DNA of 64,000 bases from a virus. Below, piece by piece: positions 1-64,000 of the stretch. Position 1 is the stretch's first letter; every line of letters begins with the position of its first letter. The notes beneath the pieces are model-generated. The model was not told the DNA's origin and made no database searches. It worked only from the letters and a program-made list of their open reading frames with translations. Where the stretch lies: the IMG/VR virus record IMGVR_UViG_3300027759_000053, positions 80,479 to 144,478 of that record; one strand, 5' to 3'. The position numbers and the translations under genes were made by a program.

Positions 1-2002
1 CTAGTAGTAAATCGTTTAGTTCACCAATAAACTTGCCAACAATCTTACGCATACTTAGATCATCAAGTTTGGCAAACTTGACAATGCCATCTAAACGATT
101 ACGAAATTCAGGTTTAAAGAAGTCTTTAACTGCTTTGTCATCTTCGCCGGATTTCTGCAGTTCTTTGGTAAAACCAATTGTGTTACGTTCGTTATCCGCA
201 GCACCAAGATTACTGGTTAGAATAACAATAGCATTGCGACAGTCGGCTTTCTTACCGTTACTGCTGGTAATAGTTCCTTCATCCATCATTTGCAGTAAGA
301 TGTTGCTTACATCAGGATGAGCTTTTTCAATTTCGTCCATTAGTATAATACAGTTTGGATTCTTTTCAATATCACTGATCAGTAACCCACCACCCAAGTT
401 GCCATCTTCGTAGCCCACATAGCCTGGAGGAGCACCAATTAGTTTAGCAACAGTATGACGTTCTTGATATTCACTCATATCGTAACGTAACAGTTTCATG
501 CCAAGATTTTCTGCCAGTAACTTTGCTAGTTCTGTTTTACCAGTACCAGTTGGACCCAAGAACAAGAAGTTACCAATTGGCTTACTCAATGATTTCAATC
601 CTGCACGGCTAACATAGATTTTTTCTAGCACAGTATCTACAGCAGCATCTTGTCCGTACAGTCGATCTTTGACATTTGCTTCTAGACCTTCAATTCCTTT
701 TGCGCCTTCAGTATTACCAATCTGTTCTACAGGAATTCTAGTAAGTCTACTGATAGTGTTAATGATAACAGCACGATCCACAATCCATGCTGTACCTTTA
801 ATTTTTAACTTGGCACAAGAAGCATCAATAAGATCAATTGCCTTATCTGGGAGTTTTTTATCTGTTTGATAACGCACACTGAGCTCAACTGCTGCATCAA
901 TAGCATCGTCGGTAATAGTACCGTCATGAAACTTTTCAAAATTTAGACGTAATCCGTATAAAATTTCTTTGGCTATTACTGGACTTGGTTCGTCGATAGT
1001 AATACGTTGAAAGCGTCGCATTAATGCACGATCCTTTTCAAAACTCTGCGTATATTCTTCCCATGTAGTACTAGCAATAACTTTAATTTTACCTTTGCTT
1101 AGTGCAGGTTTAATTATATTACTAAAGTCTACACTATTTTGACTTCCTGCACCTGCACCGCGCATTTGATGTGCTTCGTCAATGAACAGTATTGACTTGC
1201 CTTTAACATTAAGTGCTGCAAGTATTTCGTGTATCTTTTCTTCAAAGTCGCCGCGGTACTTACTACCTGCCAACAAGCTGCTGATATCAAGATTGTATAC
1301 TGTATAGTCTAGTAGATATTCTGGCACTGTTTTGAGAACAATAGCTAGAGCTAATCCTTCGGCAATTGCTGTTTTACCAACACCTGGATCGCCAATCATT
1401 AGTACATTTGATTTGTTACGACGTGCTAAAGTTTCAACAATTTCGTTAGTTTCGTTTTCTCTTCCGATAACCGGATCTATATTACCCTCTTCGGCTTTTT
1501 TGTTTAAGTTGTCACAGTAGTGTTCAAGAATCTTATCTGCTTGACTTGCACTTGCTACAGCTTTACCTGCTTCAGATTTATAACTTTTATTGTACATTTC
1601 AACAAGCTTTGCACGATCAAGATTGTACTTGACCATAAAGTAATGTGCATAGCTACTAGTTTCTGCATGGATACTTAGAAATAAATCCATCATTTGTACA
1701 TGGGTTCTGGAACTAAAAAGTACCTGGGTGAATGCACGATTAAAAACACGCTCTAAGGCATGTGTTTTTTTAGGATCAGAATCGTTTACTACCAACAAGT
1801 CTTGTGCACCAAGATAAGCATCAAGGTCTGCATCTAGACCCTCAACATCGGCACCGTAACTGACAATGAAATCTTTAAATGGATCATATCTAACCATACT
1901 TAAAAAGACATGCTCCAGTGTTACATACTCGTGACTGAAAGATTTTGCTAAAAGCGTAGCTTCGGACACAACATGATCAATTTCGGGATTGGTTTGTAAC
2001 AT
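1..2002 (-). CDS. clpA: ClpA-type AAA+ unfoldase, C-terminus cut by window edge
   Basis: ATP-dependent unfoldase that feeds substrates to ClpP. About 667 codons are visible; host ClpA is ~758 aa, so roughly 90 C-terminal residues lie beyond the left edge. Seen: an N-domain (residues ~1-140) with the family 'VTLEHVFLSM' segment; first AAA module with Walker A GDPGVGKT at ~204-211 and 'ILFIDEAHQM'; second module with Walker A GPTGTGKT at ~483-490, 'GAPPGYVGYE' and 'IILMDEIEKAH'. The start is fixed by alignment of the N-domain to E. coli ClpA. It has no Shine-Dalgarno sequence, but a perfect late box sits 5 bases upstream. It follows dnaJ by 16 bases, suggesting a chaperone pair. Whether it uses host ClpP cannot be seen here. 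Confidence 0.93.
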   Translation of the reverse strand, partial: MLQTNPEIDHVVSEATLLAKSFSHEYVTLEHVFLSMVRYDPFKDFIVSYGADVEGLDADLDAYLGAQDLLVVNDSDPKKTHALERVFNRAFTQVLFSSRTHVQMMDLFLSIHAETSSYAHYFMVKYNLDRAKLVEMYNKSYKSEAGKAVASASQADKILEHYCDNLNKKAEEGNIDPVIGRENETNEIVETLARRNKSNVLMIGDPGVGKTAIAEGLALAIVLKTVPEYLLDYTVYNLDISSLLAGSKYRGDFEEKIHEILAALNVKGKSILFIDEAHQMRGAGAGSQNSVDFSNIIKPALSKGKIKVIASTTWEEYTQSFEKDRALMRRFQRITIDEPSPVIAKEILYGLRLNFEKFHDGTITDDAIDAAVELSVRYQTDKKLPDKAIDLIDASCAKLKIKGTAWIVDRAVIINTISRLTRIPVEQIGNTEGAKGIEGLEANVKDRLYGQDAAVDTVLEKIYVSRAGLKSLSKPIGNFLFLGPTGTGKTELAKLLAENLGMKLLRYDMSEYQERHTVAKLIGAPPGYVGYEDGNLGGGLLISDIEKNPNCIILMDEIEKAHPDVSNILLQMMDEGTITSSNGKKADCRNAIVILTSNLGAADNERNTIGFTKELQKSGEDDKAVKDFFKPEFRNRLDGIVKFAKLDDLSMRKIVGKFIGELNDLLL

Positions 2003-2007
2003 AAAAA

Positions 2008-2015
2008 TATTTATA
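2008..2015 (-). promoter_or_regulatory. T4-type late promoter box TATAAATA before clpA
   Basis: A perfect TATAAATA on the minus strand. By the T4 geometry (box at -13 to -6) the +1 would be base 2002, the A of the clpA start codon, giving a leaderless mRNA. Confidence 0.55.
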
Positions 2016-2018
2016 TTA

Positions 2019-2882
2019 TTAGTTGAAGATGTTGCGTAATACAGCGATTTGTGACTCAGATAAATTAGTAGGAATGTTAATATGCAATACTACAATCAAT
2101 GATCCTCTATGGGTTTGGTTCATTGCATACAATCCTTGTTGTGGCAGTCTAAATTTAGATCCGTGTTGCGAGCCAGCTGGGAGAGTAATATCAAATTTTT
2201 TATTATCCAAACCTTCTACAGTTAATACACAACCAAGCATAGCATCAACACATGAAACTTCAATGGTCTTATATAAATCTAAATTATCTACTGTAAATCT
2301 AGTATCACCTTCTACGTGAATTCTAACATAAAGATCTCCACGCTGTAACGAGGTAAAGAAGTTATCTCCGAGCCCGGGATATTTAATTGTACTATTGGGT
2401 TTCACACCACGTGGTATTTGTACTTCAACTGTAGTACGATCACCATTGGTATTTTGAACGCTGATTGTTTTTGTTTGAGCATCTAGTGTACTAGCAAGAC
2501 TAACAATTACATCCACTTGCAGATCTTTGTTACGTCGCGGTTGCCTAAATTGTGCAAATGGATCTCCGTGCCCAGCAAAGCCCGGCCCAAATGCAAATCC
2601 AAAATTACGCAACATATCTTCCATTTCATGCGGCATACCACCACCGCCAACATCCTGTCCATTTACTGTAAATCTGAATCCGCCACCGCCACGGCGTTCG
2701 GCATCATACTGGGCACGTTTTTGTTCGTCTCCGACAGCGTCATATGCCGCTTGTATTTGTTGGAATTGATTTGTATCACCGCCTTTGTCAGGATGATGTT
2801 GATTGGCCAACTTACGATAGGCCTTTTTAATTTCATCCAGACTGGCGGACTCAGGAACTCCCAAGGTATCATAATGTGTCAT
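2019..2882 (-). CDS. dnaJ: DnaJ/CbpA-type co-chaperone
   Basis: Hsp40 that stimulates host DnaK. Seen: J domain residues 1-65 with the HPD triad at 30-32; a Gly-rich linker (~68-90); and C-terminal peptide-binding domains ('VQIPRGVKPNSTIKYPGLGD', 'ITLPAGSQHGSKFRLPQQGL'). The four CxxCxGxG zinc motifs of classical DnaJ are absent, so it belongs with the CbpA/type-II forms (287 aa against ~306 for CbpA). It is the first gene after a strong early-type promoter and is followed by clpA. Confidence 0.92.
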   Translation of the reverse strand: MTHYDTLGVPESASLDEIKKAYRKLANQHHPDKGGDTNQFQQIQAAYDAVGDEQKRAQYDAERRGGGGFRFTVNGQDVGGGGMPHEMEDMLRNFGFAFGPGFAGHGDPFAQFRQPRRNKDLQVDVIVSLASTLDAQTKTISVQNTNGDRTTVEVQIPRGVKPNSTIKYPGLGDNFFTSLQRGDLYVRIHVEGDTRFTVDNLDLYKTIEVSCVDAMLGCVLTVEGLDNKKFDITLPAGSQHGSKFRLPQQGLYAMNQTHRGSLIVVLHINIPTNLSESQIAVLRNIFN

Positions 2883-2888
2883 AGTAAT

Positions 2889-2917
2889 ATTATATAGTAT
2901 AAATGAAATACGGTCAA
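2889..2917 (-). promoter_or_regulatory. Early sigma70-type promoter for dnaJ-clpA, with dyad
   Basis: TTGACC, 17 bases, TATAAT on the minus strand. The -35 is one arm of an 8-bp inverted repeat (2910-2917 with 2929-2936, ACGGTCAA/TTGACCGT), which could be an operator or the end hairpin of the gene upstream. Confidence 0.75.
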
Positions 2918-2955
2918 CACTTTTGGCATTGACCGTACAATTGAGTTACAGAGAA

Positions 2956-3144
2956 TTACTTCTTCTTGCCGTCGGGAATTGCAGTACCTTCAAGTTTCTT
3001 ATGAACCTTGATAGTTTTGCAAACTTCTTTTTCCTTCTTGGTCTTTGGATCCATTTGTTTTACACATGCCTTTTTAGTTTCTGCTTCGGCATATACTGCT
3101 GTGGTTGCAAATAAACCAATCATAAGTGCTAATAGATATTTCAT
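2956..3144 (-). CDS. Small secreted Lys-rich protein
   Basis: 62 aa. An N-terminal signal peptide (~1-19, ending AVYA) is followed by a Lys/Glu-rich mature part with two Cys residues (about 25 and 40). It overlaps the downstream end of the holin-like gene by 4 bases, so it belongs to the lysis-region operon. No family recognised; a periplasmic role is likely. Confidence 0.6.
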   Translation of the reverse strand: MKYLLALMIGLFATTAVYAEAETKKACVKQMDPKTKKEKEVCKTIKVHKKLEGTAIPDGKKK

Positions 3145-3368
3145 TTCTTTTCTTCCTTTTTAATAAATTTTTCTGCAGATGTAAATCCTAATCCACCAAT
3201 TACAATATACATCATTGTGTCAATGGTAGGTTGACTTACTTTCATACCATAGAACAATTCAGTGATAAAACTAGTACCAAGTAATAAAAAAGCCAAAAGG
3301 GCAATAGTCCTTTTACTACTAGGATTACTATCGCCTTCTGCTTTTAACATATCAGTTATAAAGCTCAT
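3141..3368 (-). CDS. Small two-TM membrane protein, possible holin
   Basis: 75 aa with hydrophobic segments at ~24-44 and ~50-65 separated by a short loop, and a charged C-terminus (KKEEKK). Size and topology fit class II holins, and it sits just downstream of the endolysin and spanin genes. Holins are too diverse for this to be more than positional inference. Confidence 0.5.
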   Translation of the reverse strand: MSFITDMLKAEGDSNPSSKRTIALLAFLLLGTSFITELFYGMKVSQPTIDTMMYIVIGGLGFTSAEKFIKKEEKK

Positions 3369-3380
3369 TGTACCTTTTCC

Positions 3381-3827
3381 TTAAATTTCTGGAAATGCTG
3401 GCTGCACTGGAGCTGGCTTACCATTTACCATTTGTACTGAATCGGTTGCTGCGGGTGCTGCCGCTGCTGCTACAACTGGTGCTGGGCTAAAGCTAGGTGC
3501 TGATGCTTTTGCAACTGATGATGGTTCTGGTGGTGGTGTATACGGTTTAGTTGCAGCATCAATCGCTTTACCACGCAAATCCTTGTCATCGCCGGCCAGC
3601 ATAATGCCTGACAATGTACCAGTCAAGAATGTGGCAACAGGAATAATAAGTTCAAAGAACTTGTTATCAACTGGACTCATTCCGTTCATTGGTTGTGTTA
3701 CAAAAATCAAACTGAATAAAACAACAAACACAATACCAAACAGGGTTAAACCAAGAATAATACCAATAAAAAACTTCAGTCGTGCGTTTAATTCGTCAGT
3801 AGTATATTTTTCTTTTGCGAATATCAT
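3381..3827 (-). CDS. Membrane protein with Pro/Ala-rich tail (holin candidate)
   Basis: 148 aa. Two transmembrane segments (~19-45 and ~58-80) precede a long Pro/Ala-rich soluble tail. It overlaps the lipoprotein gene upstream by 4 bases. It is an alternative holin or antiholin in the lysis cassette; no family recognised. Confidence 0.5.
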   Translation of the reverse strand: MIFAKEKYTTDELNARLKFFIGIILGLTLFGIVFVVLFSLIFVTQPMNGMSPVDNKFFELIIPVATFLTGTLSGIMLAGDDKDLRGKAIDAATKPYTPPPEPSSVAKASAPSFSPAPVVAAAAAPAATDSVQMVNGKPAPVQPAFPEI

Positions 3828-4069
3828 TTACAATCTCCTTTAGATGTATTTTTTTGTGATGGTTGCATGGGTACCACTTGTTGAATAGGGTTACCTGCTT
3901 TATCTTTTTCGTAATGTTGCAAGTCTTCGGGGCAAGTTCCGTTTGCACTACAGTACGGCTTCTTGCATTCTTTTTTATCCCAGTTGTCTGGATCTTGGCA
4001 AGGGTAACGATACCCTTCAGTACACGCCATGAGAGTCATGGGTAATAATAGAACTAGTAGATATTTCAT
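3824..4069 (-). CDS. Small lipoprotein, Cys-rich
   Basis: 81 aa. A signal peptide with lipobox (LMAC, Cys at 16) leads into a Cys-rich stretch (CQDP, KKEC, YCSANGTCPEDL). It is probably anchored in the outer membrane. It lies between endolysin and membrane-protein genes; function unknown. Confidence 0.65.
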   Translation of the reverse strand: MKYLLVLLLPMTLMACTEGYRYPCQDPDNWDKKECKKPYCSANGTCPEDLQHYEKDKAGNPIQQVVPMQPSQKNTSKGDCK

Positions 4070-4070
4070 A

Positions 4071-4685
4071 TTATGCTCCTAGCACATGCAACATGTGATT
4101 GTAATGCTTGATGCGATCATCTAACCCAATGTAACCACCATTGATTTTTTTAGTCATTAACTTGATATCACCAGCATCGGCTTCTTTGTTTAGGTTGTTG
4201 CTTTCCCAAAACCAGCAAGCACTTTGTGCAGCACCTTCAAATGTTTCTAGGTATGCACTTGCCACTTCAGGACTAACTTCAATACTGGCTGCAAACCATT
4301 CGTAGTTTGTTTTACCAGTCAATTGAATTAGTCCACGACCGCGGTACTTAAAACCATCGCCCGAGGCCTCGTCGCCGTTGCCCATACGACCTCCGTAAAT
4401 CTTATTTGCAATCTTTGCAGGTTGCTTTTCATAAGCTTTTGCAGTGCCCATGTCGGTAAAGTATTTTGGGAATACTTTCATTAGGCTTTCTGCTTTATAA
4501 TTCAAGTTCTCAGATAAAAACTTAAATCCGCCCGACTCATGAGCACACTGAGCAATGAATGCTGCTACACGCTTGGGTGTGTTAATTTCATAATCAGGTA
4601 ATAGTTGATTTAAAGCCCCAACCCAATGGTCCGCATAAGGAATACCCGGAACCATTTCTTTTATTTGACTTACCGTTAATTGCAT
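4071..4685 (-). CDS. GH19-family endolysin
   Basis: Peptidoglycan-degrading lysozyme of glycoside hydrolase family 19. Seen: 'AHESGGF' with the catalytic Glu at ~50; 'ANKIYGGRMGNGDEASGDG' (~100-118); and the family signature 'YRGRGLIQLTGKTNYE' (~121-136). 204 aa is typical of a single-domain phage GH19 endolysin. There is no signal peptide, so release needs a holin. The start has a good Shine-Dalgarno (AAGGAG). It lies in the lysis cassette between the lipoprotein gene and the spanin genes. Confidence 0.93.
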   Translation of the reverse strand: MQLTVSQIKEMVPGIPYADHWVGALNQLLPDYEINTPKRVAAFIAQCAHESGGFKFLSENLNYKAESLMKVFPKYFTDMGTAKAYEKQPAKIANKIYGGRMGNGDEASGDGFKYRGRGLIQLTGKTNYEWFAASIEVSPEVASAYLETFEGAAQSACWFWESNNLNKEADAGDIKLMTKKINGGYIGLDDRIKHYNHMLHVLGA

Positions 4686-4699
4686 TTCATCTCCTTTTA

Positions 4700-4888
4700 T
4701 TAAACTACAGCCATAGCGATATTACATGCTTGTACTAATTGCCTGAACAGTTGTTCATTACCTGCACATTCTTGTGCTACACGAATATCTCTAATTTCTG
4801 TCAATAGGTAATTTCGCTCTTCGGCGCTTATATTACCCATCTGACATTGTTCGTTAATTGCTTGTATTTCTGTTTCCAATGGATGCAT
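4700..4888 (-). CDS. Small hypothetical protein
   Basis: 62 aa, probably helical ('AINEQCQMGNISAEERNYLL'), starting directly after the lipoprotein gene and ahead of the endolysin. No family recognised. Confidence 0.5.
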   Translation of the reverse strand: MHPLETEIQAINEQCQMGNISAEERNYLLTEIRDIRVAQECAGNEQLFRQLVQACNIAMAVV

Positions 4889-5254
4889 TTATCTTCCTTT
4901 CCATGCAGACTTTGCTGCTTCTATTCTTTGTATAGCGGTCTTCTTACCTAGTTCACAGAACGTTCGGCTACCACCGTGACTCATACGTTCCGCATGATTT
5001 AACAATCCCTTAAGATTGTCTGCTTGAGGATCACCGCGCCATTCTGCTGAGCGGGATAAATGATTTGTTACTTCTACTACCGGACTCCAATCTGGATGAT
5101 CGCAATTAATTGTTTCAATTGCAATACTCGCTGTTACTAATTGATTGAACATTACAGGATCATGATCTCTTGGCCAGTATTTTTTAACTGTGTCTACTGT
5201 AGCACAGCCTGATAATGTGATTGCCAATATGGCTATTGTTATTATTTTTTTCAT
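4889..5254 (-). CDS. Lipoprotein in lysis cassette
   Basis: 121 aa. Signal peptide with lipobox LSGC (Cys ~17). The mature part contains 'NHLSRSAEWRGDPQADNLKG' and 'TFCELGKK'. It overlaps the o-spanin candidate by 4 bases. An outer-membrane component acting with the lysis proteins is plausible. Confidence 0.6.
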   Translation of the reverse strand: MKKIITIAILAITLSGCATVDTVKKYWPRDHDPVMFNQLVTASIAIETINCDHPDWSPVVEVTNHLSRSAEWRGDPQADNLKGLLNHAERMSHGGSRTFCELGKKTAIQRIEAAKSAWKGR

Positions 5255-5514
5255 TTTACGCTGTCAAAGTTTTCTTTTTGTTTAATGTACCACTCTTTCC
5301 ACATCTCGTAACGTTGTACAAGTTCTCTGTACTTTCCGTAGTTGTCTGCGGAGTTAGCAATTAACTTGTCTAGGTCTTGTGTGTTTGATGGAAGTTTTTC
5401 TAGTGTAGGTGCAGCCTCGAACATATAAGGGTCTGCATCAGGAAACTTACGCTTAACAGGAACAGTGGTTGTACATGCTGCAAGGAAAACTGTTAATAAC
5501 AAGAAGTATCTCAT
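5251..5514 (-). CDS. Rz1-like outer-membrane spanin (o-spanin)
   Basis: 87 aa lipoprotein: lipobox LAAC (Cys ~14), a Pro-containing linker, then a helical C-terminus ('YGKYRELVQRYEMWKEWYIK'). It overlaps the inner-membrane spanin candidate upstream by 4 bases, the usual arrangement of two-component spanins. Assigned from architecture and position, not sequence identity. Confidence 0.65.
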   Translation of the reverse strand: MRYFLLLTVFLAACTTTVPVKRKFPDADPYMFEAAPTLEKLPSNTQDLDKLIANSADNYGKYRELVQRYEMWKEWYIKQKENFDSVK

Positions 5515-5963
5515 TTTGTTTCCTCCACAGATCCTGTTACACCTTTGTTATACATTTCGACTGCTGTAGGATTTAACTTACAGCCTTCGTTAATAATTTC
5601 ACGTTTAATTTCAATTTCTTTTTTAACAACTTCCACACCACGTTTTACAATAAGAATTTTATCTTTATACTTTGTAACTACTTCTTTGGTAATTACAGGA
5701 GCCCGTTCTTCGGATTTTCTAATCTCTTCTTGTAGTCGTGCAGTTTCGCCGCGCCACCACATTTCAGTGCTGTACCCGCCGTACCAGTACACACCAGCTG
5801 TTAGCAACAGAATAGATAAAATCTGTATAGGGATTCTATAGATGTTTAAGAAAGGAATAACTTTGATGATGTAGCTAGCCAGTAGCCCAACAGCACCTAG
5901 TGCTATTGCTGAATAAACTACATATAAAATGAAGCTATCTGGTAAAAATTGTAGTATCCACAT
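5511..5963 (-). CDS. Rz-like inner-membrane spanin (i-spanin)
   Basis: 150 aa. Two N-terminal membrane segments (~10-35, ~43-62), then a long charged coiled-coil periplasmic region ('ETARLQEEIRKSEERAP', 'VEVVKKEIEIKREI'). It partners the adjacent lipoprotein as a spanin pair disrupting the outer membrane. Its start codon lies in a perfect hairpin overlapped by a late promoter, suggesting timed translation. Confidence 0.65.
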   Translation of the reverse strand: MWILQFLPDSFILYVVYSAIALGAVGLLASYIIKVIPFLNIYRIPIQILSILLLTAGVYWYGGYSTEMWWRGETARLQEEIRKSEERAPVITKEVVTKYKDKILIVKRGVEVVKKEIEIKREIINEGCKLNPTAVEMYNKGVTGSVEETK

Positions 5964-5989
5964 ACTGTATCCTCGATACAGTATTTATG
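5962..5989 (-). promoter_or_regulatory. Late promoter plus start-codon hairpin before i-spanin
   Basis: CATAAATA lies at 5982-5989. A perfect 10-bp inverted repeat (5962-5971 with 5975-5984, 3-base loop) holds the ATG in its 3' arm and the GAGG Shine-Dalgarno (5971-5974) at the loop. The predicted late +1 (~5976) falls inside the 5' arm, so late transcripts would lack the hairpin. Confidence 0.7.
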
Positions 5990-6003
5990 GATTTTGGATG
6001 TTT

Positions 6004-6555
6004 TTAGAGGATGCCTGCTAAACTTCTGAGGCTTTGGGTATAGTCGTTTTTGGGTGCTTTTGTGTTAACTGAAATACCAGCAGCAGTACGCATTTCGTCT
6101 AGTTCTTTTGAACCGTACTGACGTAGGTAATCTTTTGTAGTAAGTGGAACGTTGTTTTTAATATTATCTACTGTTAGCTCAAGTTGTGTTGGATTTGATC
6201 TTAGTTGCAGTCTCCAATCGTCAATTGACTGCTCGGTCAAATTCATTACATCTTCCACCATACTTATTATGTTCTCAGGAATATCGCGTGTTCTATCAGC
6301 TTCTACAAACACAATATAATCCCCGTCGCCCATTTCGCCAGAACTGATATCGGCATCAATTACCCATTCGTAACCTTTTTCAATGAAGTTAACAAGATCT
6401 TCAGCCGGCTCGCGCCCAGTGACTTTAAAACTGAGCACAATAATATCTTCATCTTTGCCCATTTTACTTTTGTATTCGTCAATGTGCAATTCAGGGTGTA
6501 CTAATCTTTTTAGATCGTTTTTCTCCAAGCCTTCGTTGATATTAGAATGGTCCAT
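6004..6555 (-). CDS. Conserved T4-like phage protein, possibly virion-associated
   Basis: 183 aa. Start chosen at 6555 because AAGGAG lies 6 bases upstream; an in-frame extension to 6636 lacks one. Acidic, with 'NFIEKGYEWVIDADISSGEM' and a helical C-terminus. It overlaps the upstream gene by 14 bases, so translation is coupled. No function recognised; its place in a late operon suggests a virion or assembly role. Confidence 0.6.
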   Translation of the reverse strand: MDHSNINEGLEKNDLKRLVHPELHIDEYKSKMGKDEDIIVLSFKVTGREPAEDLVNFIEKGYEWVIDADISSGEMGDGDYIVFVEADRTRDIPENIISMVEDVMNLTEQSIDDWRLQLRSNPTQLELTVDNIKNNVPLTTKDYLRQYGSKELDEMRTAAGISVNTKAPKNDYTQSLRSLAGIL

Positions 6556-7114
6556 TTTGGGCTCCTTGTGGGGTAGTATCCTCACCTTGGCTAGCAGACG
6601 TTGGTGCTTGGCTATCTGTTTTGTACATGTTGTCATCTAATCCTGTTTCGTAACTTTGCTCAATATCTTCAGCATCAACAGTACCAGATTCTAGTTCAAC
6701 GCTGCCTTGATTAATTTCCTGCATGAGCTGCTTGGGCATAACAATTTCCACTAACCAAACTGGAACACGAGCTTGTTTTGGTACTTTTGTTCCTGGTTTA
6801 AAATCATCAGGATCCTTTAACTTAATTGGATATTGTAAATGATCTTTTTTAAATTTTATTTCGCAGCCGTAATCTAATAGACGCTCGCCGCCTCTGGGAT
6901 CGGGCATCATTTTGTAAGGCCACATAAATGTACAGGTTACAAAATATTTTTCATATTTTGGCCCTTCAACTAATTCGCCTTTTTTCCAATTATCAAAAGT
7001 GTATACGTCTAGTTCGTCAATTACACGCTCATAATCCATTAAGCTGTTAATGGCACTATCAGTCATTGATAGTGTCTTTAAATTTTCAATAATATCTTTA
7101 ATATTTGTAGCCAT
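6542..7114 (-). CDS. Conserved T4-like phage protein, possibly virion-associated
   Basis: 190 aa: helical N-terminus, β-rich middle ('YFVTCTFMWPYKMMPDPRGG', 'VPVWLVEIVMP') and an acidic, Gln/Ser-rich disordered tail. A late box (GGTAAATA) and Shine-Dalgarno precede it. Probably expressed late with its partner downstream; function not recognised. Confidence 0.6.
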   Translation of the reverse strand: MATNIKDIIENLKTLSMTDSAINSLMDYERVIDELDVYTFDNWKKGELVEGPKYEKYFVTCTFMWPYKMMPDPRGGERLLDYGCEIKFKKDHLQYPIKLKDPDDFKPGTKVPKQARVPVWLVEIVMPKQLMQEINQGSVELESGTVDAEDIEQSYETGLDDNMYKTDSQAPTSASQGEDTTPQGAQNGPF

Positions 7115-7130
7115 GATTGATCCTGTTGTA

Positions 7131-7679
7131 TTATTTACCTAATAATTGCTCGATCTCTTCCGGAATCCAGGGCACATTCATTCGCTCAGGATGCCACACT
7201 ATACCAGCAGTATTCCCGTCAATCCAGGCTTCGCAGTTGCCGTGCTCGTCGTAGGCTAAAATAGTAGCTGATTTCTGTGGGGTTTTAATTGCCAATGAGT
7301 GATAGCTGTTTACAGTAATCAGTTCACCAAAGTAGTTGACCTGATGTTCGCAATCTACGTGATTGCCAATTTCTGCTATTTCTCCACCAAGCATTTCTGT
7401 AATCAAAAATGCTCCATGACAAATACCAATCACGGGCTTTTGTCTGGCAATCATGTGTGTGGCCAATCTTACTTCGGTTAACCGTCTGACTGTGCTGTCA
7501 TCCCCGCCGGTGATAACAAAACAATCTAGCTCGTTAGCTAAACTGTTAAAATCTTGACCAGGCCTGTTTGCAATAGGAAAGAGCGTATGCGCTTTTAAGT
7601 ATGAATACCATCCATGCTCTAAGGCGTCATACGCTCTATTTTTGTGTAACAGGACTCGTTGACTGAGTCCTATATTCAT
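7131..7679 (-). CDS. Class I glutamine amidotransferase-like hydrolase
   Basis: 182 aa. Seen: 'FVITGGDD', nucleophile elbow 'GICHGA' (Cys87) and 'VWHPERM' (His163, Glu165), completing the Cys-His-Glu triad. Close in layout to gamma-glutamyl hydrolase/PuuD-type stand-alone amidotransferases. Substrate unknown; nucleotide or cofactor modification is possible. It abuts the ferritin-like gene upstream with a one-base overlap. Confidence 0.8.
   Translation of the reverse strand: MNIGLSQRVLLHKNRAYDALEHGWYSYLKAHTLFPIANRPGQDFNSLANELDCFVITGGDDSTVRRLTEVRLATHMIARQKPVIGICHGAFLITEMLGGEIAEIGNHVDCEHQVNYFGELITVNSYHSLAIKTPQKSATILAYDEHGNCEAWIDGNTAGIVWHPERMNVPWIPEEIEQLLGK
7132..7139 (-). promoter_or_regulatory. 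Late promoter box GGTAAATA
   Basis: Minus-strand GGTAAATA, ~18 bases from the start at 7114; the predicted transcript keeps its Shine-Dalgarno. It overlaps the stop of the amidotransferase gene. Confidence 0.5.
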
Positions 7680-8374
7680 TACCAGCCGTAAGCGTCGGCT
7701 ACTAGTCGCTTACCATCCGCAGCAGCAGTGGTATTCCGGCAACTGATATCATACAAGTCTTTACGCATCTGAGCAACCAGTGCTTCGATTCGTACTTGTT
7801 CTGCTTCAGTGGTAACTAGCTTTTCTAAAGCTCTAGCACCAATTTTGCTGTGGAAACCTTCATCCTTGGCAATTTTAGCGTAAGCATTACTAATAAACTC
7901 ATCTTCAATGCATTCAGCCATTTGATTCCACACAGCTTCTGCACGACCTTCGGCAACCAATTGATAAGCAGCTAGCGCAGCAGCATCATCTTGTGCATCA
8001 TATTTTTGTAGTAGGCTGGCACCTTTTGCTGTGGGTTTTGCAGCTTCGGCAGCAATAGCAGCTTGTACATCCACTGGCGAGCCTTGGATGTGTTCAATAA
8101 CTTCTTTAACTAATCGAAAGTGTACAGCTTCGTCGTGTGCCTGTTGAGTCAACAGTTGTAATTCAACTGGGTCAGCATCTGCAGGCATGTTAGCTACTTG
8201 TTGGGCAATTTCAACCATGTTCATACGCTCGTTGATCATACGACCAATAAAATGTTCTACTAACTCTTCTTTAGCTGGCTTGCTATCGAAGTAAGCCTTT
8301 ACATTATGTTGGCTGGCGCGGAAAAGGGCTTGATTTTCATCAACGATTTTGTTTACAAATTGTTTTGCGTCCAT
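7679..8374 (-). CDS. Ferritin-like diiron protein
   Basis: 231 aa, mostly helical. Metal-binding patterns: 'ERMNM', 'HDEAVHFRLV' (DExxH type) and 'EDEFISNAYAKIAKDEGFHS' (E...DExxH). This fits the ferritin/ribonucleotide-reductase-like diiron carboxylate fold; an oxygenase or iron/oxidative-stress function is possible. It has its own late box and an AAGGAG site, and is coupled to the amidotransferase downstream. Confidence 0.7.
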   Translation of the reverse strand: MDAKQFVNKIVDENQALFRASQHNVKAYFDSKPAKEELVEHFIGRMINERMNMVEIAQQVANMPADADPVELQLLTQQAHDEAVHFRLVKEVIEHIQGSPVDVQAAIAAEAAKPTAKGASLLQKYDAQDDAAALAAYQLVAEGRAEAVWNQMAECIEDEFISNAYAKIAKDEGFHSKIGARALEKLVTTEAEQVRIEALVAQMRKDLYDISCRNTTAAADGKRLVADAYGW

Positions 8375-8398
8375 TATGGAACTCCTTGTATATTATTA

Positions 8399-8406
8399 TA
8401 TTTATG
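8399..8406 (-). promoter_or_regulatory. Late promoter box CATAAATA
   Basis: Minus-strand CATAAATA, 24 bases before the ferritin-like gene; it overlaps the stop codon of the sulfotransferase-like gene. Confidence 0.6.
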
Positions 8407-9082
8407 CTATTTTGTTGGCTGGATCGTCTATATTTCGATCTTTGTAGGGTCTGCGACCTGCTCGAATGTGCTCATCTAACCAATGTGTTTCAATTGGTGT
8501 AATGTATTTATGGTTAGCGTCTTTTTCTATAAAGTCATAAACGGAGTCGCTATTCCATGCAATAGGAAAATTCATAATTTTAGACAACCATTTAAGATAG
8601 TGCTTTCCGTGCAAGAAAAATGCTTCATGATCTACAAAATGTACTTCATGCTCACTAGTTAAAATGTTATCATAGTAGTATTCTTGTGCCGTTGCCAAGG
8701 AACTAAATCCGTTCATTAATCTTTGCTGCTGCACTGTGTTGATATTCTTATCACGTACAATTATAGCGATAGTTACTTGCACACCCAGCTTTCGCGCACG
8801 ATCAGCGACTTCACGAATTTTAGGAATAATACGAGTTCCGTCCATATAAACTGGACAAGATACATTGGCTAAAAAATACTGACTATTTGCAAATTTATCT
8901 ATAGTTAATCGTTCAGGAAATCGCCAGTATTCAGCAAATGGTTCTATATCACTAGGAACCCAATATTCTTTTTTAAGATCTTCCCATCCCTCAACATCTG
9001 GGTGTTGACTTAGAATTCTACTAAAAAGATGATTACCTGATCCTTGCGGTCCGGTAACAATTAATAAATGCTTGTTTGACAT
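8402..9082 (-). CDS. Sulfotransferase-like P-loop protein
   Basis: 226 aa. The N-terminal P-loop 'VTGPQGSGNHLFSRIL' (~9-24) and 'HPDVEGWEDL' match the PAPS-sulfotransferase fold seen in several T4-like phages. The acceptor is unknown; it could be host surface glycan or a virion protein. A second family member lies just upstream (9319-9903). Confidence 0.6.
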   Translation of the reverse strand: MSNKHLLIVTGPQGSGNHLFSRILSQHPDVEGWEDLKKEYWVPSDIEPFAEYWRFPERLTIDKFANSQYFLANVSCPVYMDGTRIIPKIREVADRARKLGVQVTIAIIVRDKNINTVQQQRLMNGFSSLATAQEYYYDNILTSEHEVHFVDHEAFFLHGKHYLKWLSKIMNFPIAWNSDSVYDFIEKDANHKYITPIETHWLDEHIRAGRRPYKDRNIDDPANKIA

Positions 9083-9091
9083 GTGCTATCC

Positions 9092-9322
9092 TTATTTGAA
9101 AAAATACATATAAATTAATCCAGGGATGATTATAAAAAACTGTGGGATAAAATTGAGCATCAGCGCACGTTCGTTCCAGCGATAGCCAACATAGATCCAG
9201 CCTGCGGCTCCAATCATTTGTAAGAAACTATTCCAGGGAGTTATACCTAGTACATGAAACACCATTGCTACTAAAATCGTACAGGCACTACTGTATTTAA
9301 TATACCAAACGTGATCTTTCAT
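9092..9322 (-). CDS. Small three-TM membrane protein
   Basis: 76 aa with three hydrophobic stretches (~9-28, ~32-48, ~54-73). It overlaps the sulfotransferase-like gene upstream by 4 bases. Function unknown. Confidence 0.6.
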   Translation of the reverse strand: MKDHVWYIKYSSACTILVAMVFHVLGITPWNSFLQMIGAAGWIYVGYRWNERALMLNFIPQFFIIIPGLIYMYFFK

Positions 9323-9903
9323 TTTATTACAGTTACTAATATATCTGGATGAATAACTGGAACTGCTACATCAGCATCAAAGTTTTCTTTAATCCAGTCT
9401 GCGGTAAAGTAATTCCACGTGGCACGTTTTTCACAGGCATACTGTAGCATTAATTTATTGTTCCTTGATATCTCGTGTAACATATCTGCTTCGTCTTGGT
9501 ACCATTTATAACTAGGGTACTTAATCTGAAATCCACCTGCTTCGTGCCACCAAGCAAAGCTGGCCATGTCCGGGCGATATACCAGCATGATCCAATCATC
9601 AGGATAATGACGTTCTATTTCAGCAAACTTATCGGGCCATTGATGGCTCTTGACCAAGCGACATCCACCTGGCTCGGTCCACGCTTGATCAATATGTTCT
9701 TGCCCCACCCAGCTGATCACAGGATCAAATTCCATCTTCCATCCAAAGTAAGCACCCACATGCCCTGTATAGGCATGATGCTCATATGTGCGTTCGGGTG
9801 TGCGATCGCTAGTATTGAATCCCGGAATGGATTCCAACGTTTGGGCAATGCCGCTCCAACGCGAGCCGGGAACGCCAGTAAAAAATATTCTGTCAGGTAG
9901 CAT
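9319..9903 (-). CDS. Sulfotransferase-like P-loop protein (second copy)
   Basis: 194 aa. 'FFTGVPGSRWSGIAQTL' (~7-23) is a sulfotransferase-type P-loop, with 'RLVKSHQWPDKFAEI' and 'DDWIMLVYRPD' resembling the 3'-phosphate-binding segment. Divergent from 8402-9082. It is transcribed divergently from the methyltransferase at 9917, with only 13 bases between the two starts. Confidence 0.55.
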   Translation of the reverse strand: MLPDRIFFTGVPGSRWSGIAQTLESIPGFNTSDRTPERTYEHHAYTGHVGAYFGWKMEFDPVISWVGQEHIDQAWTEPGGCRLVKSHQWPDKFAEIERHYPDDWIMLVYRPDMASFAWWHEAGGFQIKYPSYKWYQDEADMLHEISRNNKLMLQYACEKRATWNYFTADWIKENFDADVAVPVIHPDILVTVIK

Positions 9904-9916
9904 AATAAGTAATTAT

Positions 9917-10441
9917 ATGAATCAACAACTACTCAATAATTATTTCAGCCAGCACTGGCGTGGGCATCTTAATCTTTATCAATATTCTGGATTAAGTCTC
10001 GCTAAAAAAATTAACCCGGATGAATGGGTATTAGATGTTGGATGCGGGATAAATCCATTTAAAACGTTAATTGCTAACCTAGTGGGAATAGATCCTGCAT
10101 TTGAGCAAGCTGATCATCAAACCACAATTGAAGATTTCAAAACAGAACAACGATTCGACGTTGCATTTTGTTTAGGTAGTATAAACTTTGGCCCAGAAGA
10201 AACAATTAAGAAACAAATTAAGTGTATAGTTAATTTACTTAATCCTGCCGCTAGAATCTATTGGAGAGTTAATCCTGGGTTACAGGACCACGGAAACAAA
10301 GAGTGTAAAGAAATAGATTTTTTTCCATGGTCACCAAAACTATTAAAAGAATATGCCGAACAGTTTGGATTTGAAGCAGCGGATATCAAACAAGATCTAA
10401 ACAATAGACTTTATTGTGAGTGGACACGGTCTAATACTTAG
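9917..10441 (+). CDS. Class I SAM-dependent methyltransferase
   Basis: 174 aa. SAM motif I 'VLDVGCGINPFKTLI' (~37-51), acidic motif II 'VGIDPAF', motif IV-like 'FDVAFCLGSINFG'. The start at 9917 was preferred over an in-frame upstream ATG because the extension overlaps the divergent gene. Substrate unknown; its position next to sulfotransferase-like genes suggests surface or small-molecule modification. Confidence 0.8.
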   Translation: MNQQLLNNYFSQHWRGHLNLYQYSGLSLAKKINPDEWVLDVGCGINPFKTLIANLVGIDPAFEQADHQTTIEDFKTEQRFDVAFCLGSINFGPEETIKKQIKCIVNLLNPAARIYWRVNPGLQDHGNKECKEIDFFPWSPKLLKEYAEQFGFEAADIKQDLNNRLYCEWTRSNT

Positions 10442-10569
10442 TCCAATATATTTAAATTTCTATAGTCATTAAATGAACAATTCTAATCCTTAAATATTTG
10501 CGTGGACTTATTGACAAGCCCACTAACTGGCAAATGTCAACAGAACCACCACATACAAAGGAGGCAGTC

Positions 10570-11292
10570 TTGAGCAAACGCCGTAGAAGCGAAGTAACAC
10601 AATTATCTGTAGTAAGCAACATTGAACCATATCAAAAACAAAGAAAAACAATTGCACTAACGCCAAAAAGTCGTAACCAAGAAACATACATAGATTTACT
10701 AGAAGATCCCCAACGCTTAATAGTTTTCGCTACTGGCCCGGCAGGCACAGGTAAAACTATGCTGGCTGTGTTGGCCGCACTAAAAGCATTTAGAGCAGGA
10801 GAGTGCTCTCGAATTGTTATTACTAGGCCTGCAGTGGGCGTTGATGACGAGCAACATGGATTTTTGCCGGGTACATTGAATCAAAAGATGGAGCCATGGA
10901 CACGCCCTATCTTTGATATAATAGAGGAGTATTACAAACCACAGGAAGTAGCTCGTTTGCTAGACGAAAAATATATAGAGATTGCTCCACTAGCATACAT
11001 GCGGGGGCGGACATTTAAAAACTCGTGGATCGTTGCTGACGAAATGCAGAACGCCACGCCTTCTCAGATGAAAATGCTGCTCACTAGACTAGGAGAAAAT
11101 TCCAAGATGGTTGTAACAGGCGACACACAGCAGGCCGACCGTAAGGCCAAGGACAACGGATTGCTAGACTTTCAGCGGCTCATGGCCGACTTTGAAGACA
11201 GCCAATACATTGCTGGTGTGGAATTTGCCGTCAAGGATGTTCGTAGACATCCGGCTGTGGCAGAAGTTCTTAAATTGTACGGGGAGGATTAA
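10570..11292 (+). CDS. phoH: PhoH-family ATPase
   Basis: 240 aa. Walker A 'GPAGTGKT' (~56-63), 'RIVITRPAVGVDDEQHGFLP', Walker B 'WIVADEMQNATPSQMK' and 'VVTGDTQQ' are all diagnostic of PhoH. The start is taken as TTG at 10570 because AGGAGG lies 5 bases upstream; in-frame TTG (10498) and ATG (10534) lack one. PhoH is common in marine and freshwater phages and is often linked to phosphate stress or RNA metabolism. No Pho box is seen upstream here. Confidence 0.93.
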   Translation: MSKRRRSEVTQLSVVSNIEPYQKQRKTIALTPKSRNQETYIDLLEDPQRLIVFATGPAGTGKTMLAVLAALKAFRAGECSRIVITRPAVGVDDEQHGFLPGTLNQKMEPWTRPIFDIIEEYYKPQEVARLLDEKYIEIAPLAYMRGRTFKNSWIVADEMQNATPSQMKMLLTRLGENSKMVVTGDTQQADRKAKDNGLLDFQRLMADFEDSQYIAGVEFAVKDVRRHPAVAEVLKLYGED

Positions 11293-11309
11293 ATCATTGT
11301 AAATACTGA

Positions 11310-12311
11310 ATGCTAAGTTATTCTGAGATCCGCCGTGTTCATTTAGAAATATCAACTAGGTGCAATGCGGCGTGTCCTGAATGTCCAAGAAATTTTCGTG
11401 GTGTAGATATCGTAGACACCTATCCTGTTTGTGATATGAGCTTAGAGCAAGCTCAAAAAATCTTTACTGTTCCTTTTTTACAACAACTTGATCAAATATT
11501 AATTAACGGCAACTATGGTGATTTCATCACGGCCCGGGATGGTTTGTCAATTATTGAATACTTTGTTGCTGTAAATCCACAATTAAAAATTAGTATTAGT
11601 ACCAATGCTAGTGGGCGCCCACATATATGGCGTAGATTGGGTGAGCTTGGAGTAGAAGTTCAGTTTAGAATTGATGGATTGGCAGATACTCATCATCTAT
11701 ACAGACAATATACAAACTTTGAATTAATATTGGAGAATGCATTAAAGTTTATACAAGCAGGAGGCCGTGCTGTATGGGCAATGATTAAATTTGATCATAA
11801 CAAGCATCAGATATCTCAAGCCGAAATATTATCTAAAGCAATGGGATTTAAGAGATTTGAACTAGTTGATGCAGGTAGAGATAAAACTGTAGTCTTTACT
11901 AGAGATAAACAACTTAGTCACGTAATAGGCAATTACCAAGGGCCCACCGACTATGAAACATTATACAATCAGTATCAGCACTCTATTAGTGATCCGGGCA
12001 GTATTCTAAAAAAGATCAAAGTACAAGAAAGAGAAATAGACTGTTATTCGAATAAAAATCGTGAAATTTATATAGCAGCAAATGGTGAAGTTTATCCTTG
12101 TTGTTGGCTAGGGTTCTACCCATTGAGTAAAAAAGGAAACCCTAGTATGTATCAATTACGTCCGTTAGTCAAAGAAAACAATAGTTTTGATTACGGAATA
12201 GAACACGCAATTGCATGGTTCAATCAAATTGAAAGTACTTGGAGTAAGACTGTTCTAGAAGGAAAAATTTATAATTGCAACGAAACTTGCGGGAAGAGAA
12301 CATTAAGTTGA
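11310..12311 (+). CDS. Radical SAM protein with SPASM-like C-terminus
   Basis: 333 aa. The CxxxCxxC cluster is at Cys18, Cys22 and Cys25 ('STRCNAACPECPRNF'). The C-terminal region has 'DCYSNKNREIYIAANGEVYP', 'CCW' and 'CNETCGK', consistent with an auxiliary Fe-S (SPASM-type) domain. Such enzymes often modify peptides or proteins. The substrate is not evident. The start has no Shine-Dalgarno, but a TGTAAATA box ends 4 bases before ATG. It converges with and overlaps the nucleotidase gene by 43 bases. Confidence 0.8.
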   Translation: MLSYSEIRRVHLEISTRCNAACPECPRNFRGVDIVDTYPVCDMSLEQAQKIFTVPFLQQLDQILINGNYGDFITARDGLSIIEYFVAVNPQLKISISTNASGRPHIWRRLGELGVEVQFRIDGLADTHHLYRQYTNFELILENALKFIQAGGRAVWAMIKFDHNKHQISQAEILSKAMGFKRFELVDAGRDKTVVFTRDKQLSHVIGNYQGPTDYETLYNQYQHSISDPGSILKKIKVQEREIDCYSNKNREIYIAANGEVYPCCWLGFYPLSKKGNPSMYQLRPLVKENNSFDYGIEHAIAWFNQIESTWSKTVLEGKIYNCNETCGKRTLS

Positions 12312-12772
12312 TTAATGGTATCTGTATAATCTTTATGCAATATACCTATACCACCAGAGTTACGCCATTCTTCGATATTGCTTCGCCGATCGTCAATTAA
12401 TATATCACCAGGCTGACAATGTACATGTTTGTCTTTGCTAAAAGGACCAAACATGACAGGTATAGTTGCAAAGTAATTACGAGCCCAATACACTTTATCA
12501 TAGAATGCCCAAGGTACATCGTTACCTTTTGGCACTGCAGTTAGAAATTTAAGGTCGTATTGTTTTTTACTACAAAACTGTTCACACTGATAAACCAATT
12601 GACTGGCATAAGGTGTTGGAATCAGGTCACGATATAGTCTAGCATTAGTTGCCAGTTTATACCATGTTTCGTCGGGATAGATTCCTTGACTAGGTGGAAC
12701 ACCCAAGGTGCGAGCAGCGTATTCGTCGAAGTCAGCTACAACTCCGTCCATATCTAAGTAAAGTGTTGGCAT
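12269..12772 (-). CDS. HAD-family 5'(3')-deoxyribonucleotidase
   Basis: 167 aa. HAD motif I 'LYLDMDGVVADFDEY' (Asp7, Asp9) and motif IV 'ILIDDRRSNIEEW'. It matches the small NT5C-type nucleotidases common in T4-like phages, which dephosphorylate dNMPs during nucleotide recycling. Its 3' end overlaps the convergent radical SAM gene. Confidence 0.85.
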   Translation of the reverse strand: MPTLYLDMDGVVADFDEYAARTLGVPPSQGIYPDETWYKLATNARLYRDLIPTPYASQLVYQCEQFCSKKQYDLKFLTAVPKGNDVPWAFYDKVYWARNYFATIPVMFGPFSKDKHVHCQPGDILIDDRRSNIEEWRNSGGIGILHKDYTDTINQLNVLFPQVSLQL

Positions 12773-13009
12773 TTATTTTTTAAGTTTTGAATGTAATGCT
12801 TGTAGATAATTGGTTTGATTGTTTAATTTATTCTCAAGACGCTGTATAGTATCTTTTAACCTATGTACATCACCGGACAACATATTGATAACAGCGTCTT
12901 GATCACGCAATTTTACTTGATGTGTCATTAGATTGGGGCGCGGCGGTGCGTCAGGATCGACAGCACGTTTCTTCTTAGACCGCATGGCCTTAAACAATTT
13001 TGGGTTCAT
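12773..13009 (-). CDS. Small coiled-coil protein
   Basis: 78 aa. A basic, Pro-containing N-terminus precedes a C-terminal coiled coil ('VHRLKDTIQRLENKLNNQTN'). It overlaps the cupin gene upstream by 4 bases. A late box (GATAAATA, 13016-13023) places the predicted +1 one base before the ATG. Function unknown. Confidence 0.6.
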   Translation of the reverse strand: MNPKLFKAMRSKKKRAVDPDAPPRPNLMTHQVKLRDQDAVINMLSGDVHRLKDTIQRLENKLNNQTNYLQALHSKLKK

Positions 13010-13329
13010 ATATAGTATTTATCGTCGGGTACACTGGGAGTTTTAATGGCGAAAACTTCGGTGTCTTCGACGTATTCGGCGTAATATGCTTCCCCAGGTT
13101 CTAGTACGCAAATATCACCTACACCAAACTCAACATTGTTAATTATCATACGACCTCGAGTAATTAACTGTAGTTCTGTGGCTTTTAAATGGTAGTGCGG
13201 AACATCTTTTTTACCAGCTGGATTAGATTGCCAACAGGCTTCAAAATGTTCTGATTGTATAACAGCCTCAGGAAAGTTACCTACGAACCATCCTCGGTCG
13301 CCGGATTCACTGTGTTTGAGTTTCTTCAT
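13006..13329 (-). CDS. Cupin-fold protein
   Basis: 107 aa. Cupin motif 1 'GKKDVPHYHLKATELQLITR' (HxH...E) and motif 2-like 'CVLEPGEAYYAEYVEDTE'. The start at 13329 is supported by AGGAG immediately upstream. The metal-binding His and Glu are present; the reaction is unknown. It overlaps its neighbours at both ends. Confidence 0.75.
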   Translation of the reverse strand: MKKLKHSESGDRGWFVGNFPEAVIQSEHFEACWQSNPAGKKDVPHYHLKATELQLITRGRMIINNVEFGVGDICVLEPGEAYYAEYVEDTEVFAIKTPSVPDDKYYI

Positions 13330-13675
13330 TCTTCTCCTCTGCTTGCATTTCATCGAGCATTTTGTTGAAATATTCTGCATCAAGTTGAACCATTACGTCG
13401 GTGATATACTTGTGATAGCCTTTAAAGAAATACTTAAACAATTCGTCAAAGTTTTTATTACCGTTAAACACATTTGTTTGTACCTGCTTCTCACTGAGAT
13501 TCATGATGATCTTAGCACCAGTGATATCTTTTGAACGCAGCCTTGTGCTGACTTGAACCTGTTCGTCGTATTGATGATTAGCAGGATCTTTCATGTAACC
13601 TGCGATATGTGTCATCTTGGGATTCTTTGGTCTAGTTACGTAATGTGCTACAAGATAAATTGATTTAGTTTTCAT
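13307..13675 (-). CDS. Hypothetical protein downstream of clamp loader
   Basis: 122 aa with an acidic Glu/Gln tail. It overlaps the clamp-loader gene by 4 bases, the position occupied by gp62 or regA in T4, but I see no convincing similarity to either. Confidence 0.55.
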   Translation of the reverse strand: MKTKSIYLVAHYVTRPKNPKMTHIAGYMKDPANHQYDEQVQVSTRLRSKDITGAKIIMNLSEKQVQTNVFNGNKNFDELFKYFFKGYHKYITDVMVQLDAEYFNKMLDEMQAEEKNEETQTQ

Positions 13676-14595
13676 GATATTTGACTAAGTTCTACTAAGG
13701 TTGCCGAAAGATTGATTTCAAAGTCTGCTACTAACGAATGCGTAGCTGCACCTTTGCGTATAATTTTAATTGCCTCATCTTGCCCTTCTGGTGTAGGCGA
13801 CCACAAATCCAAATTCTGATACATCCAAGTAAAGATCTCTTCCATGTCATCGGCAGTGGCATGAGTACATAGTAGTGTTCGTGCCCCTCTTAAGTCACCT
13901 TTCTTAAATAGTTCCACAACTCCTAGTTTATAGTCCATAGTACTAGCATCGCCGGCACTTTTAGAAATAGTTAACGCACCACTTACACTATTACTTTGTA
14001 AAAGTTTTAAACAACTACGTAGATCCGGATACGTGGCTTTAACATAACTATCAATGGTGTCAAGATCAAATTCTACACCTTCAGTGACCAACACCGTGGC
14101 AGCACGAGCAGTAAACTCTGTTTGATCTGTTTTATCAATTACAATTTGTGTGCATCGACTCTTTAGTGGATTAATAATCTTGTGTGCTAGATTTGCAGTT
14201 AAGATAAACCTAGCCTGGCTTTGATATGTCTCCATTAAGCCACGCAAAATAGCCTGTGCATTGTGTGACAGATAATCTGCTTCGTCTAATAGTACAATTT
14301 TTAAATCACCAAATGGCATTGTGCTAACAAAGCCTTCAATTTTGCTTTTAAGAAATTCTACACCATTGTCGCGGCTGGCATTGACTTGTAGGAAGTCATA
14401 CGGATCAATGTCCAAACTGTTAACTAGAATTTTAGCCAATGTTGTTTTACCAGTACCAGCTGGACCAGTGAACAGTAAATGCGGAACACTTTTTTCCTTG
14501 ATAAAGTATTCAATTTGTTCACGTTGGCCAGGGTCAGTGAATACATACCCATCTATTGTTGATGGGCGATATTTCTCAGTCCAAAGTTCTTTCAT
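13672..14595 (-). CDS. Sliding-clamp loader large subunit (T4 gp44-like)
   Basis: 307 aa RFC/gp44-type AAA+ ATPase that loads the sliding clamp. Seen: 'LWTEKYRPSTIDGYV' N-terminus; Walker A 'GPAGTGKTT' (44-52); Walker B 'IVLLDEADYLS'; sensor/arginine-finger region 'NPLKSRCTQIVID'. Length fits T4 gp44 (319 aa). It is coupled by a 4-base overlap to an FkbM methyltransferase gene upstream. Confidence 0.93.
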   Translation of the reverse strand: MKELWTEKYRPSTIDGYVFTDPGQREQIEYFIKEKSVPHLLFTGPAGTGKTTLAKILVNSLDIDPYDFLQVNASRDNGVEFLKSKIEGFVSTMPFGDLKIVLLDEADYLSHNAQAILRGLMETYQSQARFILTANLAHKIINPLKSRCTQIVIDKTDQTEFTARAATVLVTEGVEFDLDTIDSYVKATYPDLRSCLKLLQSNSVSGALTISKSAGDASTMDYKLGVVELFKKGDLRGARTLLCTHATADDMEEIFTWMYQNLDLWSPTPEGQDEAIKIIRKGAATHSLVADFEINLSATLVELSQIS

Positions 14596-15392
14596 AGATT
14601 ATCTTGATGTAAGCAAACCAAATCTTCACAGCGAACACTAGGGTCTGCTGGTTCCATTGTTTCGGGGTTGAATGCTGCGTATCCTGCTTCGTCTATTACT
14701 TTAAATAATTCTGCTGTGTCTGCTGCACTATATTGAGCGAACCACTCAGTGAACAGCACAGGTTTATATTTTACTAGAATATCACGAATATTGCGAATGA
14801 TTTCTATGTCATGGCCTTCAGTGTCAGTTTTAATAAATCCAATCTTTGCAATTTCTTCTGCAGTTAGATATTTGGTTAACATTGTTTCTAGTGTCATACC
14901 GGTCACTGTGATACTTTCGCCACTCATACCTTGCATCCTGGCAGTGGTTTCAGCATCCCAAGTTTCGCCAACTAGGCCACCGTTACACATACCATTTTGA
15001 TGATCTTTGAATGTGAGGCCATCGGCATTTTGATTTGTAACAGCTTCGGTAGCAACAACAAATCGACCTAGATGTGTGTTAACGCCACAGTTGAATTTCA
15101 AGTAAGGCAGTACAACAGGATTGGGTTCCACAGTCAACACAGTTGATCGACATTGTGTCATCATGGGTATAGCAGTATCTCCTGAATGCCCACCAATATC
15201 AATACAAGTCATTCCGGGCTTGATCCACTGGCTCCAATGATTTTTAACAATATAGTAATCAAAGATAGTTTTAAAATCAGGCACTTGTTCATATTGATGA
15301 TCCATTTCAAACCAGTAGCAACTCTGGTCAGGCCAGCCGTACTCATCCAGGTCCAACTTGTGACCTGTTCTAAAAGGTAATGTTGTTATCAT
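14592..15392 (-). CDS. FkbM-family methyltransferase
   Basis: 266 aa. 'GMTCIDIGGHSGDTAIPMMT' is the SAM motif; 'FIKTDTEGHDIEIIRNIRDI' is the characteristic FkbM post-core segment. FkbM enzymes methylate sugar hydroxyls, so glycan modification is possible. It overlaps genes on both sides by 4 bases. Confidence 0.82.
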   Translation of the reverse strand: MITTLPFRTGHKLDLDEYGWPDQSCYWFEMDHQYEQVPDFKTIFDYYIVKNHWSQWIKPGMTCIDIGGHSGDTAIPMMTQCRSTVLTVEPNPVVLPYLKFNCGVNTHLGRFVVATEAVTNQNADGLTFKDHQNGMCNGGLVGETWDAETTARMQGMSGESITVTGMTLETMLTKYLTAEEIAKIGFIKTDTEGHDIEIIRNIRDILVKYKPVLFTEWFAQYSAADTAELFKVIDEAGYAAFNPETMEPADPSVRCEDLVCLHQDNL

Positions 15393-15811
15393 TCGTATTG
15401 TTCTCTACGTTTGCGTTCTGCATGTACTGCGGTTGAAATGGTGTTTATATCTTCGGGTTCATCATCAGAGACAAAGATGATTGCTTCAGGATCTGCGCGA
15501 CGTATAACAAACTCTTCTTCATCCTTGACAATCTTGAGACCACGACTCCATCGTCCGTGTTCGACTAGTATCCATTGCCCTACTTGAACATCTTTTTGTT
15601 CTGGACCAATGGCATATACTTTTGACCACCGGGGACGGATACCATCCGTCTTTCCGTCGTCGCCGAGCAAAAGTATTCCACTGGCCAATTTACGATCATT
15701 GAAGTCCATGTCGGTGACAATAACACTGTCATGCAACGGTTTGATTTCACCTTCTATTTCTATTCCAAATTGATATCCACGTTTTTGATCAAACGGATTT
15801 GAGACTGCCAT
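15389..15811 (-). CDS. GroES/gp31-like co-chaperonin
   Basis: 140 aa. 'IKPLHDSVIVTDMDFNDRKL' and 'RWSKVYAIGPEQKDVQVGQW', then 'ILVEHGRW', follow the GroES pattern (PLxDrVlv, a glycine-rich mobile-loop-like segment, VvAvGxG, vkvGDxVl). T4 gp31 replaces GroES for folding the major capsid protein. It is longer than GroES (~97 aa) because of N- and C-terminal extensions. Assigned by pattern only. Confidence 0.6.
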   Translation of the reverse strand: MAVSNPFDQKRGYQFGIEIEGEIKPLHDSVIVTDMDFNDRKLASGILLLGDDGKTDGIRPRWSKVYAIGPEQKDVQVGQWILVEHGRWSRGLKIVKDEEEFVIRRADPEAIIFVSDDEPEDINTISTAVHAERKRREQYE

Positions 15812-15823
15812 TGATTCCTCTCT

Positions 15824-16228
15824 TTAGATTCTTGATGGACCAGTTTTTTTAGCAGTTGGCGCTACTGGTAATTGATTTGTTGACACTGATGCTGCTAGAC
15901 TTCCACGCAAGGTTGATCGTGGTGCTTCTTCTTCGACGATTTCCTGAGTAGCAGTTTCTGCAACAGGCTCGACCCAATCGTCAGTTAGTTCTTTTCGAAC
16001 AGGTTTTTTATGAGGTTCAAGTGGAGTATCAACAGCAACTGGAGTGTTTAGTTTGTAATACTCACTCATTACTTGACTTTTTGACATTTCCACAACACCG
16101 CCAGGCCCTAATTGATCACCTCTAGCGTTTACTCGCATATTACCTACTGCAATAGTATCTTCGTTAGTAGCAATAATGGCATCAATATTAATCTTTTTGC
16201 CATTTGCTGTAGTATAAACTCGTTTCAT
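15824..16228 (-). CDS. Hypothetical phage protein with disordered tail
   Basis: 134 aa. The N-terminal half is β-rich ('NMRVNARGDQLGPGGVVEMS'); the C-terminal half is Pro/Thr/Glu-rich and likely disordered. It has AGGAGG before the start and a late box 20 bases upstream. Virion or assembly role possible; not recognised. Confidence 0.55.
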   Translation of the reverse strand: MKRVYTTANGKKINIDAIIATNEDTIAVGNMRVNARGDQLGPGGVVEMSKSQVMSEYYKLNTPVAVDTPLEPHKKPVRKELTDDWVEPVAETATQEIVEEEAPRSTLRGSLAASVSTNQLPVAPTAKKTGPSRI

Positions 16229-16247
16229 GTATAGCCTCCTATGTTCC

Positions 16248-16255
16248 TATTTACC
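16248..16255 (-). promoter_or_regulatory. Late promoter box GGTAAATA
   Basis: Minus-strand box; the predicted +1 at ~16242 leaves a 14-base leader carrying AGGAGG. Confidence 0.5.
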
Positions 16256-16769
16256 GCAAAAATTCCTCAATATCTAAATCATAATATATGCTGTTAATTT
16301 TGTGAACACCTAGTAAGTATAACACATAACTAGCAACACTACTACCTCTACCAACTCCCCAAACTATATTATTGGTACGCCATGTATCCACTACGTATTT
16401 TAATTGTCGTAGTAAGTTAAATAAATTTCTTTCTTGGTACAATAGTAATTCTTGGCCTACACGTTGTAATTCTTGTTGTGTTTTACATTGACCCAACACC
16501 CATTGTGCAATATCTAAACTCAAATATTCTTCGGGCATGTGCCACAAACTTTGTTGAGTTTGATGAAACATATCAACATCGTAATTGGGTGGGCAAGGGT
16601 GATATTCTCCAACCAATGGAAGATCAGCATAAGTGTCACGAACTGCGCTGTTGTACTGATCCCAATCTTCTACAAAAAATTTACCAATGTCAACATCGGG
16701 CTGTTGGTACAATATTTCGCAAAGTTGATTGGTGATTGTGTATGCCTGACCAAACTTATCGTACTTCAT
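16251..16769 (-). CDS. Stand-alone fragment resembling DnaE (Pol III alpha)
   Basis: 172 aa. The C-terminal half has 'VVDTWRTNNIVWGVGRGSSV' and 'SYVLYLLGVHKINSIYYDLD', matching the DnaE segment GPGRGSAAGSLVAYALGIT...LLFERFL at the PHP/palm boundary. The catalytic Asp residues of the polymerase palm lie beyond this segment and are absent, so it cannot be a polymerase. It may be a degenerate remnant or a dedicated replisome-binding protein. It overlaps the upstream gene by 4 bases. Confidence 0.6.
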   Translation of the reverse strand: MKYDKFGQAYTITNQLCEILYQQPDVDIGKFFVEDWDQYNSAVRDTYADLPLVGEYHPCPPNYDVDMFHQTQQSLWHMPEEYLSLDIAQWVLGQCKTQQELQRVGQELLLYQERNLFNLLRQLKYVVDTWRTNNIVWGVGRGSSVASYVLYLLGVHKINSIYYDLDIEEFLR

Positions 16770-17002
16770 TTGATATCAATTATTCCTTTGAGTTTGTCGT
16801 TCTTGGCTTCCATCTCTTCTAGTGTTTTACGATTACGCTTATCCATTTCATAGCGATAGTTTTCTATAATCATTTGCATCTGTGGGATTATGCTTGTGGG
16901 TCCTGAACGATATGCTTGATTCATCTTGGCCATTAACTCATTGTATTTTTTATGCAAATCTTCATTGGATAAATTAGATAAGTCGGATACAAGTGGGTGC
17001 AT
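16766..17002 (-). CDS. Small helical hypothetical protein
   Basis: 78 aa, strongly helical with a coiled-coil C-terminus ('KRNRKTLEEMEAKNDKLKGI'). It shares one base with the MazG gene's stop and 4 bases with the DnaE-like gene, so it is translated as part of the same unit. Confidence 0.55.
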   Translation of the reverse strand: MHPLVSDLSNLSNEDLHKKYNELMAKMNQAYRSGPTSIIPQMQMIIENYRYEMDKRNRKTLEEMEAKNDKLKGIIDIK

Positions 17003-17436
17003 TACAAATCTCCTTCTCTCCTGTTTTCGGAGTAGTGTACATCAAAATGTCCGCCGGGGTAGCGGCTCATAAGTTTATTTACGTTTTCTGCAATAACGTC
17101 ATTGGGATCTAGGTTCAATGCACGACAAGCATTGATCCAGTACCACATGATATCACCCAGTTCACGTTTCATGTGAAATACGTTTTCTTCGGTTAACGGT
17201 TTACCTTGGAACAACATTTTCTTGGGTATCTCGCAAAACTCTCCGGTTTCGGCAGCAAGTCCCAGTGCGCCGGTGATTAATAGCGGAACATTAATATCTG
17301 GGCCATGTGTGTCTGTTTCGTAATTGAAGTTGGCGTCCAGCTCATCCAACCGATTCATAAATGTGGTTAGATCTCGTGATGGTTGGCTGGTAACTGCACC
17401 AACAAATTCGGAATAACGATTCAAGTCTACAGTCAT
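17002..17436 (-). CDS. mazG: MazG-type nucleotide pyrophosphohydrolase
   Basis: 144 aa. 'GLAAETGEFCEIPKKMLFQG' and 'MKRELGDIMWYWINACRAL' give the ExxE...ExxD metal-binding pattern of all-alpha NTP pyrophosphatases. Phage MazG proteins hydrolyse dNTPs or alter alarmone levels. It is first in its operon behind an early sigma70-type promoter. Confidence 0.88.
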   Translation of the reverse strand: MTVDLNRYSEFVGAVTSQPSRDLTTFMNRLDELDANFNYETDTHGPDINVPLLITGALGLAAETGEFCEIPKKMLFQGKPLTEENVFHMKRELGDIMWYWINACRALNLDPNDVIAENVNKLMSRYPGGHFDVHYSENRREGDL

Positions 17437-17458
17437 AAAAAACTCCTAGTTTGCACAA

Positions 17459-17487
17459 TTATACACTATGCAACACTAGGAGTCAAT
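17459..17487 (-). promoter_or_regulatory. Early sigma70-type promoter for mazG
   Basis: TTGACT, 17 bases, TATAAT on the minus strand, 22 bases before the mazG start. Confidence 0.8.
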
Positions 17488-17500
17488 TAGTTTTGGTTAA

Positions 17501-19093
17501 TTAAGCTGATCGTAACCAGGCGCTACTTGTTGAGCTGTAAATTAACTTAATTGCTACATTACCAGCTGAGGCAAAAGTAGTTGGTACCCATTTTACAGTA
17601 CCACCAATGGCTCGAACATTGCACGAAGTTAATGGTGCTAATGTACTGATTACCATTTCTGTACCATTAACTGCTGATGCTGGGATAGTAACCCATAGAT
17701 TTGCAATTGTTGCACTACTTGCAGTATCAATGATGAATGTATTATATGCTACGTTGGCTACTAGTTCTTGTCCAGTAACCACAGTGGCTAAGAAATTGCT
17801 AGTGTTAATTCTTCCACCAGTGGTAACAAGATTGCCACCAACATTGATGTTACTAGCAACACCAACACCACCAGCAACAACTAATGCACCAGTAGTAGTA
17901 GAAGCAGCAGCCGATGTAGTTGTTGCAGCAGCAACAAGGTTACCACCTACAACTGCTACGCCAGCGATACCTGCACCACCAGCAACAACTAATGCACCAG
18001 TAGTAGTAGACGTTGATACTGTTGTTGCGGCAGCTACAACATTACCACCAACGTTTAATACGCCAACAACAGCAGCACCACCTTTTACTACTAGTGCTCC
18101 GGTGTTAGTATCAACAGATGTTGTTGTTGCCGAAGCTACAATGTTACCGTTTGCCTTAATTACACCAGCAAACGTTGAAGTACCGGCTGTTGCACCGATA
18201 AAAATTTGAGTTGCACCGCCTAATAGGAAACCGGTGGTTGGTGTTGTGTTGGCCAGAAATACTGTGCTTGCACTTGTTCTAAAATGACCTGCTTGTGCCC
18301 ATACATTGCCTGTGGCGACGAAGTCAGCAGTTGATGTAACATTGCCAGTAAATGAACCACTAGCTGGTGGGGCATATGGATTACCGTTCGCTGCCCAAAA
18401 AATGCCGTTAGTAGTAACAACATTGCCAGTAGATCTAACATTGTCTATAGTTAGATTTCCGGTAATACTTAAACCGCTTAGATCAATGTCTCTGTTGCGG
18501 ATTAAATCTCTAATACCAATTGTAGTACCTTTGTCTACTGTGAAGAACTCAAACAAATAATTGGTATTATTGGCAATTTCTGCACTATTAAATGTGATGA
18601 TCGGAGGACTAGTTCCTGCTAAGCCTGCAATTGTGTCAGGATCACCAAGTGTACATGTACTTGGTAATGTCAATGTATATCCAGCACTGGGATTGGATAC
18701 CCATAATTTAATGCTTGAATATTGTCCGCTTGCGCTGTCAGGGAAACTGAAAGCTAGGGTAGTTGACCCGCTCATGGTAATTTTTTGGAAATTACCGTTA
18801 GTAAAGTCAACTGTAATTGACCCGCTAACACTACCAATATCGTTATAAGTTTCTCTATAGCTGGTTAAACTGGCACCAACAATAGCATTACCTTGTAGAT
18901 TGTTATCTATAGTAGTGTTAGTTAACGCAGTTTTGAGTACAGCCTTGGACTGTAAATCTTCGACTTCTGCTTTAATATATGTAAAATTGTTTCGAATGTT
19001 GGTAAAGTTGTCACGAAAGCCCTGACTGTCATTGTCTTGGCCTGCAACTGGGTATGTACCATCAATATTATTTGGATTAACTTGGCTTGTCAT
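17501..19093 (-). CDS. Tail-fibre-like structural protein with TGALVV repeats
   Basis: 530 aa. The N-terminus 'DNDSQGFRDNFTNIRNNFTY' matches the attachment-like motif of the two upstream fibre genes. The C-terminal half has at least three ~37-residue repeats built on 'TGALVVAGGxGxAGxxxVGG' followed by 'NxVAAATT', giving near-identical DNA repeats at ~17830-18130. Low-complexity Ser/Thr/Ala composition is typical of long trimeric β-fibres. Last gene of the fibre operon. Confidence 0.75.
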   Translation of the reverse strand: MTSQVNPNNIDGTYPVAGQDNDSQGFRDNFTNIRNNFTYIKAEVEDLQSKAVLKTALTNTTIDNNLQGNAIVGASLTSYRETYNDIGSVSGSITVDFTNGNFQKITMSGSTTLAFSFPDSASGQYSSIKLWVSNPSAGYTLTLPSTCTLGDPDTIAGLAGTSPPIITFNSAEIANNTNYLFEFFTVDKGTTIGIRDLIRNRDIDLSGLSITGNLTIDNVRSTGNVVTTNGIFWAANGNPYAPPASGSFTGNVTSTADFVATGNVWAQAGHFRTSASTVFLANTTPTTGFLLGGATQIFIGATAGTSTFAGVIKANGNIVASATTTSVDTNTGALVVKGGAAVVGVLNVGGNVVAAATTVSTSTTTGALVVAGGAGIAGVAVVGGNLVAAATTTSAAASTTTGALVVAGGVGVASNINVGGNLVTTGGRINTSNFLATVVTGQELVANVAYNTFIIDTASSATIANLWVTIPASAVNGTEMVISTLAPLTSCNVRAIGGTVKWVPTTFASAGNVAIKLIYSSTSSAWLRSA

Positions 19094-22000
19094 TTATACG
19101 AATACTCCATCCTGTGGGAATTTAATATATTTATCTAATGATTCTGGAACCTCATATTTGTCTCTGTTGTTGCTAAATGCAGTTCCACCACGGATTCCAC
19201 CACGCTCGTCGCCCTCACGACAGTAACAGCTACCCCCGTCAAATGTGGTTTCATCACTACCCAAAGTGCCTTCAAAAGGCAAATATTTAGGAATAGATAC
19301 ATTTTTGGATAGTTTGTATTGTAGCGTTGATGCCGGGTATGTTTTACCGCTACGTATTTTAATAGTTTGATTTACAATTAACTCTTGTACAAACTCTAAA
19401 TGGATTTCCGAGTCATCACTTTGATCATAGTACCCATTAAATAGTCCAGTGCTGGGACTATCAAATCCTGTGTCATCGCTATCAAATCCAACAGTGGGTA
19501 TTGAGTTGAATTTAAAGGCCCAAATTCCGCATCTTTGATTTTTAGTACTTAACCCACTTAGTTTATCTAGGTACCCCGGAATACTAGTAGTACCATCTTC
19601 GAGTAACCATCCATCGTTAGTTGGGTCACCGCCAAAGTTTTCTTGCTGAGCAAAAATTATAGTTTCGTTGTTTTGAAAACTTTGCACTCCATCAATCAAT
19701 GATTCACGTATTAATCTAGATCTTAATGAACCATTTATATTACTAAAATAGGTCGAAACAGCATAATCAGCATTTGCAGATCCGTTAATCTTGATACTAG
19801 AGCCAATTATTCCAGTCACGTCATTTGATACTGTAATAGTATTATCTACAATTTCAGTGATATAAGTATCGGCAGGTATAGTTGAAGTAGAATCCAAATT
19901 AGAAATTTGCCATCCTACCCCGAACGCCAAATCGTTACCAACTACAATAGTGTTTGCCGAAGTTACTGCAAATTTGAAACTAGTAACAACACTGTCAGAT
20001 CCTTGGCCCAAGTTGGGATATTTATCAAAGGTAGTATCCCTACTAGGCAAGAATGTTGCGTTAACCACATCATAAAATTTAGAAAGATAGTTTTCCCACT
20101 GATATCTATCAGCTACAAAAGAAAAATTTCCAGCTGGAAATTTTGGAGTATTTTTTAATCTATATTGAACTAATTTTCCAGCGCCGGGTTGAACATAGGC
20201 TAATATAATAGCCTTAATTGGGCCAAGTACTTGACCATTTTCTTGCACAGACGTCATCCAACTTGGCAATGCTCCCCTATTGGTGTATCCAATTGCATTA
20301 TCAATTTGATATTGCATATTTGTAAAACTGTTCGGATAGATAGTTTTATATTCGGTATTGCCTATTAAATATCCATTTGCAATATTAAGTTCTTTACTTA
20401 GCGGAGGCCCTGCGGTGGCATACGTTTGAGTATCTACTGCATCAACATATACTATTTCGTAAACAATATTACCATTGGCGTCTATTGCACGGGCGATTTT
20501 AATATCTCCAAAATTGATAACTTTGGTATAATGATTACGCTCAACGGCAGATGTGTATGTCGCAATCTGAGAAGGACTTAATCCAGATAAGAATTGTATA
20601 CGTAAACTTTTTCTAATTCCAAAGTAAGGATCATCAGGTCTGTATAGTACTGATTCTGGAAATAGGTCTTGATCTTCAATCAAGTTCTTGTATGCCAATC
20701 TTTGCTCTTTTGATGGTAATGCCTTAAGCCATAAATTTTCGTACGGCGCAAGATTGCGTTGACTGATATGTATTACAAAATTTTTCTCACTGCTGATACT
20801 ACCGTCGATTGCAATAGCCTTGGCAGTAAAATAACAATCTTGATCAAAAGTAGTAGAACCTCCGTCAATTGCTGTAGAAATTGAATTTGAGCTAGTAGAT
20901 GCTACAGTTGTAGTAGTAATGTCACTAAAAGTAAGAACTGTTCCTTGACTCACATAGATGGCCGGACGTACTTCAATTTGGTTATCGTCAATGATTGCAG
21001 TTACTTCACAGCCAGCCGCAACTCCAACTCCCTGAATACTCATTCCTATGTTAATATTTGTAGTTGATAGTAGATTTATTCGACCTATACTGCCATCCAG
21101 TGAAAAATATCGAAACGTAACTCTGCCAACAAATCGTCCAGTTGATAGTAATTTTAATCCTTGCGGTATACGTTTGTACGGATTATATACTAAACTATAC
21201 TCTAATTCTTTTCCTAATGTGTTTGTAGCCGCAATTGACAATTCACTGATTGATCCGTTATTGATATATCCTAAATCAAATGGCGTACTCCATGAAATTT
21301 CTTCATTGATTGTTCTTCGTGCTTTAAAACTAAAAGTTACAGGATCGCTTTTATAAGAAGGTGTTAAAGTTCTATACGCATTGATAGTCAAGCTATAAAT
21401 TTTTTCATCTTCGACTTGGGCAGGAAGTTGTCCAGACAGCCAACCAGTATTCGTATCAATGCTAACACCTGCAGGTAATCCTTCGACGCCTTGATCAAAT
21501 AAAATGGTATCAAATCCAGTACCAGTTGGTGCCGATCCAGTTACTATATAATAAATTTCAATTTCGTCGTTTATTGTTGGTGCATACGTGGATACAGTAC
21601 CTGATGAAGCACTTGCATTGGCTATCACCTGGACGTATGTGATAGTCGTTGGGGTCACATTACTAACAGTAAAGGTACCATTGAAAGTTGAATTAGCAAC
21701 ATTCGCTACTTTAATTACAGAATTGGCAGTATAACTATGTGAAGCAGTAGTAACAGTTACTAGATTTGATACCCTGTTTATACTAGATATAGCATAATGA
21801 GAAAAAGTTAAATTGGCACCACTTACTGAATAATCGTCAATTGGTATTAAAAGTTGTCCGTTAATCCTTACCGAGATTGCGTTGGCACTTGCCGGAGTAC
21901 TGTTAAGTGTATATGGTCCTACAGTAGCATTACCAATAATCAAAGTATCTCTTTGTGCAGCATCTAGTTCATCTAGACCACTGAACAGAAATTCGTCTGC

Positions 22001-22900
22001 ACTCCACGATATGCTTGCTTCTTCAGGATCATATGCAATCATCTTAAAGGCAAATGTATCCCCGGCCAATAATGTGGGATATTCGTACACTGTTGTGATA
22101 GTGTCGTTTCGTTGTAGACTATTACCCAATGTTGTAATTGTTGACACTTGTGGCGCATTGATAATAATTGGTCTATACTTATTATCTGCATCAACCTTGA
22201 TAAAGGTATTATTGATTACAGTAATAAGATTATCGGCAGTATAACTGCCCTTGCTTACAATCAAAACTCTAACAGTTAGAGTGTTATATTTTGCACCGTC
22301 GGTCACTTGCAAAGTGAAATTATAATATTTGTCTCTACTCTTGGGTAAAATATCAAATGATTTATTATCAATGCCATTGGCTTCATAGCCTAACTCGTCT
22401 GAGTTAGCCGCAATTAACGACACATATCCTGACAGTCTTCCGTTGGGAGACAGTGTGGTTCCGGGAGGCAAATCGCCGGATAGTATAGACCATGTTTGTA
22501 GTGCTGAAGAATTATTGTTTATGGCTTGAAAAGTATAATCTAAAAAATTACCATCAAACCAGGCACCAACCAAATCAGGTTTAGGAAAAATTTCTGGACC
22601 GCTAGTGTTACTTACAGTTAAAGAAAAAGATCTATCTGCTACTACACCATTGGGATTTGTGGCTCTAATTGTAAAGGCATACGTCAATGATTGAGCTACT
22701 GTACTTTGAATACTGGGTGTTCCTCGGACTTCTCCAGTGGATCGGTTAACATACATGCCACCCGGCAAATCCCCAGAAATAACACTATAGAAAAGAGATT
22801 GCTCATCGCTGTCAACTGCTTCAAGTTGATACGAATAGAATTGCGTTTCCGGGATAGTACCAAGATTTCCTTTAGCAGTTACCCAAGTAATTACACTCAT
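19094..22900 (-). CDS. Giant structural protein with Ig-like (He_PIG) modules
   Basis: 1268 aa. Several putative Ig/cadherin-like modules are visible, each with the pattern 'SGDLPxGxxLxxxxGxLxG' (e.g. 'YSVISGDLPGGMYVNRSTGE', 'LSGDLPPGTTLSPNGRLSGY', 'GLPAGVSIDTNTGWLSGQLP'). Probably a long tail fibre or adhesion protein binding the host surface. It abuts the next gene exactly and overlaps the upstream fibre gene by one base. Confidence 0.75.
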   Translation of the reverse strand: MSVITWVTAKGNLGTIPETQFYSYQLEAVDSDEQSLFYSVISGDLPGGMYVNRSTGEVRGTPSIQSTVAQSLTYAFTIRATNPNGVVADRSFSLTVSNTSGPEIFPKPDLVGAWFDGNFLDYTFQAINNNSSALQTWSILSGDLPPGTTLSPNGRLSGYVSLIAANSDELGYEANGIDNKSFDILPKSRDKYYNFTLQVTDGAKYNTLTVRVLIVSKGSYTADNLITVINNTFIKVDADNKYRPIIINAPQVSTITTLGNSLQRNDTITTVYEYPTLLAGDTFAFKMIAYDPEEASISWSADEFLFSGLDELDAAQRDTLIIGNATVGPYTLNSTPASANAISVRINGQLLIPIDDYSVSGANLTFSHYAISSINRVSNLVTVTTASHSYTANSVIKVANVANSTFNGTFTVSNVTPTTITYVQVIANASASSGTVSTYAPTINDEIEIYYIVTGSAPTGTGFDTILFDQGVEGLPAGVSIDTNTGWLSGQLPAQVEDEKIYSLTINAYRTLTPSYKSDPVTFSFKARRTINEEISWSTPFDLGYINNGSISELSIAATNTLGKELEYSLVYNPYKRIPQGLKLLSTGRFVGRVTFRYFSLDGSIGRINLLSTTNINIGMSIQGVGVAAGCEVTAIIDDNQIEVRPAIYVSQGTVLTFSDITTTTVASTSSNSISTAIDGGSTTFDQDCYFTAKAIAIDGSISSEKNFVIHISQRNLAPYENLWLKALPSKEQRLAYKNLIEDQDLFPESVLYRPDDPYFGIRKSLRIQFLSGLSPSQIATYTSAVERNHYTKVINFGDIKIARAIDANGNIVYEIVYVDAVDTQTYATAGPPLSKELNIANGYLIGNTEYKTIYPNSFTNMQYQIDNAIGYTNRGALPSWMTSVQENGQVLGPIKAIILAYVQPGAGKLVQYRLKNTPKFPAGNFSFVADRYQWENYLSKFYDVVNATFLPSRDTTFDKYPNLGQGSDSVVTSFKFAVTSANTIVVGNDLAFGVGWQISNLDSTSTIPADTYITEIVDNTITVSNDVTGIIGSSIKINGSANADYAVSTYFSNINGSLRSRLIRESLIDGVQSFQNNETIIFAQQENFGGDPTNDGWLLEDGTTSIPGYLDKLSGLSTKNQRCGIWAFKFNSIPTVGFDSDDTGFDSPSTGLFNGYYDQSDDSEIHLEFVQELIVNQTIKIRSGKTYPASTLQYKLSKNVSIPKYLPFEGTLGSDETTFDGGSCYCREGDERGGIRGGTAFSNNRDKYEVPESLDKYIKFPQDGVFV

Positions 22901-24783
22901 TATATTATTACTGCCTCAATTATTTTTGTTCCATTGGCCTGATTTGATTCAAGACTTTTTGCAAATACAGCTAAACCATACCCGTTGTCTCGGCCAATAC
23001 TCCTTGCATATCCTTCGGTGGTAGAAGTAACTAAAAGATCACCTTTTGTTACTGGACCGGTTACTCTCACAGGAACCCTTCCTCGTAGTGCCACTGGCAG
23101 TCCGTCAAGATCAGCATTCATTAAGTAAGCAGGATTGGTTGAAATAACTCCGGCTACTCTAGTGTCAGCAAATTCATTGGTAATTGTAATTTCTTGTTCG
23201 CCACCAAATACAACAACAGTACCAGTTTCATAATTATAATCTGACAGATAGTTTTCTGCCAAGTCAGCATATTTGGCTTGAGTTGACACTCCAAAGAATG
23301 TGTTATACCAGGCAGTTGGTGACCCCAAGTTAGAAACCAAATTTGCCGACGGTATAATATCCCCAGCATGAGTAATTGCTCGTCCACCGGAGCCCCCAAT
23401 GTGCAAATTACCAGTTGCAATGCCAACTCCACCAATGATTTGTACTGCACCGGTTGTTGTAGATGTTGACTGAGTGTTACTATCAAATTCTGTTACACCG
23501 CCACCACCAATACGAACTGTGGTTGCACCGGTGTTAAATACCTCCGCTACCGCAGTGGTTGTGCTTAAAGAAGCAGCACCGGTAGTGTTGATATTGATAT
23601 TTGCAGTTGAGGTTAATATTCCAGCCAAAGTCATTGCACCACTAAAGTCAGTGTCAAATGCCCAAATTTTGGCCCATCGTGTACTTGTACTTGATCCTAT
23701 ACTGTATGTTAAATTTGTTTCTGGAACAATATTCCTACTATTAATTTGTCCTTGTACAGACAGGCTGGTTAGCGTTCCAAGACTGGTAATGAAAGGTTGT
23801 GCAACGGTAAAAATAGTTCCTTGTACATTTGCTCTAACATTACCGCCGGCGGCGGTATGTAAATTACCGGACCAAATATTACCAGCAACTCCTAACCCAC
23901 CTAGCACAATAACAGCACCAGTTGAAGTTGAAGTTGATTGTGTTAGAGAATTAAATGTTGTAGCCAATCCAACAGGACCACCGTTAAAAGAAGTAGCTGC
24001 TGTTTGCACTGGGCTTCCATTGATGTAAATGGTATCTGACCCAGCAAAATTTAAACTACCGACATAATAACCAGACACAGATAAATTTGCCACATTTGCA
24101 AATGTTGCTCTTAAATTTCCTTGTACATACAAGTTGCCTTGAGTACTAACACCACCGGTCACTTGCAATGCGCCCGACGTATTGCTGGTAGCAGCGGTAG
24201 TATTGCTTATTAGTAAAGAACCAAATCTGACATTACCGTAGGTCCCACTGATAACATTTGCAGTATCAGTGATATTGTCCATGTACACCAGCGTACCAGT
24301 GGTATTTTGCCAACCCAAGAAACCTAGTCTCTGTGCGCCTTTGTAATATTGCCATTCTAATCCAATATCGGTTCCGTCATTGATAGTTAATGGCGTTGCA
24401 GAATAGTGCAATGCAAGAATTGGTGATCCGGACTGTTGACTCTGACTTGCTGCTTGACTTCCGGTAACATTTAGATTTCCAACAACAGTTAAGTTACCAA
24501 TGATATAACCGCCACCTTGACTAACGTATAAGTTTCCGTTACTAGTCACTGTGTTACCAACAATACTATTGGCATTCACGTAGGTATTTGCAAATATAAA
24601 TGTATTCGAAATCAATTGTCCGGCAGTAACGCTAACTGCACTAATAATACTAGACTCAGTTCCTGCAAATAGTGTTGCATTTATAAGGTCAAAATTATCG
24701 TTTACTGTACCAAATGCTGTTCGAATTGGGTCACCGGACCCGTCGTTTGCTGCTGAACCTATAGATACTAATGATGTTGGCAT
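22900..24783 (-). CDS. Tail-fibre-like protein with C-terminal chaperone-like domain
   Basis: 627 aa. N-terminal motif 'DGSGDPIRTAFGTVNDNFDL'; the middle is rich in 'TSTSTGAVIVLGGLGVAGN' repeats; the C-terminus 'AKYADLAENYLSDYNYETGT' onwards resembles the removable C-terminal domains of cyanophage fibres (peptidase G2/IMC-like). This suggests trimerisation with possible autocleavage. Confidence 0.75.
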   Translation of the reverse strand: MPTSLVSIGSAANDGSGDPIRTAFGTVNDNFDLINATLFAGTESSIISAVSVTAGQLISNTFIFANTYVNANSIVGNTVTSNGNLYVSQGGGYIIGNLTVVGNLNVTGSQAASQSQQSGSPILALHYSATPLTINDGTDIGLEWQYYKGAQRLGFLGWQNTTGTLVYMDNITDTANVISGTYGNVRFGSLLISNTTAATSNTSGALQVTGGVSTQGNLYVQGNLRATFANVANLSVSGYYVGSLNFAGSDTIYINGSPVQTAATSFNGGPVGLATTFNSLTQSTSTSTGAVIVLGGLGVAGNIWSGNLHTAAGGNVRANVQGTIFTVAQPFITSLGTLTSLSVQGQINSRNIVPETNLTYSIGSSTSTRWAKIWAFDTDFSGAMTLAGILTSTANININTTGAASLSTTTAVAEVFNTGATTVRIGGGGVTEFDSNTQSTSTTTGAVQIIGGVGIATGNLHIGGSGGRAITHAGDIIPSANLVSNLGSPTAWYNTFFGVSTQAKYADLAENYLSDYNYETGTVVVFGGEQEITITNEFADTRVAGVISTNPAYLMNADLDGLPVALRGRVPVRVTGPVTKGDLLVTSTTEGYARSIGRDNGYGLAVFAKSLESNQANGTKIIEAVII

Positions 24784-24812
24784 ATTTTTTTAATCCATTA
24801 TTTTGTTATCAT

Positions 24813-27281
24813 TTAACCACCAAGGGCCTTTAGTCTAGCTGCTAGTTGATTAAGTGCTGCTGATATAGTATTAACTCCCGCATTCCAGTTACTGATATTT
24901 GCTACAGTAAACGGTTCACTGCCGGGAATATACGGTATTGTTTGTGAATTGCCATTTAAATCAAATTTTAATCCACAATTTATTAAAGTAAAAGCTCCAT
25001 CTTTTTCAAGTCTGACTAATGATGTATTTGCATTCAGATATACGTTACCAGTAGAACGTACAGCAGCATTTCCTCCTATTGTGGTAAAATATCCATCATG
25101 GGGGAATGAAGGTAAACCTGATTGCTCAAAGTTTCCACTGAAATTCTCACCGTACATACCAATATTGATATAATTATTTGTGGTGTCGCCATCATCGGCA
25201 ATAATTTTTATTGCACCCTCGGACTTTGATCCTGTGTTAGTATTTTGCAAAGCAATAAAAAACTTTGAATTAATATTCCCCAAGAACGATGCTGCGATAT
25301 TAGCATCATCAAATTGAGGATATGCACCTACATGTATACTTTCTCCGACAAATATGTTTGCATTTGCAATAAGTGTTGGTACCTGAAGATTGGCCCTGAA
25401 TATAGCACCTTCCACTGTATTTGCTGTAAATTGCAAATTAGAATATAATTCAGTTATAGAAACATTACCTACGTTAACCATATTGTAAATCGTTGCTACA
25501 TTTGTTGTAAGTGCATTACTTTGAGTATATAAATTATTAATTGTTACAGCCTGTGTAGCGGCATTTGATGTCAATGAAGTAATACTAGCCTGCTGAGAAG
25601 ATGCATTAGTTGTTAGTGTTCCTAAGGTAACATCTATAGATGTTATATTTCCTCGGAGAGTATTAATATTTCCTGCTTGTACAGCAGCATTTGCAGTTAG
25701 TGTGACAATGTTTGATGTATGCCCAGAAACAGTTGTATCTAGGCTACTAATTAGTATAGCCTGCGCTGCTGCATTTGAACTTAGGGTATTTAATGTCAAA
25801 GCCTGGCTACCAGCATTAGCAAGTAAGGTATTTAGAATACTACCTTGACTGGCAGAATTTGAAATCAAGTTATCAATGGATAACGATTGAGACCCTAAAT
25901 TTGCATCAATGGATACAATTCGCAAATTAGCTGCAATAATGTTTGCTTGTAACGCTGATATTAAAGTTGATTGTGTAGCTGCATTTGCATTTGCGGCTGT
26001 AATATTTGCACGTAGATTATTAATTAATGTGTCTTGAACAATTGCATTTGCAGTTAACGTACTTAATTCTGAGGCTTGGGTAGCAGCATTTGCAGTTAAT
26101 GTGTTAAGTGTTGTGGCCTGTGTAGCGGCATTTGATAATAAAGTATTAATACTTGCTTGTTGAGTGCCTGCATTAGATTGTAATGCTGAGATAGCCAAAT
26201 TGGCTGCAGTTACATTAGCATTGATTGGAGCAACATTTGTGTTGCCGACGAAAGCAGTACTTTGTACAGACCCATCTGAGAACTGAATTTGAGTTCCTAA
26301 TTGTAATTTAACGACTCCGGCATTGGTAATCTCTACTCTAGTAATATCTTGTGTTTGTAATTTTATAGCATTGGTTTGTGTGTGCAGTAGTAAATTACCG
26401 CCAGTATGCCATATGTATCCTTCATGCGGTAGTACTTCTGGATAGCCAGGATCACTATAGTTACTACCAGCTACTCCCATTGATAAAAAATTACTGGCAT
26501 CGTTACCGTCGTCGGCAGTTATGACAAAATCCCCAGATCCCAATGGATCAACGTTTTGTAAATTTAATTGGAAATATCGACTTCCACTGTACAAGTTGGC
26601 GGTAAGTGCAGTATTGCCAAAAAACAATCCTGCAGGATTGGCCCAGATTTCGCCAGTGTCATGAGCAGGGCCTACTATAATATGATCTTTGACTTTAAGG
26701 TTAACATTTGCTAGTAACCAATTGGCAGTAACGTTACCGCTGAATGTGTGTGCTGTTCCATTTGCTTTGGTAGCAATAGCTGCATTTGCAGCAGTTACAT
26801 TTGCATTAATCTGTGCAAACTGTACAGAAACGGCTGCATTACCGAGGGCATTGTTAATACTAGTATCAACATAACTTACGTTCGCTTTGACTATAACTAA
26901 ACTATTAATCTGCGCGGCCTGGGCAGCTGAATTACTTTCAAGAGTGGTTATTCTTGCTGAATGATTGCTTATAACTACATTTGCAGCAGCTACATTGGCA
27001 TTGATGCTGTTAGTAATAGACCCTGTTACGTTGGCTAAATTACTGGCGATAGAAGTGTTTACATATGACTTGCTTGCTGCCTGGGATACATCATTGACAG
27101 TTAATACAACGTTACCTGTGCGCCCAGCTACAGAATAAACTAGTACATTAGCGGCTGTAACTTCTACGTTTCCGCTGTAAAGTTCATCAAAATTTTCGTT
27201 TATTTTTGTAAAAGCAACACGTAGATCATCGCCTGTGCCATCGCTAGCCGAAGTACCTACATCAACAGTTTGTTTTGCCAT
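24813..27281 (-). CDS. Tail-fibre-like protein with long heptad-like repeats
   Basis: 822 aa. N-terminal motif 'DGTGDDLRVAFTKINENFDE'; then about 300 residues of 'NAATQATTLNTLTANAATQA'-type repeats, predicted to form an extended helical rod; β-rich patches 'DGNDASNFLSMGVAGSNYSD' and 'DGDTTNNYINIGMYGENFSG' occur twice, indicating an internal duplication. First gene of the fibre operon behind a CATAAATA late box. Confidence 0.78.
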   Translation of the reverse strand: MAKQTVDVGTSASDGTGDDLRVAFTKINENFDELYSGNVEVTAANVLVYSVAGRTGNVVLTVNDVSQAASKSYVNTSIASNLANVTGSITNSINANVAAANVVISNHSARITTLESNSAAQAAQINSLVIVKANVSYVDTSINNALGNAAVSVQFAQINANVTAANAAIATKANGTAHTFSGNVTANWLLANVNLKVKDHIIVGPAHDTGEIWANPAGLFFGNTALTANLYSGSRYFQLNLQNVDPLGSGDFVITADDGNDASNFLSMGVAGSNYSDPGYPEVLPHEGYIWHTGGNLLLHTQTNAIKLQTQDITRVEITNAGVVKLQLGTQIQFSDGSVQSTAFVGNTNVAPINANVTAANLAISALQSNAGTQQASINTLLSNAATQATTLNTLTANAATQASELSTLTANAIVQDTLINNLRANITAANANAATQSTLISALQANIIAANLRIVSIDANLGSQSLSIDNLISNSASQGSILNTLLANAGSQALTLNTLSSNAAAQAILISSLDTTVSGHTSNIVTLTANAAVQAGNINTLRGNITSIDVTLGTLTTNASSQQASITSLTSNAATQAVTINNLYTQSNALTTNVATIYNMVNVGNVSITELYSNLQFTANTVEGAIFRANLQVPTLIANANIFVGESIHVGAYPQFDDANIAASFLGNINSKFFIALQNTNTGSKSEGAIKIIADDGDTTNNYINIGMYGENFSGNFEQSGLPSFPHDGYFTTIGGNAAVRSTGNVYLNANTSLVRLEKDGAFTLINCGLKFDLNGNSQTIPYIPGSEPFTVANISNWNAGVNTISAALNQLAARLKALGG

Positions 27282-27302
27282 AGATCATCCTAATATACTA
27301 GG

Positions 27303-27310
27303 TATTTATG
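27303..27310 (-). promoter_or_regulatory. Late promoter box CATAAATA for the fibre operon
   Basis: Minus-strand box 21 bases before the fibre ATG, leaving a leader with AGGAT as Shine-Dalgarno. Confidence 0.65.
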
Positions 27311-27339
27311 GCAGTTAAAGTAGATTGGGTTTTGAGAAA

Positions 27340-27666
27340 TCAATAAGGATTGAAGCTACTGCCGCAGCCGCAGGTGGTTTGGGCTTGCGGATTATCAATG
27401 CTAAAGCTAGAACCCATTGCATCTTCGGTATATTTGATCTTGGCATTTTGCAGATACTGTGCGCTCATGCTATCTACCAGCATTGTTACCCCATCAACAC
27501 TGACATCAAAATCATCTTCATTTTGCTCTTCATCAAAAGTGAACCCGTATTGCATACCCGAGCACCCGCCGCCCTGCACAAATACACGTAGTTTAAGATT
27601 AGGATTTCCCTCTTCTTCGAAAAGCTGTTTTAGCTTACTTACTGCACTTTCATTTAGTTCTATCAT
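27340..27666 (-). CDS. A-type iron-sulfur carrier (IscA/ErpA-like)
   Basis: 108 aa. The three cluster-binding Cys are at 35 ('GGGCSG'), 99 and 101 ('TCGCGSSF'), exactly the A-type pattern. The start at 27666 has GGAG upstream and an ATGA overlap with the superoxide dismutase stop. Delivers Fe-S clusters to apoproteins; in the phage it may protect or mature viral or host Fe-S enzymes during infection. Confidence 0.92.
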
Positions 27667-28214
27667 GCTCGATCTCCGGCGTAAATTCTGCGATTGACAT
27701 ATTCCCAATTAATAATACGCCATATATTCTGTAAATACTTTTTCTTGTCTGTACCGTAGTCTAATGCCCAGGCATGTTCCCACCAATCAACTAACAGTGT
27801 AATATCTGTGCGTTTAGCATGATTTTTAATTGTTTTAATTTGCCCGTTACGGCTAAGATAAATCCAATTAGATCCTTGTAATTTCATTGCTTCTTCGGCA
27901 AACTCTTTTTTGAAGTCAGTGAAAGTTCCAAAATGCTTGTTAATTAATGCTAGACTTGCCCCCGATGGGCTGTTTCCATTTTTGGGTGCTCTAAGCTGTG
28001 GGAAGAATATGTTGTGTAAGTATGCGCCTGCTTCGTTAAAAGCGGCATCGCCCTCACCCTTGTTGTAACGATCAACATAACCACGAGCCAGTTTACCGTA
28101 GTGATTTTGTATTGTAGTACGACTCATAACTGGAGCCAATCCGCCCTCGGCATAGGGCAGCTTCTTAAGCTCTAGGGTTTGTTTATCTTCGGTTAATTCA
28201 ATAAGTTCGCGCAT
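27663..28214 (-). CDS. sodB: Fe/Mn superoxide dismutase
   Basis: 183 aa. Metal ligands His38 ('QNHYGK'), His67 ('AYLHNIFF'), Asp143 and His147 ('VDWWEHAW') are all present. It removes superoxide, presumably during infection. The N-terminus is slightly extended against host SodB. A late box AATAAATA lies exactly 5 bases before the ATG and there is no Shine-Dalgarno, so a leaderless mRNA is predicted. Translationally coupled to iscA. Confidence 0.93.
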
Positions 28215-28218
28215 ACTG

Positions 28219-28437
28219 CTATTTATTGCGATACACTATGCGCCCACGGTTTAAATCGTATGGACTCATTTCTATTTCAACATTATCACCTGCTAATATG
28301 CGTATATTATTTTTACGTAGTCTACCACTAATAGTAGCAATAATTGGATGGTTATTTTCTAATATAACACGAAACATGGCGCTGGGTAATAGCTCATCTA
28401 CTACTCCGGTCAGTCTAATTAAATCTTCTTTACTCAC
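28219..28437 (-). CDS. infA: Translation initiation factor IF-1
   Basis: 72 aa with the GTG start at 28437, the same length as E. coli IF-1. '[20 protein letters not shown]' and '[20 protein letters not shown]' match the OB-fold, ending '[14 protein letters not shown]'. GTG was chosen because AAGGA sits just upstream and the length is exact; an in-frame ATG at 28470 would add 11 unrelated residues and overlap the preceding gene. A viral IF-1 could favour phage mRNA initiation. Confidence 0.93.
28220..28227 (-). promoter_or_regulatory. Late box AATAAATA with +1 on the SOD start codon
   Basis: The box ends at 28220; the T4-type +1 would be base 28214, the A of ATG. It overlaps the stop codon of infA. 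Confidence 0.55.
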
Positions 28438-28454
28438 ATATTCCTTAAAAAAAC

Positions 28455-28462
28455 TATTTATT
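28455..28462 (-). promoter_or_regulatory. Late box AATAAATA for infA
   Basis: It lies at the 3' end of the preceding gene; the predicted +1 (~28449) leaves a 12-base leader with AAGGA before GTG, supporting the GTG start. Confidence 0.5.
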
Positions 28463-28949
28463 TTGCCCATTCCATAACACTACATTTGTGTTCCCAAAGA
28501 TCAGGTTTAACTGCATTAATATTAGTAGGAGATCTTGGTTGGCCGTCTCTAGTAAACCAGAATTTCATGCTATCTCCGTTAACCCCATACTTTGCATAAA
28601 TTTTATGCGGAATTAAAAAGAAGTAATTCTTTTTAGTTTTTGGTTCATAAACCATTACACGTAATGTGCCGGTTTTATTCTTCAACCCCCCAAGTGTAGC
28701 ATAAGCCGAAGGACCATAATAACAAACCTCGGTATATTTGCTATCTGTACCGTCTGTATAGTCGCTACCTTTTTTGTTATAAGAATGTTTTACTAAGATT
28801 CCGTGGCTCTGTTTAACTAGAGCTTGCTCAGCCATTTCTCCTTTAGCTATTAGTTTTCTGTCCCATAAAATTTCCAATGCATCTTCAAAAGTCATTGATT
28901 TACTTAATTCGTGTCTTGAAAATGCTAATTTAGCTAGTTTTTTGTTCAT
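28458..28949 (-). CDS. Hypothetical protein, possible nuclease-like fold
   Basis: 163 aa from ATG 28949 (GGAG 8 bases upstream). Basic, with '[20 protein letters not shown]' and '[20 protein letters not shown]'. The Asp/Glu...Lys spacing is vaguely like PD-(D/E)xK nucleases, but I cannot confirm that. It overlaps the next gene upstream's stop region. Confidence 0.5.
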
Positions 28950-28953
28950 TACA

Positions 28954-29343
28954 TTATCTCCGCATGGATGAGATCTCTTTAGCTTCTTGATCGCTAAAGA
29001 TAGGAACAGCATTGGATTTATGCATCGTACCAATGCCTACAATTTTATCTCCGGTGTACCGTGGAGTCTGTTTGACTGTTACAGCACCTACATGCTGGTC
29101 CGGTAGACTAGGAATACTACGTGCTTCAGCAAGTCGGGGATTGACTGCGGGTTTGTAAGTGGCTGCACGAAGTCCACGAGTACGTTCGCGTTCACGCTGT
29201 TCGGAGCCCCACTTCTTCATTAGCTCGTTCCATTCTGCATCTAGTTTTTGAGCTTGCTGCTTTTGCTCAGAACTAGCCCATTTTTGTTTGCCCTTTCGCT
29301 TGCCCGTTGTGCTAAGTGCAGGGTGTGCCATGTGCATTGACAT
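28954..29343 (-). CDS. Conserved basic phage protein
   Basis: 129 aa from ATG 29343. Lys/Arg/Gln-rich with a C-terminal motif 'MHKSNAVPIFSDQEAKEISS' seen repeatedly in phage hypothetical proteins. The longer frame to 29382 runs into the promoter -10 and was rejected. First gene after an early promoter. Confidence 0.65.
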   Translation of the reverse strand: MSMHMAHPALSTTGKRKGKQKWASSEQKQQAQKLDAEWNELMKKWGSEQRERERTRGLRAATYKPAVNPRLAEARSIPSLPDQHVGAVTVKQTPRYTGDKIVGIGTMHKSNAVPIFSDQEAKEISSMRR

Positions 29344-29372
29344 AGTTGTTCCAATTAAGTTGACAGAGTTAT

Positions 29373-29401
29373 AGTATAGCAAAAGTAGTATTAATGGTCA
29401 A
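29373..29401 (-). promoter_or_regulatory. Early sigma70-type promoter
   Basis: TTGACC, 17 bases, TATACT on the minus strand, ~30 bases before the start at 29343. Confidence 0.8.
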
Positions 29402-29412
29402 GTGTTGTGCAA

Positions 29413-29901
29413 TTACAACGGACCAAGAACTTCGTATCCTGCTATTTGCGATTTGTACGGATGTGCTAGACCCAAATACAGAAACTTAAATCCACGGAAT
29501 TTGTATAAGGCACATTCGTTTTCTAAGCTGCGTATTCCTAGTTTTAATTCCGGATTATTATAATCCCATGCAAACTGTATGCTTTCGACATTATAAGAAT
29601 CGTATCGTTTGACAAGACTAAATGCCACTAGATTATCGTTGTGTGTATATCCTATGATGTCTGTTGCAGGATCTGTGTATTGGGAATTGAAAATAGGCAT
29701 TACACTGGCGAACTTCTTGTATTGACAGTATTTTTTATAAATCAAATTGAGTACATACAGATCTGGATCACGGATATACTTCCAATTGTCTGATAGTGCG
29801 TAATTGGTCTCATCCAAGTTAATTCTGCAGAATGTCATTTCGCCATTGAACAACGTCGTTATATGATTCTTTTGACCAAGTGTGGTAGTAACCTTTTTCA
29901 T
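29413..29901 (-). CDS. GNAT-like acyltransferase (tentative)
   Basis: 162 aa. 'IIGYTHNDNLVAFSLVKRYD' and 'RSLENECALYKFRGFKFLYL' recall the C-terminal GNAT fold of aminoacyl-tRNA-protein transferases. It overlaps the upstream gene by 83 bases unless the internal ATG at 29838 is used; neither start has a clear Shine-Dalgarno. Low certainty on both start and function. Confidence 0.5.
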   Translation of the reverse strand: MKKVTTTLGQKNHITTLFNGEMTFCRINLDETNYALSDNWKYIRDPDLYVLNLIYKKYCQYKKFASVMPIFNSQYTDPATDIIGYTHNDNLVAFSLVKRYDSYNVESIQFAWDYNNPELKLGIRSLENECALYKFRGFKFLYLGLAHPYKSQIAGYEVLGPL

Positions 29902-30313
29902 TGAGAGAGTTTGCGGCTGCGTTTAATTTACTTAGTCGCTGTAGTACCATGAGTCCACATTCTCCAAAGTTCATTTGTATTCCTGAAACTATTTCTTCAC
30001 TATCAGGATGATCTTCGAGTACCACATAATCTCGCCATAATAAGATACTGTTAATGTGTCGAGTAAACAGCTCTATCTGACTAGCGGAATAGTCTGCTGG
30101 ATTAAAACATAACACCACAACATCATAATCATCCAGAAAGGTGACATAGCGAGCAATCTCCAAAGGGCTGTCAAATACTACGTGAATTTTATTATCAAGT
30201 CTGGACTTCCTTGCATACGGACAAGGAGGCCAGTTGTTTAATAACGGATTGGGTTTTTCAACAAAGTTGATTAACCATTGGTTGAGTTTTTCTCGGATTT
30301 GGGCTTGATCCAT
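29819..30313 (-). CDS. Conserved hypothetical phage protein
   Basis: 164 aa. 'NNWPPCPYARKSRLDNKIHV' near the N-terminus resembles the CPxA segment of DUF1415-like proteins, and 'VVLEDHPDSEE' is a second conserved-looking patch. Overlaps both neighbours. Function unknown. Confidence 0.55.
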   Translation of the reverse strand: MDQAQIREKLNQWLINFVEKPNPLLNNWPPCPYARKSRLDNKIHVVFDSPLEIARYVTFLDDYDVVVLCFNPADYSASQIELFTRHINSILLWRDYVVLEDHPDSEEIVSGIQMNFGECGLMVLQRLSKLNAAANSLNEKGYYHTWSKESYNDVVQWRNDILQN

Positions 30314-30615
30314 TGAAGTTCTTCAATTTTATGTGTGGCAAGATTTTGATTTGGATAACGCTGTCGTGCTAGGTCGATCACTTCTTCTTTGGTTGCGCCT
30401 TGTGCAACGAAGTTATTATTAATATCATAGCAAAGAACAACATTATGACCATTTTGTTCAACTTGTTCAAACATTAGCATTTTATATTTTTCCTTTTCTG
30501 CTAATAGTTCAACAGCATAGTCTACATTTTTTTCTAGTTCTTTAAGAGCTAACCAGGAAACAATCATACGATAAATTAACCATCCAACAAATGCATATAT
30601 TAAAACATCTAACAT
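30271..30615 (-). CDS. Membrane-anchored hypothetical protein
   Basis: 114 aa with one N-terminal membrane segment (~4-24) and a soluble domain containing 'NVVLCYDINNNFVAQGATKE'. It overlaps the downstream gene by 43 bases. Function unknown. Confidence 0.55.
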   Translation of the reverse strand: MLDVLIYAFVGWLIYRMIVSWLALKELEKNVDYAVELLAEKEKYKMLMFEQVEQNGHNVVLCYDINNNFVAQGATKEEVIDLARQRYPNQNLATHKIEELQWIKPKSEKNSTNG

Positions 30616-30624
30616 CTCTGCTCC

Positions 30625-31449
30625 TTAGGTCCAAAGTGCTTGGCGAATTTTAATTAGACGAATCATCATCTTTTCGTCCTCCATTTCATACTTATCTTCT
30701 AAGTCACGCATTATGTCATGCATGGGTGTGGTATCAACACCATCGTCATGATCAAGAGTATCCAGTACACTGCCACCTGCTTGGCGTTTACTCTCACAGT
30801 AGGCTGTCCATCCACTAGCTTCCATAGGATCCACACGCTTGGGACGCTCTTGGGTCCACCAAGTGTACAACGCCAAGATTTCTGCTGCATTGTGTGCCTG
30901 TGGGGTAAGTTGGCCATAATCAGGATGATCTTCAGGAGTATAATCTTTATTATCACAGGTCATTTGCCAGGCAAGATTATCTAGGCCTGCTTGTGGGCAG
31001 CGCCAGTTACGCCAACGGAACCATCCAGTTGCCCAAAAAGGAGCATCGTACTTGGCCCGTTCTGCTCGATCACTCCAGGTAATATGCCACCATGCCAGTT
31101 CTACTTCAACAAAATCAACAAGTTCGTTAAAAAGACATGGCAGGAAACGATTGCCAACATCGCACCAATCACCAGGGGTAATATCACGAGGGTGAGCACG
31201 GAGTGAGTGGGTTCCAGTAACCCATCGATTGTTGATATAATATTTGATCGCATATAGTTGATCCGGAATGTAGAAAACAAATTGTTGTATATAATCAAGT
31301 CCATCATCGGCTAGCCAATAACGAACAGGGTGTGCTGCCTTGGCTTCTTTATGCCACGCTTTCCAGTCTTTGCTGGTCAAAGCACCGGGACTAGGTGTGC
31401 CACGTAACCAGTCTGCAAATTTACTGCAAGTCCAATAATGGTTTCTCAT
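30625..31449 (-). CDS. Trp-rich conserved phage protein
   Basis: 274 aa, unusually rich in Trp ('ATGWFRWRNWRCPQAGLDNL', 'LALYTWWTQERP'). Typical of a conserved hypothetical family in T4-like environmental phages. No catalytic motif recognised. It overlaps the small membrane-protein gene upstream by 4 bases. Confidence 0.6.
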   Translation of the reverse strand: MRNHYWTCSKFADWLRGTPSPGALTSKDWKAWHKEAKAAHPVRYWLADDGLDYIQQFVFYIPDQLYAIKYYINNRWVTGTHSLRAHPRDITPGDWCDVGNRFLPCLFNELVDFVEVELAWWHITWSDRAERAKYDAPFWATGWFRWRNWRCPQAGLDNLAWQMTCDNKDYTPEDHPDYGQLTPQAHNAAEILALYTWWTQERPKRVDPMEASGWTAYCESKRQAGGSVLDTLDHDDGVDTTPMHDIMRDLEDKYEMEDEKMMIRLIKIRQALWT

Positions 31450-31691
31450 TTTATACTAGCTCCATCCACACAGTAGCCGCCTTTGAATTCATACACATTA
31501 GAGTCCACTCTCACTTGTTCGTAAATTTGATTGTCAACACACTTAAAAGGATCTTTGTAGTTCTGACTCCAATAAAATGCACCGTACCCAATACCCGCCA
31601 AAACCATCAGAATAGGAATATACTTTAGGAATTGTACAATTCCCGGCATTAATTCCAATAACTTTGGAAGAATATCAAGTAGATTTTTCAT
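31446..31691 (-). CDS. Small membrane protein
   Basis: 81 aa with one transmembrane segment (~22-44) and two Cys in the C-terminal part (KCVDN, YCVDG). Overlaps both neighbours by 4 bases. Function unknown. Confidence 0.55.
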   Translation of the reverse strand: MKNLLDILPKLLELMPGIVQFLKYIPILMVLAGIGYGAFYWSQNYKDPFKCVDNQIYEQVRVDSNVYEFKGGYCVDGASIK

Positions 31692-31945
31692 TCGTCGATT
31701 CCAAAACGTTCTCGAATCTTATCCGCATAGGTACTTGCGGGTTCGCGATGATCTACAGCATTTTGCACAACACTCATACATTCTTTAACAATAGACTCAG
31801 CAAAGCGTCGACCTGTACCCTGCCATAGATCATGACGATAAATGCCAAAGTTTGCCCGAGCAGCCAGTAGATCAAATTGATTGGGATTCTCAGGCAACAT
31901 CAATTTAACATACGCTTCATCAAAGTCAGGAAAGTCACTGTCCAT
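31688..31945 (-). CDS. Hypothetical protein
   Basis: 85 aa from ATG 31945, which follows the upstream stop (TAATAATG). Helical; 'ANFGIYRHDLWQGTGRRFAE'. Common in phage hypothetical sets; function unknown. Confidence 0.55.
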   Translation of the reverse strand: MDSDFPDFDEAYVKLMLPENPNQFDLLAARANFGIYRHDLWQGTGRRFAESIVKECMSVVQNAVDHREPASTYADKIRERFGIDE

Positions 31946-31947
31946 TA

Positions 31948-32169
31948 TTAAACCCAATCGTATGTTCGTTCAAAGATAGTACCATCACAGATATAAAGTT
32001 CGCCGTTGATACCTCGCATAAGATAGTCACCGGGCTTGCCTTGTTTGTAATTGCCTTCTAGTGTGTCAACACGGAATTCCACATCCATCTTCTTGGCATG
32101 CACCACAATCGGCCTCTTCATGCAATGCTGCATTCCAACTACTTCTTCAAATGTATCAAATGTTTTCAT
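31948..32169 (-). CDS. Conserved phage β-rich protein
   Basis: 73 aa ending 'GDYLMRGINGELYICDGTIF', a recurrent motif in phage hypothetical proteins. Starts immediately after the metallophosphoesterase stop. Function unknown. Confidence 0.6.
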   Translation of the reverse strand: MKTFDTFEEVVGMQHCMKRPIVVHAKKMDVEFRVDTLEGNYKQGKPGDYLMRGINGELYICDGTIFERTYDWV

Positions 32170-33009
32170 TTAGATCTCCACGTATTTAAGAGTAAATGTA
32201 TCAGCCTTGGCCTCGTACCCATCATAGCCACGTGGGTTGCAAACAATACGAGTAGATCCGATCATGTAATCAAAATCTTCGTGTGTGTGTCCATGTGTCC
32301 AAAGTTTGATCTGACGATTGTCAAGAATAAAATTGTCCAAGTTGCTGCTATATGCACCATTCATTATTGTTTCAGTTTTATAACGAGGATGAGTGCTTGC
32401 TTTGCTAGGTGCATGATGCCCGACTACCACTGTAGGTTGTGTGGGATAAACACGCAACACCCGATCAAGTTCGGCCAAGAACTTTTTATGATCCGTAACA
32501 GAATCTTCGGGCATGAATACTTTCATACCTTCTTCTGATGTATTCTTGATACAGTTGTAGTCATTCATTATGCCACGAACAGTCCGCATGGTTTCAGGAT
32601 CTTCGCTGTTCATGTTGGTCCATAGTGTGCCACCAAAGAATACAACATTGTCAATTATAGTAAACTGTTTGTCCAAGATGTGTAGATTAGTAAAGTCTGC
32701 AAACACCTTACGCAACGTCCAATGAGTCTCAGCAAAATCACCGTGATAGTGTTCGTGGTTACCTGCGATTAATACAACATGCGGAAACCGTTCGCAACAG
32801 CGTTGAACAAAGTCATATGAACGCTGGGCACGTAGAGCCATGCGAGTCGGAATCAACACATCATTATTGATCAAGTTGGGCTCAAAGTGATTTAAATCTT
32901 CGGCAATGAAGATGTCACCACCAAGAATCAGCACGTCGGCGTTCTTGGTGTTCTCTAAGTCCAAATCTCCAAACTCTAAATGGAGATCGCTGCATACTGC
33001 GATTTTCAT
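32170..33009 (-). CDS. Calcineurin-like metallophosphoesterase
   Basis: 279 aa. Metal motifs 'CSDLHLEFGD', 'ILGGDIF', 'LIAGNHEHYHGDF', 'VVVGHHAPS' and 'WTHGHTHEDFDY' are all intact. Substrate unknown; phage relatives act on nucleotides or nucleic-acid phosphates. Second gene behind the promoter at 33190. Confidence 0.88.
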   Translation of the reverse strand: MKIAVCSDLHLEFGDLDLENTKNADVLILGGDIFIAEDLNHFEPNLINNDVLIPTRMALRAQRSYDFVQRCCERFPHVVLIAGNHEHYHGDFAETHWTLRKVFADFTNLHILDKQFTIIDNVVFFGGTLWTNMNSEDPETMRTVRGIMNDYNCIKNTSEEGMKVFMPEDSVTDHKKFLAELDRVLRVYPTQPTVVVGHHAPSKASTHPRYKTETIMNGAYSSNLDNFILDNRQIKLWTHGHTHEDFDYMIGSTRIVCNPRGYDGYEAKADTFTLKYVEI

Positions 33010-33010
33010 A

Positions 33011-33184
33011 TTACACCCATTTTAAGGCAAACATTGTTGCTTGATTATCATCATCAAATTCAAACCGATACTTGCTACTAGGAAAATCATGCTGTACAGT
33101 AAAGTTATTGCCGCTGCCAAAATGAGTAACGGCCCATCTAATAGCATCGCTGGCATGATTAACATCAATTAATATTTTAGTCAT
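33011..33184 (-). CDS. Small hypothetical protein (57 aa)
   Basis: Begins 'MTKILIDVNHASDAIRWAVT' and ends 'ATMFALKWV'. It lies directly behind an early promoter and is followed at once by the phosphoesterase ATG, so it is likely a real leading gene. Function unknown. Confidence 0.6.
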   Translation of the reverse strand: MTKILIDVNHASDAIRWAVTHFGSGNNFTVQHDFPSSKYRFEFDDDNQATMFALKWV

Positions 33185-33189
33185 AACGT

Positions 33190-33218
33190 ATTATAACATA
33201 TTTACGATTTTGTGTCTA
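33190..33218 (-). promoter_or_regulatory. Early sigma70-type promoter
   Basis: TAGACA, 17 bases, TATAAT on the minus strand. A CGTAAATA late-like box lies inside the spacer (33199-33206). Confidence 0.65.
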
Positions 33219-33614
33219 TTCCTGTTTAAGGATATCAAACACACGTTGCTGTTCTAGCAACTTTCGCTCCAGCTCTACATACTTCATTCTAAGATCGGCC
33301 AATTCTCCCCAACCTTCTTCGAGTTTGGGGTTTGGCTGCAGCATGCCAAGACGAGATTCCACAGTTGCGAACCATTCTCGCATATCTCGCCCTTGCCAAG
33401 TAATGTTACCTTCGAACGTAGCATCGCCCTGTACATGAATTTGGCCCGAAGTGGCAGGATTGGATACTGTACCGTTTATGGTATAAATTGGTCCATAAGT
33501 TCCGCCACCACCACCGCCACCACCAACTATTGATATGGTGCTAGCAGAACCACCAGTCGGAATTGTAACTGTTAGATTAGATGTTGCTGTATTTTTAATT
33601 GGTGTGGCCGCCAC
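33216..33614 (-). CDS. Conserved phage protein with poly-Gly run
   Basis: 132 aa from GTG 33614 (AAGG upstream, stop/start overlap TAGTG with the gene before). Thr/Ser-rich N-terminus, a run of Gly (~32-38), 'ATFEGNITWQGRDMREWFAT', then a C-terminal coiled coil. Likely a virion or fibre-associated protein; not recognised. Confidence 0.6.
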   Translation of the reverse strand: MAATPIKNTATSNLTVTIPTGGSASTISIVGGGGGGGGTYGPIYTINGTVSNPATSGQIHVQGDATFEGNITWQGRDMREWFATVESRLGMLQPNPKLEEGWGELADLRMKYVELERKLLEQQRVFDILKQE

Positions 33615-33793
33615 TATTTTACCTTTTCTGTGCTGTCTTTTCTGATCCAGTTTATTCTGCGATGCGAGTCAGATTCCCGCCACACACCAATAAAGGGTTC
33701 ACCGTCAATATTTTTTTCATAGATTGTGCTGGTAGTAAAAACTTCATTGGTACGAAGATTTTTTACTTTATAAATTTTGTCTGGTTTACGCAT
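33614..33793 (-). CDS. Small basic hypothetical protein (59 aa)
   Basis: Starts 'MRKPDKIYKVKNLRTNEVFT', ends in a Lys-rich stretch. It overlaps the next gene's GTG by one base. First gene behind the promoter at 33814. Confidence 0.55.
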   Translation of the reverse strand: MRKPDKIYKVKNLRTNEVFTTSTIYEKNIDGEPFIGVWRESDSHRRINWIRKDSTEKVK

Positions 33794-33813
33794 AATATGT
33801 TACCTCGTTACAT

Positions 33814-33843
33814 ATTTTAGCAAAATTAAAATATCGAGTCAAG
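33814..33843 (-). promoter_or_regulatory. Early sigma70-type promoter (18-bp spacer)
   Basis: TTGACT, 18 bases, TAAAAT on the minus strand; same flanking sequence (GCTAAAAT) as the other early promoters. Confidence 0.6.
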
Positions 33844-33844
33844 A

Positions 33845-33863
33845 AAAAGCCCAATGGGCTTTT
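33845..33863 (-). terminator. Rho-independent terminator
   Basis: AAAGCCCA/TGGGCTTT stem with a 1-2 base loop region followed on the minus strand by a short U-rich run; ends the SGNH hydrolase transcript. Confidence 0.7.
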
Positions 33864-33884
33864 TGATAAAATTAAAAAATTTAA

Positions 33885-34637
33885 TTATCTTTCAAATTTA
33901 GGTATTTCAGTTAAATCGAAGTTTGTAAAATCCGGGTCAAGTACTGTATTTTCAAAGTTTGGGTAATCAAATAATATATTTTTTATTAGATCCTTGAACA
34001 AGGTATTATTTTGTTCATTTAAATGGCCTGATCTATTACACATACAAGGCATGATACAAGGACTTCCGGATTCTAAATTAGATAATGTTTCAAAACTAAA
34101 ATTTAATAACACTCCGCTTTGAAAATATTTTAATGCTGTTGATCTGGCAAATTCAGTGCATGGTAAAAAAATAAACTTTGTTTCAGGATGTTGAGCTGGC
34201 AGATCTAATATCCATTTTAGCGTAAGCTCGTAGTTAAATTTAGACTGTTCGTTGCTGTGAATATATTGATAATAGAGATTTAATGCTTCTAACACTTTAG
34301 CTAATTCAGGTTCGTTGTTTACGTCAACATCTCTTTTTTCGGCCATGGCAGCATAGACAGATCTGTAATCACGATCAGTATATAATCGATCATCCCATGT
34401 GAATGTAAAAATTGCATAATCGTAAGACTGATCATGATATTTTACCAAATCCTCTTTCCATCGAGAAACAGCATAGTAAATACTTGATCCACCAAACCCA
34501 GTACTTAATACTTCTTTATTTAAATCGCTTAATAATTTTGCCGCCCAAGTGTCTGTGTATAAAGATTTATCTTTGAAATTAGAATGTACAGCGTGTTGTA
34601 CATCAATATAACTATCGCCAAAAAATCCAAGTCTCAT
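33885..34637 (-). CDS. SGNH-like hydrolase
   Basis: 250 aa. Block I 'LGFFGDSYIDV' (Ser ~8), block II-like 'STGFGGSSIYYAV', and 'SGHLNEQNN' near residue 208 as the catalytic-His block. Block III lacks the canonical GxND (here 'FTFTWDDRL'), so activity is uncertain. It could deacylate glycans or lipids. Confidence 0.6.
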   Translation of the reverse strand: MRLGFFGDSYIDVQHAVHSNFKDKSLYTDTWAAKLLSDLNKEVLSTGFGGSSIYYAVSRWKEDLVKYHDQSYDYAIFTFTWDDRLYTDRDYRSVYAAMAEKRDVDVNNEPELAKVLEALNLYYQYIHSNEQSKFNYELTLKWILDLPAQHPETKFIFLPCTEFARSTALKYFQSGVLLNFSFETLSNLESGSPCIMPCMCNRSGHLNEQNNTLFKDLIKNILFDYPNFENTVLDPDFTNFDLTEIPKFER

Positions 34638-34641
34638 AATT

Positions 34642-34824
34642 TTAAATAGATTTTCTTTCGTCTAGAAACTTGACAATTTCATCACCGGCAACAATAAGCC
34701 AGGCACACAAAGCAGAAAAATTTGCCCATGCCGCATTGTCGTTGCCTGACATATAATTTACTGCTATGTTCATTGCAGCTATGATTACTAGAAGAACTGG
34801 AACTGCTACTTTTAATTGTTTCAT
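34642..34824 (-). CDS. Small two-TM membrane protein
   Basis: 60 aa from ATG 34824 (AGGAG upstream). Hydrophobic segments ~6-24 and ~33-48. A longer frame runs into tRNA-Trp and was rejected. Follows the tRNA directly. Confidence 0.6.
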   Translation of the reverse strand: MKQLKVAVPVLLVIIAAMNIAVNYMSGNDNAAWANFSALCAWLIVAGDEIVKFLDERKSI

Positions 34825-34848
34825 TGAATATGCTCCTAAAAAGTTTGG

Positions 34849-34919
34849 CTCCGGTGGACAGAATCGAACTGCCACTCACGGTTTTGGAGACCGTTGCACT
34901 GCCACTATACTACACCGGA
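34849..34919 (-). tRNA. tRNA-Trp (CCA)
   Basis: Acceptor TCCGGTG/CACCGGA, anticodon loop CTCCAAA, T-loop TTCGATT. First RNA behind the promoter at 34929. Confidence 0.92.
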
Positions 34920-34928
34920 ATACTTTAT

Positions 34929-34957
34929 ATTTTACTTGAATTCATCTTTAATGTCAA
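34929..34957 (-). promoter_or_regulatory. Early sigma70-type promoter for tRNA-Trp
   Basis: TTGACA, 17 bases, TAAAAT on the minus strand, 10 bases before the tRNA. It lies over the 3' end of the gene at 34932-35237. Confidence 0.7.
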
Positions 34958-35237
34958 CATTAGACTCTAAGTAAAATTTATCTTGCTTATGTTTACGTTC
35001 CTGCATGGTTTCTTCTTTGAACACTTTGCGAGGATTGGCACACATATAACACTTTGGATCACCGCAGTTTAGTATATGCTTCTTGTGATTACGGTGTGGT
35101 TGTTCAATATACTTCCACTTGTCGCCGCCGCCTTGATGCATATGATAGTCTTTGGCAATACGGATTTGTCTTTCAATTGCTACTTCATCTTTATATCTAC
35201 GACTGCTATTTTTAATTTTATCGTTATCGTCGGACAT
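34932..35237 (-). CDS. Conserved phage protein with Cys cluster
   Basis: 101 aa, basic and His-rich. 'HILNCGDPKCYMCANPRKVF' (Cys58, 63, 66) is a probable metal-binding knuckle found in a conserved phage family. Function unknown. Confidence 0.65.
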   Translation of the reverse strand: MSDDNDKIKNSSRRYKDEVAIERQIRIAKDYHMHQGGGDKWKYIEQPHRNHKKHILNCGDPKCYMCANPRKVFKEETMQERKHKQDKFYLESNVDIKDEFK

Positions 35238-35266
35238 AGTGGCTCCCTTCTATGTATTTAACCTGG

Positions 35267-35341
35267 AGCAACGGGTCAGATTCGAACTGACGGTTTTAGG
35301 GATTTGCAGTCCCTTGCATTGGGCCTCTCTGCCACCGTTGC
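35267..35341 (-). tRNA. tRNA-Cys (GCA)
   Basis: Acceptor GCAACGG/CCGTTGC, anticodon loop CTGCAAA, T-loop TTCGAAT. Confidence 0.92.
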
Positions 35342-35352
35342 ATAAAACTTGG

Positions 35353-35424
35353 TCCGGCTAGCAGGAATCGAACCCACATCGAGGGAGTAGAAATCCCCTG
35401 TATTATCCATTATACTATAGCCAG
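35353..35424 (-). tRNA. tRNA-Arg (UCU)
   Basis: Acceptor CTGGCTA/TAGCCGG, anticodon loop TTTCTAC, T-loop TTCGATT. UCU reads AGA/AGG codons. Confidence 0.9.
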
Positions 35425-35432
35425 TTGTTTGG

Positions 35433-35514
35433 TGCCCGGGGCCGGACTCGAACCGGCATGCCTTGTGAGCGGGAGATTTTAAGTCTCCTGAGTATACCAT
35501 TTCTCCACCCGGGC
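35433..35514 (-). tRNA. tRNA-Leu (UAA)
   Basis: Acceptor GCCCGGG/CCCGGGC, anticodon loop CTTAAAA, long variable arm. First of the Leu-Arg-Cys cluster. Confidence 0.92.
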
Positions 35515-35532
35515 TTTAACTATTTAAAACAA

Positions 35533-35561
35533 ATTGTAGCATATAAATATATTACAGTCAA
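35533..35561 (-). promoter_or_regulatory. Early sigma70-type promoter for tRNA-Leu/Arg/Cys
   Basis: TTGACT, 17 bases, TACAAT on the minus strand; its spacer contains the divergent plus-strand late box. Confidence 0.7.
35542..35549 (+). promoter_or_regulatory. Late promoter box TATAAATA (plus strand)
   Basis: Perfect T4 late box 20 bases before the hydroxylase ATG; it lies within the spacer of the opposing early promoter, so the two may be mutually exclusive. Confidence 0.7.
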
Positions 35562-35569
35562 TATCAAAT

Positions 35570-36268
35570 ATGAAACATATCAATCTAGTTAAAAAATTCG
35601 TCAACGACAATCAAAATAACTCATTTGAGTACGAACCATTGCCCGAAGATAGAAGTATAAATCATTGCTCACATTGGATTCTTACTAAAGCTCGTGCTGC
35701 TTGGCTAAAATTAATCATTGATGCTCCGTATGCAGAAATGTTGGCCGAAGCTCGAGCTCTTAAAGAACGATTTGTAGTACATAGGGATGATCAAAGTGAA
35801 GGATGGCGTAGTCTTACCATACATGGCGTAGCATCGCATGTTACTAACGTTCCGGAAATGCACGGATTAAATTCCAACGAAGTCACTTATCAATGGACTG
35901 AAATCGCAGAGTATTGCCCTGTAACTGTGAATTATTTTAAAAATGTTTTTCCTTATAGATCATACCAGCGACTGCGTTACATGCTGGTAGAACCCCAAGG
36001 ATACATAATGCCTCATAGTGACAATCGTGATACTTTTTTAGGTGGAGCAGTTAACATATCGCTGAACAATCCTGAAGGTTGTCAACTGGTAACTACGCAA
36101 GGTACAGTTCCTTTTGAAAATACCGGCAGTGCCTTTTTATTCAACAATCATTATGATCATGCAGTTTACAATGATAGCACCCAAGATCGATTTCACATTA
36201 TTGTACATGGAACTTGGCGTGGACCAGAATGGGATCAAATAGTTGTTAACAGTTACCAACAGGCCTAA
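35570..36268 (+). CDS. Aspartyl/asparaginyl β-hydroxylase-like dioxygenase
   Basis: 232 aa. 2-oxoglutarate/Fe(II) motif: 'MPHSDNRD' (His149, Asp151), distal His197 ('YDHAVYNDS') and Arg207 for 2-oxoglutarate. It hydroxylates protein or peptide side chains or small molecules; target unknown. One of few plus-strand genes, driven by a late box. The 3' end overlaps the convergent gene. Confidence 0.85.
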   Translation: MKHINLVKKFVNDNQNNSFEYEPLPEDRSINHCSHWILTKARAAWLKLIIDAPYAEMLAEARALKERFVVHRDDQSEGWRSLTIHGVASHVTNVPEMHGLNSNEVTYQWTEIAEYCPVTVNYFKNVFPYRSYQRLRYMLVEPQGYIMPHSDNRDTFLGGAVNISLNNPEGCQLVTTQGTVPFENTGSAFLFNNHYDHAVYNDSTQDRFHIIVHGTWRGPEWDQIVVNSYQQA

Positions 36269-37607
36269 TGTACTTTATTTGATTACATTCTTCGTAGAAT
36301 ATTTCTGTAGATGATTTGTTCTGAAGAGTTCGTTTAAAGGTTTCGCCAATTAGTTCAGAACCCTTTTCAGTTTTATAGAACATTAAATAATCCATAGAAA
36401 ATGCATTACTGGCCCAGAGGTAACAACATTTTTTATCACCAATTAATGATAATATTTGGTCTGCAGCGTCTGGTGCCAACAAATCTAATTTATGAAAATT
36501 AAATTCCGAAGTACGATACTTGTTCCATCTAATTTGAAATTCTTCTTTAGTTAAGTTTCCACTCTTAAAGTACCACCCAATATTTTCTTCTATTGAAAGA
36601 TGGGAATGATACATGGGGTAATATCCTGGGTTCTTGTCCATAAAAGATTTAAACACAGACTCAAACGTTGAAAAATCGCCGTCCCAATGTTCTATTAGAT
36701 ACTTTTGCCAATCAAGTGCTGCGTCACTTATATCAAACAAGTGTACCGATGACGGTGCTATAAAGTTATCTCGTCCAACAATACAAGCAGGTTTAATTCC
36801 ACCGCATACTCCCACAAAACAATCAAATTTAGCATTATCAACTCGAGAATTTAATGTAAATGGTTCAGTGTTTAATACATAAAAGCCGCGATCCAATTGA
36901 TCAGTTAATCTATCCAACAATTGTTTAAACCACCATACAGATGAGTTTGTGGTTTCTTTAGGAAACTCTTTTTTTGGATTGTTGATTATTTCTCTAATCT
37001 CTTGATGATTTGCATCTGGATAAGGATAACATTTACGATTACGTATATTCTGCGGTATGTTTGTGATTGCATGATTGTGATTAATCAATGCTTCAATCAC
37101 ATTCAACCCGAAGTACCCGTAGTCAGTTCTATATGTTTTATCTGAATCACCGGGTTTTAACCACCACGGAGTATAGTCATCGTGTACATTGTTTGGGTCA
37201 CGCACAGTTTCTTTAACAGTCAAGGTCCTACCGCGGGATTCTTCAAATCTTGGCGATCCAACCGCCCGCCATGTTGGTAAGTGTATAGCGAACCATTGCT
37301 GATGAAAATGAAAGTAACCACCTTTGGCCAGGATATGGCAGGCCAGTGGTACATTTTCTTTTATGGCGTGATCAACAGTTTCTTGTATTAGATATTGACC
37401 TTCAAGATAATGTCCTGCAGCAATTACCACTGCCCAATCCACATCCTGCTTGATATTATCTAGCGTGTCGCTTAGTTTATTGGTTTTAATGATGTCAATT
37501 GGCAACATCCCTTGCATCTTGAATTTGGTAAGATCTATTAGATTATTTCTAATGTCATTTAAGTTTTCAGGAATGTTGTCGTAGAGTACAGATGCAATTT
37601 TGGTCAT
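36246..37607 (-). CDS. Large hypothetical protein, possible glycan-modifying enzyme
   Basis: 453 aa. 'DWAVVIAAGHYLEGQYLIQE' and 'LPTWRAVGSPRFEESRGRTL' look like a nucleotide-sugar-type or Rossmann fold; 'CFVGVCGGIKPACIVGRDNF' could be a second nucleotide/SAM-binding region. Not assigned. It starts 4 bases after the small gene at 37611, behind the tRNA-Ser promoter. Confidence 0.5.
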   Translation of the reverse strand: MTKIASVLYDNIPENLNDIRNNLIDLTKFKMQGMLPIDIIKTNKLSDTLDNIKQDVDWAVVIAAGHYLEGQYLIQETVDHAIKENVPLACHILAKGGYFHFHQQWFAIHLPTWRAVGSPRFEESRGRTLTVKETVRDPNNVHDDYTPWWLKPGDSDKTYRTDYGYFGLNVIEALINHNHAITNIPQNIRNRKCYPYPDANHQEIREIINNPKKEFPKETTNSSVWWFKQLLDRLTDQLDRGFYVLNTEPFTLNSRVDNAKFDCFVGVCGGIKPACIVGRDNFIAPSSVHLFDISDAALDWQKYLIEHWDGDFSTFESVFKSFMDKNPGYYPMYHSHLSIEENIGWYFKSGNLTKEEFQIRWNKYRTSEFNFHKLDLLAPDAADQILSLIGDKKCCYLWASNAFSMDYLMFYKTEKGSELIGETFKRTLQNKSSTEIFYEECNQIKYIRPVGNC

Positions 37608-37610
37608 CTA

Positions 37611-37769
37611 CTATCGTCCTCGACCCGAGGATTTCTTGGTTGGTTTATTACTGGTTACTTGATTACCTACAGCATTTTTACCTGCGGTATTGTTTTTAGA
37701 TTTTGCTACTGAGGTTGTTTGTTGTTTCTTTTTTTCTAATGCTGCTTTTAGAACGTCACTGGCGCCCAT
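37611..37769 (-). CDS. Small basic protein (52 aa)
   Basis: Starts 'MGASDVLKAALEKKKQQTTS', ends 'KKSSGRGR'. A very strong AGGAGG lies 5 bases upstream. Lys/Gln/Ser-rich and probably disordered; could bind nucleic acid. Confidence 0.65.
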   Translation of the reverse strand: MGASDVLKAALEKKKQQTTSVAKSKNNTAGKNAVGNQVTSNKPTKKSSGRGR

Positions 37770-37790
37770 GTTGCCTCCTGGTAAACTTGG

Positions 37791-37879
37791 CGGAGCGTAT
37801 TAGATTCGAACTAATGGTACTGATTACTCAATACGACGGTTTAGCAAACCGCTGCCTTCGACCCCTCGGCCAACGCTCC
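37791..37879 (-). tRNA. tRNA-Ser (GCU)
   Basis: Acceptor GGAGCGT/ACGCTCC, anticodon loop TTGCTAA, long variable arm, T-loop TTCGAAT. Confidence 0.92.
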
Positions 37880-37887
37880 ATGTTCTT

Positions 37888-37916
37888 AGTATATATGTTA
37901 GTAACAGCCCTGTCAA
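37888..37916 (-). promoter_or_regulatory. Early sigma70-type promoter for tRNA-Ser
   Basis: TTGACA (perfect -35), 17 bases, TATACT on the minus strand, 9 bases before the tRNA. Confidence 0.82.
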
Positions 37917-37919
37917 CAA

Positions 37920-38483
37920 TTACATTGTAGGGCCGTTACCGTTTTTGAAGCCTATACTACCACCTTCTGCCGTGATACGCTTGATAACATCTTCAAACAA
38001 GATGGGCGCAAAGTCTGTTTGTTCTACGCAGACGCAATGGTATCTAACGTCAACTGCACCATCTTTCATAACTCTGTTGCTATGTAGATGTCCGTGTATG
38101 TTGGTACCAAAGCGACCCAGACTTTCTTCGTGTATGGGAATATGGCTCAGTATCATTCCGTTCATGACATGATACGCACGTAGTTCACGGAAGTACTTTC
38201 TATATTCGTCGTCACGGAAGATATCGTGGTTACCACGTATTAAAACTTTGTCACCGTTTAGACGTTCAAGTGTAGCAAGTGCCCGTCTGTTGATAACAAC
38301 GTCACCAAGATGGTACACTTTGTCGTTGGGCCGAACACGCTCGTTCCAGGCCTTGACCATAAACTCGTCCATTTCCTCAGGATTATCCCAAGGACGCAGT
38401 TTAGTTACACCGTCGTTACGCAAGAAGCGGCAAACGCCAGCGTGACCAAAATGCGTGTCACTTACAAGAAATACTGCTGGCAT
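37920..38483 (-). CDS. Metallophosphoesterase (small phage type)
   Basis: 187 aa. 'LVSDTHFGH', 'VYHLGDVV', 'LIRGNHDIFRDDE', 'ILSHIPIHEES' and 'NIHGHLHSN' give a complete calcineurin-type metal site. AAGGAG before the start. Substrate unknown. Confidence 0.88.
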   Translation of the reverse strand: MPAVFLVSDTHFGHAGVCRFLRNDGVTKLRPWDNPEEMDEFMVKAWNERVRPNDKVYHLGDVVINRRALATLERLNGDKVLIRGNHDIFRDDEYRKYFRELRAYHVMNGMILSHIPIHEESLGRFGTNIHGHLHSNRVMKDGAVDVRYHCVCVEQTDFAPILFEDVIKRITAEGGSIGFKNGNGPTM

Positions 38484-38499
38484 TTTGTTCTCCTTATAA

Positions 38500-38823
38500 T
38501 TATGCTAATTCTAATTCTTGAGCCGGATAAGTAATCCGACCTTCGTACTCCAGTTGACTACGCTCGAATTCGGTAAGGTAATCGTCTTCTACAACAGACC
38601 AATCCAAAATGTGTTCACGAAAGTAGTCGTTGTTGGATTCAACTTTGGAACGAACGAGTTCAACTACTATACCCGGCGCATAACGAGTGGGATCAAAATT
38701 GCTGATAACATAATCGTTACCACCCTTGGCTTTCCAGTAAGCCGCATCGCCGGTGCCAATGGTAGTACCGTCTTGGTTCCATGCGTAGTTTTCGTAAACT
38801 TGGGTAGTGATTAGTAGCTTCAT
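38500..38823 (-). CDS. Conserved phage hypothetical protein
   Basis: 107 aa. 'LLITTQVYENYAWNQDGTTI' and 'WKAKGGNDYVI' mark a family common in phage genomes. First gene behind an early promoter, with AAGGAG. Function unknown. Confidence 0.65.
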   Translation of the reverse strand: MKLLITTQVYENYAWNQDGTTIGTGDAAYWKAKGGNDYVISNFDPTRYAPGIVVELVRSKVESNNDYFREHILDWSVVEDDYLTEFERSQLEYEGRITYPAQELELA

Positions 38824-38854
38824 TTTGCTGCTCCTTGTTAATTACTATACTGCT

Positions 38855-38883
38855 ATTATAGCAAAATGGATCTTTTTGGTCAA
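38855..38883 (-). promoter_or_regulatory. Early sigma70-type promoter
   Basis: TTGACC, 17 bases, TATAAT on the minus strand; 31 bases before the start at 38823. Confidence 0.85.
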
Positions 38884-38916
38884 CCAAAAGATAATGTTGC
38901 TAAAATTGCAATTAAA

Positions 38917-40152
38917 TTACCATGACGTCCAACCGTATTGGCTATAGTCTTGGCGTCCAATTAAACTAACCCGTGTATCCATAAATTGGATATATTCACA
39001 GTTAAGTAACTTGTTAGTACCTTCTGTGTTGTTTACTAATGTAAAACTTCCCGGACTGTCAAAAGACAATTGACAGTCCTTTGCTTTATTTAATACCACT
39101 ACAGTATCAACGCCTTTGCCACCATCTACTGTTTTATCTCCGGCATATACTTTAAGTCTATCATTCTTTTTTGACCCGTTGATAGGAGCTGTAGAATAAT
39201 TAAACCAGTTTGTTAACGCATTTGCTGCTTCTTTGTTATAAAGGTCATTTGAATAATTATTTGAGGCCAACCATTGTTTATCGTTTTCTGTTTGCGGGTT
39301 TACAATCCAGTTGGATTGTTGCCATGGTGCAAATTCATGAAATGATAGTCCGGCTAGATCTTCTTTACGGTCAATGATCGACGCCTTTATTATATCTCTA
39401 ATCCTTGCTGCTTGTCCTTCGCCACCACCAGCAGTAACACTATCTATATATACTGGTTTACGATAGGTATCTGCTAAAGAGTTCATTCTGTCTAGTGCTC
39501 CGCCTACATTATCCCAACCTACGGTGCTAACAATATCAACCATAGACCAGACCGGAGTACTATATTCTCCGGATGAGTATGTCAGTTTACCTGAGTAATT
39601 TTTACGTATAGCATTAATAATAGTTTGCCATTGTTCTTTATATGCATCAGTGTCTAGCCCATATTGACACACGCCAATACCTATTACATTAACGCCACTT
39701 GATTTAGCTTTACCAGCAAGCATGGCTTCATAACTGGCAACATCTTTAAAAAAGGTATCAGTTGAAAAACCACTGCCTACAGAGTCAGCAGTAAGTGCCT
39801 TATCATTTCTATAATCAACAATATTAAGATTAAGTGTAACAGCTAAACCACTTTTTTTAGCATGTTTTATCACAGCCCAAGTGTCCGCAGGTACATTTTT
39901 ATTAGTAATAAACGCACCAGGAGCAGGATCATAAAGAGTCAATCGACCAGTTTCGGGATCGATGGGCACATTGGTGTTTAAAACAATACCCGTAAATCCG
40001 TCGGACTTGATCTGGTTAATCATGGGCTTTATTGCTGCCAAAGAGTTAACTGGTTGTCCTAGTAAATTAAAATCGTTGGGTTGATCAAATCGCCAATCAA
40101 TGTAAGCATTTTTTACTGCATTCATTGATTTTGTTGAAATTGCTGTACCCAC
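38917..40152 (-). CDS. Secreted glycosidase-like TIM-barrel with RTX-type C-terminus
   Basis: 411 aa. The N-terminal ~310 residues look like a (β/α)8 glycosidase ('DGFTGIVLNTNVPIDP', 'GLAVTLNLNIVDYRN', 'NVIGIGVCQYGLD', 'AGLSFHEFAPWQQSNW'). Residues ~330-400 resemble a hemolysin/serralysin-type tail ('GDKTVDGGKGVDTVVV', 'LLNCEYIQFMDTRVSLIG'), the usual type I secretion region. No N-terminal signal peptide. It has an early, not late, promoter, so it may act on the infected cell or its surroundings rather than in the virion. Confidence 0.6.
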   Translation of the reverse strand: MGTAISTKSMNAVKNAYIDWRFDQPNDFNLLGQPVNSLAAIKPMINQIKSDGFTGIVLNTNVPIDPETGRLTLYDPAPGAFITNKNVPADTWAVIKHAKKSGLAVTLNLNIVDYRNDKALTADSVGSGFSTDTFFKDVASYEAMLAGKAKSSGVNVIGIGVCQYGLDTDAYKEQWQTIINAIRKNYSGKLTYSSGEYSTPVWSMVDIVSTVGWDNVGGALDRMNSLADTYRKPVYIDSVTAGGGEGQAARIRDIIKASIIDRKEDLAGLSFHEFAPWQQSNWIVNPQTENDKQWLASNNYSNDLYNKEAANALTNWFNYSTAPINGSKKNDRLKVYAGDKTVDGGKGVDTVVVLNKAKDCQLSFDSPGSFTLVNNTEGTNKLLNCEYIQFMDTRVSLIGRQDYSQYGWTSW

Positions 40153-40181
40153 GTAAAACTCCTTGTAATTGAACTACACAT

Positions 40182-40210
40182 ATTATATGATAAAAAGGAA
40201 TTATGGTCAA
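40182..40210 (-). promoter_or_regulatory. Early sigma70-type promoter for the glycosidase-like gene
   Basis: TTGACC, 17 bases, TATAAT on the minus strand; 30 bases before the start at 40152. Confidence 0.85.
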
Positions 40211-40222
40211 TTGGGAAATTGG

Positions 40223-40294
40223 AGCGGGCGACAGGATTCGAACCTGCGACGAACAGCTTGGAAGGCTGACACTCTACCTCTGAGTTACGCCCGC
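40223..40294 (-). tRNA. tRNA-Gly (UCC)
   Basis: Acceptor GCGGGCG/CGCCCGC, anticodon loop CTTCCAA, T-loop TTCGAAT. Confidence 0.92.
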
Positions 40295-40306
40295 TTTAAA
40301 ACTTGG

Positions 40307-40378
40307 TACACCGTAGGAGAATCGAACTCCTCTTACCTGCGTGAAAGGCGGGTGTCCTAACCGATAGACGAACGGTGC
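40307..40378 (-). tRNA. tRNA-Glu (UUC)
   Basis: Acceptor GCACCGT/ACGGTGT, anticodon loop CTTTCAC, T-loop TTCGATT. A C-A mismatch interrupts the anticodon stem. It starts 5 bases after the ornate RNA. Confidence 0.88.
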
Positions 40379-40383
40379 ATAAT

Positions 40384-40888
40384 TATTGATTACCTAGGCG
40401 ATTGTAATCCTGTTTAACGCCTGCCGTTTCGTTATGTGTTTCTTGCCTAAACTCTACGGTCAAACAAGGCTCATTCACGTTGAATACTTATGTTCTGTAT
40501 CCATCGGGTTACACTCCCGTTTATGGACCTCTTGCCATAACTCAAGTTAAATGCTCTGCGACCCCTGGCGGTAATTATACCGTATTGCTACGGCCTCCAC
40601 CCGCTCCACAACAGGGTCCGTTCTCGCATTGCCAGCGCACTTTCGGTTGGAACGGTACCACCCGTGGTTGTCATACCACTTCTCATCCTCTGGGTCAGAG
40701 TATCCAGTGACGCTGGAACGTTTGGTTGGTAGGTTGGTCCTTACTCCAACATTAAGTATAACAAGGATGCCTTACGTGGTGCTAACGCGGCGGGCCTACC
40801 CACTCCCTTGTGTCTCTACCATATTGAAACACACTATCCTAGATAAATCTTTGGGACGGACTTTCACCGTTCGAAATGTGTTTTAATA
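40384..40888 (-). ncRNA. Large structured RNA, candidate GOLLD/ROOL-like ornate RNA
   Basis: About 500 bases without a convincing ORF, between tRNA-Leu and tRNA-Glu. Read on the minus strand it folds into many helices: a 14-bp stem with one mismatch (40877-40890 with 40820-40833) enclosing two hairpins; CAAGG/CCTTG (40806-40810 with 40762-40766); hairpins at 40733-40750, 40704-40716 and 40688-40700; GAACGG/CCGTTC (40618-40623 with 40650-40655); a nested arm 40560-40618 ending in a GCAA tetraloop hairpin (40580-40593); hairpins 40521-40540 and 40505-40519; and a 3' H-type pseudoknot (40418-40422 with 40396-40400, interleaved with 40404-40409 and 40388-40393). Size, phage host and tRNA flanks fit GOLLD or ROOL RNAs; family membership is not confirmed. 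Confidence 0.7.
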
Positions 40889-40972
40889 TGGTGCCTGGGG
40901 CGAGACTCGAACTCGCACGTCTTTCGACACTGGCTTCTAAGACCAGCGTGGCTACCATTACACCACCCAGGC
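40889..40972 (-). tRNA. tRNA-Leu (UAG), CCA encoded
   Basis: Acceptor GCCTGGG/CCCAGGC, anticodon loop CTTAGAA, long variable arm, T-loop TTCGAGT. A genomic CCA follows the discriminator; its last bases overlap the first stem of the ornate RNA. Confidence 0.9.
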
Positions 40973-40987
40973 AAAAATTTTTAAACT

Positions 40988-41058
40988 GCACAGAGAAGGA
41001 GCCAAGTCCTGGTGTGCCGTTTGTGTTGTGTCGCAGAGAAGGACTAGGTCCTGATGCG
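40988..41058 (-). repeat. Two tandem look-alike hairpins in the RNA-cluster leader
   Basis: Copies at 40988-41017 and 41032-41058 share a 'CAGAGAAGGA' core (plus strand). Each folds as an outer GC(A)CA-type stem, an asymmetric internal loop and an inner AGGA/TCCT stem. They lie between the cluster promoter and tRNA-Leu, so they are part of the primary transcript. Confidence 0.65.
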
Positions 41059-41140
41059 TTGTCTTTTTGTATTAAACTTCTAAATTGTTATAGAACGTTT
41101 TTGTTACTGCACGGGCTGTGTTGTTTTACACAGTTTCAAT

Positions 41141-41178
41141 AGTATAGCAAAATACTGATTAATGGTCAACTATTTATT
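41141..41178 (-). promoter_or_regulatory. Early promoter plus late box for the tRNA/ornate RNA cluster
   Basis: Minus strand: TTGACC (41164-41169), 17 bases, TATACT (41141-41146), with an AATAAATA late box directly upstream (41171-41178). The arrangement would allow RNA-cluster expression in both phases. Confidence 0.75.
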
Positions 41179-41212
41179 TTGTTGCATCTTTAGCAACAAT
41201 GTTGCTAGTTTG

Positions 41213-41872
41213 TTAATGATTTTGTAGCCTATGCGGGCTTTCAAGATATAGTTTTATAATTTTACCTTTATCGGCACGAGTCAATGAAACCAATCGATTA
41301 AACGCAAATTGATATTCTTTAATTTTTAATTCTTCATCGGCCGGAAAGTGTGGACTTAGAGCACATATGATTTCTTTGTTGTGCGCAGATAATGCTGTCA
41401 TCAAATGATTTAGTGCTGCTTTTGATCCTGCATAAGCAGCCATTTCAGTGTAGTCAGTTCTTTCAAATTCATAAGCCAAGCCTGATGCCATAAAGACAAT
41501 TTTACTATCATTGTGAGTTTTTCGTAAGGCCAGTAAAGATAATTCATGCGGTAGTACGACGTTTACTCTAGTTGTGTCAAACCACATTTTTTCAACTGTC
41601 GAAGTTAATAACCCAAAGTGTTCCGGTTTTCCGGGTCCAAAGTCAAAATTTGACACGTATAAAAATAAATCTAACGTGTCAATTTGTTCTAGTATTTTTT
41701 GAAATTGAGATTTAACACTATTGGTATTTTTAAAATCAGCACTTAAATGTGTAGGATCGCCAGTGTTGTAATCTTGATGACTCAGAACGTAAACCTGATA
41801 ATCTAAAGACCTTAAACTATCAACAACAAATTGGCCAAACTTAGATCCCCCTCCTACAACAATGGCATTCAT
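41213..41872 (-). CDS. Short-chain dehydrogenase/reductase-like protein
   Basis: 219 aa from ATG 41872; an in-frame ATG at 41890 is also possible and neither has a Shine-Dalgarno. 'IVVGGGSKFGQFVVDSL' is a Rossmann GxxxGxG-like motif; 'FMASGLAYEFER' and 'YAGSKAALNHLM' give the YxxxK signature. Cofactor NAD(P); substrate unknown. Confidence 0.75.
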   Translation of the reverse strand: MNAIVVGGGSKFGQFVVDSLRSLDYQVYVLSHQDYNTGDPTHLSADFKNTNSVKSQFQKILEQIDTLDLFLYVSNFDFGPGKPEHFGLLTSTVEKMWFDTTRVNVVLPHELSLLALRKTHNDSKIVFMASGLAYEFERTDYTEMAAYAGSKAALNHLMTALSAHNKEIICALSPHFPADEELKIKEYQFAFNRLVSLTRADKGKIIKLYLESPHRLQNH

Positions 41873-41873
41873 G

Positions 41874-42101
41874 CTATTTTTTTCGTTCATGAAAACGTCT
41901 GTTATCTTCTTCGTCCTCGGCTAATTCTCGAGCATGCCGCTCTTCATCAGTTTCAATTTTGTCTGATTCCTCGTTTAACTTTTTGATATTTTCTACTATG
42001 TGTCTACTACTACTTGGTTCTCCACGAAGCTTGGTCATTTCTTGCTCATACTTAGCTACAAGACTAGGTTTAACGTGTTTTCGTATCCAATCTGTAGTCA
42101 T
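41874..42101 (-). CDS. Small charged helical protein
   Basis: 75 aa, Glu/Arg/Lys-rich, coiled-coil-like C-terminus ('ETDEERHARELAEDEEDNRR'). AAGGAG before the start. Function unknown. Confidence 0.55.
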   Translation of the reverse strand: MTTDWIRKHVKPSLVAKYEQEMTKLRGEPSSSRHIVENIKKLNEESDKIETDEERHARELAEDEEDNRRFHERKK

Positions 42102-42145
42102 GCTATGAACTCCTTATATAACAAACTATTATCTAATAATGTTAT

Positions 42146-43357
42146 TTAAGTTATATTTTCTGTTGGTGGTTGATCAAATCTAGCATAATTGTTTACCCCG
42201 GTATCAACATAAGTAGCTGGTCCTAGATAATAGAATGGACTTAGAAAACCCACAAATCCCATTGGCTCTCCCATTTCTTTATACATATATTTCTGGTCAA
42301 TATTATCTACTAGGAATTTGAGTCCTGCTTTCCAAATTTGATATGCTCGAGTTTCTTTGAAATTTACATAAAACCAATAATCCATCTCATTGTAAAAACT
42401 ATTTGTTGGCTTTATGGTTTGAAATGTAGCTGGATCATAATCTGGATACAAGATAGGTTTAACAACTTGTTCATATGTAGTACGAGCTGCGATACTGTTA
42501 TTGGGCCACTTTACTAGATGTTGCAACGATTGATTTTGTGGCAACATGAACCAATTTTTAATCATGTGTGCTTGTTTGTGTACAATTTCTGGTAAATCTG
42601 GAGTCCAATAAAAATATTCGTTGGTAATGTTATTGTACTCGTTAACTACAGAATTTGAATGATTGGCCTGTAGATCCATAAAATAAACATACCATTTATT
42701 ATCCTTAACGCATACTCTTGGTTTGTCTATTCCGTACAATACTGCAATCTTTTTACCCGCATCAGCATCTTTGCGGTGATCTGCATACCCAACAGGATCG
42801 TGTTTAAAAGGATGACTAGGTAAAAAATAATCCTTTGATCTAAATACCCAATCTTCCTCGTATGAAGCATTGACCATGCTGTCAGTGAAATCATGCACTG
42901 TAATTTTTACTCGAGGATGATGAGTGGAGATCCAGTTTAGTAAAGGTTTTGCTGCAAAATCCCATTCACTCAATGTATTTTCACATTTGGTATTAAACGG
43001 ATCTCCGTGTACATTTTTTTCTCCTGTCTTTGGATATCTAAACACTACCTCGTCTATATGAATGCCATTATTCAAAAAGCTCAATAGTGCAGTGGTACTG
43101 TCACCACCACCGGAAGCTTCAATTCTGATCCAGTCGTATTTTTCTCGTAATTGTACTGCTCTAAGCCTGTATAGTTCACGCAATGAAACTTGGGGATCAT
43201 GATCCCATTTTATAGAACCATAAACATCAGTATTAAAATGCCACTGCGGAAATTGATTAACTTTGGTGGCTTCGATTAATGCTTCAACCTTGGCATAAAA
43301 CTTTTTTGTGCCAACGGTGTAATAGCCAATTTTGTCGTTTTGCTCTAGTTTATACAT
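42146..43357 (-). CDS. PP-loop ATP pyrophosphatase-like protein
   Basis: 403 aa. 'EASGGGDSTTALLSFL' (~83-98) is the SGGxDS pyrophosphate loop of the adenine-nucleotide alpha-hydrolase-like superfamily (asparagine synthase, QueC, TilS). The remainder is large and Trp/Tyr-rich without a recognisable partner domain. It probably adenylates and amidates or thiolates a substrate. Confidence 0.7.
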   Translation of the reverse strand: MYKLEQNDKIGYYTVGTKKFYAKVEALIEATKVNQFPQWHFNTDVYGSIKWDHDPQVSLRELYRLRAVQLREKYDWIRIEASGGGDSTTALLSFLNNGIHIDEVVFRYPKTGEKNVHGDPFNTKCENTLSEWDFAAKPLLNWISTHHPRVKITVHDFTDSMVNASYEEDWVFRSKDYFLPSHPFKHDPVGYADHRKDADAGKKIAVLYGIDKPRVCVKDNKWYVYFMDLQANHSNSVVNEYNNITNEYFYWTPDLPEIVHKQAHMIKNWFMLPQNQSLQHLVKWPNNSIAARTTYEQVVKPILYPDYDPATFQTIKPTNSFYNEMDYWFYVNFKETRAYQIWKAGLKFLVDNIDQKYMYKEMGEPMGFVGFLSPFYYLGPATYVDTGVNNYARFDQPPTENIT

Positions 43358-43359
43358 TT

Positions 43360-43932
43360 TTAATGATTATGTACGGTTTGCTCTTTGGCCACAGGCGCAA
43401 CTAGCTTTTCTCCATCGGCAGTTGCTTTTGCTCCAGGATGTAATGGAATTCCAAATTTACCATTAGAGGGAATTTTAACACGTAACCAATTTGGTTCTTG
43501 CATCAAAGCAGATGTTATTAGATAACCGTGATATAAAGGCAAGTTATCTCTTGCCACTAGTAAGTGGGTTCCGTTGTCAACTAGTACTTGTAACGGTATT
43601 GGATTAAATTCTGCAAAAGGCGGCTTGCCTGATTGTATAGCTTTGGCATCGGCATAAGAAATGATTGCCAACTTTGCTTGATCAGTTTTAATCAAACTGG
43701 CCAAATGTTCCATACTGCCGGCACGACTTACCAAAGCTCTTGACTCTGGCAGTTTACTTCTTAGATCAGACGCCCATTCTTCGCCAATAGTGTCTCCGGG
43801 CAGGTCACTTTTAGAAGTAACTATCTGTAAAAATCTACTACGAAAAACATCCCATTGTCCGTAAGGTGTATGTGCAGAGACTGAAGTACTTGCTACCAAC
43901 ATGGTAACAATAAACAATTTTGTGAGTTTCAT
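43360..43932 (-). CDS. Periplasmic protein, possibly solute-binding-like
   Basis: 190 aa from ATG 43932 (AGGA upstream); a 17-residue in-frame extension was rejected because it hides the signal peptide. Signal peptide ~1-20 (ends VSA). 'KSDLPGDTIGEEWASDLRSK', 'AGSMEHLASLIKTDQAKLAI' and 'VLVDNGTHLLVARDNLP' loosely recall TAXI/TRAP-type solute receptors. It directly follows the formamidase-like gene, so a role in uptake or sensing of the same substrate is possible. Confidence 0.5.
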   Translation of the reverse strand: MKLTKLFIVTMLVASTSVSAHTPYGQWDVFRSRFLQIVTSKSDLPGDTIGEEWASDLRSKLPESRALVSRAGSMEHLASLIKTDQAKLAIISYADAKAIQSGKPPFAEFNPIPLQVLVDNGTHLLVARDNLPLYHGYLITSALMQEPNWLRVKIPSNGKFGIPLHPGAKATADGEKLVAPVAKEQTVHNH

Positions 43933-43987
43933 TATTTTTCCTACAAAATAAAGGAGGAAATTTTCCTCCCTTGTGGTTGACAATCAA

Positions 43988-45232
43988 TTACTTGGATTCA
44001 AAAATTTCCAACGGGCAGATCGTGGTCACAGCATAGTTTGGTACGTCAACTACATTGCTGATACGCAGATCGCAAGCAACGCTGGTTACAACATAGGCCT
44101 GTTCTTTGGTTAGACCTTTGGTTTGTTGTAGCCAATCAATCATTTGAATCAAACTGCTACGTGCTGCTTGAGTCAAGTCTTGTGACAGATTGGTAAGAGG
44201 ACCAATTTTCTTGCTGTCTAAGTAAGTCAAGTGTGGTGGGATTTCGCCGGCATTCTTAAGTGGGAATCCAATGGTAGCATGGAAAGCATCTGGTTCCAAT
44301 GCCTTCAACTGCGAACCGCCTTCGAATTGAATCGATTTAAGTGTAGCAGCACCACCCTTACGAATACTGGTTTCAACAGTAACAACACCATTCATTTCGA
44401 TTGCAGTACCTGCTACTTCGCCATCGCCTTGTGCATAGTGTACGTCACCGATGTACAGTCCGCATCCATCTACAAAACATGGAAAGAGTAAAGTAGTTCC
44501 GACAACCATCTGTTTGACATCCATGTTACCGCCGTTTTCACGTGGTGGTACAGATCTCAAGCACTTGTCTTTGTGTGAACCGTTAGGTCCGCAAATGTTA
44601 GCAGGGTGAGCTCCACTTGGTAATGGTTTTAATGCTGCGCCGCCGGCATCTGCCAATTGAGTTTCACGAGCCAACCATTTATCAATTTCTGGTTCACCAG
44701 GCATAACACCAATGATACCTGTAAATGCTCGCATAGGAATACGTACACCAGGAATTTGCTCGCTCACTGCCTCAAGGCGATTCAAACGCCAGTTGGCAAT
44801 GTACGGCTCTGGGAACATGTCACTCAGGAAGTTGAATCCTGGAATGATTGTGGTCCAGCCGTGTTTTTCTGGCTCAACGTCTACAATCTTAACTGCCAAT
44901 ACATCACCGCGCTTTGCGCCTTCGATATAAATTGGACCAGTCATTGGGTGTACTAAACTTAGGTCAATTGCGGTAACATCTTTGGGTTTTGCATTGATGT
45001 CTAGTTCGGCATCCACCGCATCCCTTGTTTGGACTCTAATTAACTCGCCTGGTTTGGCCTTGGCAACAGGCTTGATAGCAGGACTCAACCGATTAAAACA
45101 GTTGGGATCTTGCTTACACTTTGTACCTTTCTTTGATACTTCTACGATTGGTTGCAAAGGTCTATCGGCCAATGCAACAGAGGTAACACAGGCCGCAGCG
45201 AGTGCCACTACTAATGATGGAATTAAACGCAT
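43988..45232 (-). CDS. fmdA: Exported acetamidase/formamidase-like protein
   Basis: 414 aa. Signal peptide ~1-22 (ends ALA). Family segments: 'IDLSLVHPMTGPIYIEGAKR', 'GDVLAVKIVDVEP', 'GIIGVMPGEPE' and 'IGDVHYAQGDGEVAGTAIEM'. FmdA hydrolyses formamide or short amides to ammonia and acid; the host versions in methylotrophs supply nitrogen. The signal peptide puts this copy in the periplasm. It has its own sigma70-type promoter and an AAGGAG site. Confidence 0.85.
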   Translation of the reverse strand: MRLIPSLVVALAAACVTSVALADRPLQPIVEVSKKGTKCKQDPNCFNRLSPAIKPVAKAKPGELIRVQTRDAVDAELDINAKPKDVTAIDLSLVHPMTGPIYIEGAKRGDVLAVKIVDVEPEKHGWTTIIPGFNFLSDMFPEPYIANWRLNRLEAVSEQIPGVRIPMRAFTGIIGVMPGEPEIDKWLARETQLADAGGAALKPLPSGAHPANICGPNGSHKDKCLRSVPPRENGGNMDVKQMVVGTTLLFPCFVDGCGLYIGDVHYAQGDGEVAGTAIEMNGVVTVETSIRKGGAATLKSIQFEGGSQLKALEPDAFHATIGFPLKNAGEIPPHLTYLDSKKIGPLTNLSQDLTQAARSSLIQMIDWLQQTKGLTKEQAYVVTSVACDLRISNVVDVPNYAVTTICPLEIFESK

Positions 45233-45314
45233 TTAAATTGTTCTCCTTGATATAAAATGGTTTTGTGTGGATTTGTTTTTAGTGCAAAACAGAAAGACTA
45301 ATTCTGTTAATTGA

Positions 45315-45343
45315 ATTATACAAGATGACTAAGGACTAGTCAA
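45315..45343 (-). promoter_or_regulatory. Sigma70-type promoter for fmdA
   Basis: TTGACT, 17 bases, TATAAT on the minus strand; leader of ~75 bases. Confidence 0.8.
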
Positions 45344-45380
45344 CATAATTATTTATCAATTTGATTAAAAAATTATAAAA

Positions 45381-45402
45381 AAAAAGGCCGAAGCCTTTTT
45401 TA
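45381..45402 (-). terminator. Rho-independent terminator after pqqA
   Basis: AAAAAGGC-CGAA-GCCTTTTT; U-run on both strands. It lies directly after the pqqA stop codon. Confidence 0.8.
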
Positions 45403-45477
45403 TTATCTATTTGCAATATACATTGTGATTTCAAAACCAAAACGCATATCTTGTGCTGCTGGTGTAATCCATGCCAT
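45403..45477 (-). CDS. pqqA: PqqA, pyrroloquinoline quinone precursor peptide
   Basis: 24 aa. The sequence runs 'MAWITPAAQDMRFGFEITMY', then IANR. This matches the PqqA pattern W..PA..D.R.G.E.T.Y..NR almost position for position (Klebsiella PqqA begins MWKKPAFIDLRLGLEVTLYI), including the Glu and Tyr that are cross-linked by PqqE to form PQQ. AAGGAG lies 7 bases upstream of ATG and a terminator follows the stop. No PqqB-E enzymes are in the window, so it would feed the host pathway. Confidence 0.85.
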   Translation of the reverse strand: MAWITPAAQDMRFGFEITMYIANR

Positions 45478-45524
45478 TTTATTTCTCCTTAAAAAGTGAC
45501 ATACTGCATTAGTATGTATGATTA

Positions 45525-45758
45525 CTATACACGATGTTGCGCTGCGTCAGTATGCGTAAAATCATTATTTTGATCTAATGAATGGCTGGAGCGACCCCAA
45601 CTGATTCTCAACCAAATTCTTTCATGTATGTAATAAAGTGTCATGAAAAAAATATTTATTAATATTGATCCGCCTAAACCAGTCCAGTAAGCTAAACCCA
45701 AAATACAAATTAATCTCCATATTATGGTTTTAACTGTTGTTCTTAGTTGTGTTTCCAT
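45525..45758 (-). CDS. DUF2061-like membrane protein
   Basis: 77 aa. 'RTTVKTIIWRLICILGLAYW' and 'YYIHERIWLRISWGR' are the DUF2061 signature, with two membrane segments. Upstream of pqqA in the same direction; role unknown. Confidence 0.75.
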   Translation of the reverse strand: METQLRTTVKTIIWRLICILGLAYWTGLGGSILINIFFMTLYYIHERIWLRISWGRSSHSLDQNNDFTHTDAAQHRV

Positions 45759-45774
45759 TTAATCTCCGTCGAAA

Positions 45775-45793
45775 AAGCCCCCAATGGGGGCTT
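45775..45793 (-). terminator. Rho-independent terminator after rubrerythrin gene
   Basis: AAGCCCCC-ATT-GGGGGCTT followed by TTTC on the minus strand. Confidence 0.85.
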
Positions 45794-45827
45794 GTGTTTA
45801 ACTGTTTAAAACTTTAGCCACACCATG

Positions 45828-46265
45828 TTAGGCATTATCAGCAGTGTACTTCTCTAGTGCTTTTTGATAACGATTGGCGTGACTGCGTTCTGCTTTGGCC
45901 AATGTTTCAAACCAATCAGCAACTTCATCAAATCCTTCGTCACGGGCAGTACGTGCCATACCCGGATACATGTCTGTGTACTCGTGTGTTTCGCCATGAA
46001 TTGCTGCTTGTAACATTTCAAGTGGTGTCTTACCTGGTAAGCCTGTACCGGGTTCGCCTGCACCACCTTCAATCAAATACTCCATATGACCATGTGCATG
46101 TCCTGTTTCACCTTCGGCGGTTGAACGGAACAATGCTGCTAGATCATTTTCACCTGCAATATCGCAACCGTTTGCAAAATACAAGTAACGACGATTTGCC
46201 ATTGATTCTCCGGCAAATGCTTCTTTGAGACATTCAGCTGTTTTGCTACCTTTGAGATTACTCAT
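45828..46265 (-). CDS. Rubrerythrin-like diiron protein
   Basis: 145 aa. '[20 protein letters not shown]', '[17 protein letters not shown]', '[20 protein letters not shown]' and '[13 protein letters not shown]' supply the E/ExxH ligands. It lacks the C-terminal rubredoxin domain of classical rubrerythrin (~191 aa). Likely peroxide reductase or iron-storage-like protein. Early promoter and AAGGAG. Confidence 0.88.
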
Positions 46266-46288
46266 TGACTTCTCCTTCTAAAAAATTA

Positions 46289-46317
46289 TTATACTACTGT
46301 TGCATTAATTGGTCAAC
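46289..46317 (-). promoter_or_regulatory. Early sigma70-type promoter for rubrerythrin gene
   Basis: TTGACC, 17 bases, TATAAT on the minus strand; overlaps the 3' end of the gene at 46294. Confidence 0.85.
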
Positions 46318-46938
46318 AAATTCGAGCAACAATTGATGATGATATCCGTTATGATAATGCGGTTTTAGATAGTTATGTATTTCATACCACCATTGTTCAC
46401 TTTCGGGGTGACAGCCCATGATTCCAATACGGTCTTGAAATATGGCCATTGGGTCACCGTTTGCATAGCGAGCAATGGTGTCAAACTTGCTCTCGTCACC
46501 TGCTAAAGCACAGCCATCGTAAAAATACATTCGCATATCTTCTCCGTCCCAATTGACAGGACAGGCTTTGGCATGAGGTCGGCGAGTGTCTGTATTGGGT
46601 TGTGTAATATACTGTACAGCATCTACACCGTCTAGCATATCAAAGTAATGGCTTCCGGCCCAATAAGCACCCATACAAATACCTAAATAACGACCACCGT
46701 CTTGTACGAAGTTTTGTATACGTTTTTCGTGATGCTTCATTAAAAAATGATAGCTTTCACTATCCCCATCGCCGCCAGGAAAAGCCACGATATCTACTCC
46801 ATCAAAGAAATCTTTTTCCATATCCTGCTTGGTAAAAATTTTGAATTTGTAGTAATCAGAAAGAACCTCCATCATTGCATTTCCACATTGCACAGACGCT
46901 CGGGGCTGGTACAGGAACATAGCAATGGTAGGTTTCAT
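46294..46938 (-). CDS. BPL_N/amidotransferase-like protein
   Basis: 214 aa. 'VAFPGGDGDSESYHFL', 'RYLGICMGAYWAGSHYF' (Cys88 elbow) and 'IMGCHPESEQWWYEI' (His, Glu) follow the biotin-protein-ligase N-terminal/class I amidotransferase fold. Substrate unknown. Confidence 0.75.
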   Translation of the reverse strand: MKPTIAMFLYQPRASVQCGNAMMEVLSDYYKFKIFTKQDMEKDFFDGVDIVAFPGGDGDSESYHFLMKHHEKRIQNFVQDGGRYLGICMGAYWAGSHYFDMLDGVDAVQYITQPNTDTRRPHAKACPVNWDGEDMRMYFYDGCALAGDESKFDTIARYANGDPMAIFQDRIGIMGCHPESEQWWYEIHNYLKPHYHNGYHHQLLLEFVDQLMQQ

Positions 46939-46945
46939 GGGGTGT

Positions 46946-47197
46946 TTACTCGTCTTTTGATTGGCGCTTTTTAATCTTCATTCCAACATAAGTTCCGCAA
47001 AATGCGCCAGCAATTGCAGGAACAACTAACCAGTGATTTGTTGTGTAGCTAATAACTGCAACACTTCCTAATATGTAGCAGGCCACACTCCAAAAACTCG
47101 CACCTAATACATTGTCATTTGCTACACATCTAAGATAGTAGGTGTATACAATGTCGAGAAAAAATATAGAAAAAAATGTTACTAAACATTCCCACAT
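46946..47197 (-). CDS. Three-TM membrane protein
   Basis: 83 aa with hydrophobic segments ~3-20, ~32-50 and ~56-74 and a Lys-rich tail. Function unknown. Preceded by a late box. Confidence 0.6.
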   Translation of the reverse strand: MWECLVTFFSIFFLDIVYTYYLRCVANDNVLGASFWSVACYILGSVAVISYTTNHWLVVPAIAGAFCGTYVGMKIKKRQSKDE

Positions 47198-47238
47198 AAT
47201 TGAATAAAAGGGCAGGCGCTCTTTACCTTTGATACTAA

Positions 47239-47246
47239 TATTTATA
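47239..47246 (-). promoter_or_regulatory. Late promoter box TATAAATA
   Basis: Perfect minus-strand box, ~42 bases before the start at 47197. Confidence 0.6.
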
Positions 47247-47293
47247 CATGAAAATCCCCAATGGGAAATCTGGTTACGAGTTCCAGCGGTGCT

Positions 47294-48307
47294 CTATTGT
47301 TGCACCCGATTTAAATCTACTAGATTGTTACGAAATATAACCCAACATAATTCCCACGTCCAACGCTCACTGTCTGCTACAACTCTGGCTCTAGGAATAT
47401 GTAAGCATAAGTCCACGGCGTCTCTTAATCGTTCGCTCATGTATCCCGAAACACCTTGACGAATAATATCTTGCGGTCCAGGTACTAGGTATGCTGCTAC
47501 TGGAGTACCTAGACTCATTGCTTCAATCATTACTATACCAAATGTATCAACTCTACTAGGAAAAGCCAGTACATCTGCTCTTGCATACCAGTCTGCTAAT
47601 TCTTTTCCAGTTTTATATCCCACAAATTGACACCCTGGATGTTCTTGCTCTAGCCTTTTTCTGTCAGGTCCGTCACCAACAACAACCACGTCATATGTAT
47701 CAATTAGTCGACATACTACATCAATGTCTTTTTCTTGACTAACACGGCCCACGTATAATATCAAGGGCCTTGGATTAGGATGAGGCCATGCTTGTGTGGG
47801 CTGCAATTCTTCTCTATTGACTCCGCGAGTCCATGGAATGATTCCACCTTCGAATCCATGTCTGCGTAATTCATTGACCATGGTATTAGTGTTAGTTAAC
47901 ACTATGCCTGAGTGTTTATGGAACCAACGTAGGTAACCCCAGGTAATACATTCTGGAACATTGTATATCTTTTTTAGAAATTCAGGGAACTTAGTATGGT
48001 AACTAGTATTATACCTATAGCCCCGGAGGTCAAGATAAAGTCTAGCACACAAACCAAGAGGACCTTCTGTGGCGATGTGTATATAATCCGGAGATATCTC
48101 CTTAATCTTTTTACCCAGACCCCACGGCCAGGCAAATTTAACTTCAGGGTAGCCTGGGCAATCAAAATGTACGAACTCCCGGGGAGTAAGGTATACAATA
48201 CTATAACCGTCCAGAACAGCCATGGTCTCAAGGTTCTTAAAAGTTGTAACCACGCCATTAATCTGATCCGGTGTGTTATCTGTTATTACTAATATTTTTT
48301 TACGCAT
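47294..48307 (-). CDS. GT4-family glycosyltransferase, Agt-like (glycolipid synthesis)
   Basis: 337 aa GT-B enzyme. 'TDNTPDQINGVVTTFKNLET', acceptor-side 'YNTSYHTKFPEF', and donor-side 'LILYVGRVSQEKDIDVV', 'VVVGDGPDRKRLE', 'SRVDTFGIVMIEAMSLGTPV' (EX7E-type). It directly follows a PlcP-like phosphoesterase behind a Pho-type promoter. In phosphate-starved bacteria the agt-plcP pair replaces phospholipids with glycosyl-diacylglycerols. LPS or capsule sugar transfer is the alternative. Confidence 0.8.
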   Translation of the reverse strand: MRKKILVITDNTPDQINGVVTTFKNLETMAVLDGYSIVYLTPREFVHFDCPGYPEVKFAWPWGLGKKIKEISPDYIHIATEGPLGLCARLYLDLRGYRYNTSYHTKFPEFLKKIYNVPECITWGYLRWFHKHSGIVLTNTNTMVNELRRHGFEGGIIPWTRGVNREELQPTQAWPHPNPRPLILYVGRVSQEKDIDVVCRLIDTYDVVVVGDGPDRKRLEQEHPGCQFVGYKTGKELADWYARADVLAFPSRVDTFGIVMIEAMSLGTPVAAYLVPGPQDIIRQGVSGYMSERLRDAVDLCLHIPRARVVADSERWTWELCWVIFRNNLVDLNRVQQ

Positions 48308-48367
48308 TTTACATCAATCTTGAATGATTCAAATTTTACCCAATACGTCATCGACTTTGCACTTTGT

Positions 48368-49213
48368 TCACACGTCTGTTGATCCGGGAACTCCAAGGTC
48401 ATTTTTGCTGGAACGTCCCGTGGATCGTTTATGTGTACTGCCATCAATATCATCAACCACATCATCCTTCTCCTGCGTCCAAGTTATGATTTCCCAACGA
48501 CCGTTATGATGTTCTACTAATGCTGTCATTGACTCAACCCAGTCACCGTCGTTCATGTATACTACACCATCTATTTCTTTGATTTCTGCGTGATGTATGT
48601 GTCCGCATATGACACCATCAAATCCACGCTTTTTACAGTATGCGGCTAGATTTCTTTCAAACTGGAATATAAAGTCTAAAGCTCGTTTAACCCGTTGTTT
48701 AAGATAAAGGCTAAGACTCCAATAACCAAAGCCAAGTCTATGACGGAGCCAATTGAATCTAGAATTGAGAGTAAGTATGAAATCATATGCTTTGTCTCCT
48801 AATATACTAAGCCAAGGTGCCAGTCTAGTAATACCATCAAACAGGTCACCGTGTGTGACTAGATAATGTTTACCGTCGGCACCTATATGCTCGTATTGGT
48901 TATGTAACTCTACCATTCCAAAATTTAAATTGTATTGCAGGAACGGTCTTAAAAACTCATCGTGATTACCTAGTACATATATAATACGAGTATCTCTTTT
49001 GGCATGACCCAGTATGCGGCGTATAACATTTGTATGACTTTGTTTCCAACGCCACTTGTTCTGTTTTATTTTCCATGCATCTATAATATCACCAACAAGA
49101 TATAACGTGTTACAGGTATTATTTTTTAAAAAATTGTTTAGCTCAACAGCCTTACAGTCTTTAGTACCAAGGTGTATATCACTGATAAAAATACTACGAT
49201 AGGTCTTGCTCAT
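48368..49213 (-). CDS. plcP: PlcP-like phosphoesterase (phospholipase C type)
   Basis: 281 aa, start at ATG 49213 (an in-frame ATG at 49234 lies in the promoter). Metal site: 'FISDIHLGTKD' (Asp12, His14), 'YLVGDIIDAW' (Asp42), 'VLGNHDEFLRP', 'LVTHGDLFDG', 'VICGHIHHAEI'. The family is usually labelled UDP-2,3-diacylglucosamine hydrolase (LpxH-like), but the longer form next to a glycosyltransferase and under a Pho box is characteristic of PlcP, which releases diacylglycerol from phospholipid. LpxH function cannot be excluded from sequence. Confidence 0.72.
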   Translation of the reverse strand: MSKTYRSIFISDIHLGTKDCKAVELNNFLKNNTCNTLYLVGDIIDAWKIKQNKWRWKQSHTNVIRRILGHAKRDTRIIYVLGNHDEFLRPFLQYNLNFGMVELHNQYEHIGADGKHYLVTHGDLFDGITRLAPWLSILGDKAYDFILTLNSRFNWLRHRLGFGYWSLSLYLKQRVKRALDFIFQFERNLAAYCKKRGFDGVICGHIHHAEIKEIDGVVYMNDGDWVESMTALVEHHNGRWEIITWTQEKDDVVDDIDGSTHKRSTGRSSKNDLGVPGSTDV

Positions 49214-49218
49214 ATAAT

Positions 49219-49253
49219 TATTTAAGGTTTGCAAGATTACAAATCCATTACAA
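49219..49253 (-). promoter_or_regulatory. Pho-box promoter for plcP-agt, leaderless
   Basis: Minus strand: TTGTAAT, GGAT, TTGTAAT (49236-49253, exact 11-base period), then 11 bases, then TAAATA (49219-49224), then 5 bases and ATG. It has the same architecture as the pstS promoter. Confidence 0.75.
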
Positions 49254-49262
49254 AGTCGTAAA

Positions 49263-49284
49263 AAAAGGCACCTAAGTGCCTTTT
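49263..49284 (-). terminator. Rho-independent terminator after porin gene
   Basis: AAAAGGCAC-TTAG-GTGCCTTTT with a T-run on the minus strand; separates pstS-porin from plcP-agt. Confidence 0.85.
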
Positions 49285-49303
49285 ATTTGTTCTAATTTTG
49301 AAA

Positions 49304-50719
49304 TTAGAAACTGATCTGACCTCTGAGCATAACTGCCTGTTCACCATCTACACGGGCACCAGATGTACCAACTGGTTTGTTGAATTTGGTGTCAACATAG
49401 TTTGCCATTATGCGTACATTGTCATTCAGAAACCAAGTAATACCGTAAGTCAATGACGTTGCTAGATTTGCTTTACCAGTTGCAACTGTAATATCTTCGG
49501 CATTAAACTCACTGGCTCTTACGCCAACTTGCCATGCGCCTCTGCCACCACTTGTGAAAGCAGAGTTAGGTTTGATCCAACCAAATACGCCATCTTTGTA
49601 GTTGTGACTCTCACCTGTGATGTTATAAATTGCTTGAACATAGTGACCCTTGATCTCTTTGTCTGTTCCTGTAGCAGGATCGTAGTTAAAGACGAATTGC
49701 TCACCCTGTACTTTCAAACCCTTCCAGGCAAATGCTGCTTCAATGCCCTGGCGTGTTCGTGCAGTATCACCACTCATTGCAGATGAACCTGTGAACCATG
49801 CACTTTGTTGACGTCCTTCAGTACGACCACTAGCGGGAGCAACACCTGTTTTGACATTGCCTGTGCTGTATGCTGCACCTAAGTGTGCTACAAAGTCTTT
49901 GTTCTGAATTACTTCTGCAACGTTTGTAGTCACACGACCAATAACATCTACACCATCAACTGTAGTACTCTTGTTAGCACGACCACGACTTAGTGCCAAC
50001 GCATAGGTGAATCCTGTTCTAGGAATACCATGCAGCATCACACCAGTTTCTTTGGCAGGAATAAATTCGCCTTCGGTCTGACCAATCAGGCTACGTTCCA
50101 TAAAGTCAATGTTGTTGGAACTGGTCAACTGTTCAAGACTGAAAGGCATCTTGAATGTACCAACTTGTAGTTGTGCTTCTGTGATAGCGGCATAGTTAAA
50201 CCAAAACTCATCAATTGTTGATGTAGTTGAACTTGCGCCAGCATCGTTACCAAAGTTTGCTAGTAGCAGATATTTGAAGTCTTTGGCAATCTGTCCACGT
50301 ACACCAAAACGTCCACGACGAACTTCTAGTGTGTCTTGATATGGATCAGTGCTTTGACCAGAACTAAATGTTTGAGTATAACTTCTATAGTCCATATGAA
50401 TACGACCAGTAAACTGTGCTGTGGTATTGCCATCTTTTGATTTGATCCCAAGACCATTTTCCATTACAGCGCCATCATTCACTTTGCTCAAACGATAGTT
50501 GTTGTTGTCTTTAACATCTTTGTCAATTCTAGATGATTGGAATTCTTTGTTTTCCAAGCGATCTTTATGTGCTTCAATTTTGGCAGCGTGTTCTTGCTTG
50601 GTGAGAATTCCTTTTTGTAAAAGAATATCTAACGTGTCAGTGTACTCATCTGCTTGTGCTGCGCCAGCAAACATCATAGCTATTGCCAGAGCCGCTGTTA
50701 GTATTTTAAATTGTTTCAT
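49304..50719 (-). CDS. Phosphate-selective porin (OprO/OprP-like)
   Basis: 471 aa. Signal peptide ~1-23 (ends AQA), a short helical/coiled segment (~25-60), then a β-barrel with alternating pattern: 'NTTAQFTGRIHMDYRSYTQ', 'LEVRRGRFGVRGQIAKDFKY', 'AQLQVGTFKMPFSLEQLTSS', 'MERSLIGQTEGEFIPAKETG'. Ends in Phe ('LRGQISF'), the BAM assembly signal. Family: Porin_O_P, anion- and phosphate-selective outer-membrane channels induced by phosphate limitation. Downstream of pstS behind the same Pho-type promoter. Confidence 0.85.
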   Translation of the reverse strand: MKQFKILTAALAIAMMFAGAAQADEYTDTLDILLQKGILTKQEHAAKIEAHKDRLENKEFQSSRIDKDVKDNNNYRLSKVNDGAVMENGLGIKSKDGNTTAQFTGRIHMDYRSYTQTFSSGQSTDPYQDTLEVRRGRFGVRGQIAKDFKYLLLANFGNDAGASSTTSTIDEFWFNYAAITEAQLQVGTFKMPFSLEQLTSSNNIDFMERSLIGQTEGEFIPAKETGVMLHGIPRTGFTYALALSRGRANKSTTVDGVDVIGRVTTNVAEVIQNKDFVAHLGAAYSTGNVKTGVAPASGRTEGRQQSAWFTGSSAMSGDTARTRQGIEAAFAWKGLKVQGEQFVFNYDPATGTDKEIKGHYVQAIYNITGESHNYKDGVFGWIKPNSAFTSGGRGAWQVGVRASEFNAEDITVATGKANLATSLTYGITWFLNDNVRIMANYVDTKFNKPVGTSGARVDGEQAVMLRGQISF

Positions 50720-50740
50720 TACATTTTCCTTTATGTTGAT

Positions 50741-50770
50741 ACTCTAACACTATATTAAAAGTGTTAGAGT
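50741..50770 (-). promoter_or_regulatory. Intercistronic hairpin between pstS and porin
   Basis: Perfect 10-bp stem (ACTCTAACAC/GTGTTAGAGT), 10-base loop, no U-run: more likely an mRNA-stabilising or attenuating hairpin than a full terminator. Confidence 0.65.
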
Positions 50771-50782
50771 ATGTCAAATGAT

Positions 50783-51808
50783 TTATTTCCAAATTGATTG
50801 ACCGTCTGGTCCTTTGAGTTCTTTTTTCCAGTTATCTTGAACTAACTTGATAACTGACTGAGGCATGTGTACATATTCCAAATCTTCACTCATCTTGGCG
50901 CCGTTTTTATACGACCAATCAAAGAATTTTAGAATAGCACGACCAGTTAAAGCATCTGCTTGTTGCTTGTGCATTATGATAAAACTGGCACCAGTTGCTG
51001 GCCATGAATCTTTGCCAGTTTGGTTTGTCAGTAACAAATACATTCCTGGAGCATTGTTCCAATCAGCACCTGCTGCGGCTGCTTTAAATGTATCATCACT
51101 TGGTTGTACAAAGTTACCATCACGATTTTTCAATTGTGCATACGCAATTTTGTTTTTCTTGGCGTAGGCATATTCCACGTAACCAAAAGCGCCTTTGACA
51201 CGTTGAACGTTGGCCGCAACACCTTCGTTACCTTTGCCGCCTACACCAGTTGGCCATTTCACAGCAGAGCCTTCGCCTACAGTATTCTTAAAGTCGGCGT
51301 TTACTTTGCTCAGATAGTTTGTCCAAATGAATGTTGTGCCTGAGCCATCTGCACGATGCACAACAGTGATATTGATTGCTGGTAGTGTGACACCAGGATT
51401 CAATTCAGCAATTGCTCGATCATTCCATTTGGTAATTTTACCTAGATGAATATTAGCGATTACATCACTGGTCAGTTTCAATTCACCAGGTTGTACACCA
51501 TCAAGGTTGAATACCGGAACAACACCACCAATGATTGCGGGGAATTGCATTAAGCCTTCTTTGTCTAATTCCTCTACTTTCAATGGCATATCACTGGCAC
51601 CAAAGTCCACTGTCTTGGCTTTGATTTGACGAATACCACCACCTGAACCGATGGATTGATAATTGAGTCCTATACCTGTTGCTGCTTTATATGCTTCTGC
51701 CCATTTGGCATAAATTGGGTAGGGAAAAGTTGCACCAGCGCCTGTTAAATCAGCTGCTGATACTACTGTAGAAAATACTAGTGCTGCTAATGTCACAAAC
51801 TTCTTCAT
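50783..51808 (-). CDS. pstS: Periplasmic phosphate-binding protein PstS
   Basis: 341 aa. Signal peptide ~1-18 (ends VSA). Phosphate-site segments 'LTGAGATFPYPIYAKWAEAY', 'NYQSIGSGGGIRQI', 'VDFGASDMPLK', 'VVHRADGSGTTFIWTNYLSK' are all intact. Captures phosphate for the host PstCAB transporter. Known as an auxiliary gene of marine cyanophages under host PhoB control; here it leads a phosphate island with a porin downstream. AAAGGAG before the start. Confidence 0.96.
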   Translation of the reverse strand: MKKFVTLAALVFSTVVSAADLTGAGATFPYPIYAKWAEAYKAATGIGLNYQSIGSGGGIRQIKAKTVDFGASDMPLKVEELDKEGLMQFPAIIGGVVPVFNLDGVQPGELKLTSDVIANIHLGKITKWNDRAIAELNPGVTLPAINITVVHRADGSGTTFIWTNYLSKVNADFKNTVGEGSAVKWPTGVGGKGNEGVAANVQRVKGAFGYVEYAYAKKNKIAYAQLKNRDGNFVQPSDDTFKAAAAGADWNNAPGMYLLLTNQTGKDSWPATGASFIIMHKQQADALTGRAILKFFDWSYKNGAKMSEDLEYVHMPQSVIKLVQDNWKKELKGPDGQSIWK

Positions 51809-51842
51809 TAATTTCTCCTTTGAAATATTTCGTTACAGTGAA

Positions 51843-51877
51843 TATTTAAGCACACTAGTATTACAAGCGTGTTACAA
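51843..51877 (-). promoter_or_regulatory. Pho-box promoter for pstS-porin
   Basis: Minus strand: TTGTAAC, ACGC, TTGTAAT (51860-51877), 11 bases, TAAATA (51843-51848). A further half-site CTGTAAC lies at 51832-51838. Confidence 0.75.
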
Positions 51878-51919
51878 ATTAGGGATCTGGTAAAAAAATA
51901 TTTAGGCGTAGTTTGCAGT

Positions 51920-51954
51920 TTGTAACAATAATGTAATGACCCAAATGATAAGTA
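51920..51954 (+). promoter_or_regulatory. Pho-box promoter for the gene at 52009
   Basis: Plus strand: TTGTAAC, AATA, ATGTAAT (51920-51937), 11 bases, TAAGTA (51949-51954); divergent from the pstS promoter. Confidence 0.68.
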
Positions 51955-52008
51955 CATGCGTGTTCCAAAATGGTACACCAACTCAAAAAAACTTAAAAGG
52001 AGCTATTC

Positions 52009-52656
52009 ATGAGATTAGAAGACCTGGCTGCAAGATTGGTTGCTGTCGAAGCTAAATTAGCAACATTAACCGGAACCGCGGTTAACACCAACAATGCCAC
52101 AAGCGTTGAAGAACTAGATGCAAGATTATCCGTAGTTGAAGTTCAAGTTGATCAATTAATTACTGAAAAAACTCAAAAACATATTGAAGAAATTATTGCT
52201 GCACCGGCTGCGACTGCACCTGTAGCAGTTGAAGATCTAGTTGCACTATCACCAAGCGCCGAAGTTCCAGAAGCCGCTGCTATTGTTGCCGATGTTATTG
52301 CTGAACAACACGCCGCAGAATCAGTAGTAGATACTCAGGTGTCTGACGTAGTTGCTGCTGCTGTTGCTGCTATTGTTACAGCCGATCCAGAGATTGTCAT
52401 GGATCCAGTAGCCTTAACAGAAGCCATTGTACAAGCAGTTGCTGATGCTCCAGCTCCAGCACCAGAAGTAGTTGAGCAAATTGTTGCTGCAGTTTCTGGT
52501 GTTATCGCTACCGCAACCGGTGTTGACGCTGTTGCTCCTGAAGTAATGCAACAAGTTGCTGACGCAGTTGTTATGCCCGCTGATCCAGCATTAGATGCTG
52601 TTGAAGTACGTTTAAATATCGTTGAAGCAAAGGTTGACAGCCTATTGGGAAAGTAA
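52009..52656 (+). CDS. Ala/Val-rich protein with terminal coiled coils
   Basis: 215 aa, ~30% Ala and rich in Val. The N-terminus 'LAARLVAVEAKLATLTG' and C-terminus 'VRLNIVEAKVDSLLGK' are similar coiled-coil segments flanking a low-complexity 'VAAAVAAIVTADPEIVMDPV' core. No signal peptide. Strong AAGGAG and a Pho-type promoter; ends in a good terminator. Not recognised. It could be a phosphate-regulated structural or phasin-like protein. Confidence 0.7.
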   Translation: MRLEDLAARLVAVEAKLATLTGTAVNTNNATSVEELDARLSVVEVQVDQLITEKTQKHIEEIIAAPAATAPVAVEDLVALSPSAEVPEAAAIVADVIAEQHAAESVVDTQVSDVVAAAVAAIVTADPEIVMDPVALTEAIVQAVADAPAPAPEVVEQIVAAVSGVIATATGVDAVAPEVMQQVADAVVMPADPALDAVEVRLNIVEAKVDSLLGK

Positions 52657-52700
52657 TAAATCGATTCATTGCATGGATCGAACAATTACTACATATAAGA

Positions 52701-52728
52701 AAGAGCCCTTAGGGGCTCTTTTTTTATT
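52701..52728 (+). terminator. Rho-independent terminator
   Basis: AAGAGCCC/GGGCTCTT stem followed by seven T on the plus strand. Confidence 0.9.
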
Positions 52729-53077
52729 TGGTTATAACTAACCAACCTATGTTATTGATGTCCTCTTCAATTTCTGGGTACACAACACCTTCTTCGGCCA
52801 TTTCCCAGTCAATTATTCCATCATTAAACATACCCGAACAGTACCAATCTAAGTAGTCGCCGGAGCCACGTATGTCGGCTATAATACCACCAGCATAGCG
52901 CCAGGTACAACTCCATTTAATATTTTGTAGGATAGCCCAAGTGTCCCGGGGTGCAAACTCGTTGTTGCACAAGGTGGCATATAAATGTTGAGCGTAAGCA
53001 TCTTTGGCTTGTACTTTTTCCACTAACCACCAAGTACTGCGTAGATCCCGCTCGAGGTTAAAGATACGTCTATGCAT
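52724..53077 (-). CDS. Conserved phage protein, Trp-rich
   Basis: 117 aa. 'LERDLRSTWWLVEKVQAKDA', 'QNIKWSCTWRYAGGIIADIR'. A conserved hypothetical family in environmental phages. No Shine-Dalgarno; a late box places +1 on the ATG. Confidence 0.65.
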   Translation of the reverse strand: MHRRIFNLERDLRSTWWLVEKVQAKDAYAQHLYATLCNNEFAPRDTWAILQNIKWSCTWRYAGGIIADIRGSGDYLDWYCSGMFNDGIIDWEMAEEGVVYPEIEEDINNIGWLVITK

Positions 53078-53082
53078 ACAGA

Positions 53083-53090
53083 TATTTATT
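53083..53090 (-). promoter_or_regulatory. Late box AATAAATA with +1 on the start codon
   Basis: The box ends at 53083; the predicted +1 is base 53077, the A of ATG, giving a leaderless mRNA. Confidence 0.55.
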
Positions 53091-53100
53091 AGCCGTAAAA

Positions 53101-53123
53101 AAAGGCAGCATTGCGCTGCCTTT
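53101..53123 (-). terminator. Rho-independent terminator
   Basis: AAAGGCAGC/GCTGCCTTT stem, 5-base loop, then a run of T on the minus strand, after the gene at 53144. Confidence 0.85.
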
Positions 53124-53143
53124 CCTACAAAGTTGAACTAGAA

Positions 53144-53413
53144 TTAGTCAACTAGACCCATTGCAATTGCTTTGTAACCTGCTGCGACTAGTGCGCGGCT
53201 TGCCTTGCCATGACGGTATTCAGTTACACGAACGCCGTTGCCTGCTTTACGGGTGTTAGCATACACAGGAAAACCTGCGTAACGAATTTCGCTAACGGTA
53301 GCACGTGGATTCTTGATGCCAAAACGCTTCTGAATCTGACTAGCAGTTAGTGACTCTCCTTCAAGGACGAGAGCGCGGAACAACTTACCTTGTTTTGTGT
53401 TTAAATCAAACAT
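53144..53413 (-). CDS. Winged-helix DNA-binding protein (probable)
   Basis: 89 aa. 'GESLTASQIQKRFGIKNPRA' is a helix-turn-helix and 'TVSEIRYAGFPVYANTRK' the wing-like continuation. Basic. Possibly a transcription regulator. A 5-bp hairpin (GCTGT-ACT-ACAGC) lies in its leader at ~53439-53450. Confidence 0.7.
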   Translation of the reverse strand: MFDLNTKQGKLFRALVLEGESLTASQIQKRFGIKNPRATVSEIRYAGFPVYANTRKAGNGVRVTEYRHGKASRALVAAGYKAIAMGLVD

Positions 53414-53491
53414 CTTTAATATCTCCTAAATAGATATGCTGTACTACAGCATTTATCTATTATATGCGAACGTTTAGGAAATAGCAACAAT

Positions 53492-53671
53492 TTATTTGTC
53501 CGTTTTGTCTTTTTGTTTTTCCAAACCCCAACTGCCGTCACCGCGATCAATCCACTCGAGAGTGTCACCTTCTTTCCATCCGGATTCCGCTAATAGGTCA
53601 GGCGGGAATGGTAGAATTAGTTCTCCAGTCTCAGGATCTTCTTCTAGTGTTATAGTCCAAGTCTTATCCAA
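53492..53671 (-). CDS. Small AbrB-like conserved phage protein (59 aa)
   Basis: TTG start overlapping the upstream stop (TTGGATAA). 'DKTWTITLEEDPETGELILP' and 'GWKEGDTLEWIDRGDGSWGL' are a common phage family resembling a SpoVT/AbrB β-fold. Possibly a DNA-binding regulator. Confidence 0.7.
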   Translation of the reverse strand: MDKTWTITLEEDPETGELILPFPPDLLAESGWKEGDTLEWIDRGDGSWGLEKQKDKTDK

Positions 53672-53924
53672 TTCGTTCTACCCGAGTAACATTGGCAATT
53701 TTAAAACTACGCCATTCGTTCTTATCCGTGCACCATACACTTAAATTATCTGGGTTTGGCTTACGAGTTCTTTCTTCTCGCAATTCTTTGACATTGACCG
53801 GAGGCACTAGATCTGCTTTTAGTGTACAAGGCATGGTTCTTGATTCGCCATTAATTTTAGTAAAGGTAACTTCGCATACACTTTCGCGCAGCATGTCTGC
53901 AATATTGTCTCTATTGTATTCCAT
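53664..53924 (-). CDS. SH3-like β-barrel phage protein (DUF2693-like)
   Basis: 86 aa. 'MPCTLKADLVPP' and 'LSVWCTDKNEWRSFKIANVT' are the conserved parts of this phage family. Function unknown; overlaps its neighbours. Confidence 0.65.
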   Translation of the reverse strand: MEYNRDNIADMLRESVCEVTFTKINGESRTMPCTLKADLVPPVNVKELREERTRKPNPDNLSVWCTDKNEWRSFKIANVTRVERIG

Positions 53925-54075
53925 CTTCTTCTTTCTTAATGTAATCGTATCGTGCTAACCTGTGCAATCGGTCCGCACAGTCTCTAATGTCATCGCTTAG
54001 TTGCCCGCGACCAATTTCTTGTTCCAATGTTCTTGCTACATTATGCAATTGTACGACTGCCTCGTCTAGTGTCAT
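53911..54075 (-). CDS. Small helical protein (54 aa)
   Basis: 'MTLDEAVVQLHNVARTLEQE' onward; ATG overlaps the end of the preceding gene and the stop overlaps the next start. Amphipathic helices. Function unknown. Confidence 0.55.
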   Translation of the reverse strand: MTLDEAVVQLHNVARTLEQEIGRGQLSDDIRDCADRLHRLARYDYIKKEEDGIQ

Positions 54076-54305
54076 TGTGTAAGTTCCTTTATAACTAGTT
54101 CTCGACTGCGTTGCTCATCTTCTGCATCACGACATTTCTTCATTTCATGTGCAACTATATCTAGAAACTCATTGAGATTTCGCTTACCTTCGTCGGTAAA
54201 ATGACTATACCCTGGGCCTATAGAACTCTGATAATAATATCTACTGTTCTGTAACAATTCTTCAATACCGCCATACAATAATTCTTTTAATGCCTTGCGT
54301 TCCAT
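54072..54305 (-). CDS. Small helical hypothetical protein
   Basis: 77 aa, charged ('MKKCRDAEDEQRSRELVIKE'). 4-base overlap with the next gene. Function unknown. Confidence 0.55.
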   Translation of the reverse strand: MERKALKELLYGGIEELLQNSRYYYQSSIGPGYSHFTDEGKRNLNEFLDIVAHEMKKCRDAEDEQRSRELVIKELTQ

Positions 54306-54323
54306 AATTGATCCTTTGTAATA

Positions 54324-54731
54324 TCATAAGTCTTTTAACTCCGTCACATGTCGACAAGATTTACGAAATTGGAAACCTGGGCAAGTGCAAGTCCAAATAT
54401 TCTTAGATCGTACCACAGTATATTTGGATCCCTTGCTACCTTCTACCACCCAGGTCTTTGGGGCATCTTTTGCAAGTACCTTCTCACCAACTCCTCCGTC
54501 TGCGTATTTAATTTCAGTTATACGGTCTAGTGGAATTTCTCGAATACGCACAGGGCTATCAAAATCTGTCACGATTCTAACAAAGTTAGGTGGGGTGAAT
54601 CGAGTTGCTGAATCAACAATGCCTGTTACAGTTGTAGCAACAGGTCCTTCGTGCCCCAGCACATAGCTATTGAGCTCAAAAGTAATAGCAACTTTACAAC
54701 CAGGATTGGGAGATTGAAATTGAGTTTTCAT
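54324..54731 (-). CDS. SWIM-type zinc-finger protein
   Basis: 135 aa. The C-terminal 'KNIWTCTCPGFQFRKSCRHV' gives CxC...CxH, the SWIM zinc finger, usually DNA- or protein-binding. The N-terminal ~90 residues are β-rich and unassigned. First gene behind an early promoter. Confidence 0.78.
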   Translation of the reverse strand: MKTQFQSPNPGCKVAITFELNSYVLGHEGPVATTVTGIVDSATRFTPPNFVRIVTDFDSPVRIREIPLDRITEIKYADGGVGEKVLAKDAPKTWVVEGSKGSKYTVVRSKNIWTCTCPGFQFRKSCRHVTELKDL

Positions 54732-54737
54732 GCTCTT

Positions 54738-54766
54738 ATTATAGCAAAAAGCTCAATTTAGAGCAA
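54738..54766 (-). promoter_or_regulatory. Early sigma70-type promoter (degenerate -35)
   Basis: TTGCTC, 17 bases, TATAAT on the minus strand. Confidence 0.65.
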
Positions 54767-54773
54767 GAGATGT

Positions 54774-55010
54774 TTAACTTTCGTGTATTATGATATCAAC
54801 AATTGATTGATCTCTTAGAGACAGGACTGCTTCTTTTCCTTCGACAATATTACCAATTGGCATACCGCAATGTTCCGGGCCAGGTTCAATTCCGTAGGAT
54901 TTTAACCATTTGGTTATTTGAGGATCCTTGGCTACAGCACGATCAGTCAATGATAAACTGCCACTGTACACCACGTGAGTGTCAATATCCCATTCTCTTG
55001 GATCATCCAT
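54774..55010 (-). CDS. Hypothetical protein
   Basis: 78 aa. 'MDDPREWDIDTHVVYSGSLS', 'GIEPGPEHCGMPIGNIVEGK'. Starts one base after the upstream stop. Function unknown. Confidence 0.55.
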   Translation of the reverse strand: MDDPREWDIDTHVVYSGSLSLTDRAVAKDPQITKWLKSYGIEPGPEHCGMPIGNIVEGKEAVLSLRDQSIVDIIIHES

Positions 55011-55011
55011 T

Positions 55012-55716
55012 TCAAAAATAACATCTGTGATAGTTTTTTCCTTGCACTTGATCCAAAGTTAACCAAACATCGTATTCGAGTGCGTCAGAAAAATATTGTT
55101 TATGTTCTTGTTTGAGTTCTTGAAAATAACCGCCATTTGGATCGTAACCAGTGACTACTGGAATCATGTCATTACGCTTTGGGCTTGATCTGTCAAATAT
55201 TACTTGATACTCAAAATATAACGATTTAAATGTTTGTATATGTTCAGTCATAACATAAACTTCTATTTCGTGTACAGCATGATTTATATCATGTATTAAT
55301 TTTTTCCATTCATCTGATTTAGATTCCGGAACAACAAAATTCAGGTCTGATCCATACTTCCAAGTATTTCCACTATTATGACTTGTTGTAAAATGTCTGT
55401 GTAATCGATTAAGCAAATCCCTGGTATACGCATTATTGGCAATAATGATTTCATTTTCTGTAACTGGAAAAGAAACTCCTAATGCGTTGAGATCGCGAAT
55501 TGTTTTTTTAAAAACTTCTGTCAGCTGGTCTATTGTTTTTTGGTTCCAAGGTACTACAGATTTGGGTCGTATTATTTCTTTAAAGGAATTTATGGGATAT
55601 AATTCATGATTTCGTTTTAATTGGACAACAAAATCATGAATAAAATTATTTGATAGTAACTCTATAACAATATTAGAATTATTTGATCTAGTGACTAGTT
55701 CTAATCCAATAGCCAT
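55012..55716 (-). CDS. Hypothetical protein
   Basis: 234 aa, mixed alpha/beta, no Cys cluster or known catalytic motif ('HNSGNTWKYGSDLNFVVPES', 'VTGYDPNGGYFQELKQEHKQ'). No Shine-Dalgarno seen. Function unknown. Confidence 0.5.
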   Translation of the reverse strand: MAIGLELVTRSNNSNIVIELLSNNFIHDFVVQLKRNHELYPINSFKEIIRPKSVVPWNQKTIDQLTEVFKKTIRDLNALGVSFPVTENEIIIANNAYTRDLLNRLHRHFTTSHNSGNTWKYGSDLNFVVPESKSDEWKKLIHDINHAVHEIEVYVMTEHIQTFKSLYFEYQVIFDRSSPKRNDMIPVVTGYDPNGGYFQELKQEHKQYFSDALEYDVWLTLDQVQGKNYHRCYF

Positions 55717-55724
55717 AATGACTA

Positions 55725-56081
55725 TCAGACATCTCGAACATAGGTAAACATGGAACCGCTATAGGTAACATTTGGGTCGGCTGCAAAAATTGCTTCCCAT
55801 TTTAATCGGGCTGCATCTGTTTCGGGAATATCAGTAGGGGCACCAGGTAGAACAAATGCTTCACAATTGTCGCCATTGGGCAACACTTCAAAATCAACAT
55901 TTTGATATCTATTGGATTCAATTAATCCCGCTATATAGGAATAATGACTGTTTATTTCCTGTTCGAATTCTTCTAATTGTGCCGTGGATAATGTCATTTG
56001 GGCCCATTCCCAGAAATCGACCCGAATTGATTGCTCATTGTATTGCAGAACAGATTTAGGTAGTATAAACAATTGTGCCAT
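55725..56081 (-). CDS. Conserved phage hypothetical protein
   Basis: 118 aa. 'VDFWEWAQMTLSTAQLEEFE' and 'DAARLKWEAIFAADPNVTYS'. Late box and GGAG upstream; a virion role is possible. Confidence 0.6.
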   Translation of the reverse strand: MAQLFILPKSVLQYNEQSIRVDFWEWAQMTLSTAQLEEFEQEINSHYSYIAGLIESNRYQNVDFEVLPNGDNCEAFVLPGAPTDIPETDAARLKWEAIFAADPNVTYSGSMFTYVRDV

Positions 56082-56101
56082 GGTGTTTTCTCCGTTTTAG
56101 C

Positions 56102-56109
56102 TATTTATC
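56102..56109 (-). promoter_or_regulatory. Late promoter box GATAAATA
   Basis: The predicted +1 at ~56096 leaves a 15-base leader with GGAG before the ATG at 56081. Confidence 0.6.
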
Positions 56110-56130
56110 TATTAGACATCTAAAACAAAA

Positions 56131-56150
56131 ATAGGACCCGAAGGTCCTAT
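56131..56150 (-). terminator. Terminator of tmRNA, UUCG loop
   Basis: ATAGGACC-TTCG-GGTCCTAT followed by TTTTTG on the minus strand. Confidence 0.9.
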
Positions 56151-56154
56151 TCTA

Positions 56155-56440
56155 GCTATTGGTTAACAAGGCGCTACCCCCGGCTTTGGCTCAAGCGGCC
56201 ATTGCGTAGTAACTATCGTTTGCAGTTACGAGTTTTGCTTCTTTTACGGAGATCGCCTACCGTGTTGCCTTCTCTACTATCTCACGCTGTCGAAACCAAT
56301 TCATCCCCATCAGAAACACACTACCACACGTTGTATATTACTAAAGGTAGCGATCCTTTAGTAGTGTAGCGGGTAACTCCATAATGTGCTTCTGGTGGAG
56401 ATGGGGGTATCGAAACCCCGTCCAACATGCCTTTGCTTTA
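56155..56440 (-). ncRNA. ssrA: Permuted (two-piece) tmRNA precursor
   Basis: Read on the minus strand, the acceptor piece comes first: T-arm GGGGT..TTCGAT..ACCCC and CATCTCC-A-CCA ending at 56393. An 84-base intervening segment with a hairpin (ACTAAAGG/CCTTTAGT) follows. The coding piece then starts at 56308 with GGGGATG, which pairs with CATCTCC as a 7-bp acceptor stem, and has the diagnostic 'TTGGTTTCGACAG' D-loop region. The tag frame (56191-56223) reads GCA resume codon then ANDSYYAMAA stop. Ends at a UUCG terminator. Rescues stalled ribosomes by trans-translation with the proteolysis tag; the AA end fits ClpXP/ClpAP targeting. Confidence 0.93.
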
Positions 56441-56458
56441 AAGGAATTACAACAATTC

Positions 56459-56626
56459 TTATTTTACTTCTCTACGCTCACATTTAACGTCAAGTACATC
56501 TGCTCTACGATACGATATAACATGAGCTGCTTCTAAACATTCTTCAAGACGATTGTAGCTGCGCCAATCACGCCATACTCCATCAGCATATATAAAAACT
56601 ACCAATGTCCAAACATACACTGACAC
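56459..56626 (-). CDS. Small membrane or secreted protein (55 aa)
   Basis: GTG start at 56626 chosen: it overlaps the upstream stop (TAGTG) and AGGA lies 6 bases before it. N-terminal hydrophobic segment 'SVYVWTLVVFIYADGVW', then a charged tail. Function unknown. Confidence 0.5.
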   Translation of the reverse strand: MSVYVWTLVVFIYADGVWRDWRSYNRLEECLEAAHVISYRRADVLDVKCERREVK

Positions 56627-56754
56627 TATTCTTCCTGCTGCGGTGGTCGATAAAACCATTCATGCCACACGATAAACCCTATCATACACAGACATCCTGT
56701 GATGATAGTGCCTAGCAAGAATCCAATTACAAAGTACAACTGTTCACTACCCAT
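56626..56754 (-). CDS. Small single-pass membrane protein (42 aa)
   Basis: Starts 'MGSEQLYFVIGFLLGTIITG'; one transmembrane helix, Pro/Gln-rich tail. Coupled to the next gene by a one-base stop/start overlap. Function unknown. Confidence 0.5.
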   Translation of the reverse strand: MGSEQLYFVIGFLLGTIITGCLCMIGFIVWHEWFYRPPQQEE

Positions 56755-56771
56755 TACAGTATCCTATAAAA

Positions 56772-56797
56772 GAAAAGCGGACCGTAGCCCGCTTTTC
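56772..56797 (-). terminator. Rho-independent terminator
   Basis: GAAAAGCGG/CCGCTTTTC stem followed by TTTTA on the minus strand, ending the gene at 56815. Confidence 0.85.
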
Positions 56798-56814
56798 CCG
56801 GTGCTTAGTATTTA

Positions 56815-57138
56815 TTAAGCGACCTGCTTCTTGCTAGCACGGGCTTTGATAGCATCCATGCTAGGCGCCGAAGCTTTGACCTTGACAGTACCTGCATCGT
56901 TGTACTTGGTATCTGCTGCGTCAATTGCTTCCTTGTACTCGGCTTTGAGATACAGCTCGGAAGTTTTAAGGAACGCGACCAGCTCAGGCTTGGTCATTGC
57001 TGTTGGAAGTTCGACTAGGTTGATATCCGTATCAGTTTTGGCCAGGATCTTGACACGAGTCATGTCGCTAGCAAAACGAACTTTGTAACCACCTTTAGAT
57101 TTAGAAACACCACCAACATTAAAAGTTTTGTCAGACAT
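56815..57138 (-). CDS. Conserved phage protein, Lys-rich
   Basis: 107 aa. 'KTFNVGGVSKSKGGYKVRFA' and a Lys/Ala-rich C-terminus. Single-gene unit with its own promoter and terminator, so probably highly expressed early. A nucleic-acid-binding role is possible. Confidence 0.65.
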   Translation of the reverse strand: MSDKTFNVGGVSKSKGGYKVRFASDMTRVKILAKTDTDINLVELPTAMTKPELVAFLKTSELYLKAEYKEAIDAADTKYNDAGTVKVKASAPSMDAIKARASKKQVA

Positions 57139-57199
57139 TAGAAATACTCCATAAAGTTAATTGATAAAAACACCAGTTGCTTCACTGCAACGTCCTACT

Positions 57200-57228
57200 A
57201 TATTACTGCCTTTCGAACTTTGAGTCAA
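57200..57228 (-). promoter_or_regulatory. Early sigma70-type promoter
   Basis: TTGACT, 17 bases, TAATAT on the minus strand. Confidence 0.65.
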
Positions 57229-57256
57229 CCTCTTTTTGGCGGCAGTATTACCAAAA

Positions 57257-57388
57257 TCACTGATTCTTTTCGATAGTGGTTGTAACCACGGTATGCGTAG
57301 TATCCACAGCCTGCCCAAAGAGATTCTTTGTCACAGCCGGATACAGTACAGCCAAAGTAACCACTACACCCAAAATAAACTTGCTCAT
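57257..57388 (-). CDS. Small membrane protein (43 aa)
   Basis: 'MSKFILGVVVTLAVLYPAVT' then a soluble Thr-rich tail. ATGA overlap with the preceding gene supports translation. A longer overlapping frame (to 57467) was rejected. Confidence 0.6.
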   Translation of the reverse strand: MSKFILGVVVTLAVLYPAVTKNLFGQAVDTTHTVVTTTIEKNQ

Positions 57389-57585
57389 TTTTTAGATCCT
57401 TTCGGAAATTTAGTACACCAAATACAACGAGTAGAACTCGTACCATAAAAATACAATCCGGTATCATAATACTGCCTATTGCACCCGGCGCATACGTATA
57501 TCATCATGTCTGGACCAGTGTCTGGACCGTCAGCAGCCATTTGCTGTTTAGGTCCAAGTTCGCCGGCGACAGGCTGGGCAGTCAT
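57385..57585 (-). CDS. Small zinc-ribbon protein
   Basis: 66 aa. 'MIYVCAGCNRQYYDTGLYFY' and 'STRCIWCTKFPKG' give CxxC...CxxC. TAATG overlap with the gene before. Likely metal-binding; target unknown. Confidence 0.65.
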   Translation of the reverse strand: MTAQPVAGELGPKQQMAADGPDTGPDMMIYVCAGCNRQYYDTGLYFYGTSSTRCIWCTKFPKGSKK

Positions 57586-57749
57586 TAGTTATAGCCCAAC
57601 TCGTAGTTGGCCGGATTGATATGATCTGCTTCAATGACAGCATCCTGATAATTGCTTGCATTTAAATTAACAGTATCACCATCTGCGAATTGAGCATAAT
57701 AGTTGTTTGTGCCCGGATCGTATTCTACCTGAACAAGAAAGTTACCCAT
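57585..57749 (-). CDS. Small hypothetical protein (54 aa)
   Basis: 'MGNFLVQVEYDPGTNNYYAQ' onward, acidic, β-rich. Overlaps its neighbours. Function unknown. Confidence 0.55.
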   Translation of the reverse strand: MGNFLVQVEYDPGTNNYYAQFADGDTVNLNASNYQDAVIEADHINPANYELGYN

Positions 57750-57924
57750 TTAAAAGTTCTCCTCCGAAAAATACTTCGTTGTCAAAAAATGCTGCGCCTA
57801 GTTTTGTTTCAAGCACATCAGCACGAGTAGCATAATGTACTACTAACTCCTGTGCCAACTTCTGTAAACTGTCATTTGACAGAAAGGCAATGTCGTTTGC
57901 TAGTTTCTCAATATGTGTCATCAT
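57742..57924 (-). CDS. Small helical protein (60 aa)
   Basis: 'MMTHIEKLANDIAFLSNDSL' onward. Belongs to the run of tiny overlapping early genes. Function unknown. Confidence 0.55.
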   Translation of the reverse strand: MMTHIEKLANDIAFLSNDSLQKLAQELVVHYATRADVLETKLGAAFFDNEVFFGGELLNG

Positions 57925-58133
57925 TAATCCAATGCATCAATGTTGATGTCAGTAATGTCTTTTGGCTTAGGTTTGGCTTTGGAATTGCCCCAGGCACTGT
58001 TGCCTGCTTCTGGAGAACTCTTGCCTGTAGGAATTGACTGAATAACTCCACCTTTGGCCAAAAACTCTATAATGGCTGGATCTGTTTCTACTGCTACTTC
58101 AACGACGTCTACCGCTTTCTTTTTAATTCGCAT
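57924..58133 (-). CDS. Small hypothetical protein
   Basis: 69 aa from ATG 58133 (GGAG upstream; the longer frame to 58202 lacks one). 'ETDPAIIEFLAKGGVIQSIP', Lys/Pro-rich tail. Function unknown. Confidence 0.55.
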   Translation of the reverse strand: MRIKKKAVDVVEVAVETDPAIIEFLAKGGVIQSIPTGKSSPEAGNSAWGNSKAKPKPKDITDINIDALD

Positions 58134-58134
58134 A

Positions 58135-58389
58135 TCAATCTCCGTAGTTTTTCTTGTCGCCGTACTCTTCGTTATAATCGTAACCTGCATCATACTCGGC
58201 ACGTTCTGCAGGGGTCAGGTCTGTAATCTTTTCGCCATTACCCGTACCTTCAGGCCACCAATGTGGGCCTCTTGGACGATGATAATAACTGTCTGCACTA
58301 CCACGATCCCACAAACTACCATGCTGCTCGCGTTTGAACTGCGGGCTGTCTTTTAAAATATTAAACACCAATTCTTGTTCGGTTTGCAT
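58135..58389 (-). CDS. Conserved phage protein (PRGPHWWPEGTG family)
   Basis: 84 aa from ATG 58389 (GGAG upstream). 'YYHRPRGPHWWPEGTGNGEK' and 'LTPAERAEYDAGYDYNEEYG' are a recurrent family in phage genomes. Function unknown. Confidence 0.65.
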   Translation of the reverse strand: MQTEQELVFNILKDSPQFKREQHGSLWDRGSADSYYHRPRGPHWWPEGTGNGEKITDLTPAERAEYDAGYDYNEEYGDKKNYGD

Positions 58390-58391
58390 AA

Positions 58392-58547
58392 TTATACTCC
58401 ACACGCATCAAAAAATTTCTGTGTATCAAATCTTGGATTGGCTTCGGCACAGGCACTTGCTACCGCACAAGCCGCTTGCAGTCTGGCATGCGGATCCATA
58501 ATAGCACGAACATATTTGGCCAACGACTCAAAGTGTTTTTTGCTCAT
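58392..58547 (-). CDS. Small conserved phage protein (51 aa)
   Basis: 'MSKKHFESLAKYVRAIMDPH' and 'NPRFDTQKFFDACGV'. First gene behind an early promoter, with AAGGAG. Function unknown. Confidence 0.65.
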   Translation of the reverse strand: MSKKHFESLAKYVRAIMDPHARLQAACAVASACAEANPRFDTQKFFDACGV

Positions 58548-58577
58548 TTGCTACTCCTTGTTATTCACTATACACAT

Positions 58578-58606
58578 ATTATAGCAAAATGGGGAATTAT
58601 GGTCAA
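58578..58606 (-). promoter_or_regulatory. Early sigma70-type promoter
   Basis: TTGACC, 17 bases, TATAAT on the minus strand. Confidence 0.9.
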
Positions 58607-58611
58607 CCGTT

Positions 58612-58779
58612 TTAAGCAGAACGTTCTGTGACACGTTTGACTTTATACTTGCCCATTTCCAACAAGTCTTGTGCATCACTAAACTGCTCACTAAACGCTT
58701 GCTCTGCATCTTCTTTGCTATCTGCTTCAACAAGCTCGGTTACTTCTAAAGTGTATGTTACTTGGTAAAGTTTGCTCAT
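58612..58779 (-). CDS. Small hypothetical protein (55 aa)
   Basis: 'MSKLYQVTYTLEVTELVEAD' onward, acidic. It sits alone between two near-identical promoter copies. Function unknown. Confidence 0.6.
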   Translation of the reverse strand: MSKLYQVTYTLEVTELVEADSKEDAEQAFSEQFSDAQDLLEMGKYKVKRVTERSA

Positions 58780-58809
58780 TTGCTACTCCTTGTTATTCAC
58801 TATACACAT

Positions 58810-58838
58810 ATTATAGCAAAATAGGGAATTATGGTCAA
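58810..58838 (-). promoter_or_regulatory. Early sigma70-type promoter
   Basis: TTGACC, 17 bases, TATAAT; ~60 bases around it are almost identical to the copy at 58578. Confidence 0.9.
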
Positions 58839-58945
58839 CCAAAAAAGTATTGGGCTAGTATGTTGCCCAAAGTTATGAAACTTGCAACAAAAGTAACAGC
58901 AATTGTTGCTAAAAAAACAACAGTTGATAAGGTAATAGTTTGCAT
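58835..58945 (-). CDS. Tiny membrane protein (36 aa)
   Basis: 'MQTITLSTVVFLATIAVTFV' onward; one or two hydrophobic helices. Its TGA stop is inside the TTGACC -35 of the next promoter. Function unknown. Confidence 0.5.
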   Translation of the reverse strand: MQTITLSTVVFLATIAVTFVASFITLGNILAQYFFG

Positions 58946-58947
58946 TA

Positions 58948-59190
58948 TTAACTCCACTTCAGTAGAAACATAGTTAACACTTCCGAACTTTCAAACTCAG
59001 CCATGTGCCATTTATATGGCCAAGTTGATTTATCACAGTGAATCTTTACATTGTATTCTTTTTCCCACCACTGTGAAGGTAGTGTTCGTCCTTCATATTG
59101 ATCTAATATGCGTCCTCCGGAATGCTTGGCCCACATGGGCTTATGTGCATTGTCGAACGCCGGTTGTATGTCTTTAATTAGAACTTTCAT
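58948..59190 (-). CDS. Hypothetical protein
   Basis: 80 aa, Trp-rich ('YNVKIHCDKSTWPYKWHMAE'). Overlaps the preceding gene by 4 bases. Function unknown. Confidence 0.55.
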   Translation of the reverse strand: MKVLIKDIQPAFDNAHKPMWAKHSGGRILDQYEGRTLPSQWWEKEYNVKIHCDKSTWPYKWHMAEFESSEVLTMFLLKWS

Positions 59191-59390
59191 CGCGACAATA
59201 TTTTTGCCATGTATTCGTGCAACAGGTTAACTTCTTCGCGGTCCACATAAAAGTCAGTGAGTGGATCCCAATACTCGCCTACCTTTGGGTCGTAGTACAA
59301 CACACGACCGTTACCAAAGTAAAACGGACCTTCTAGTCCTTTACGCGGTTGAAAACGTGCATCACGCTCTCCAAGTACAGTATAGCCCAT
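59187..59390 (-). CDS. Conserved phage protein (LGERDARFQPRKGLEG family)
   Basis: 67 aa from ATG 59390, which has GGAGCAG upstream. 'GPFYFGNGRVLYYDPKVGEY' is conserved across phages. The longer frame to 59480 crosses the promoter and was rejected. Confidence 0.7.
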   Translation of the reverse strand: MGYTVLGERDARFQPRKGLEGPFYFGNGRVLYYDPKVGEYWDPLTDFYVDREEVNLLHEYMAKILSR

Positions 59391-59420
59391 TTGCTGCTCC
59401 TTGTTAATTACTATAAACAT

Positions 59421-59449
59421 ATTATAGCAAAATAGGGATTTTTGGTCAA
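59421..59449 (-). promoter_or_regulatory. Early sigma70-type promoter
   Basis: TTGACC, 17 bases, TATAAT on the minus strand. Confidence 0.9.
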
Positions 59450-59463
59450 CCAAAAAAAGTTGC

Positions 59464-59682
59464 TTATTCAGTAACTCCAAAACGGTTTTTCAAAATACGG
59501 CCAACCCCATAGTTGACACCTTCGTATTCTTCAACAATTTCGTTGGCAATCAGGGCACATTCTGTAACAATTAACTCGGCAAGCCGTTTAATGGCTTCTT
59601 TGGCATAATCATCCATTTCATCCCAACAGCCTTGTGCAGTTAATCCGGCTTGGTACATTAAATCTTCCAATTGGTTGTTCAT
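59464..59682 (-). CDS. Small conserved phage protein
   Basis: 72 aa. 'AIKRLAELIVTECALIANEI', 'RILKNRFGVTE'. A similar ending recurs in the gene at 60184. Function unknown. Confidence 0.6.
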   Translation of the reverse strand: MNNQLEDLMYQAGLTAQGCWDEMDDYAKEAIKRLAELIVTECALIANEIVEEYEGVNYGVGRILKNRFGVTE

Positions 59683-59819
59683 TTCTTTATCACTTTCTTC
59701 ATTAAAGAATCTGCACTACGCTGCTGAAAGTCTACCATATGATGATAACCCATTACATAGCAAGGACAATGTTGACCCAAGATCCAACGTGCCAGACGAA
59801 CTCTAATTTTCTTAATCAT
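59679..59819 (-). CDS. Small basic protein (46 aa)
   Basis: 'MIKKIRVRLARWILGQHCPC' onward; ATGA overlap with the next gene. Function unknown. Confidence 0.55.
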   Translation of the reverse strand: MIKKIRVRLARWILGQHCPCYVMGYHHMVDFQQRSADSLMKKVIKK

Positions 59820-59976
59820 TCACAAGATCTCCAGTTACAGCACTGACTTTTACGCCTGATTCATTTACGAAATAAGGTTGGCACATCTTCTCACCATCCC
59901 AACGCTGTCCACACCAACATTCACCATCTTGATTGATAACACAGTTATCTGTACCGCAGCAACGTGGATCGTTCAT
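59812..59976 (-). CDS. Cys-rich small protein (54 aa)
   Basis: ATG 59976 with GGAGG upstream. 'DPRCCGTDNCVINQDGECWC' then GQRWDGEKMC: six Cys plus Cys42-type spacing, suggesting zinc or disulfide knots. Function unknown. Confidence 0.6.
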   Translation of the reverse strand: MNDPRCCGTDNCVINQDGECWCGQRWDGEKMCQPYFVNESGVKVSAVTGDLVND

Positions 59977-59977
59977 A

Positions 59978-60187
59978 TTATGCTCCTCCCCAATCATTTG
60001 ATTTTAATGTATTCTCTTCTTTTACTTTATCAATTAAATTTTGCATGGGTAAAGGATGAGTATTAAAAGGTTGTTTTTTGTTCATTCTCTGCTTGATCAA
60101 ATCCAACGGAACTACCCATAAAAAGACATAGACGAATCCAAATATTAATATTGGAATTGAAAAGATAACTGATATAAACTCTTTCAT
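59978..60187 (-). CDS. Small membrane protein
   Basis: 69 aa with an N-terminal membrane segment (~5-30). Overlaps the preceding gene by 4 bases. Function unknown. Confidence 0.55.
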   Translation of the reverse strand: MKEFISVIFSIPILIFGFVYVFLWVVPLDLIKQRMNKKQPFNTHPLPMQNLIDKVKEENTLKSNDWGGA

Positions 60188-60453
60188 TTTGGAAAGTTAT
60201 ACTCTCTATTGTATTGCGATTTAACCGACCACGATTCTTCTGTGGCAGGGTATACAATATCACTCTCCACAGGAAGATCAAATCGTTTGCGAAGATACAT
60301 TTTATCTGCCTGTGATCCTACACTTGATATACATTCTTCAATAATCAATTTAGCAAATATTTCATTATACCGCTCTATCCACTCGTTTACAAGTAAACCG
60401 GCAGGAACACTGGCTTTGGCTTGTTCAGCAAGTAATTTGATCTTTTCATTCAT
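60184..60453 (-). CDS. Conserved phage hypothetical protein
   Basis: 89 aa. 'EIFAKLIIEECISSVGSQAD' resembles the helix pattern of the gene at 59464, so the two may be related. Function unknown. Confidence 0.55.
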   Translation of the reverse strand: MNEKIKLLAEQAKASVPAGLLVNEWIERYNEIFAKLIIEECISSVGSQADKMYLRKRFDLPVESDIVYPATEESWSVKSQYNREYNFPK

Positions 60454-60716
60454 CGTGGAATATCCTTCTCCATAAATTCATGTTTACACCTAGGGCAAAC
60501 ATATTTGGTGAACACTGCTATGCCGGTACGATATTCTACGTGTACATCTGTTTTGGTAATAGCAAGACAGTTGACACAAGGTACACGTTCTTGTTGCATT
60601 TCAAATAACAGCTTTAGTGTTTCAGGATGCACAACCTTGGCTTTGAAGCGGTCAATTTCCTCTTGCTTGGCCGCCTTCATCTCCTGCATTATTTGATATG
60701 TGCTACGGGCGTTCAC
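60450..60716 (-). CDS. Small zinc-ribbon protein
   Basis: 88 aa from GTG 60716 (a TTG 12 bases earlier is possible). 'RVPCVNCLAITK' and 'YVCPRCKHEFMEKD' give CxxC...CxxC after a helical N-terminus. Likely nucleic-acid or protein binding. Confidence 0.6.
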   Translation of the reverse strand: MNARSTYQIMQEMKAAKQEEIDRFKAKVVHPETLKLLFEMQQERVPCVNCLAITKTDVHVEYRTGIAVFTKYVCPRCKHEFMEKDIPR

Positions 60717-60717
60717 A

Positions 60718-60852
60718 TTATCCCGCAAAAACTAACATGGCAATAAGGAATCCTGCAGTAAACGCCAAGCCTAGATTAACCAAGGTGTCGCCAAATTCAG
60801 GACTCGGCGTAGGGATTGCATCAATTAAATTTTCTAAAAATCGTTTTTTCAT
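60718..60852 (-). CDS. Small membrane protein (44 aa)
   Basis: 'MKKRFLENLIDAIPTPSPEF' then one transmembrane helix. AAGGAG upstream. Function unknown. Confidence 0.5.
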   Translation of the reverse strand: MKKRFLENLIDAIPTPSPEFGDTLVNLGLAFTAGFLIAMLVFAG

Positions 60853-60866
60853 AACAATCTCCTTGT

Positions 60867-61148
60867 TTATTTTGTCCACACTAAAGCAAAGGCTGTAGCC
60901 AGGCCATTGTTTGCAAATCTGTAACTATCTCTATATTCAAAATAATCATCGCCGCAGCGGTAACCATGTCTAGTCAACCATTGGGTAATATTTTCGAATC
61001 TGTGTTCAATTTCTTCTCTTATGCAAATACTTTCGCGCATGGATTTGGCATGTTCCGCTTTGGCATCAAGATCCGCAAAGAAAGTATCTTTGTCAAGAGC
61101 GACACAAAGATGCGGATAAGGATCTTTTTGAATTGTATCTGACCACAT
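60867..61148 (-). CDS. Hypothetical protein
   Basis: 93 aa. 'ICIREEIEHRFENITQWLTR', 'RFANNGLATAFALVWTK'. First gene behind an early promoter. Function unknown. Confidence 0.6.
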   Translation of the reverse strand: MWSDTIQKDPYPHLCVALDKDTFFADLDAKAEHAKSMRESICIREEIEHRFENITQWLTRHGYRCGDDYFEYRDSYRFANNGLATAFALVWTK

Positions 61149-61173
61149 GTATAACTCCTATAACAAAAGTGTC

Positions 61174-61202
61174 ATTATAGCAAGATAGGCAATTAGAGTC
61201 AA
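61174..61202 (-). promoter_or_regulatory. Early sigma70-type promoter
   Basis: TTGACT, 17 bases, TATAAT on the minus strand; overlaps the stop of the gene at 61199. Confidence 0.85.
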
Positions 61203-61540
61203 TCTAGTCGGCTACCTGCGTAAGCATCAAAGCCATACTTGCGGAATACATCAGCCGCAGCCCTGGCACCTGTTTCCAATGTGTCAATATTCTGCACTGG
61301 ATATCCTGCAGGGTTCCACAACTGAAAGGTTTTGGTGTAGTCTTGGCGCACACCTGCTGCCTTTAGCATCCGACCCAATCGAGTATTGCCTTTGACCTTG
61401 TAGATGTTGGTCCAAGCAAAGCCACAGGCAAATTGATCCACACCACCTAGTTTCTCTCGGAAAAATTCATCCGAAGCCGCATAAGCAGCATCTCTAGCTT
61501 CACGCACGATATTGTTGATTTGGTCTTGAGTAAAGTCCAT
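61199..61540 (-). CDS. Conserved phage hypothetical protein
   Basis: 113 aa from ATG 61540 (GGAG upstream; the longer frame to 61612 overlaps the previous gene). 'REARDAAYAASDEFFREKLG', 'DTLETGARAAADVFRKYGFD'. Function unknown. Confidence 0.6.
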   Translation of the reverse strand: MDFTQDQINNIVREARDAAYAASDEFFREKLGGVDQFACGFAWTNIYKVKGNTRLGRMLKAAGVRQDYTKTFQLWNPAGYPVQNIDTLETGARAAADVFRKYGFDAYAGSRLD

Positions 61541-61541
61541 A

Positions 61542-61841
61542 TTACATACTCCAAAAAGATTCAGAACTGGGTGAACAGAAGGCAGGTGTGTCATAACGTT
61601 CTTGATACTCATAACCTGACATCATGTTCTTTTTTGTAACAAAAGTTTCAAACACGTTGACAACAAAACCCCGCTCGCGCATGTCAGCTTCAACGGTGCT
61701 GATATAGTCCCGGGTGCTGGGTGTGAAATCTACCGCTTCTACAAAACGTAGACCTTTTTTGTTACGACCATAACGCTCGTCTTTTTTGATACGACGATCT
61801 GTTTTATACAGCTCAACAGTAAATGCGATTAGCTTTGACAT
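61542..61841 (-). CDS. Conserved phage hypothetical protein
   Basis: 99 aa from ATG 61841 (GGAG upstream). Basic N-terminus 'ELYKTDRRIKKDERYGRNKK'; 'FVEAVDFTPSTRDYISTVEA'. Function unknown. Confidence 0.6.
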   Translation of the reverse strand: MSKLIAFTVELYKTDRRIKKDERYGRNKKGLRFVEAVDFTPSTRDYISTVEADMRERGFVVNVFETFVTKKNMMSGYEYQERYDTPAFCSPSSESFWSM

Positions 61842-61871
61842 TGTGTACTCCTTATTAGTTACTATAAACAT

Positions 61872-61900
61872 ATTATAGCAAAATGGGGATTTTTGGTCTA
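61872..61900 (-). promoter_or_regulatory. Early sigma70-type promoter
   Basis: TAGACC, 17 bases, TATAAT; one change in the -35 against the other copies. Confidence 0.8.
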
Positions 61901-61916
61901 CCAAAAAAAGTGTTGC

Positions 61917-62213
61917 TTATTCAATAACAGTTAACATGCTGGCAGAAACACGCCACAGCCCGCCCAGAGCGCGATTATTTTCACGGACAGTAATAAACTT
62001 TATTGCAACTTTTTCCACTGTACCAACAACTTCACGCCCTTGTCCGTTATGATAGAAACGCACAGTTGCACCTTTTGCAACACTACGTTTGACGGACTTG
62101 GCAATTTCGCTACGACGATATTTTACAGCAGACGCAATGCTTTCCAGTTGCTCATTTGTAAACGAGCCAAACATAATTGCTGAATTAACATCCTGAATAG
62201 ATATTTGTGACAT
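61917..62213 (-). CDS. Conserved phage protein, SH3-like
   Basis: 98 aa. A helical N-terminus ('SFTNEQLESIASAVKYRRSE') and a β-barrel C-terminus ('GATVRFYHNGQGREVVGTVE'). Common in T4-like phages; function unknown. Confidence 0.65.
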   Translation of the reverse strand: MSQISIQDVNSAIMFGSFTNEQLESIASAVKYRRSEIAKSVKRSVAKGATVRFYHNGQGREVVGTVEKVAIKFITVRENNRALGGLWRVSASMLTVIE

Positions 62214-62243
62214 TGTTAACTCCCTATTAGTTACTATAATAAG

Positions 62244-62272
62244 AGTATAACAAAATGGGTATTTTTGGTCAA
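62244..62272 (-). promoter_or_regulatory. Early sigma70-type promoter
   Basis: TTGACC, 17 bases, TATACT on the minus strand; overlaps the 3' end of the diiron gene upstream. Confidence 0.85.
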
Positions 62273-63096
62273 CCGTTTACAGCGGATTTAAATTCTTCAA
62301 ATGTTATTTCGGGAAATAGTACAGCAGACAATTGATATGTTTTTTTAATTAGTAATTCGTTAAACTTATCGTGCCATGCATTATTGTAAACAAACTGTAC
62401 TACTTTTTTAAAAGCCGCAGAATTAGCATCAGGAATTTTACACTCGTGTTGAATATATAAAAGATTCATTAATCTATCTTCCTTGACAAAATTAATGTAT
62501 TCGTCTTTAGTTAAAGCAACAGTAGTCTGTTTAATTTTCTTTAAGAATTTTAATATATTATTATTATGTTGGGATTCTTCGACCAACAGTTTTTTAAAAA
62601 TACGTTTTTTATCATCACTAGTACTAGTTTTATATATTTGAAAAAAAGATACCCAAACGTAACATTCTGCAACATAAATTCTTGCTAATAACTTTATTAG
62701 ATTGGTATTTTCTATCATCCATTGAGCGTTTTGTTTTAAACAGTTTAGGTCAATGTCTTGAGGATTTATTTTATTAAGCATAATTAAAAACTGATCAGTG
62801 TGTTCTGTTTCATCCTGTATCATTTTATCAAAGTATTGATAAAGCTGTTCTCTTTCTTGTTGATTAAATGATCCTATATATTGTTCATATTGTTTAGTTT
62901 TTAAATTATTTAGGATTGCTGGGTAAACTATTGTAGCATTGTAATCACCAGTATAACAACTCAGCAAATATGTACTATAAAATCCTTGAACAAAACGTTC
63001 GGGAACAATATCAGTATCTAGATCAAAAGGATTCTTAGGATCAAAGTCCAATTGGGAAATTATATCATGCATATTATGATCAATGCATTGGTTCAT
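62269..63096 (-). CDS. Diiron oxygenase-like protein
   Basis: 275 aa, nearly all helical. 'IQDETEHTDQFLIML' (ExxH, ~92-95) and 'YVAECYVWVSFF' followed by 'VEESQHNNNILKFL' (ExxH) are a paired E/ExxH diiron site as in AurF-like N-oxygenases and ferritin-like proteins. Substrate unknown; distinct in sequence from the diiron protein at 7679. Confidence 0.65.
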   Translation of the reverse strand: MNQCIDHNMHDIISQLDFDPKNPFDLDTDIVPERFVQGFYSTYLLSCYTGDYNATIVYPAILNNLKTKQYEQYIGSFNQQEREQLYQYFDKMIQDETEHTDQFLIMLNKINPQDIDLNCLKQNAQWMIENTNLIKLLARIYVAECYVWVSFFQIYKTSTSDDKKRIFKKLLVEESQHNNNILKFLKKIKQTTVALTKDEYINFVKEDRLMNLLYIQHECKIPDANSAAFKKVVQFVYNNAWHDKFNELLIKKTYQLSAVLFPEITFEEFKSAVNG

Positions 63097-64000
63097 TTAT
63101 TTCTTACGACCGCTTTTCATGTTAGCGCACCAGTGATACATTTTGGCTCGTTCACCTGATGCATTTTTTGCACGTTGACGTAGGTCAGTGACTGATCCGT
63201 TGCAACTGGCACCTGCACGTTTGACCCGACCTGGACGGCTTTTACCTTTGACCTTGCCATCAGCGAAATTTTCCACTACACCTTGCTTTAATGAGTGTTG
63301 TAGATATTGTTCACCTTCGCCGGTAACATACCAATAACCATCGTCATCTACAATATAACCGTTGCTACTCAAACTATCTAATACATTATCATACTCTGAA
63401 GTTCTTGATTCATCTTCTTGGAAATCTAATCCCAATTTGGCCGCGGTATAGATAGCATGTAAAACTAATAATTTACCTAATCCTTTGCCTTTGAATTCTG
63501 GATAAACCTCGGCCACACTACGACCTGTATCAGCATCATATTGGTATACTCCTACTGGGTTGACACCAACACTTAAAGTAGTTGCAAATTTGTTTTTACC
63601 TTTTTGTACCTTGAAACTAATTCCATTGTTTTCCGAGCCTTCCGCCACACTCGGCTTTAATCTAGTCAGTTCATATTGTACACTGTCTCCGGTATCCCAA
63701 CTTCGATAGCTATAACCCATAGTACCGGCATACCGCTGCACTAATCTATTATATAATTTACTGCGGCTGTCTGATTTTTGTTCTGGATCATCTTCTTTGT
63801 GTGCAGAAAAGACGATTGATTGTGGTTGATGTTGTTGTATAAATTTGGCTATTGCTGCTAACACAGTGGCAAATATTCTTTGTGCGTCACCTTCGCCAGT
63901 GACTGATTGTTCAGCTCCTCTCCAGAACTCAACCATGTACTGACCAGGACCTTCTTCGTTAAACATTATGGAAAGATTAGACCCATCAGGCAGTCGAACC
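63097..64000 (-). CDS. GNAT-containing phage protein, N-terminus beyond window
   Basis: The frame stays open to the right edge (upstream of Met 63966 it reads VRLPDGSNLSI), so the N-terminus is missing. A GNAT motif A-like segment 'GKGLGKLLVLHAIYTAAKLG' sits mid-protein. The C-terminus 'KRAGASCNGSVTDLRQRAKN' then SGERAKMYHWCANMKSG is a tail shared by many T4-like phage proteins. Probably virion-associated or packaged acetyltransferase-like; the true length cannot be seen. Confidence 0.65.
   Translation of the reverse strand, partial: VRLPDGSNLSIMFNEEGPGQYMVEFWRGAEQSVTGEGDAQRIFATVLAAIAKFIQQHQPQSIVFSAHKEDDPEQKSDSRSKLYNRLVQRYAGTMGYSYRSWDTGDSVQYELTRLKPSVAEGSENNGISFKVQKGKNKFATTLSVGVNPVGVYQYDADTGRSVAEVYPEFKGKGLGKLLVLHAIYTAAKLGLDFQEDESRTSEYDNVLDSLSSNGYIVDDDGYWYVTGEGEQYLQHSLKQGVVENFADGKVKGKSRPGRVKRAGASCNGSVTDLRQRAKNASGERAKMYHWCANMKSGRKK

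Follow-up and report, generated by a model that had tools for sequence, protein, structure and literature searches.

A permuted two-piece tmRNA gene of a phage with a mosaic sequence pattern and a covarying helix in its intervening segment

A complete permuted two-piece tmRNA gene of the betaproteobacterial type, recognized far beyond chance, was found on the minus strand of phage DNA at approximately positions 56458-56128 of the analyzed window, a stretch of 64,000 nucleotides that corresponds to bases 80479-144478 of a 144,478-base IMG/VR virus record. The gene displays a mosaic sequence pattern, its body and its tag cassette matching different tmRNA lineages, and its unusual tag ANDSYYAMAA looks like part of a cassette swapped in from the tmRNA of another phage, not like a new targeting system. 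We regard it as very probable that the gene encodes a functional phage two-piece tmRNA which performs ordinary trans-translation with host factors and which received its tag by cassette exchange. The gene architecture, the acceptor-stem and intervening-segment helices, both with covariation, the mosaic sequence pattern and the lack of SmpB and ClpP in the record are the demonstrated part of this explanation; processing, charging, the use of host factors and the benefit to the phage are what the sequence suggests. Tag-cassette exchange and the covarying helix of the intervening segment are the points that a specialist would find interesting.

Identity and architecture of the tmRNA gene

In the Rfam scan, two covariance models scored above their gathering thresholds: RF01850 (beta_tmRNA) at 56507-56127 (minus strand, 156.7 bits, E=2.4e-48, gathering score 84) and RF04321 (tmRNA_permuted) at 56454-56191 (minus strand, 141.7 bits, E=8.1e-28, gathering score 47). 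ARAGORN, in the run made for this analysis, did not detect a tmRNA at the locus. The fold of the precursor had a z-score of -4.96. In the direction of transcription the acceptor half, ending in CATCTCC-ACCA, is followed by 84 nt, by the coding half starting with GGGGATG...TGGTTTCGAC, and then by the PK1 region, the tag, the 3′ part and the terminator.

All features lie on the minus strand. The acceptor piece (56393-56454), comprising the T arm, the 3′ strand of the acceptor stem and the encoded CCA, was delimited by the RF04321 and RF01850 alignments and by an nhmmer acceptor profile (56460-56393). The 3′ strand of the acceptor stem (CATCTCC, 56397-56403) forms 7 of 7 pairs with GGGGATG at 56308-56302, including the alanine identity pair G3-U70, and the CCA is encoded at 56393-56395. 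The gap between the CCA and G1 (56308) is the intervening segment of 84 nt (56309-56392), which is predicted to be excised from the precursor. The coding piece extends from G1 via PK1 to the stop codon of the tag (56191-56308), as far as the RF04321 match reaches, and holds the tag frame GCAAACGATAGTTACTACGCAATGGCCGCTTGA (56223-56191), which runs from the resume codon GCA to the stop codon TGA and encodes ANDSYYAMAA. The post-tag 3′ part (56128-56190) was assigned from the RF01850 alignment and ends in an intrinsic terminator at 56153-56128, detected by a terminator scan, with an 11-bp stem, a TTCG loop and a T run.

A preliminary description of this DNA had proposed a permuted two-piece tmRNA in a phage context, with a split 7-bp acceptor stem, the tag ANDSYYAMAA and an intervening segment at 56309-56392. 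All of this is borne out, the segment coinciding exactly with the CCA-to-G1 gap. The locus was also placed correctly, but its extent (56155-56440) has to be revised, with an acceptor start about 15 nt further out, near 56458-56454, and a 3′ part and terminator reaching 56128; the strand, previously unstated, is the minus strand.

Covariation of the acceptor stem and of a helix in the intervening segment

Permuted tmRNAs were gathered from viral contigs by partial pattern scans, and both halves were placed with profile HMMs. This yielded 183 distinct copies; the viral status of the contigs is the call of IMG/VR, and some bacterial DNA may be present among the short ones. Full pairing of the acceptor stem was observed in 181 of the 183 copies. 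Its pairs 5 and 6, on which the search patterns placed no constraint, occur as A-U, G-C, C-G and U-A, i.e. with compensatory change. G3-U70 (182/183) was mostly imposed by the search patterns, and the encoded CCA (183/183) was demanded by them.

A second helix was identified within the intervening segment. Its 5′ strand (56381-56394, minus strand) starts with the CA of the CCA and pairs with 56324-56311, the 3′ strand (56311-56324, minus strand), which ends 2 nt before G1; in the window it comprises 14 consecutive pairs, G-U pairs counted. The test set consisted of the 160 phage copies whose intervening segments measure 44 nt or more; in these the CA of the CCA and the first segment bases pair with the 3′ end of the segment, two bases being left before G1. 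Runs of 10 bp or longer were present in 84% of the 160 copies as against 12.6% when the partners were swapped between copies. On a tree built without the helix columns, at least 44-79 changes of pair type were counted per helix pair, and most pairs are formed in 93-98% of the copies (pair 3 in 79%). The helix is also found in most of the bacterial permuted tmRNAs examined. The consensus structures of RF01850 and RF04321 have no pairs at this position, and no description of the helix was met in the literature consulted, a selection outside which the primary papers on two-piece tmRNA lie; we claim no priority. The precursor is likely to form a continuous hairpin beyond the acceptor stem, with both cleavage sites in or beside a small internal loop.

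Mosaic origin of the gene

The acceptor piece and the 5′ coding part are 97-98% identical to three phage tmRNAs, L041, L218 and L161; with L161 and L218 the window also shares its intervening segment, at 99% identity. These three copies share only that half with the window: their tags read AND[SNA][YF]YGEDRLAA, and the tag cassettes are only 61-63% alike. For the cassette of the window, i.e. tag, 3′ part and terminator, the nearest relative is instead another phage copy, L263 (91%), which has the same tag ANDSYYAMAA and the same terminator and shares only this half, its body being 72% identical. In the triplet alignment of the window, L161 and L263, the affinity of the informative sites changes a single time, shortly ahead of the tag (permutation p <= 5e-5), which places the inferred recombination breakpoint at 56232-56255 (minus strand). 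The unusual tag would thus be explained by exchange of tag, 3′ part and terminator as one cassette with another phage tmRNA lineage.

Among 153 phage copies screened, 100 were testable, i.e. had close neighbors for both halves, and 20 of these 100 had discordant neighbors for the two halves; this count is an estimate, since the discordance thresholds were set by the authors and the choice of parents favors discordance. In one of them, L083, the body is 100% identical to L106 and the cassette 97% identical to L099, the body of which reaches 78%. The exact tag junction of the window had no independent contig match in a search that omitted very near records, and an assembly chimera inside this one gene is therefore possible, although other contigs have a mosaic of the same kind.

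The degradation tag of phage permuted tmRNAs appears to evolve by cassette exchange. As a tentative and somewhat doubtful extension, aquatic phages may draw on a large common stock of permuted tmRNAs that recombine freely, tag, 3′ pseudoknot region and terminator moving together as an exchangeable cassette between conserved tRNA-like bodies. Exchange would take place through the conserved stretch around PK1 and would let phages adapt the tag to host proteolysis separately from the rescue machinery. Processing of the precursor would be controlled by the covarying helix that the intervening segment forms with C75-A76.

The tag and the phage ClpA

With the alanine borne by the tRNA part, the tag reads AANDSYYAMAA, as compared with AANDENYALAA in E. 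coli. A1, A2, N3, D4, Y7, A8, A10 and A11 are unchanged and the terminal residues differ only by L9 to M; by sequence, the AAND...Y adaptor motif and the C-terminal hydrophobic-Ala-Ala of a standard ssrA degron are both present. AANDENY is the SspB-binding and ALAA the ClpX-binding part of the ssrA tag (PMC8512704), and in an account of the ssrA tag contacts the leucine position has a modest effect (PMC7652416). The endings counted among the phage copies were ALAA (96), RLAA (23), AMAA (11), LMAA (6) and AIAA (5). Gallionellaceae genomes encode the tmRNA tag ANDENFAMAA, so that the AMAA ending is also bacterial and was rejected as a phage-specific feature. The GEDRLAA tag pattern had no match in 399 Burkholderiales genomes, and a host tag match for it was rejected. 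In Herbaspirillum, L245 and L257 have the possible tags ANDSQFLAYGT and ANEPQFVAYGT, without an Ala-Ala end and in putative frames.

The phage also encodes a ClpA of 760 aa (window 1-2002, whole gene G000:80198-82480, minus strand), as the preliminary description had rightly noted. It matches TIGR02639 with 809.8 bits, below the curated cut-off of 993, and has IGF at the position of the ClpP-docking loop, where E. coli ClpA has IGL. The DNA polymerase (phrog_262) and ClpA place the phage near the T4-like jumbo phages, the nearest isolate being Sinorhizobium phage Phosso (469 kb; DNA polymerase 50%, ClpA 44%). Given this kinship, the 144-kb record is probably a fragment, and its source would probably be a large, aquatic-type, T4-like phage related to jumbo phages.

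The co-occurrence of tag and unfoldase had led to the suggestion that the tag redirects proteins via ClpA, and in its full form this reading holds that ANDSYYAMAA steers chains to phage ClpA with host ClpP and so diverts host proteolysis. The IGF docking loop is in keeping with it, as is the lack of any AND-x-[FY]-x-AMAA tag with a TAA or TGA stop in the genomes of 84,980 species, although that pattern, by additionally requiring an aromatic residue at tag position 5, says little about AMAA in general. Against it, the recognition positions (AND, Y7, hydrophobic-Ala-Ala) are unchanged, AMAA also occurs in Gallionellaceae, and the tag arrived together with an entire 3′ cassette. Moreover, among 50 further phage records with a tmRNA no more than 3 gave a ClpA-like match, which in two cases was short and partial, and at least three jumbo phages (PA5oct, Atu_ph07 and Vibrio phage 2.275) have ClpA and lack a permuted tmRNA. 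A coupling of tag and ClpA was rejected, as the presence of ClpA does not follow that of the tmRNA. We consider a specialized tag very unlikely; redirection is not supported by anything other than the co-occurrence of the two genes, and ANDSYYAMAA is best read, from its residues, as an ordinary degron.

A similarly improbable alternative is that the RNA acts as a decoy, binding to SmpB of the host or to stalled ribosomes and thereby blocking trans-translation in the host. Expression in E. coli of the phage DS6A tmRNA, which has no tag coding sequence, leads to inhibition of the endogenous tmRNA (PMC11915505). In the window, however, tag frame, stop codon, CCA and G3-U70 are all intact, and most of the 183 phage copies retain AND...[LMI]AA, which a decoy would not need.

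Relatives and distribution

The nearest relatives of the gene are phage copies, led by L041 with 96% identity over 141 columns, in a clade of 6 with an SH-aLRT of 99. Among the bacterial copies found, the best identity was about 73%. Of the 399 Burkholderiales genomes sampled, only 17 yielded a permuted tmRNA in a search whose strict filter may have overlooked others; permuted tmRNA is thus rare in the sampled Burkholderiales and common in viral contigs. The least probable reading, a functionless ssrA fragment or pseudogene gained from a host by island or prophage exchange, has in its favor that host ssrA is a common integration site and that prophages hold ssrA fragments (PMC9004378, PMC11915505), but the gene is complete, with covarying helices and a terminator, and its 96-98% identical relatives are phage copies. 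The nesting of bacterial permuted tmRNAs within the phage diversity, as seen in a quick tree, was dropped, a single bacterial clade not being rejected by the AU test (p=0.59).

A phage copy had been held to be unusual, a view that is not supported: the literature describes a permuted tmRNA in phage Melnitz and counts 53 permuted forms, mostly from aquatic phages, among 133 unique tmRNA structures of isolate phages (PMC9004378). The window copy, like the 183 copies from viral contigs, belongs to an already known kind and adds one example to it. The two-piece tmRNA of Melnitz and of Pelagibacter phage Mosig resembles it in being permuted, in a phage and in an aquatic context, whereas the Melnitz copy is described as alphaproteobacteria-like and is linked to a glutamine riboswitch (PMC9004378); the window copy belongs to the beta type, and no riboswitch was found in the window in the Rfam scan at gathering thresholds. 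Phage Phosso (PV764938) also carries a permuted tmRNA, which is of the alpha type (RF01849), with an intervening segment of about 0.4 kb and the tag ANDNVSTKVALAA, and hence belongs to a different tmRNA lineage. This Phosso gene is unannotated (L238:2554-3243; PV764938, 349596-350198). For AP-J-162, a related Sinorhizobium jumbo phage, one tmRNA is listed (PMC11242549).

The betaproteobacterial permuted tmRNA (RF01850) shares with the window the gene order, the structure, the 85-nt offset of the tag from G1 and the intervening-segment helix. Such tmRNAs were reportedly described by Sharkady and Williams in 2004. Among 30 distinct bacterial copies, 8 encode ACCC or ACCT, in contrast to the full CCA of the window. 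The intervening segment measures 84 nt in the window, with a median of 71 in phages versus 30 in bacteria, both ranges being biased by the search patterns.

In two Gallionellaceae genomes (L239 and L246; G050:C56 and G056:C7) a second copy of the acceptor half lies about 400 nt upstream of a complete permuted tmRNA, and G050 has an additional weak acceptor-half copy; these extra halves could have been left behind by the integration of islands or by a tandem duplication. Stenotrophomonas (L244, L248, L256) and Herbaspirillum (L245) show a strong permuted tmRNA together with a weak second match, which may be a standard tmRNA, and the permuted copy could reside on a phage or island.

Transcription, processing and proposed function

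The stop codon of a 66-aa ORF (56459-56659, minus strand), for which no family match was obtained, adjoins the 5′ end of the tmRNA, at 66 nt from stop to CCA end. The L160 tmRNA is preceded at equal distance by an open frame with a similar C-terminus, and several further copies have small open frames whose ends lie 65-71 nt ahead of the CCA end. No convincing promoter of the gene's own was found, sigma-70-like sites in 54000-58000 being at chance level, and co-transcription with the 66-aa ORF is therefore likeliest; the two are probably in the same operon. A T4 late promoter (TATAAATA) was rejected, as it is absent at the gene.

Neither SmpB nor ClpP was found in the 144-kb record, and SmpB was likewise missing in all 50 further phage records with a tmRNA, among them that of Phosso. 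Phage-encoded SmpB or ClpP was rejected on these grounds, and host factors appear to be needed, even though SmpB could lie elsewhere in the phage if the record is a fragment. Most likely the phage RNA works with host SmpB, AlaRS and Clp proteases.

For the favored reading, ordinary trans-translation, the following course is proposed. The precursor would probably be co-transcribed with the upstream small ORF and ended by the terminator at 56128, and its intervening segment would fold into a helix that continues the acceptor stem. Cleavage ahead of G1 (56308) by host RNase P and, after or close to the CCA, by a 3′ nuclease would release the 84-nt segment, and the two pieces would stay joined by the acceptor stem and an inter-piece helix. 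Charging by host AlaRS would rely on G3-U70, and host SmpB and EF-Tu would deliver the tmRNA to ribosomes stalled on broken messages, which are to be expected during the degradation of phage and host mRNA. Stalled chains would gain A-ANDSYYAMAA, a conventional degron for host ClpXP or ClpAP, and might perhaps also be degraded by phage ClpA with host ClpP. The main benefit would be the recycling of ribosomes in infection. The gene provides a way to test why phages carry RNAs for ribosome rescue, be it ribosome recycling or control of protein fate, and how the precursors of two-piece tmRNAs are processed.

Other features of the record

The window contains 8 tRNAs. PstS, a phosphate-selective porin, a metallophosphatase-like protein and a glycosyltransferase are encoded next to one another at 47294-51808 and, with PhoH at 10498-11292, make up a phosphate-acquisition set. 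Several large proteins with weak radical-SAM matches lie in a row at G000:C1 10050-22303 (L226, L227), and another weak match to a radical-SAM family occurs at 11310-12311 of the window. Near the tmRNA, a 135-aa SWIM zinc-finger protein is encoded at 54324-54731 on the minus strand.
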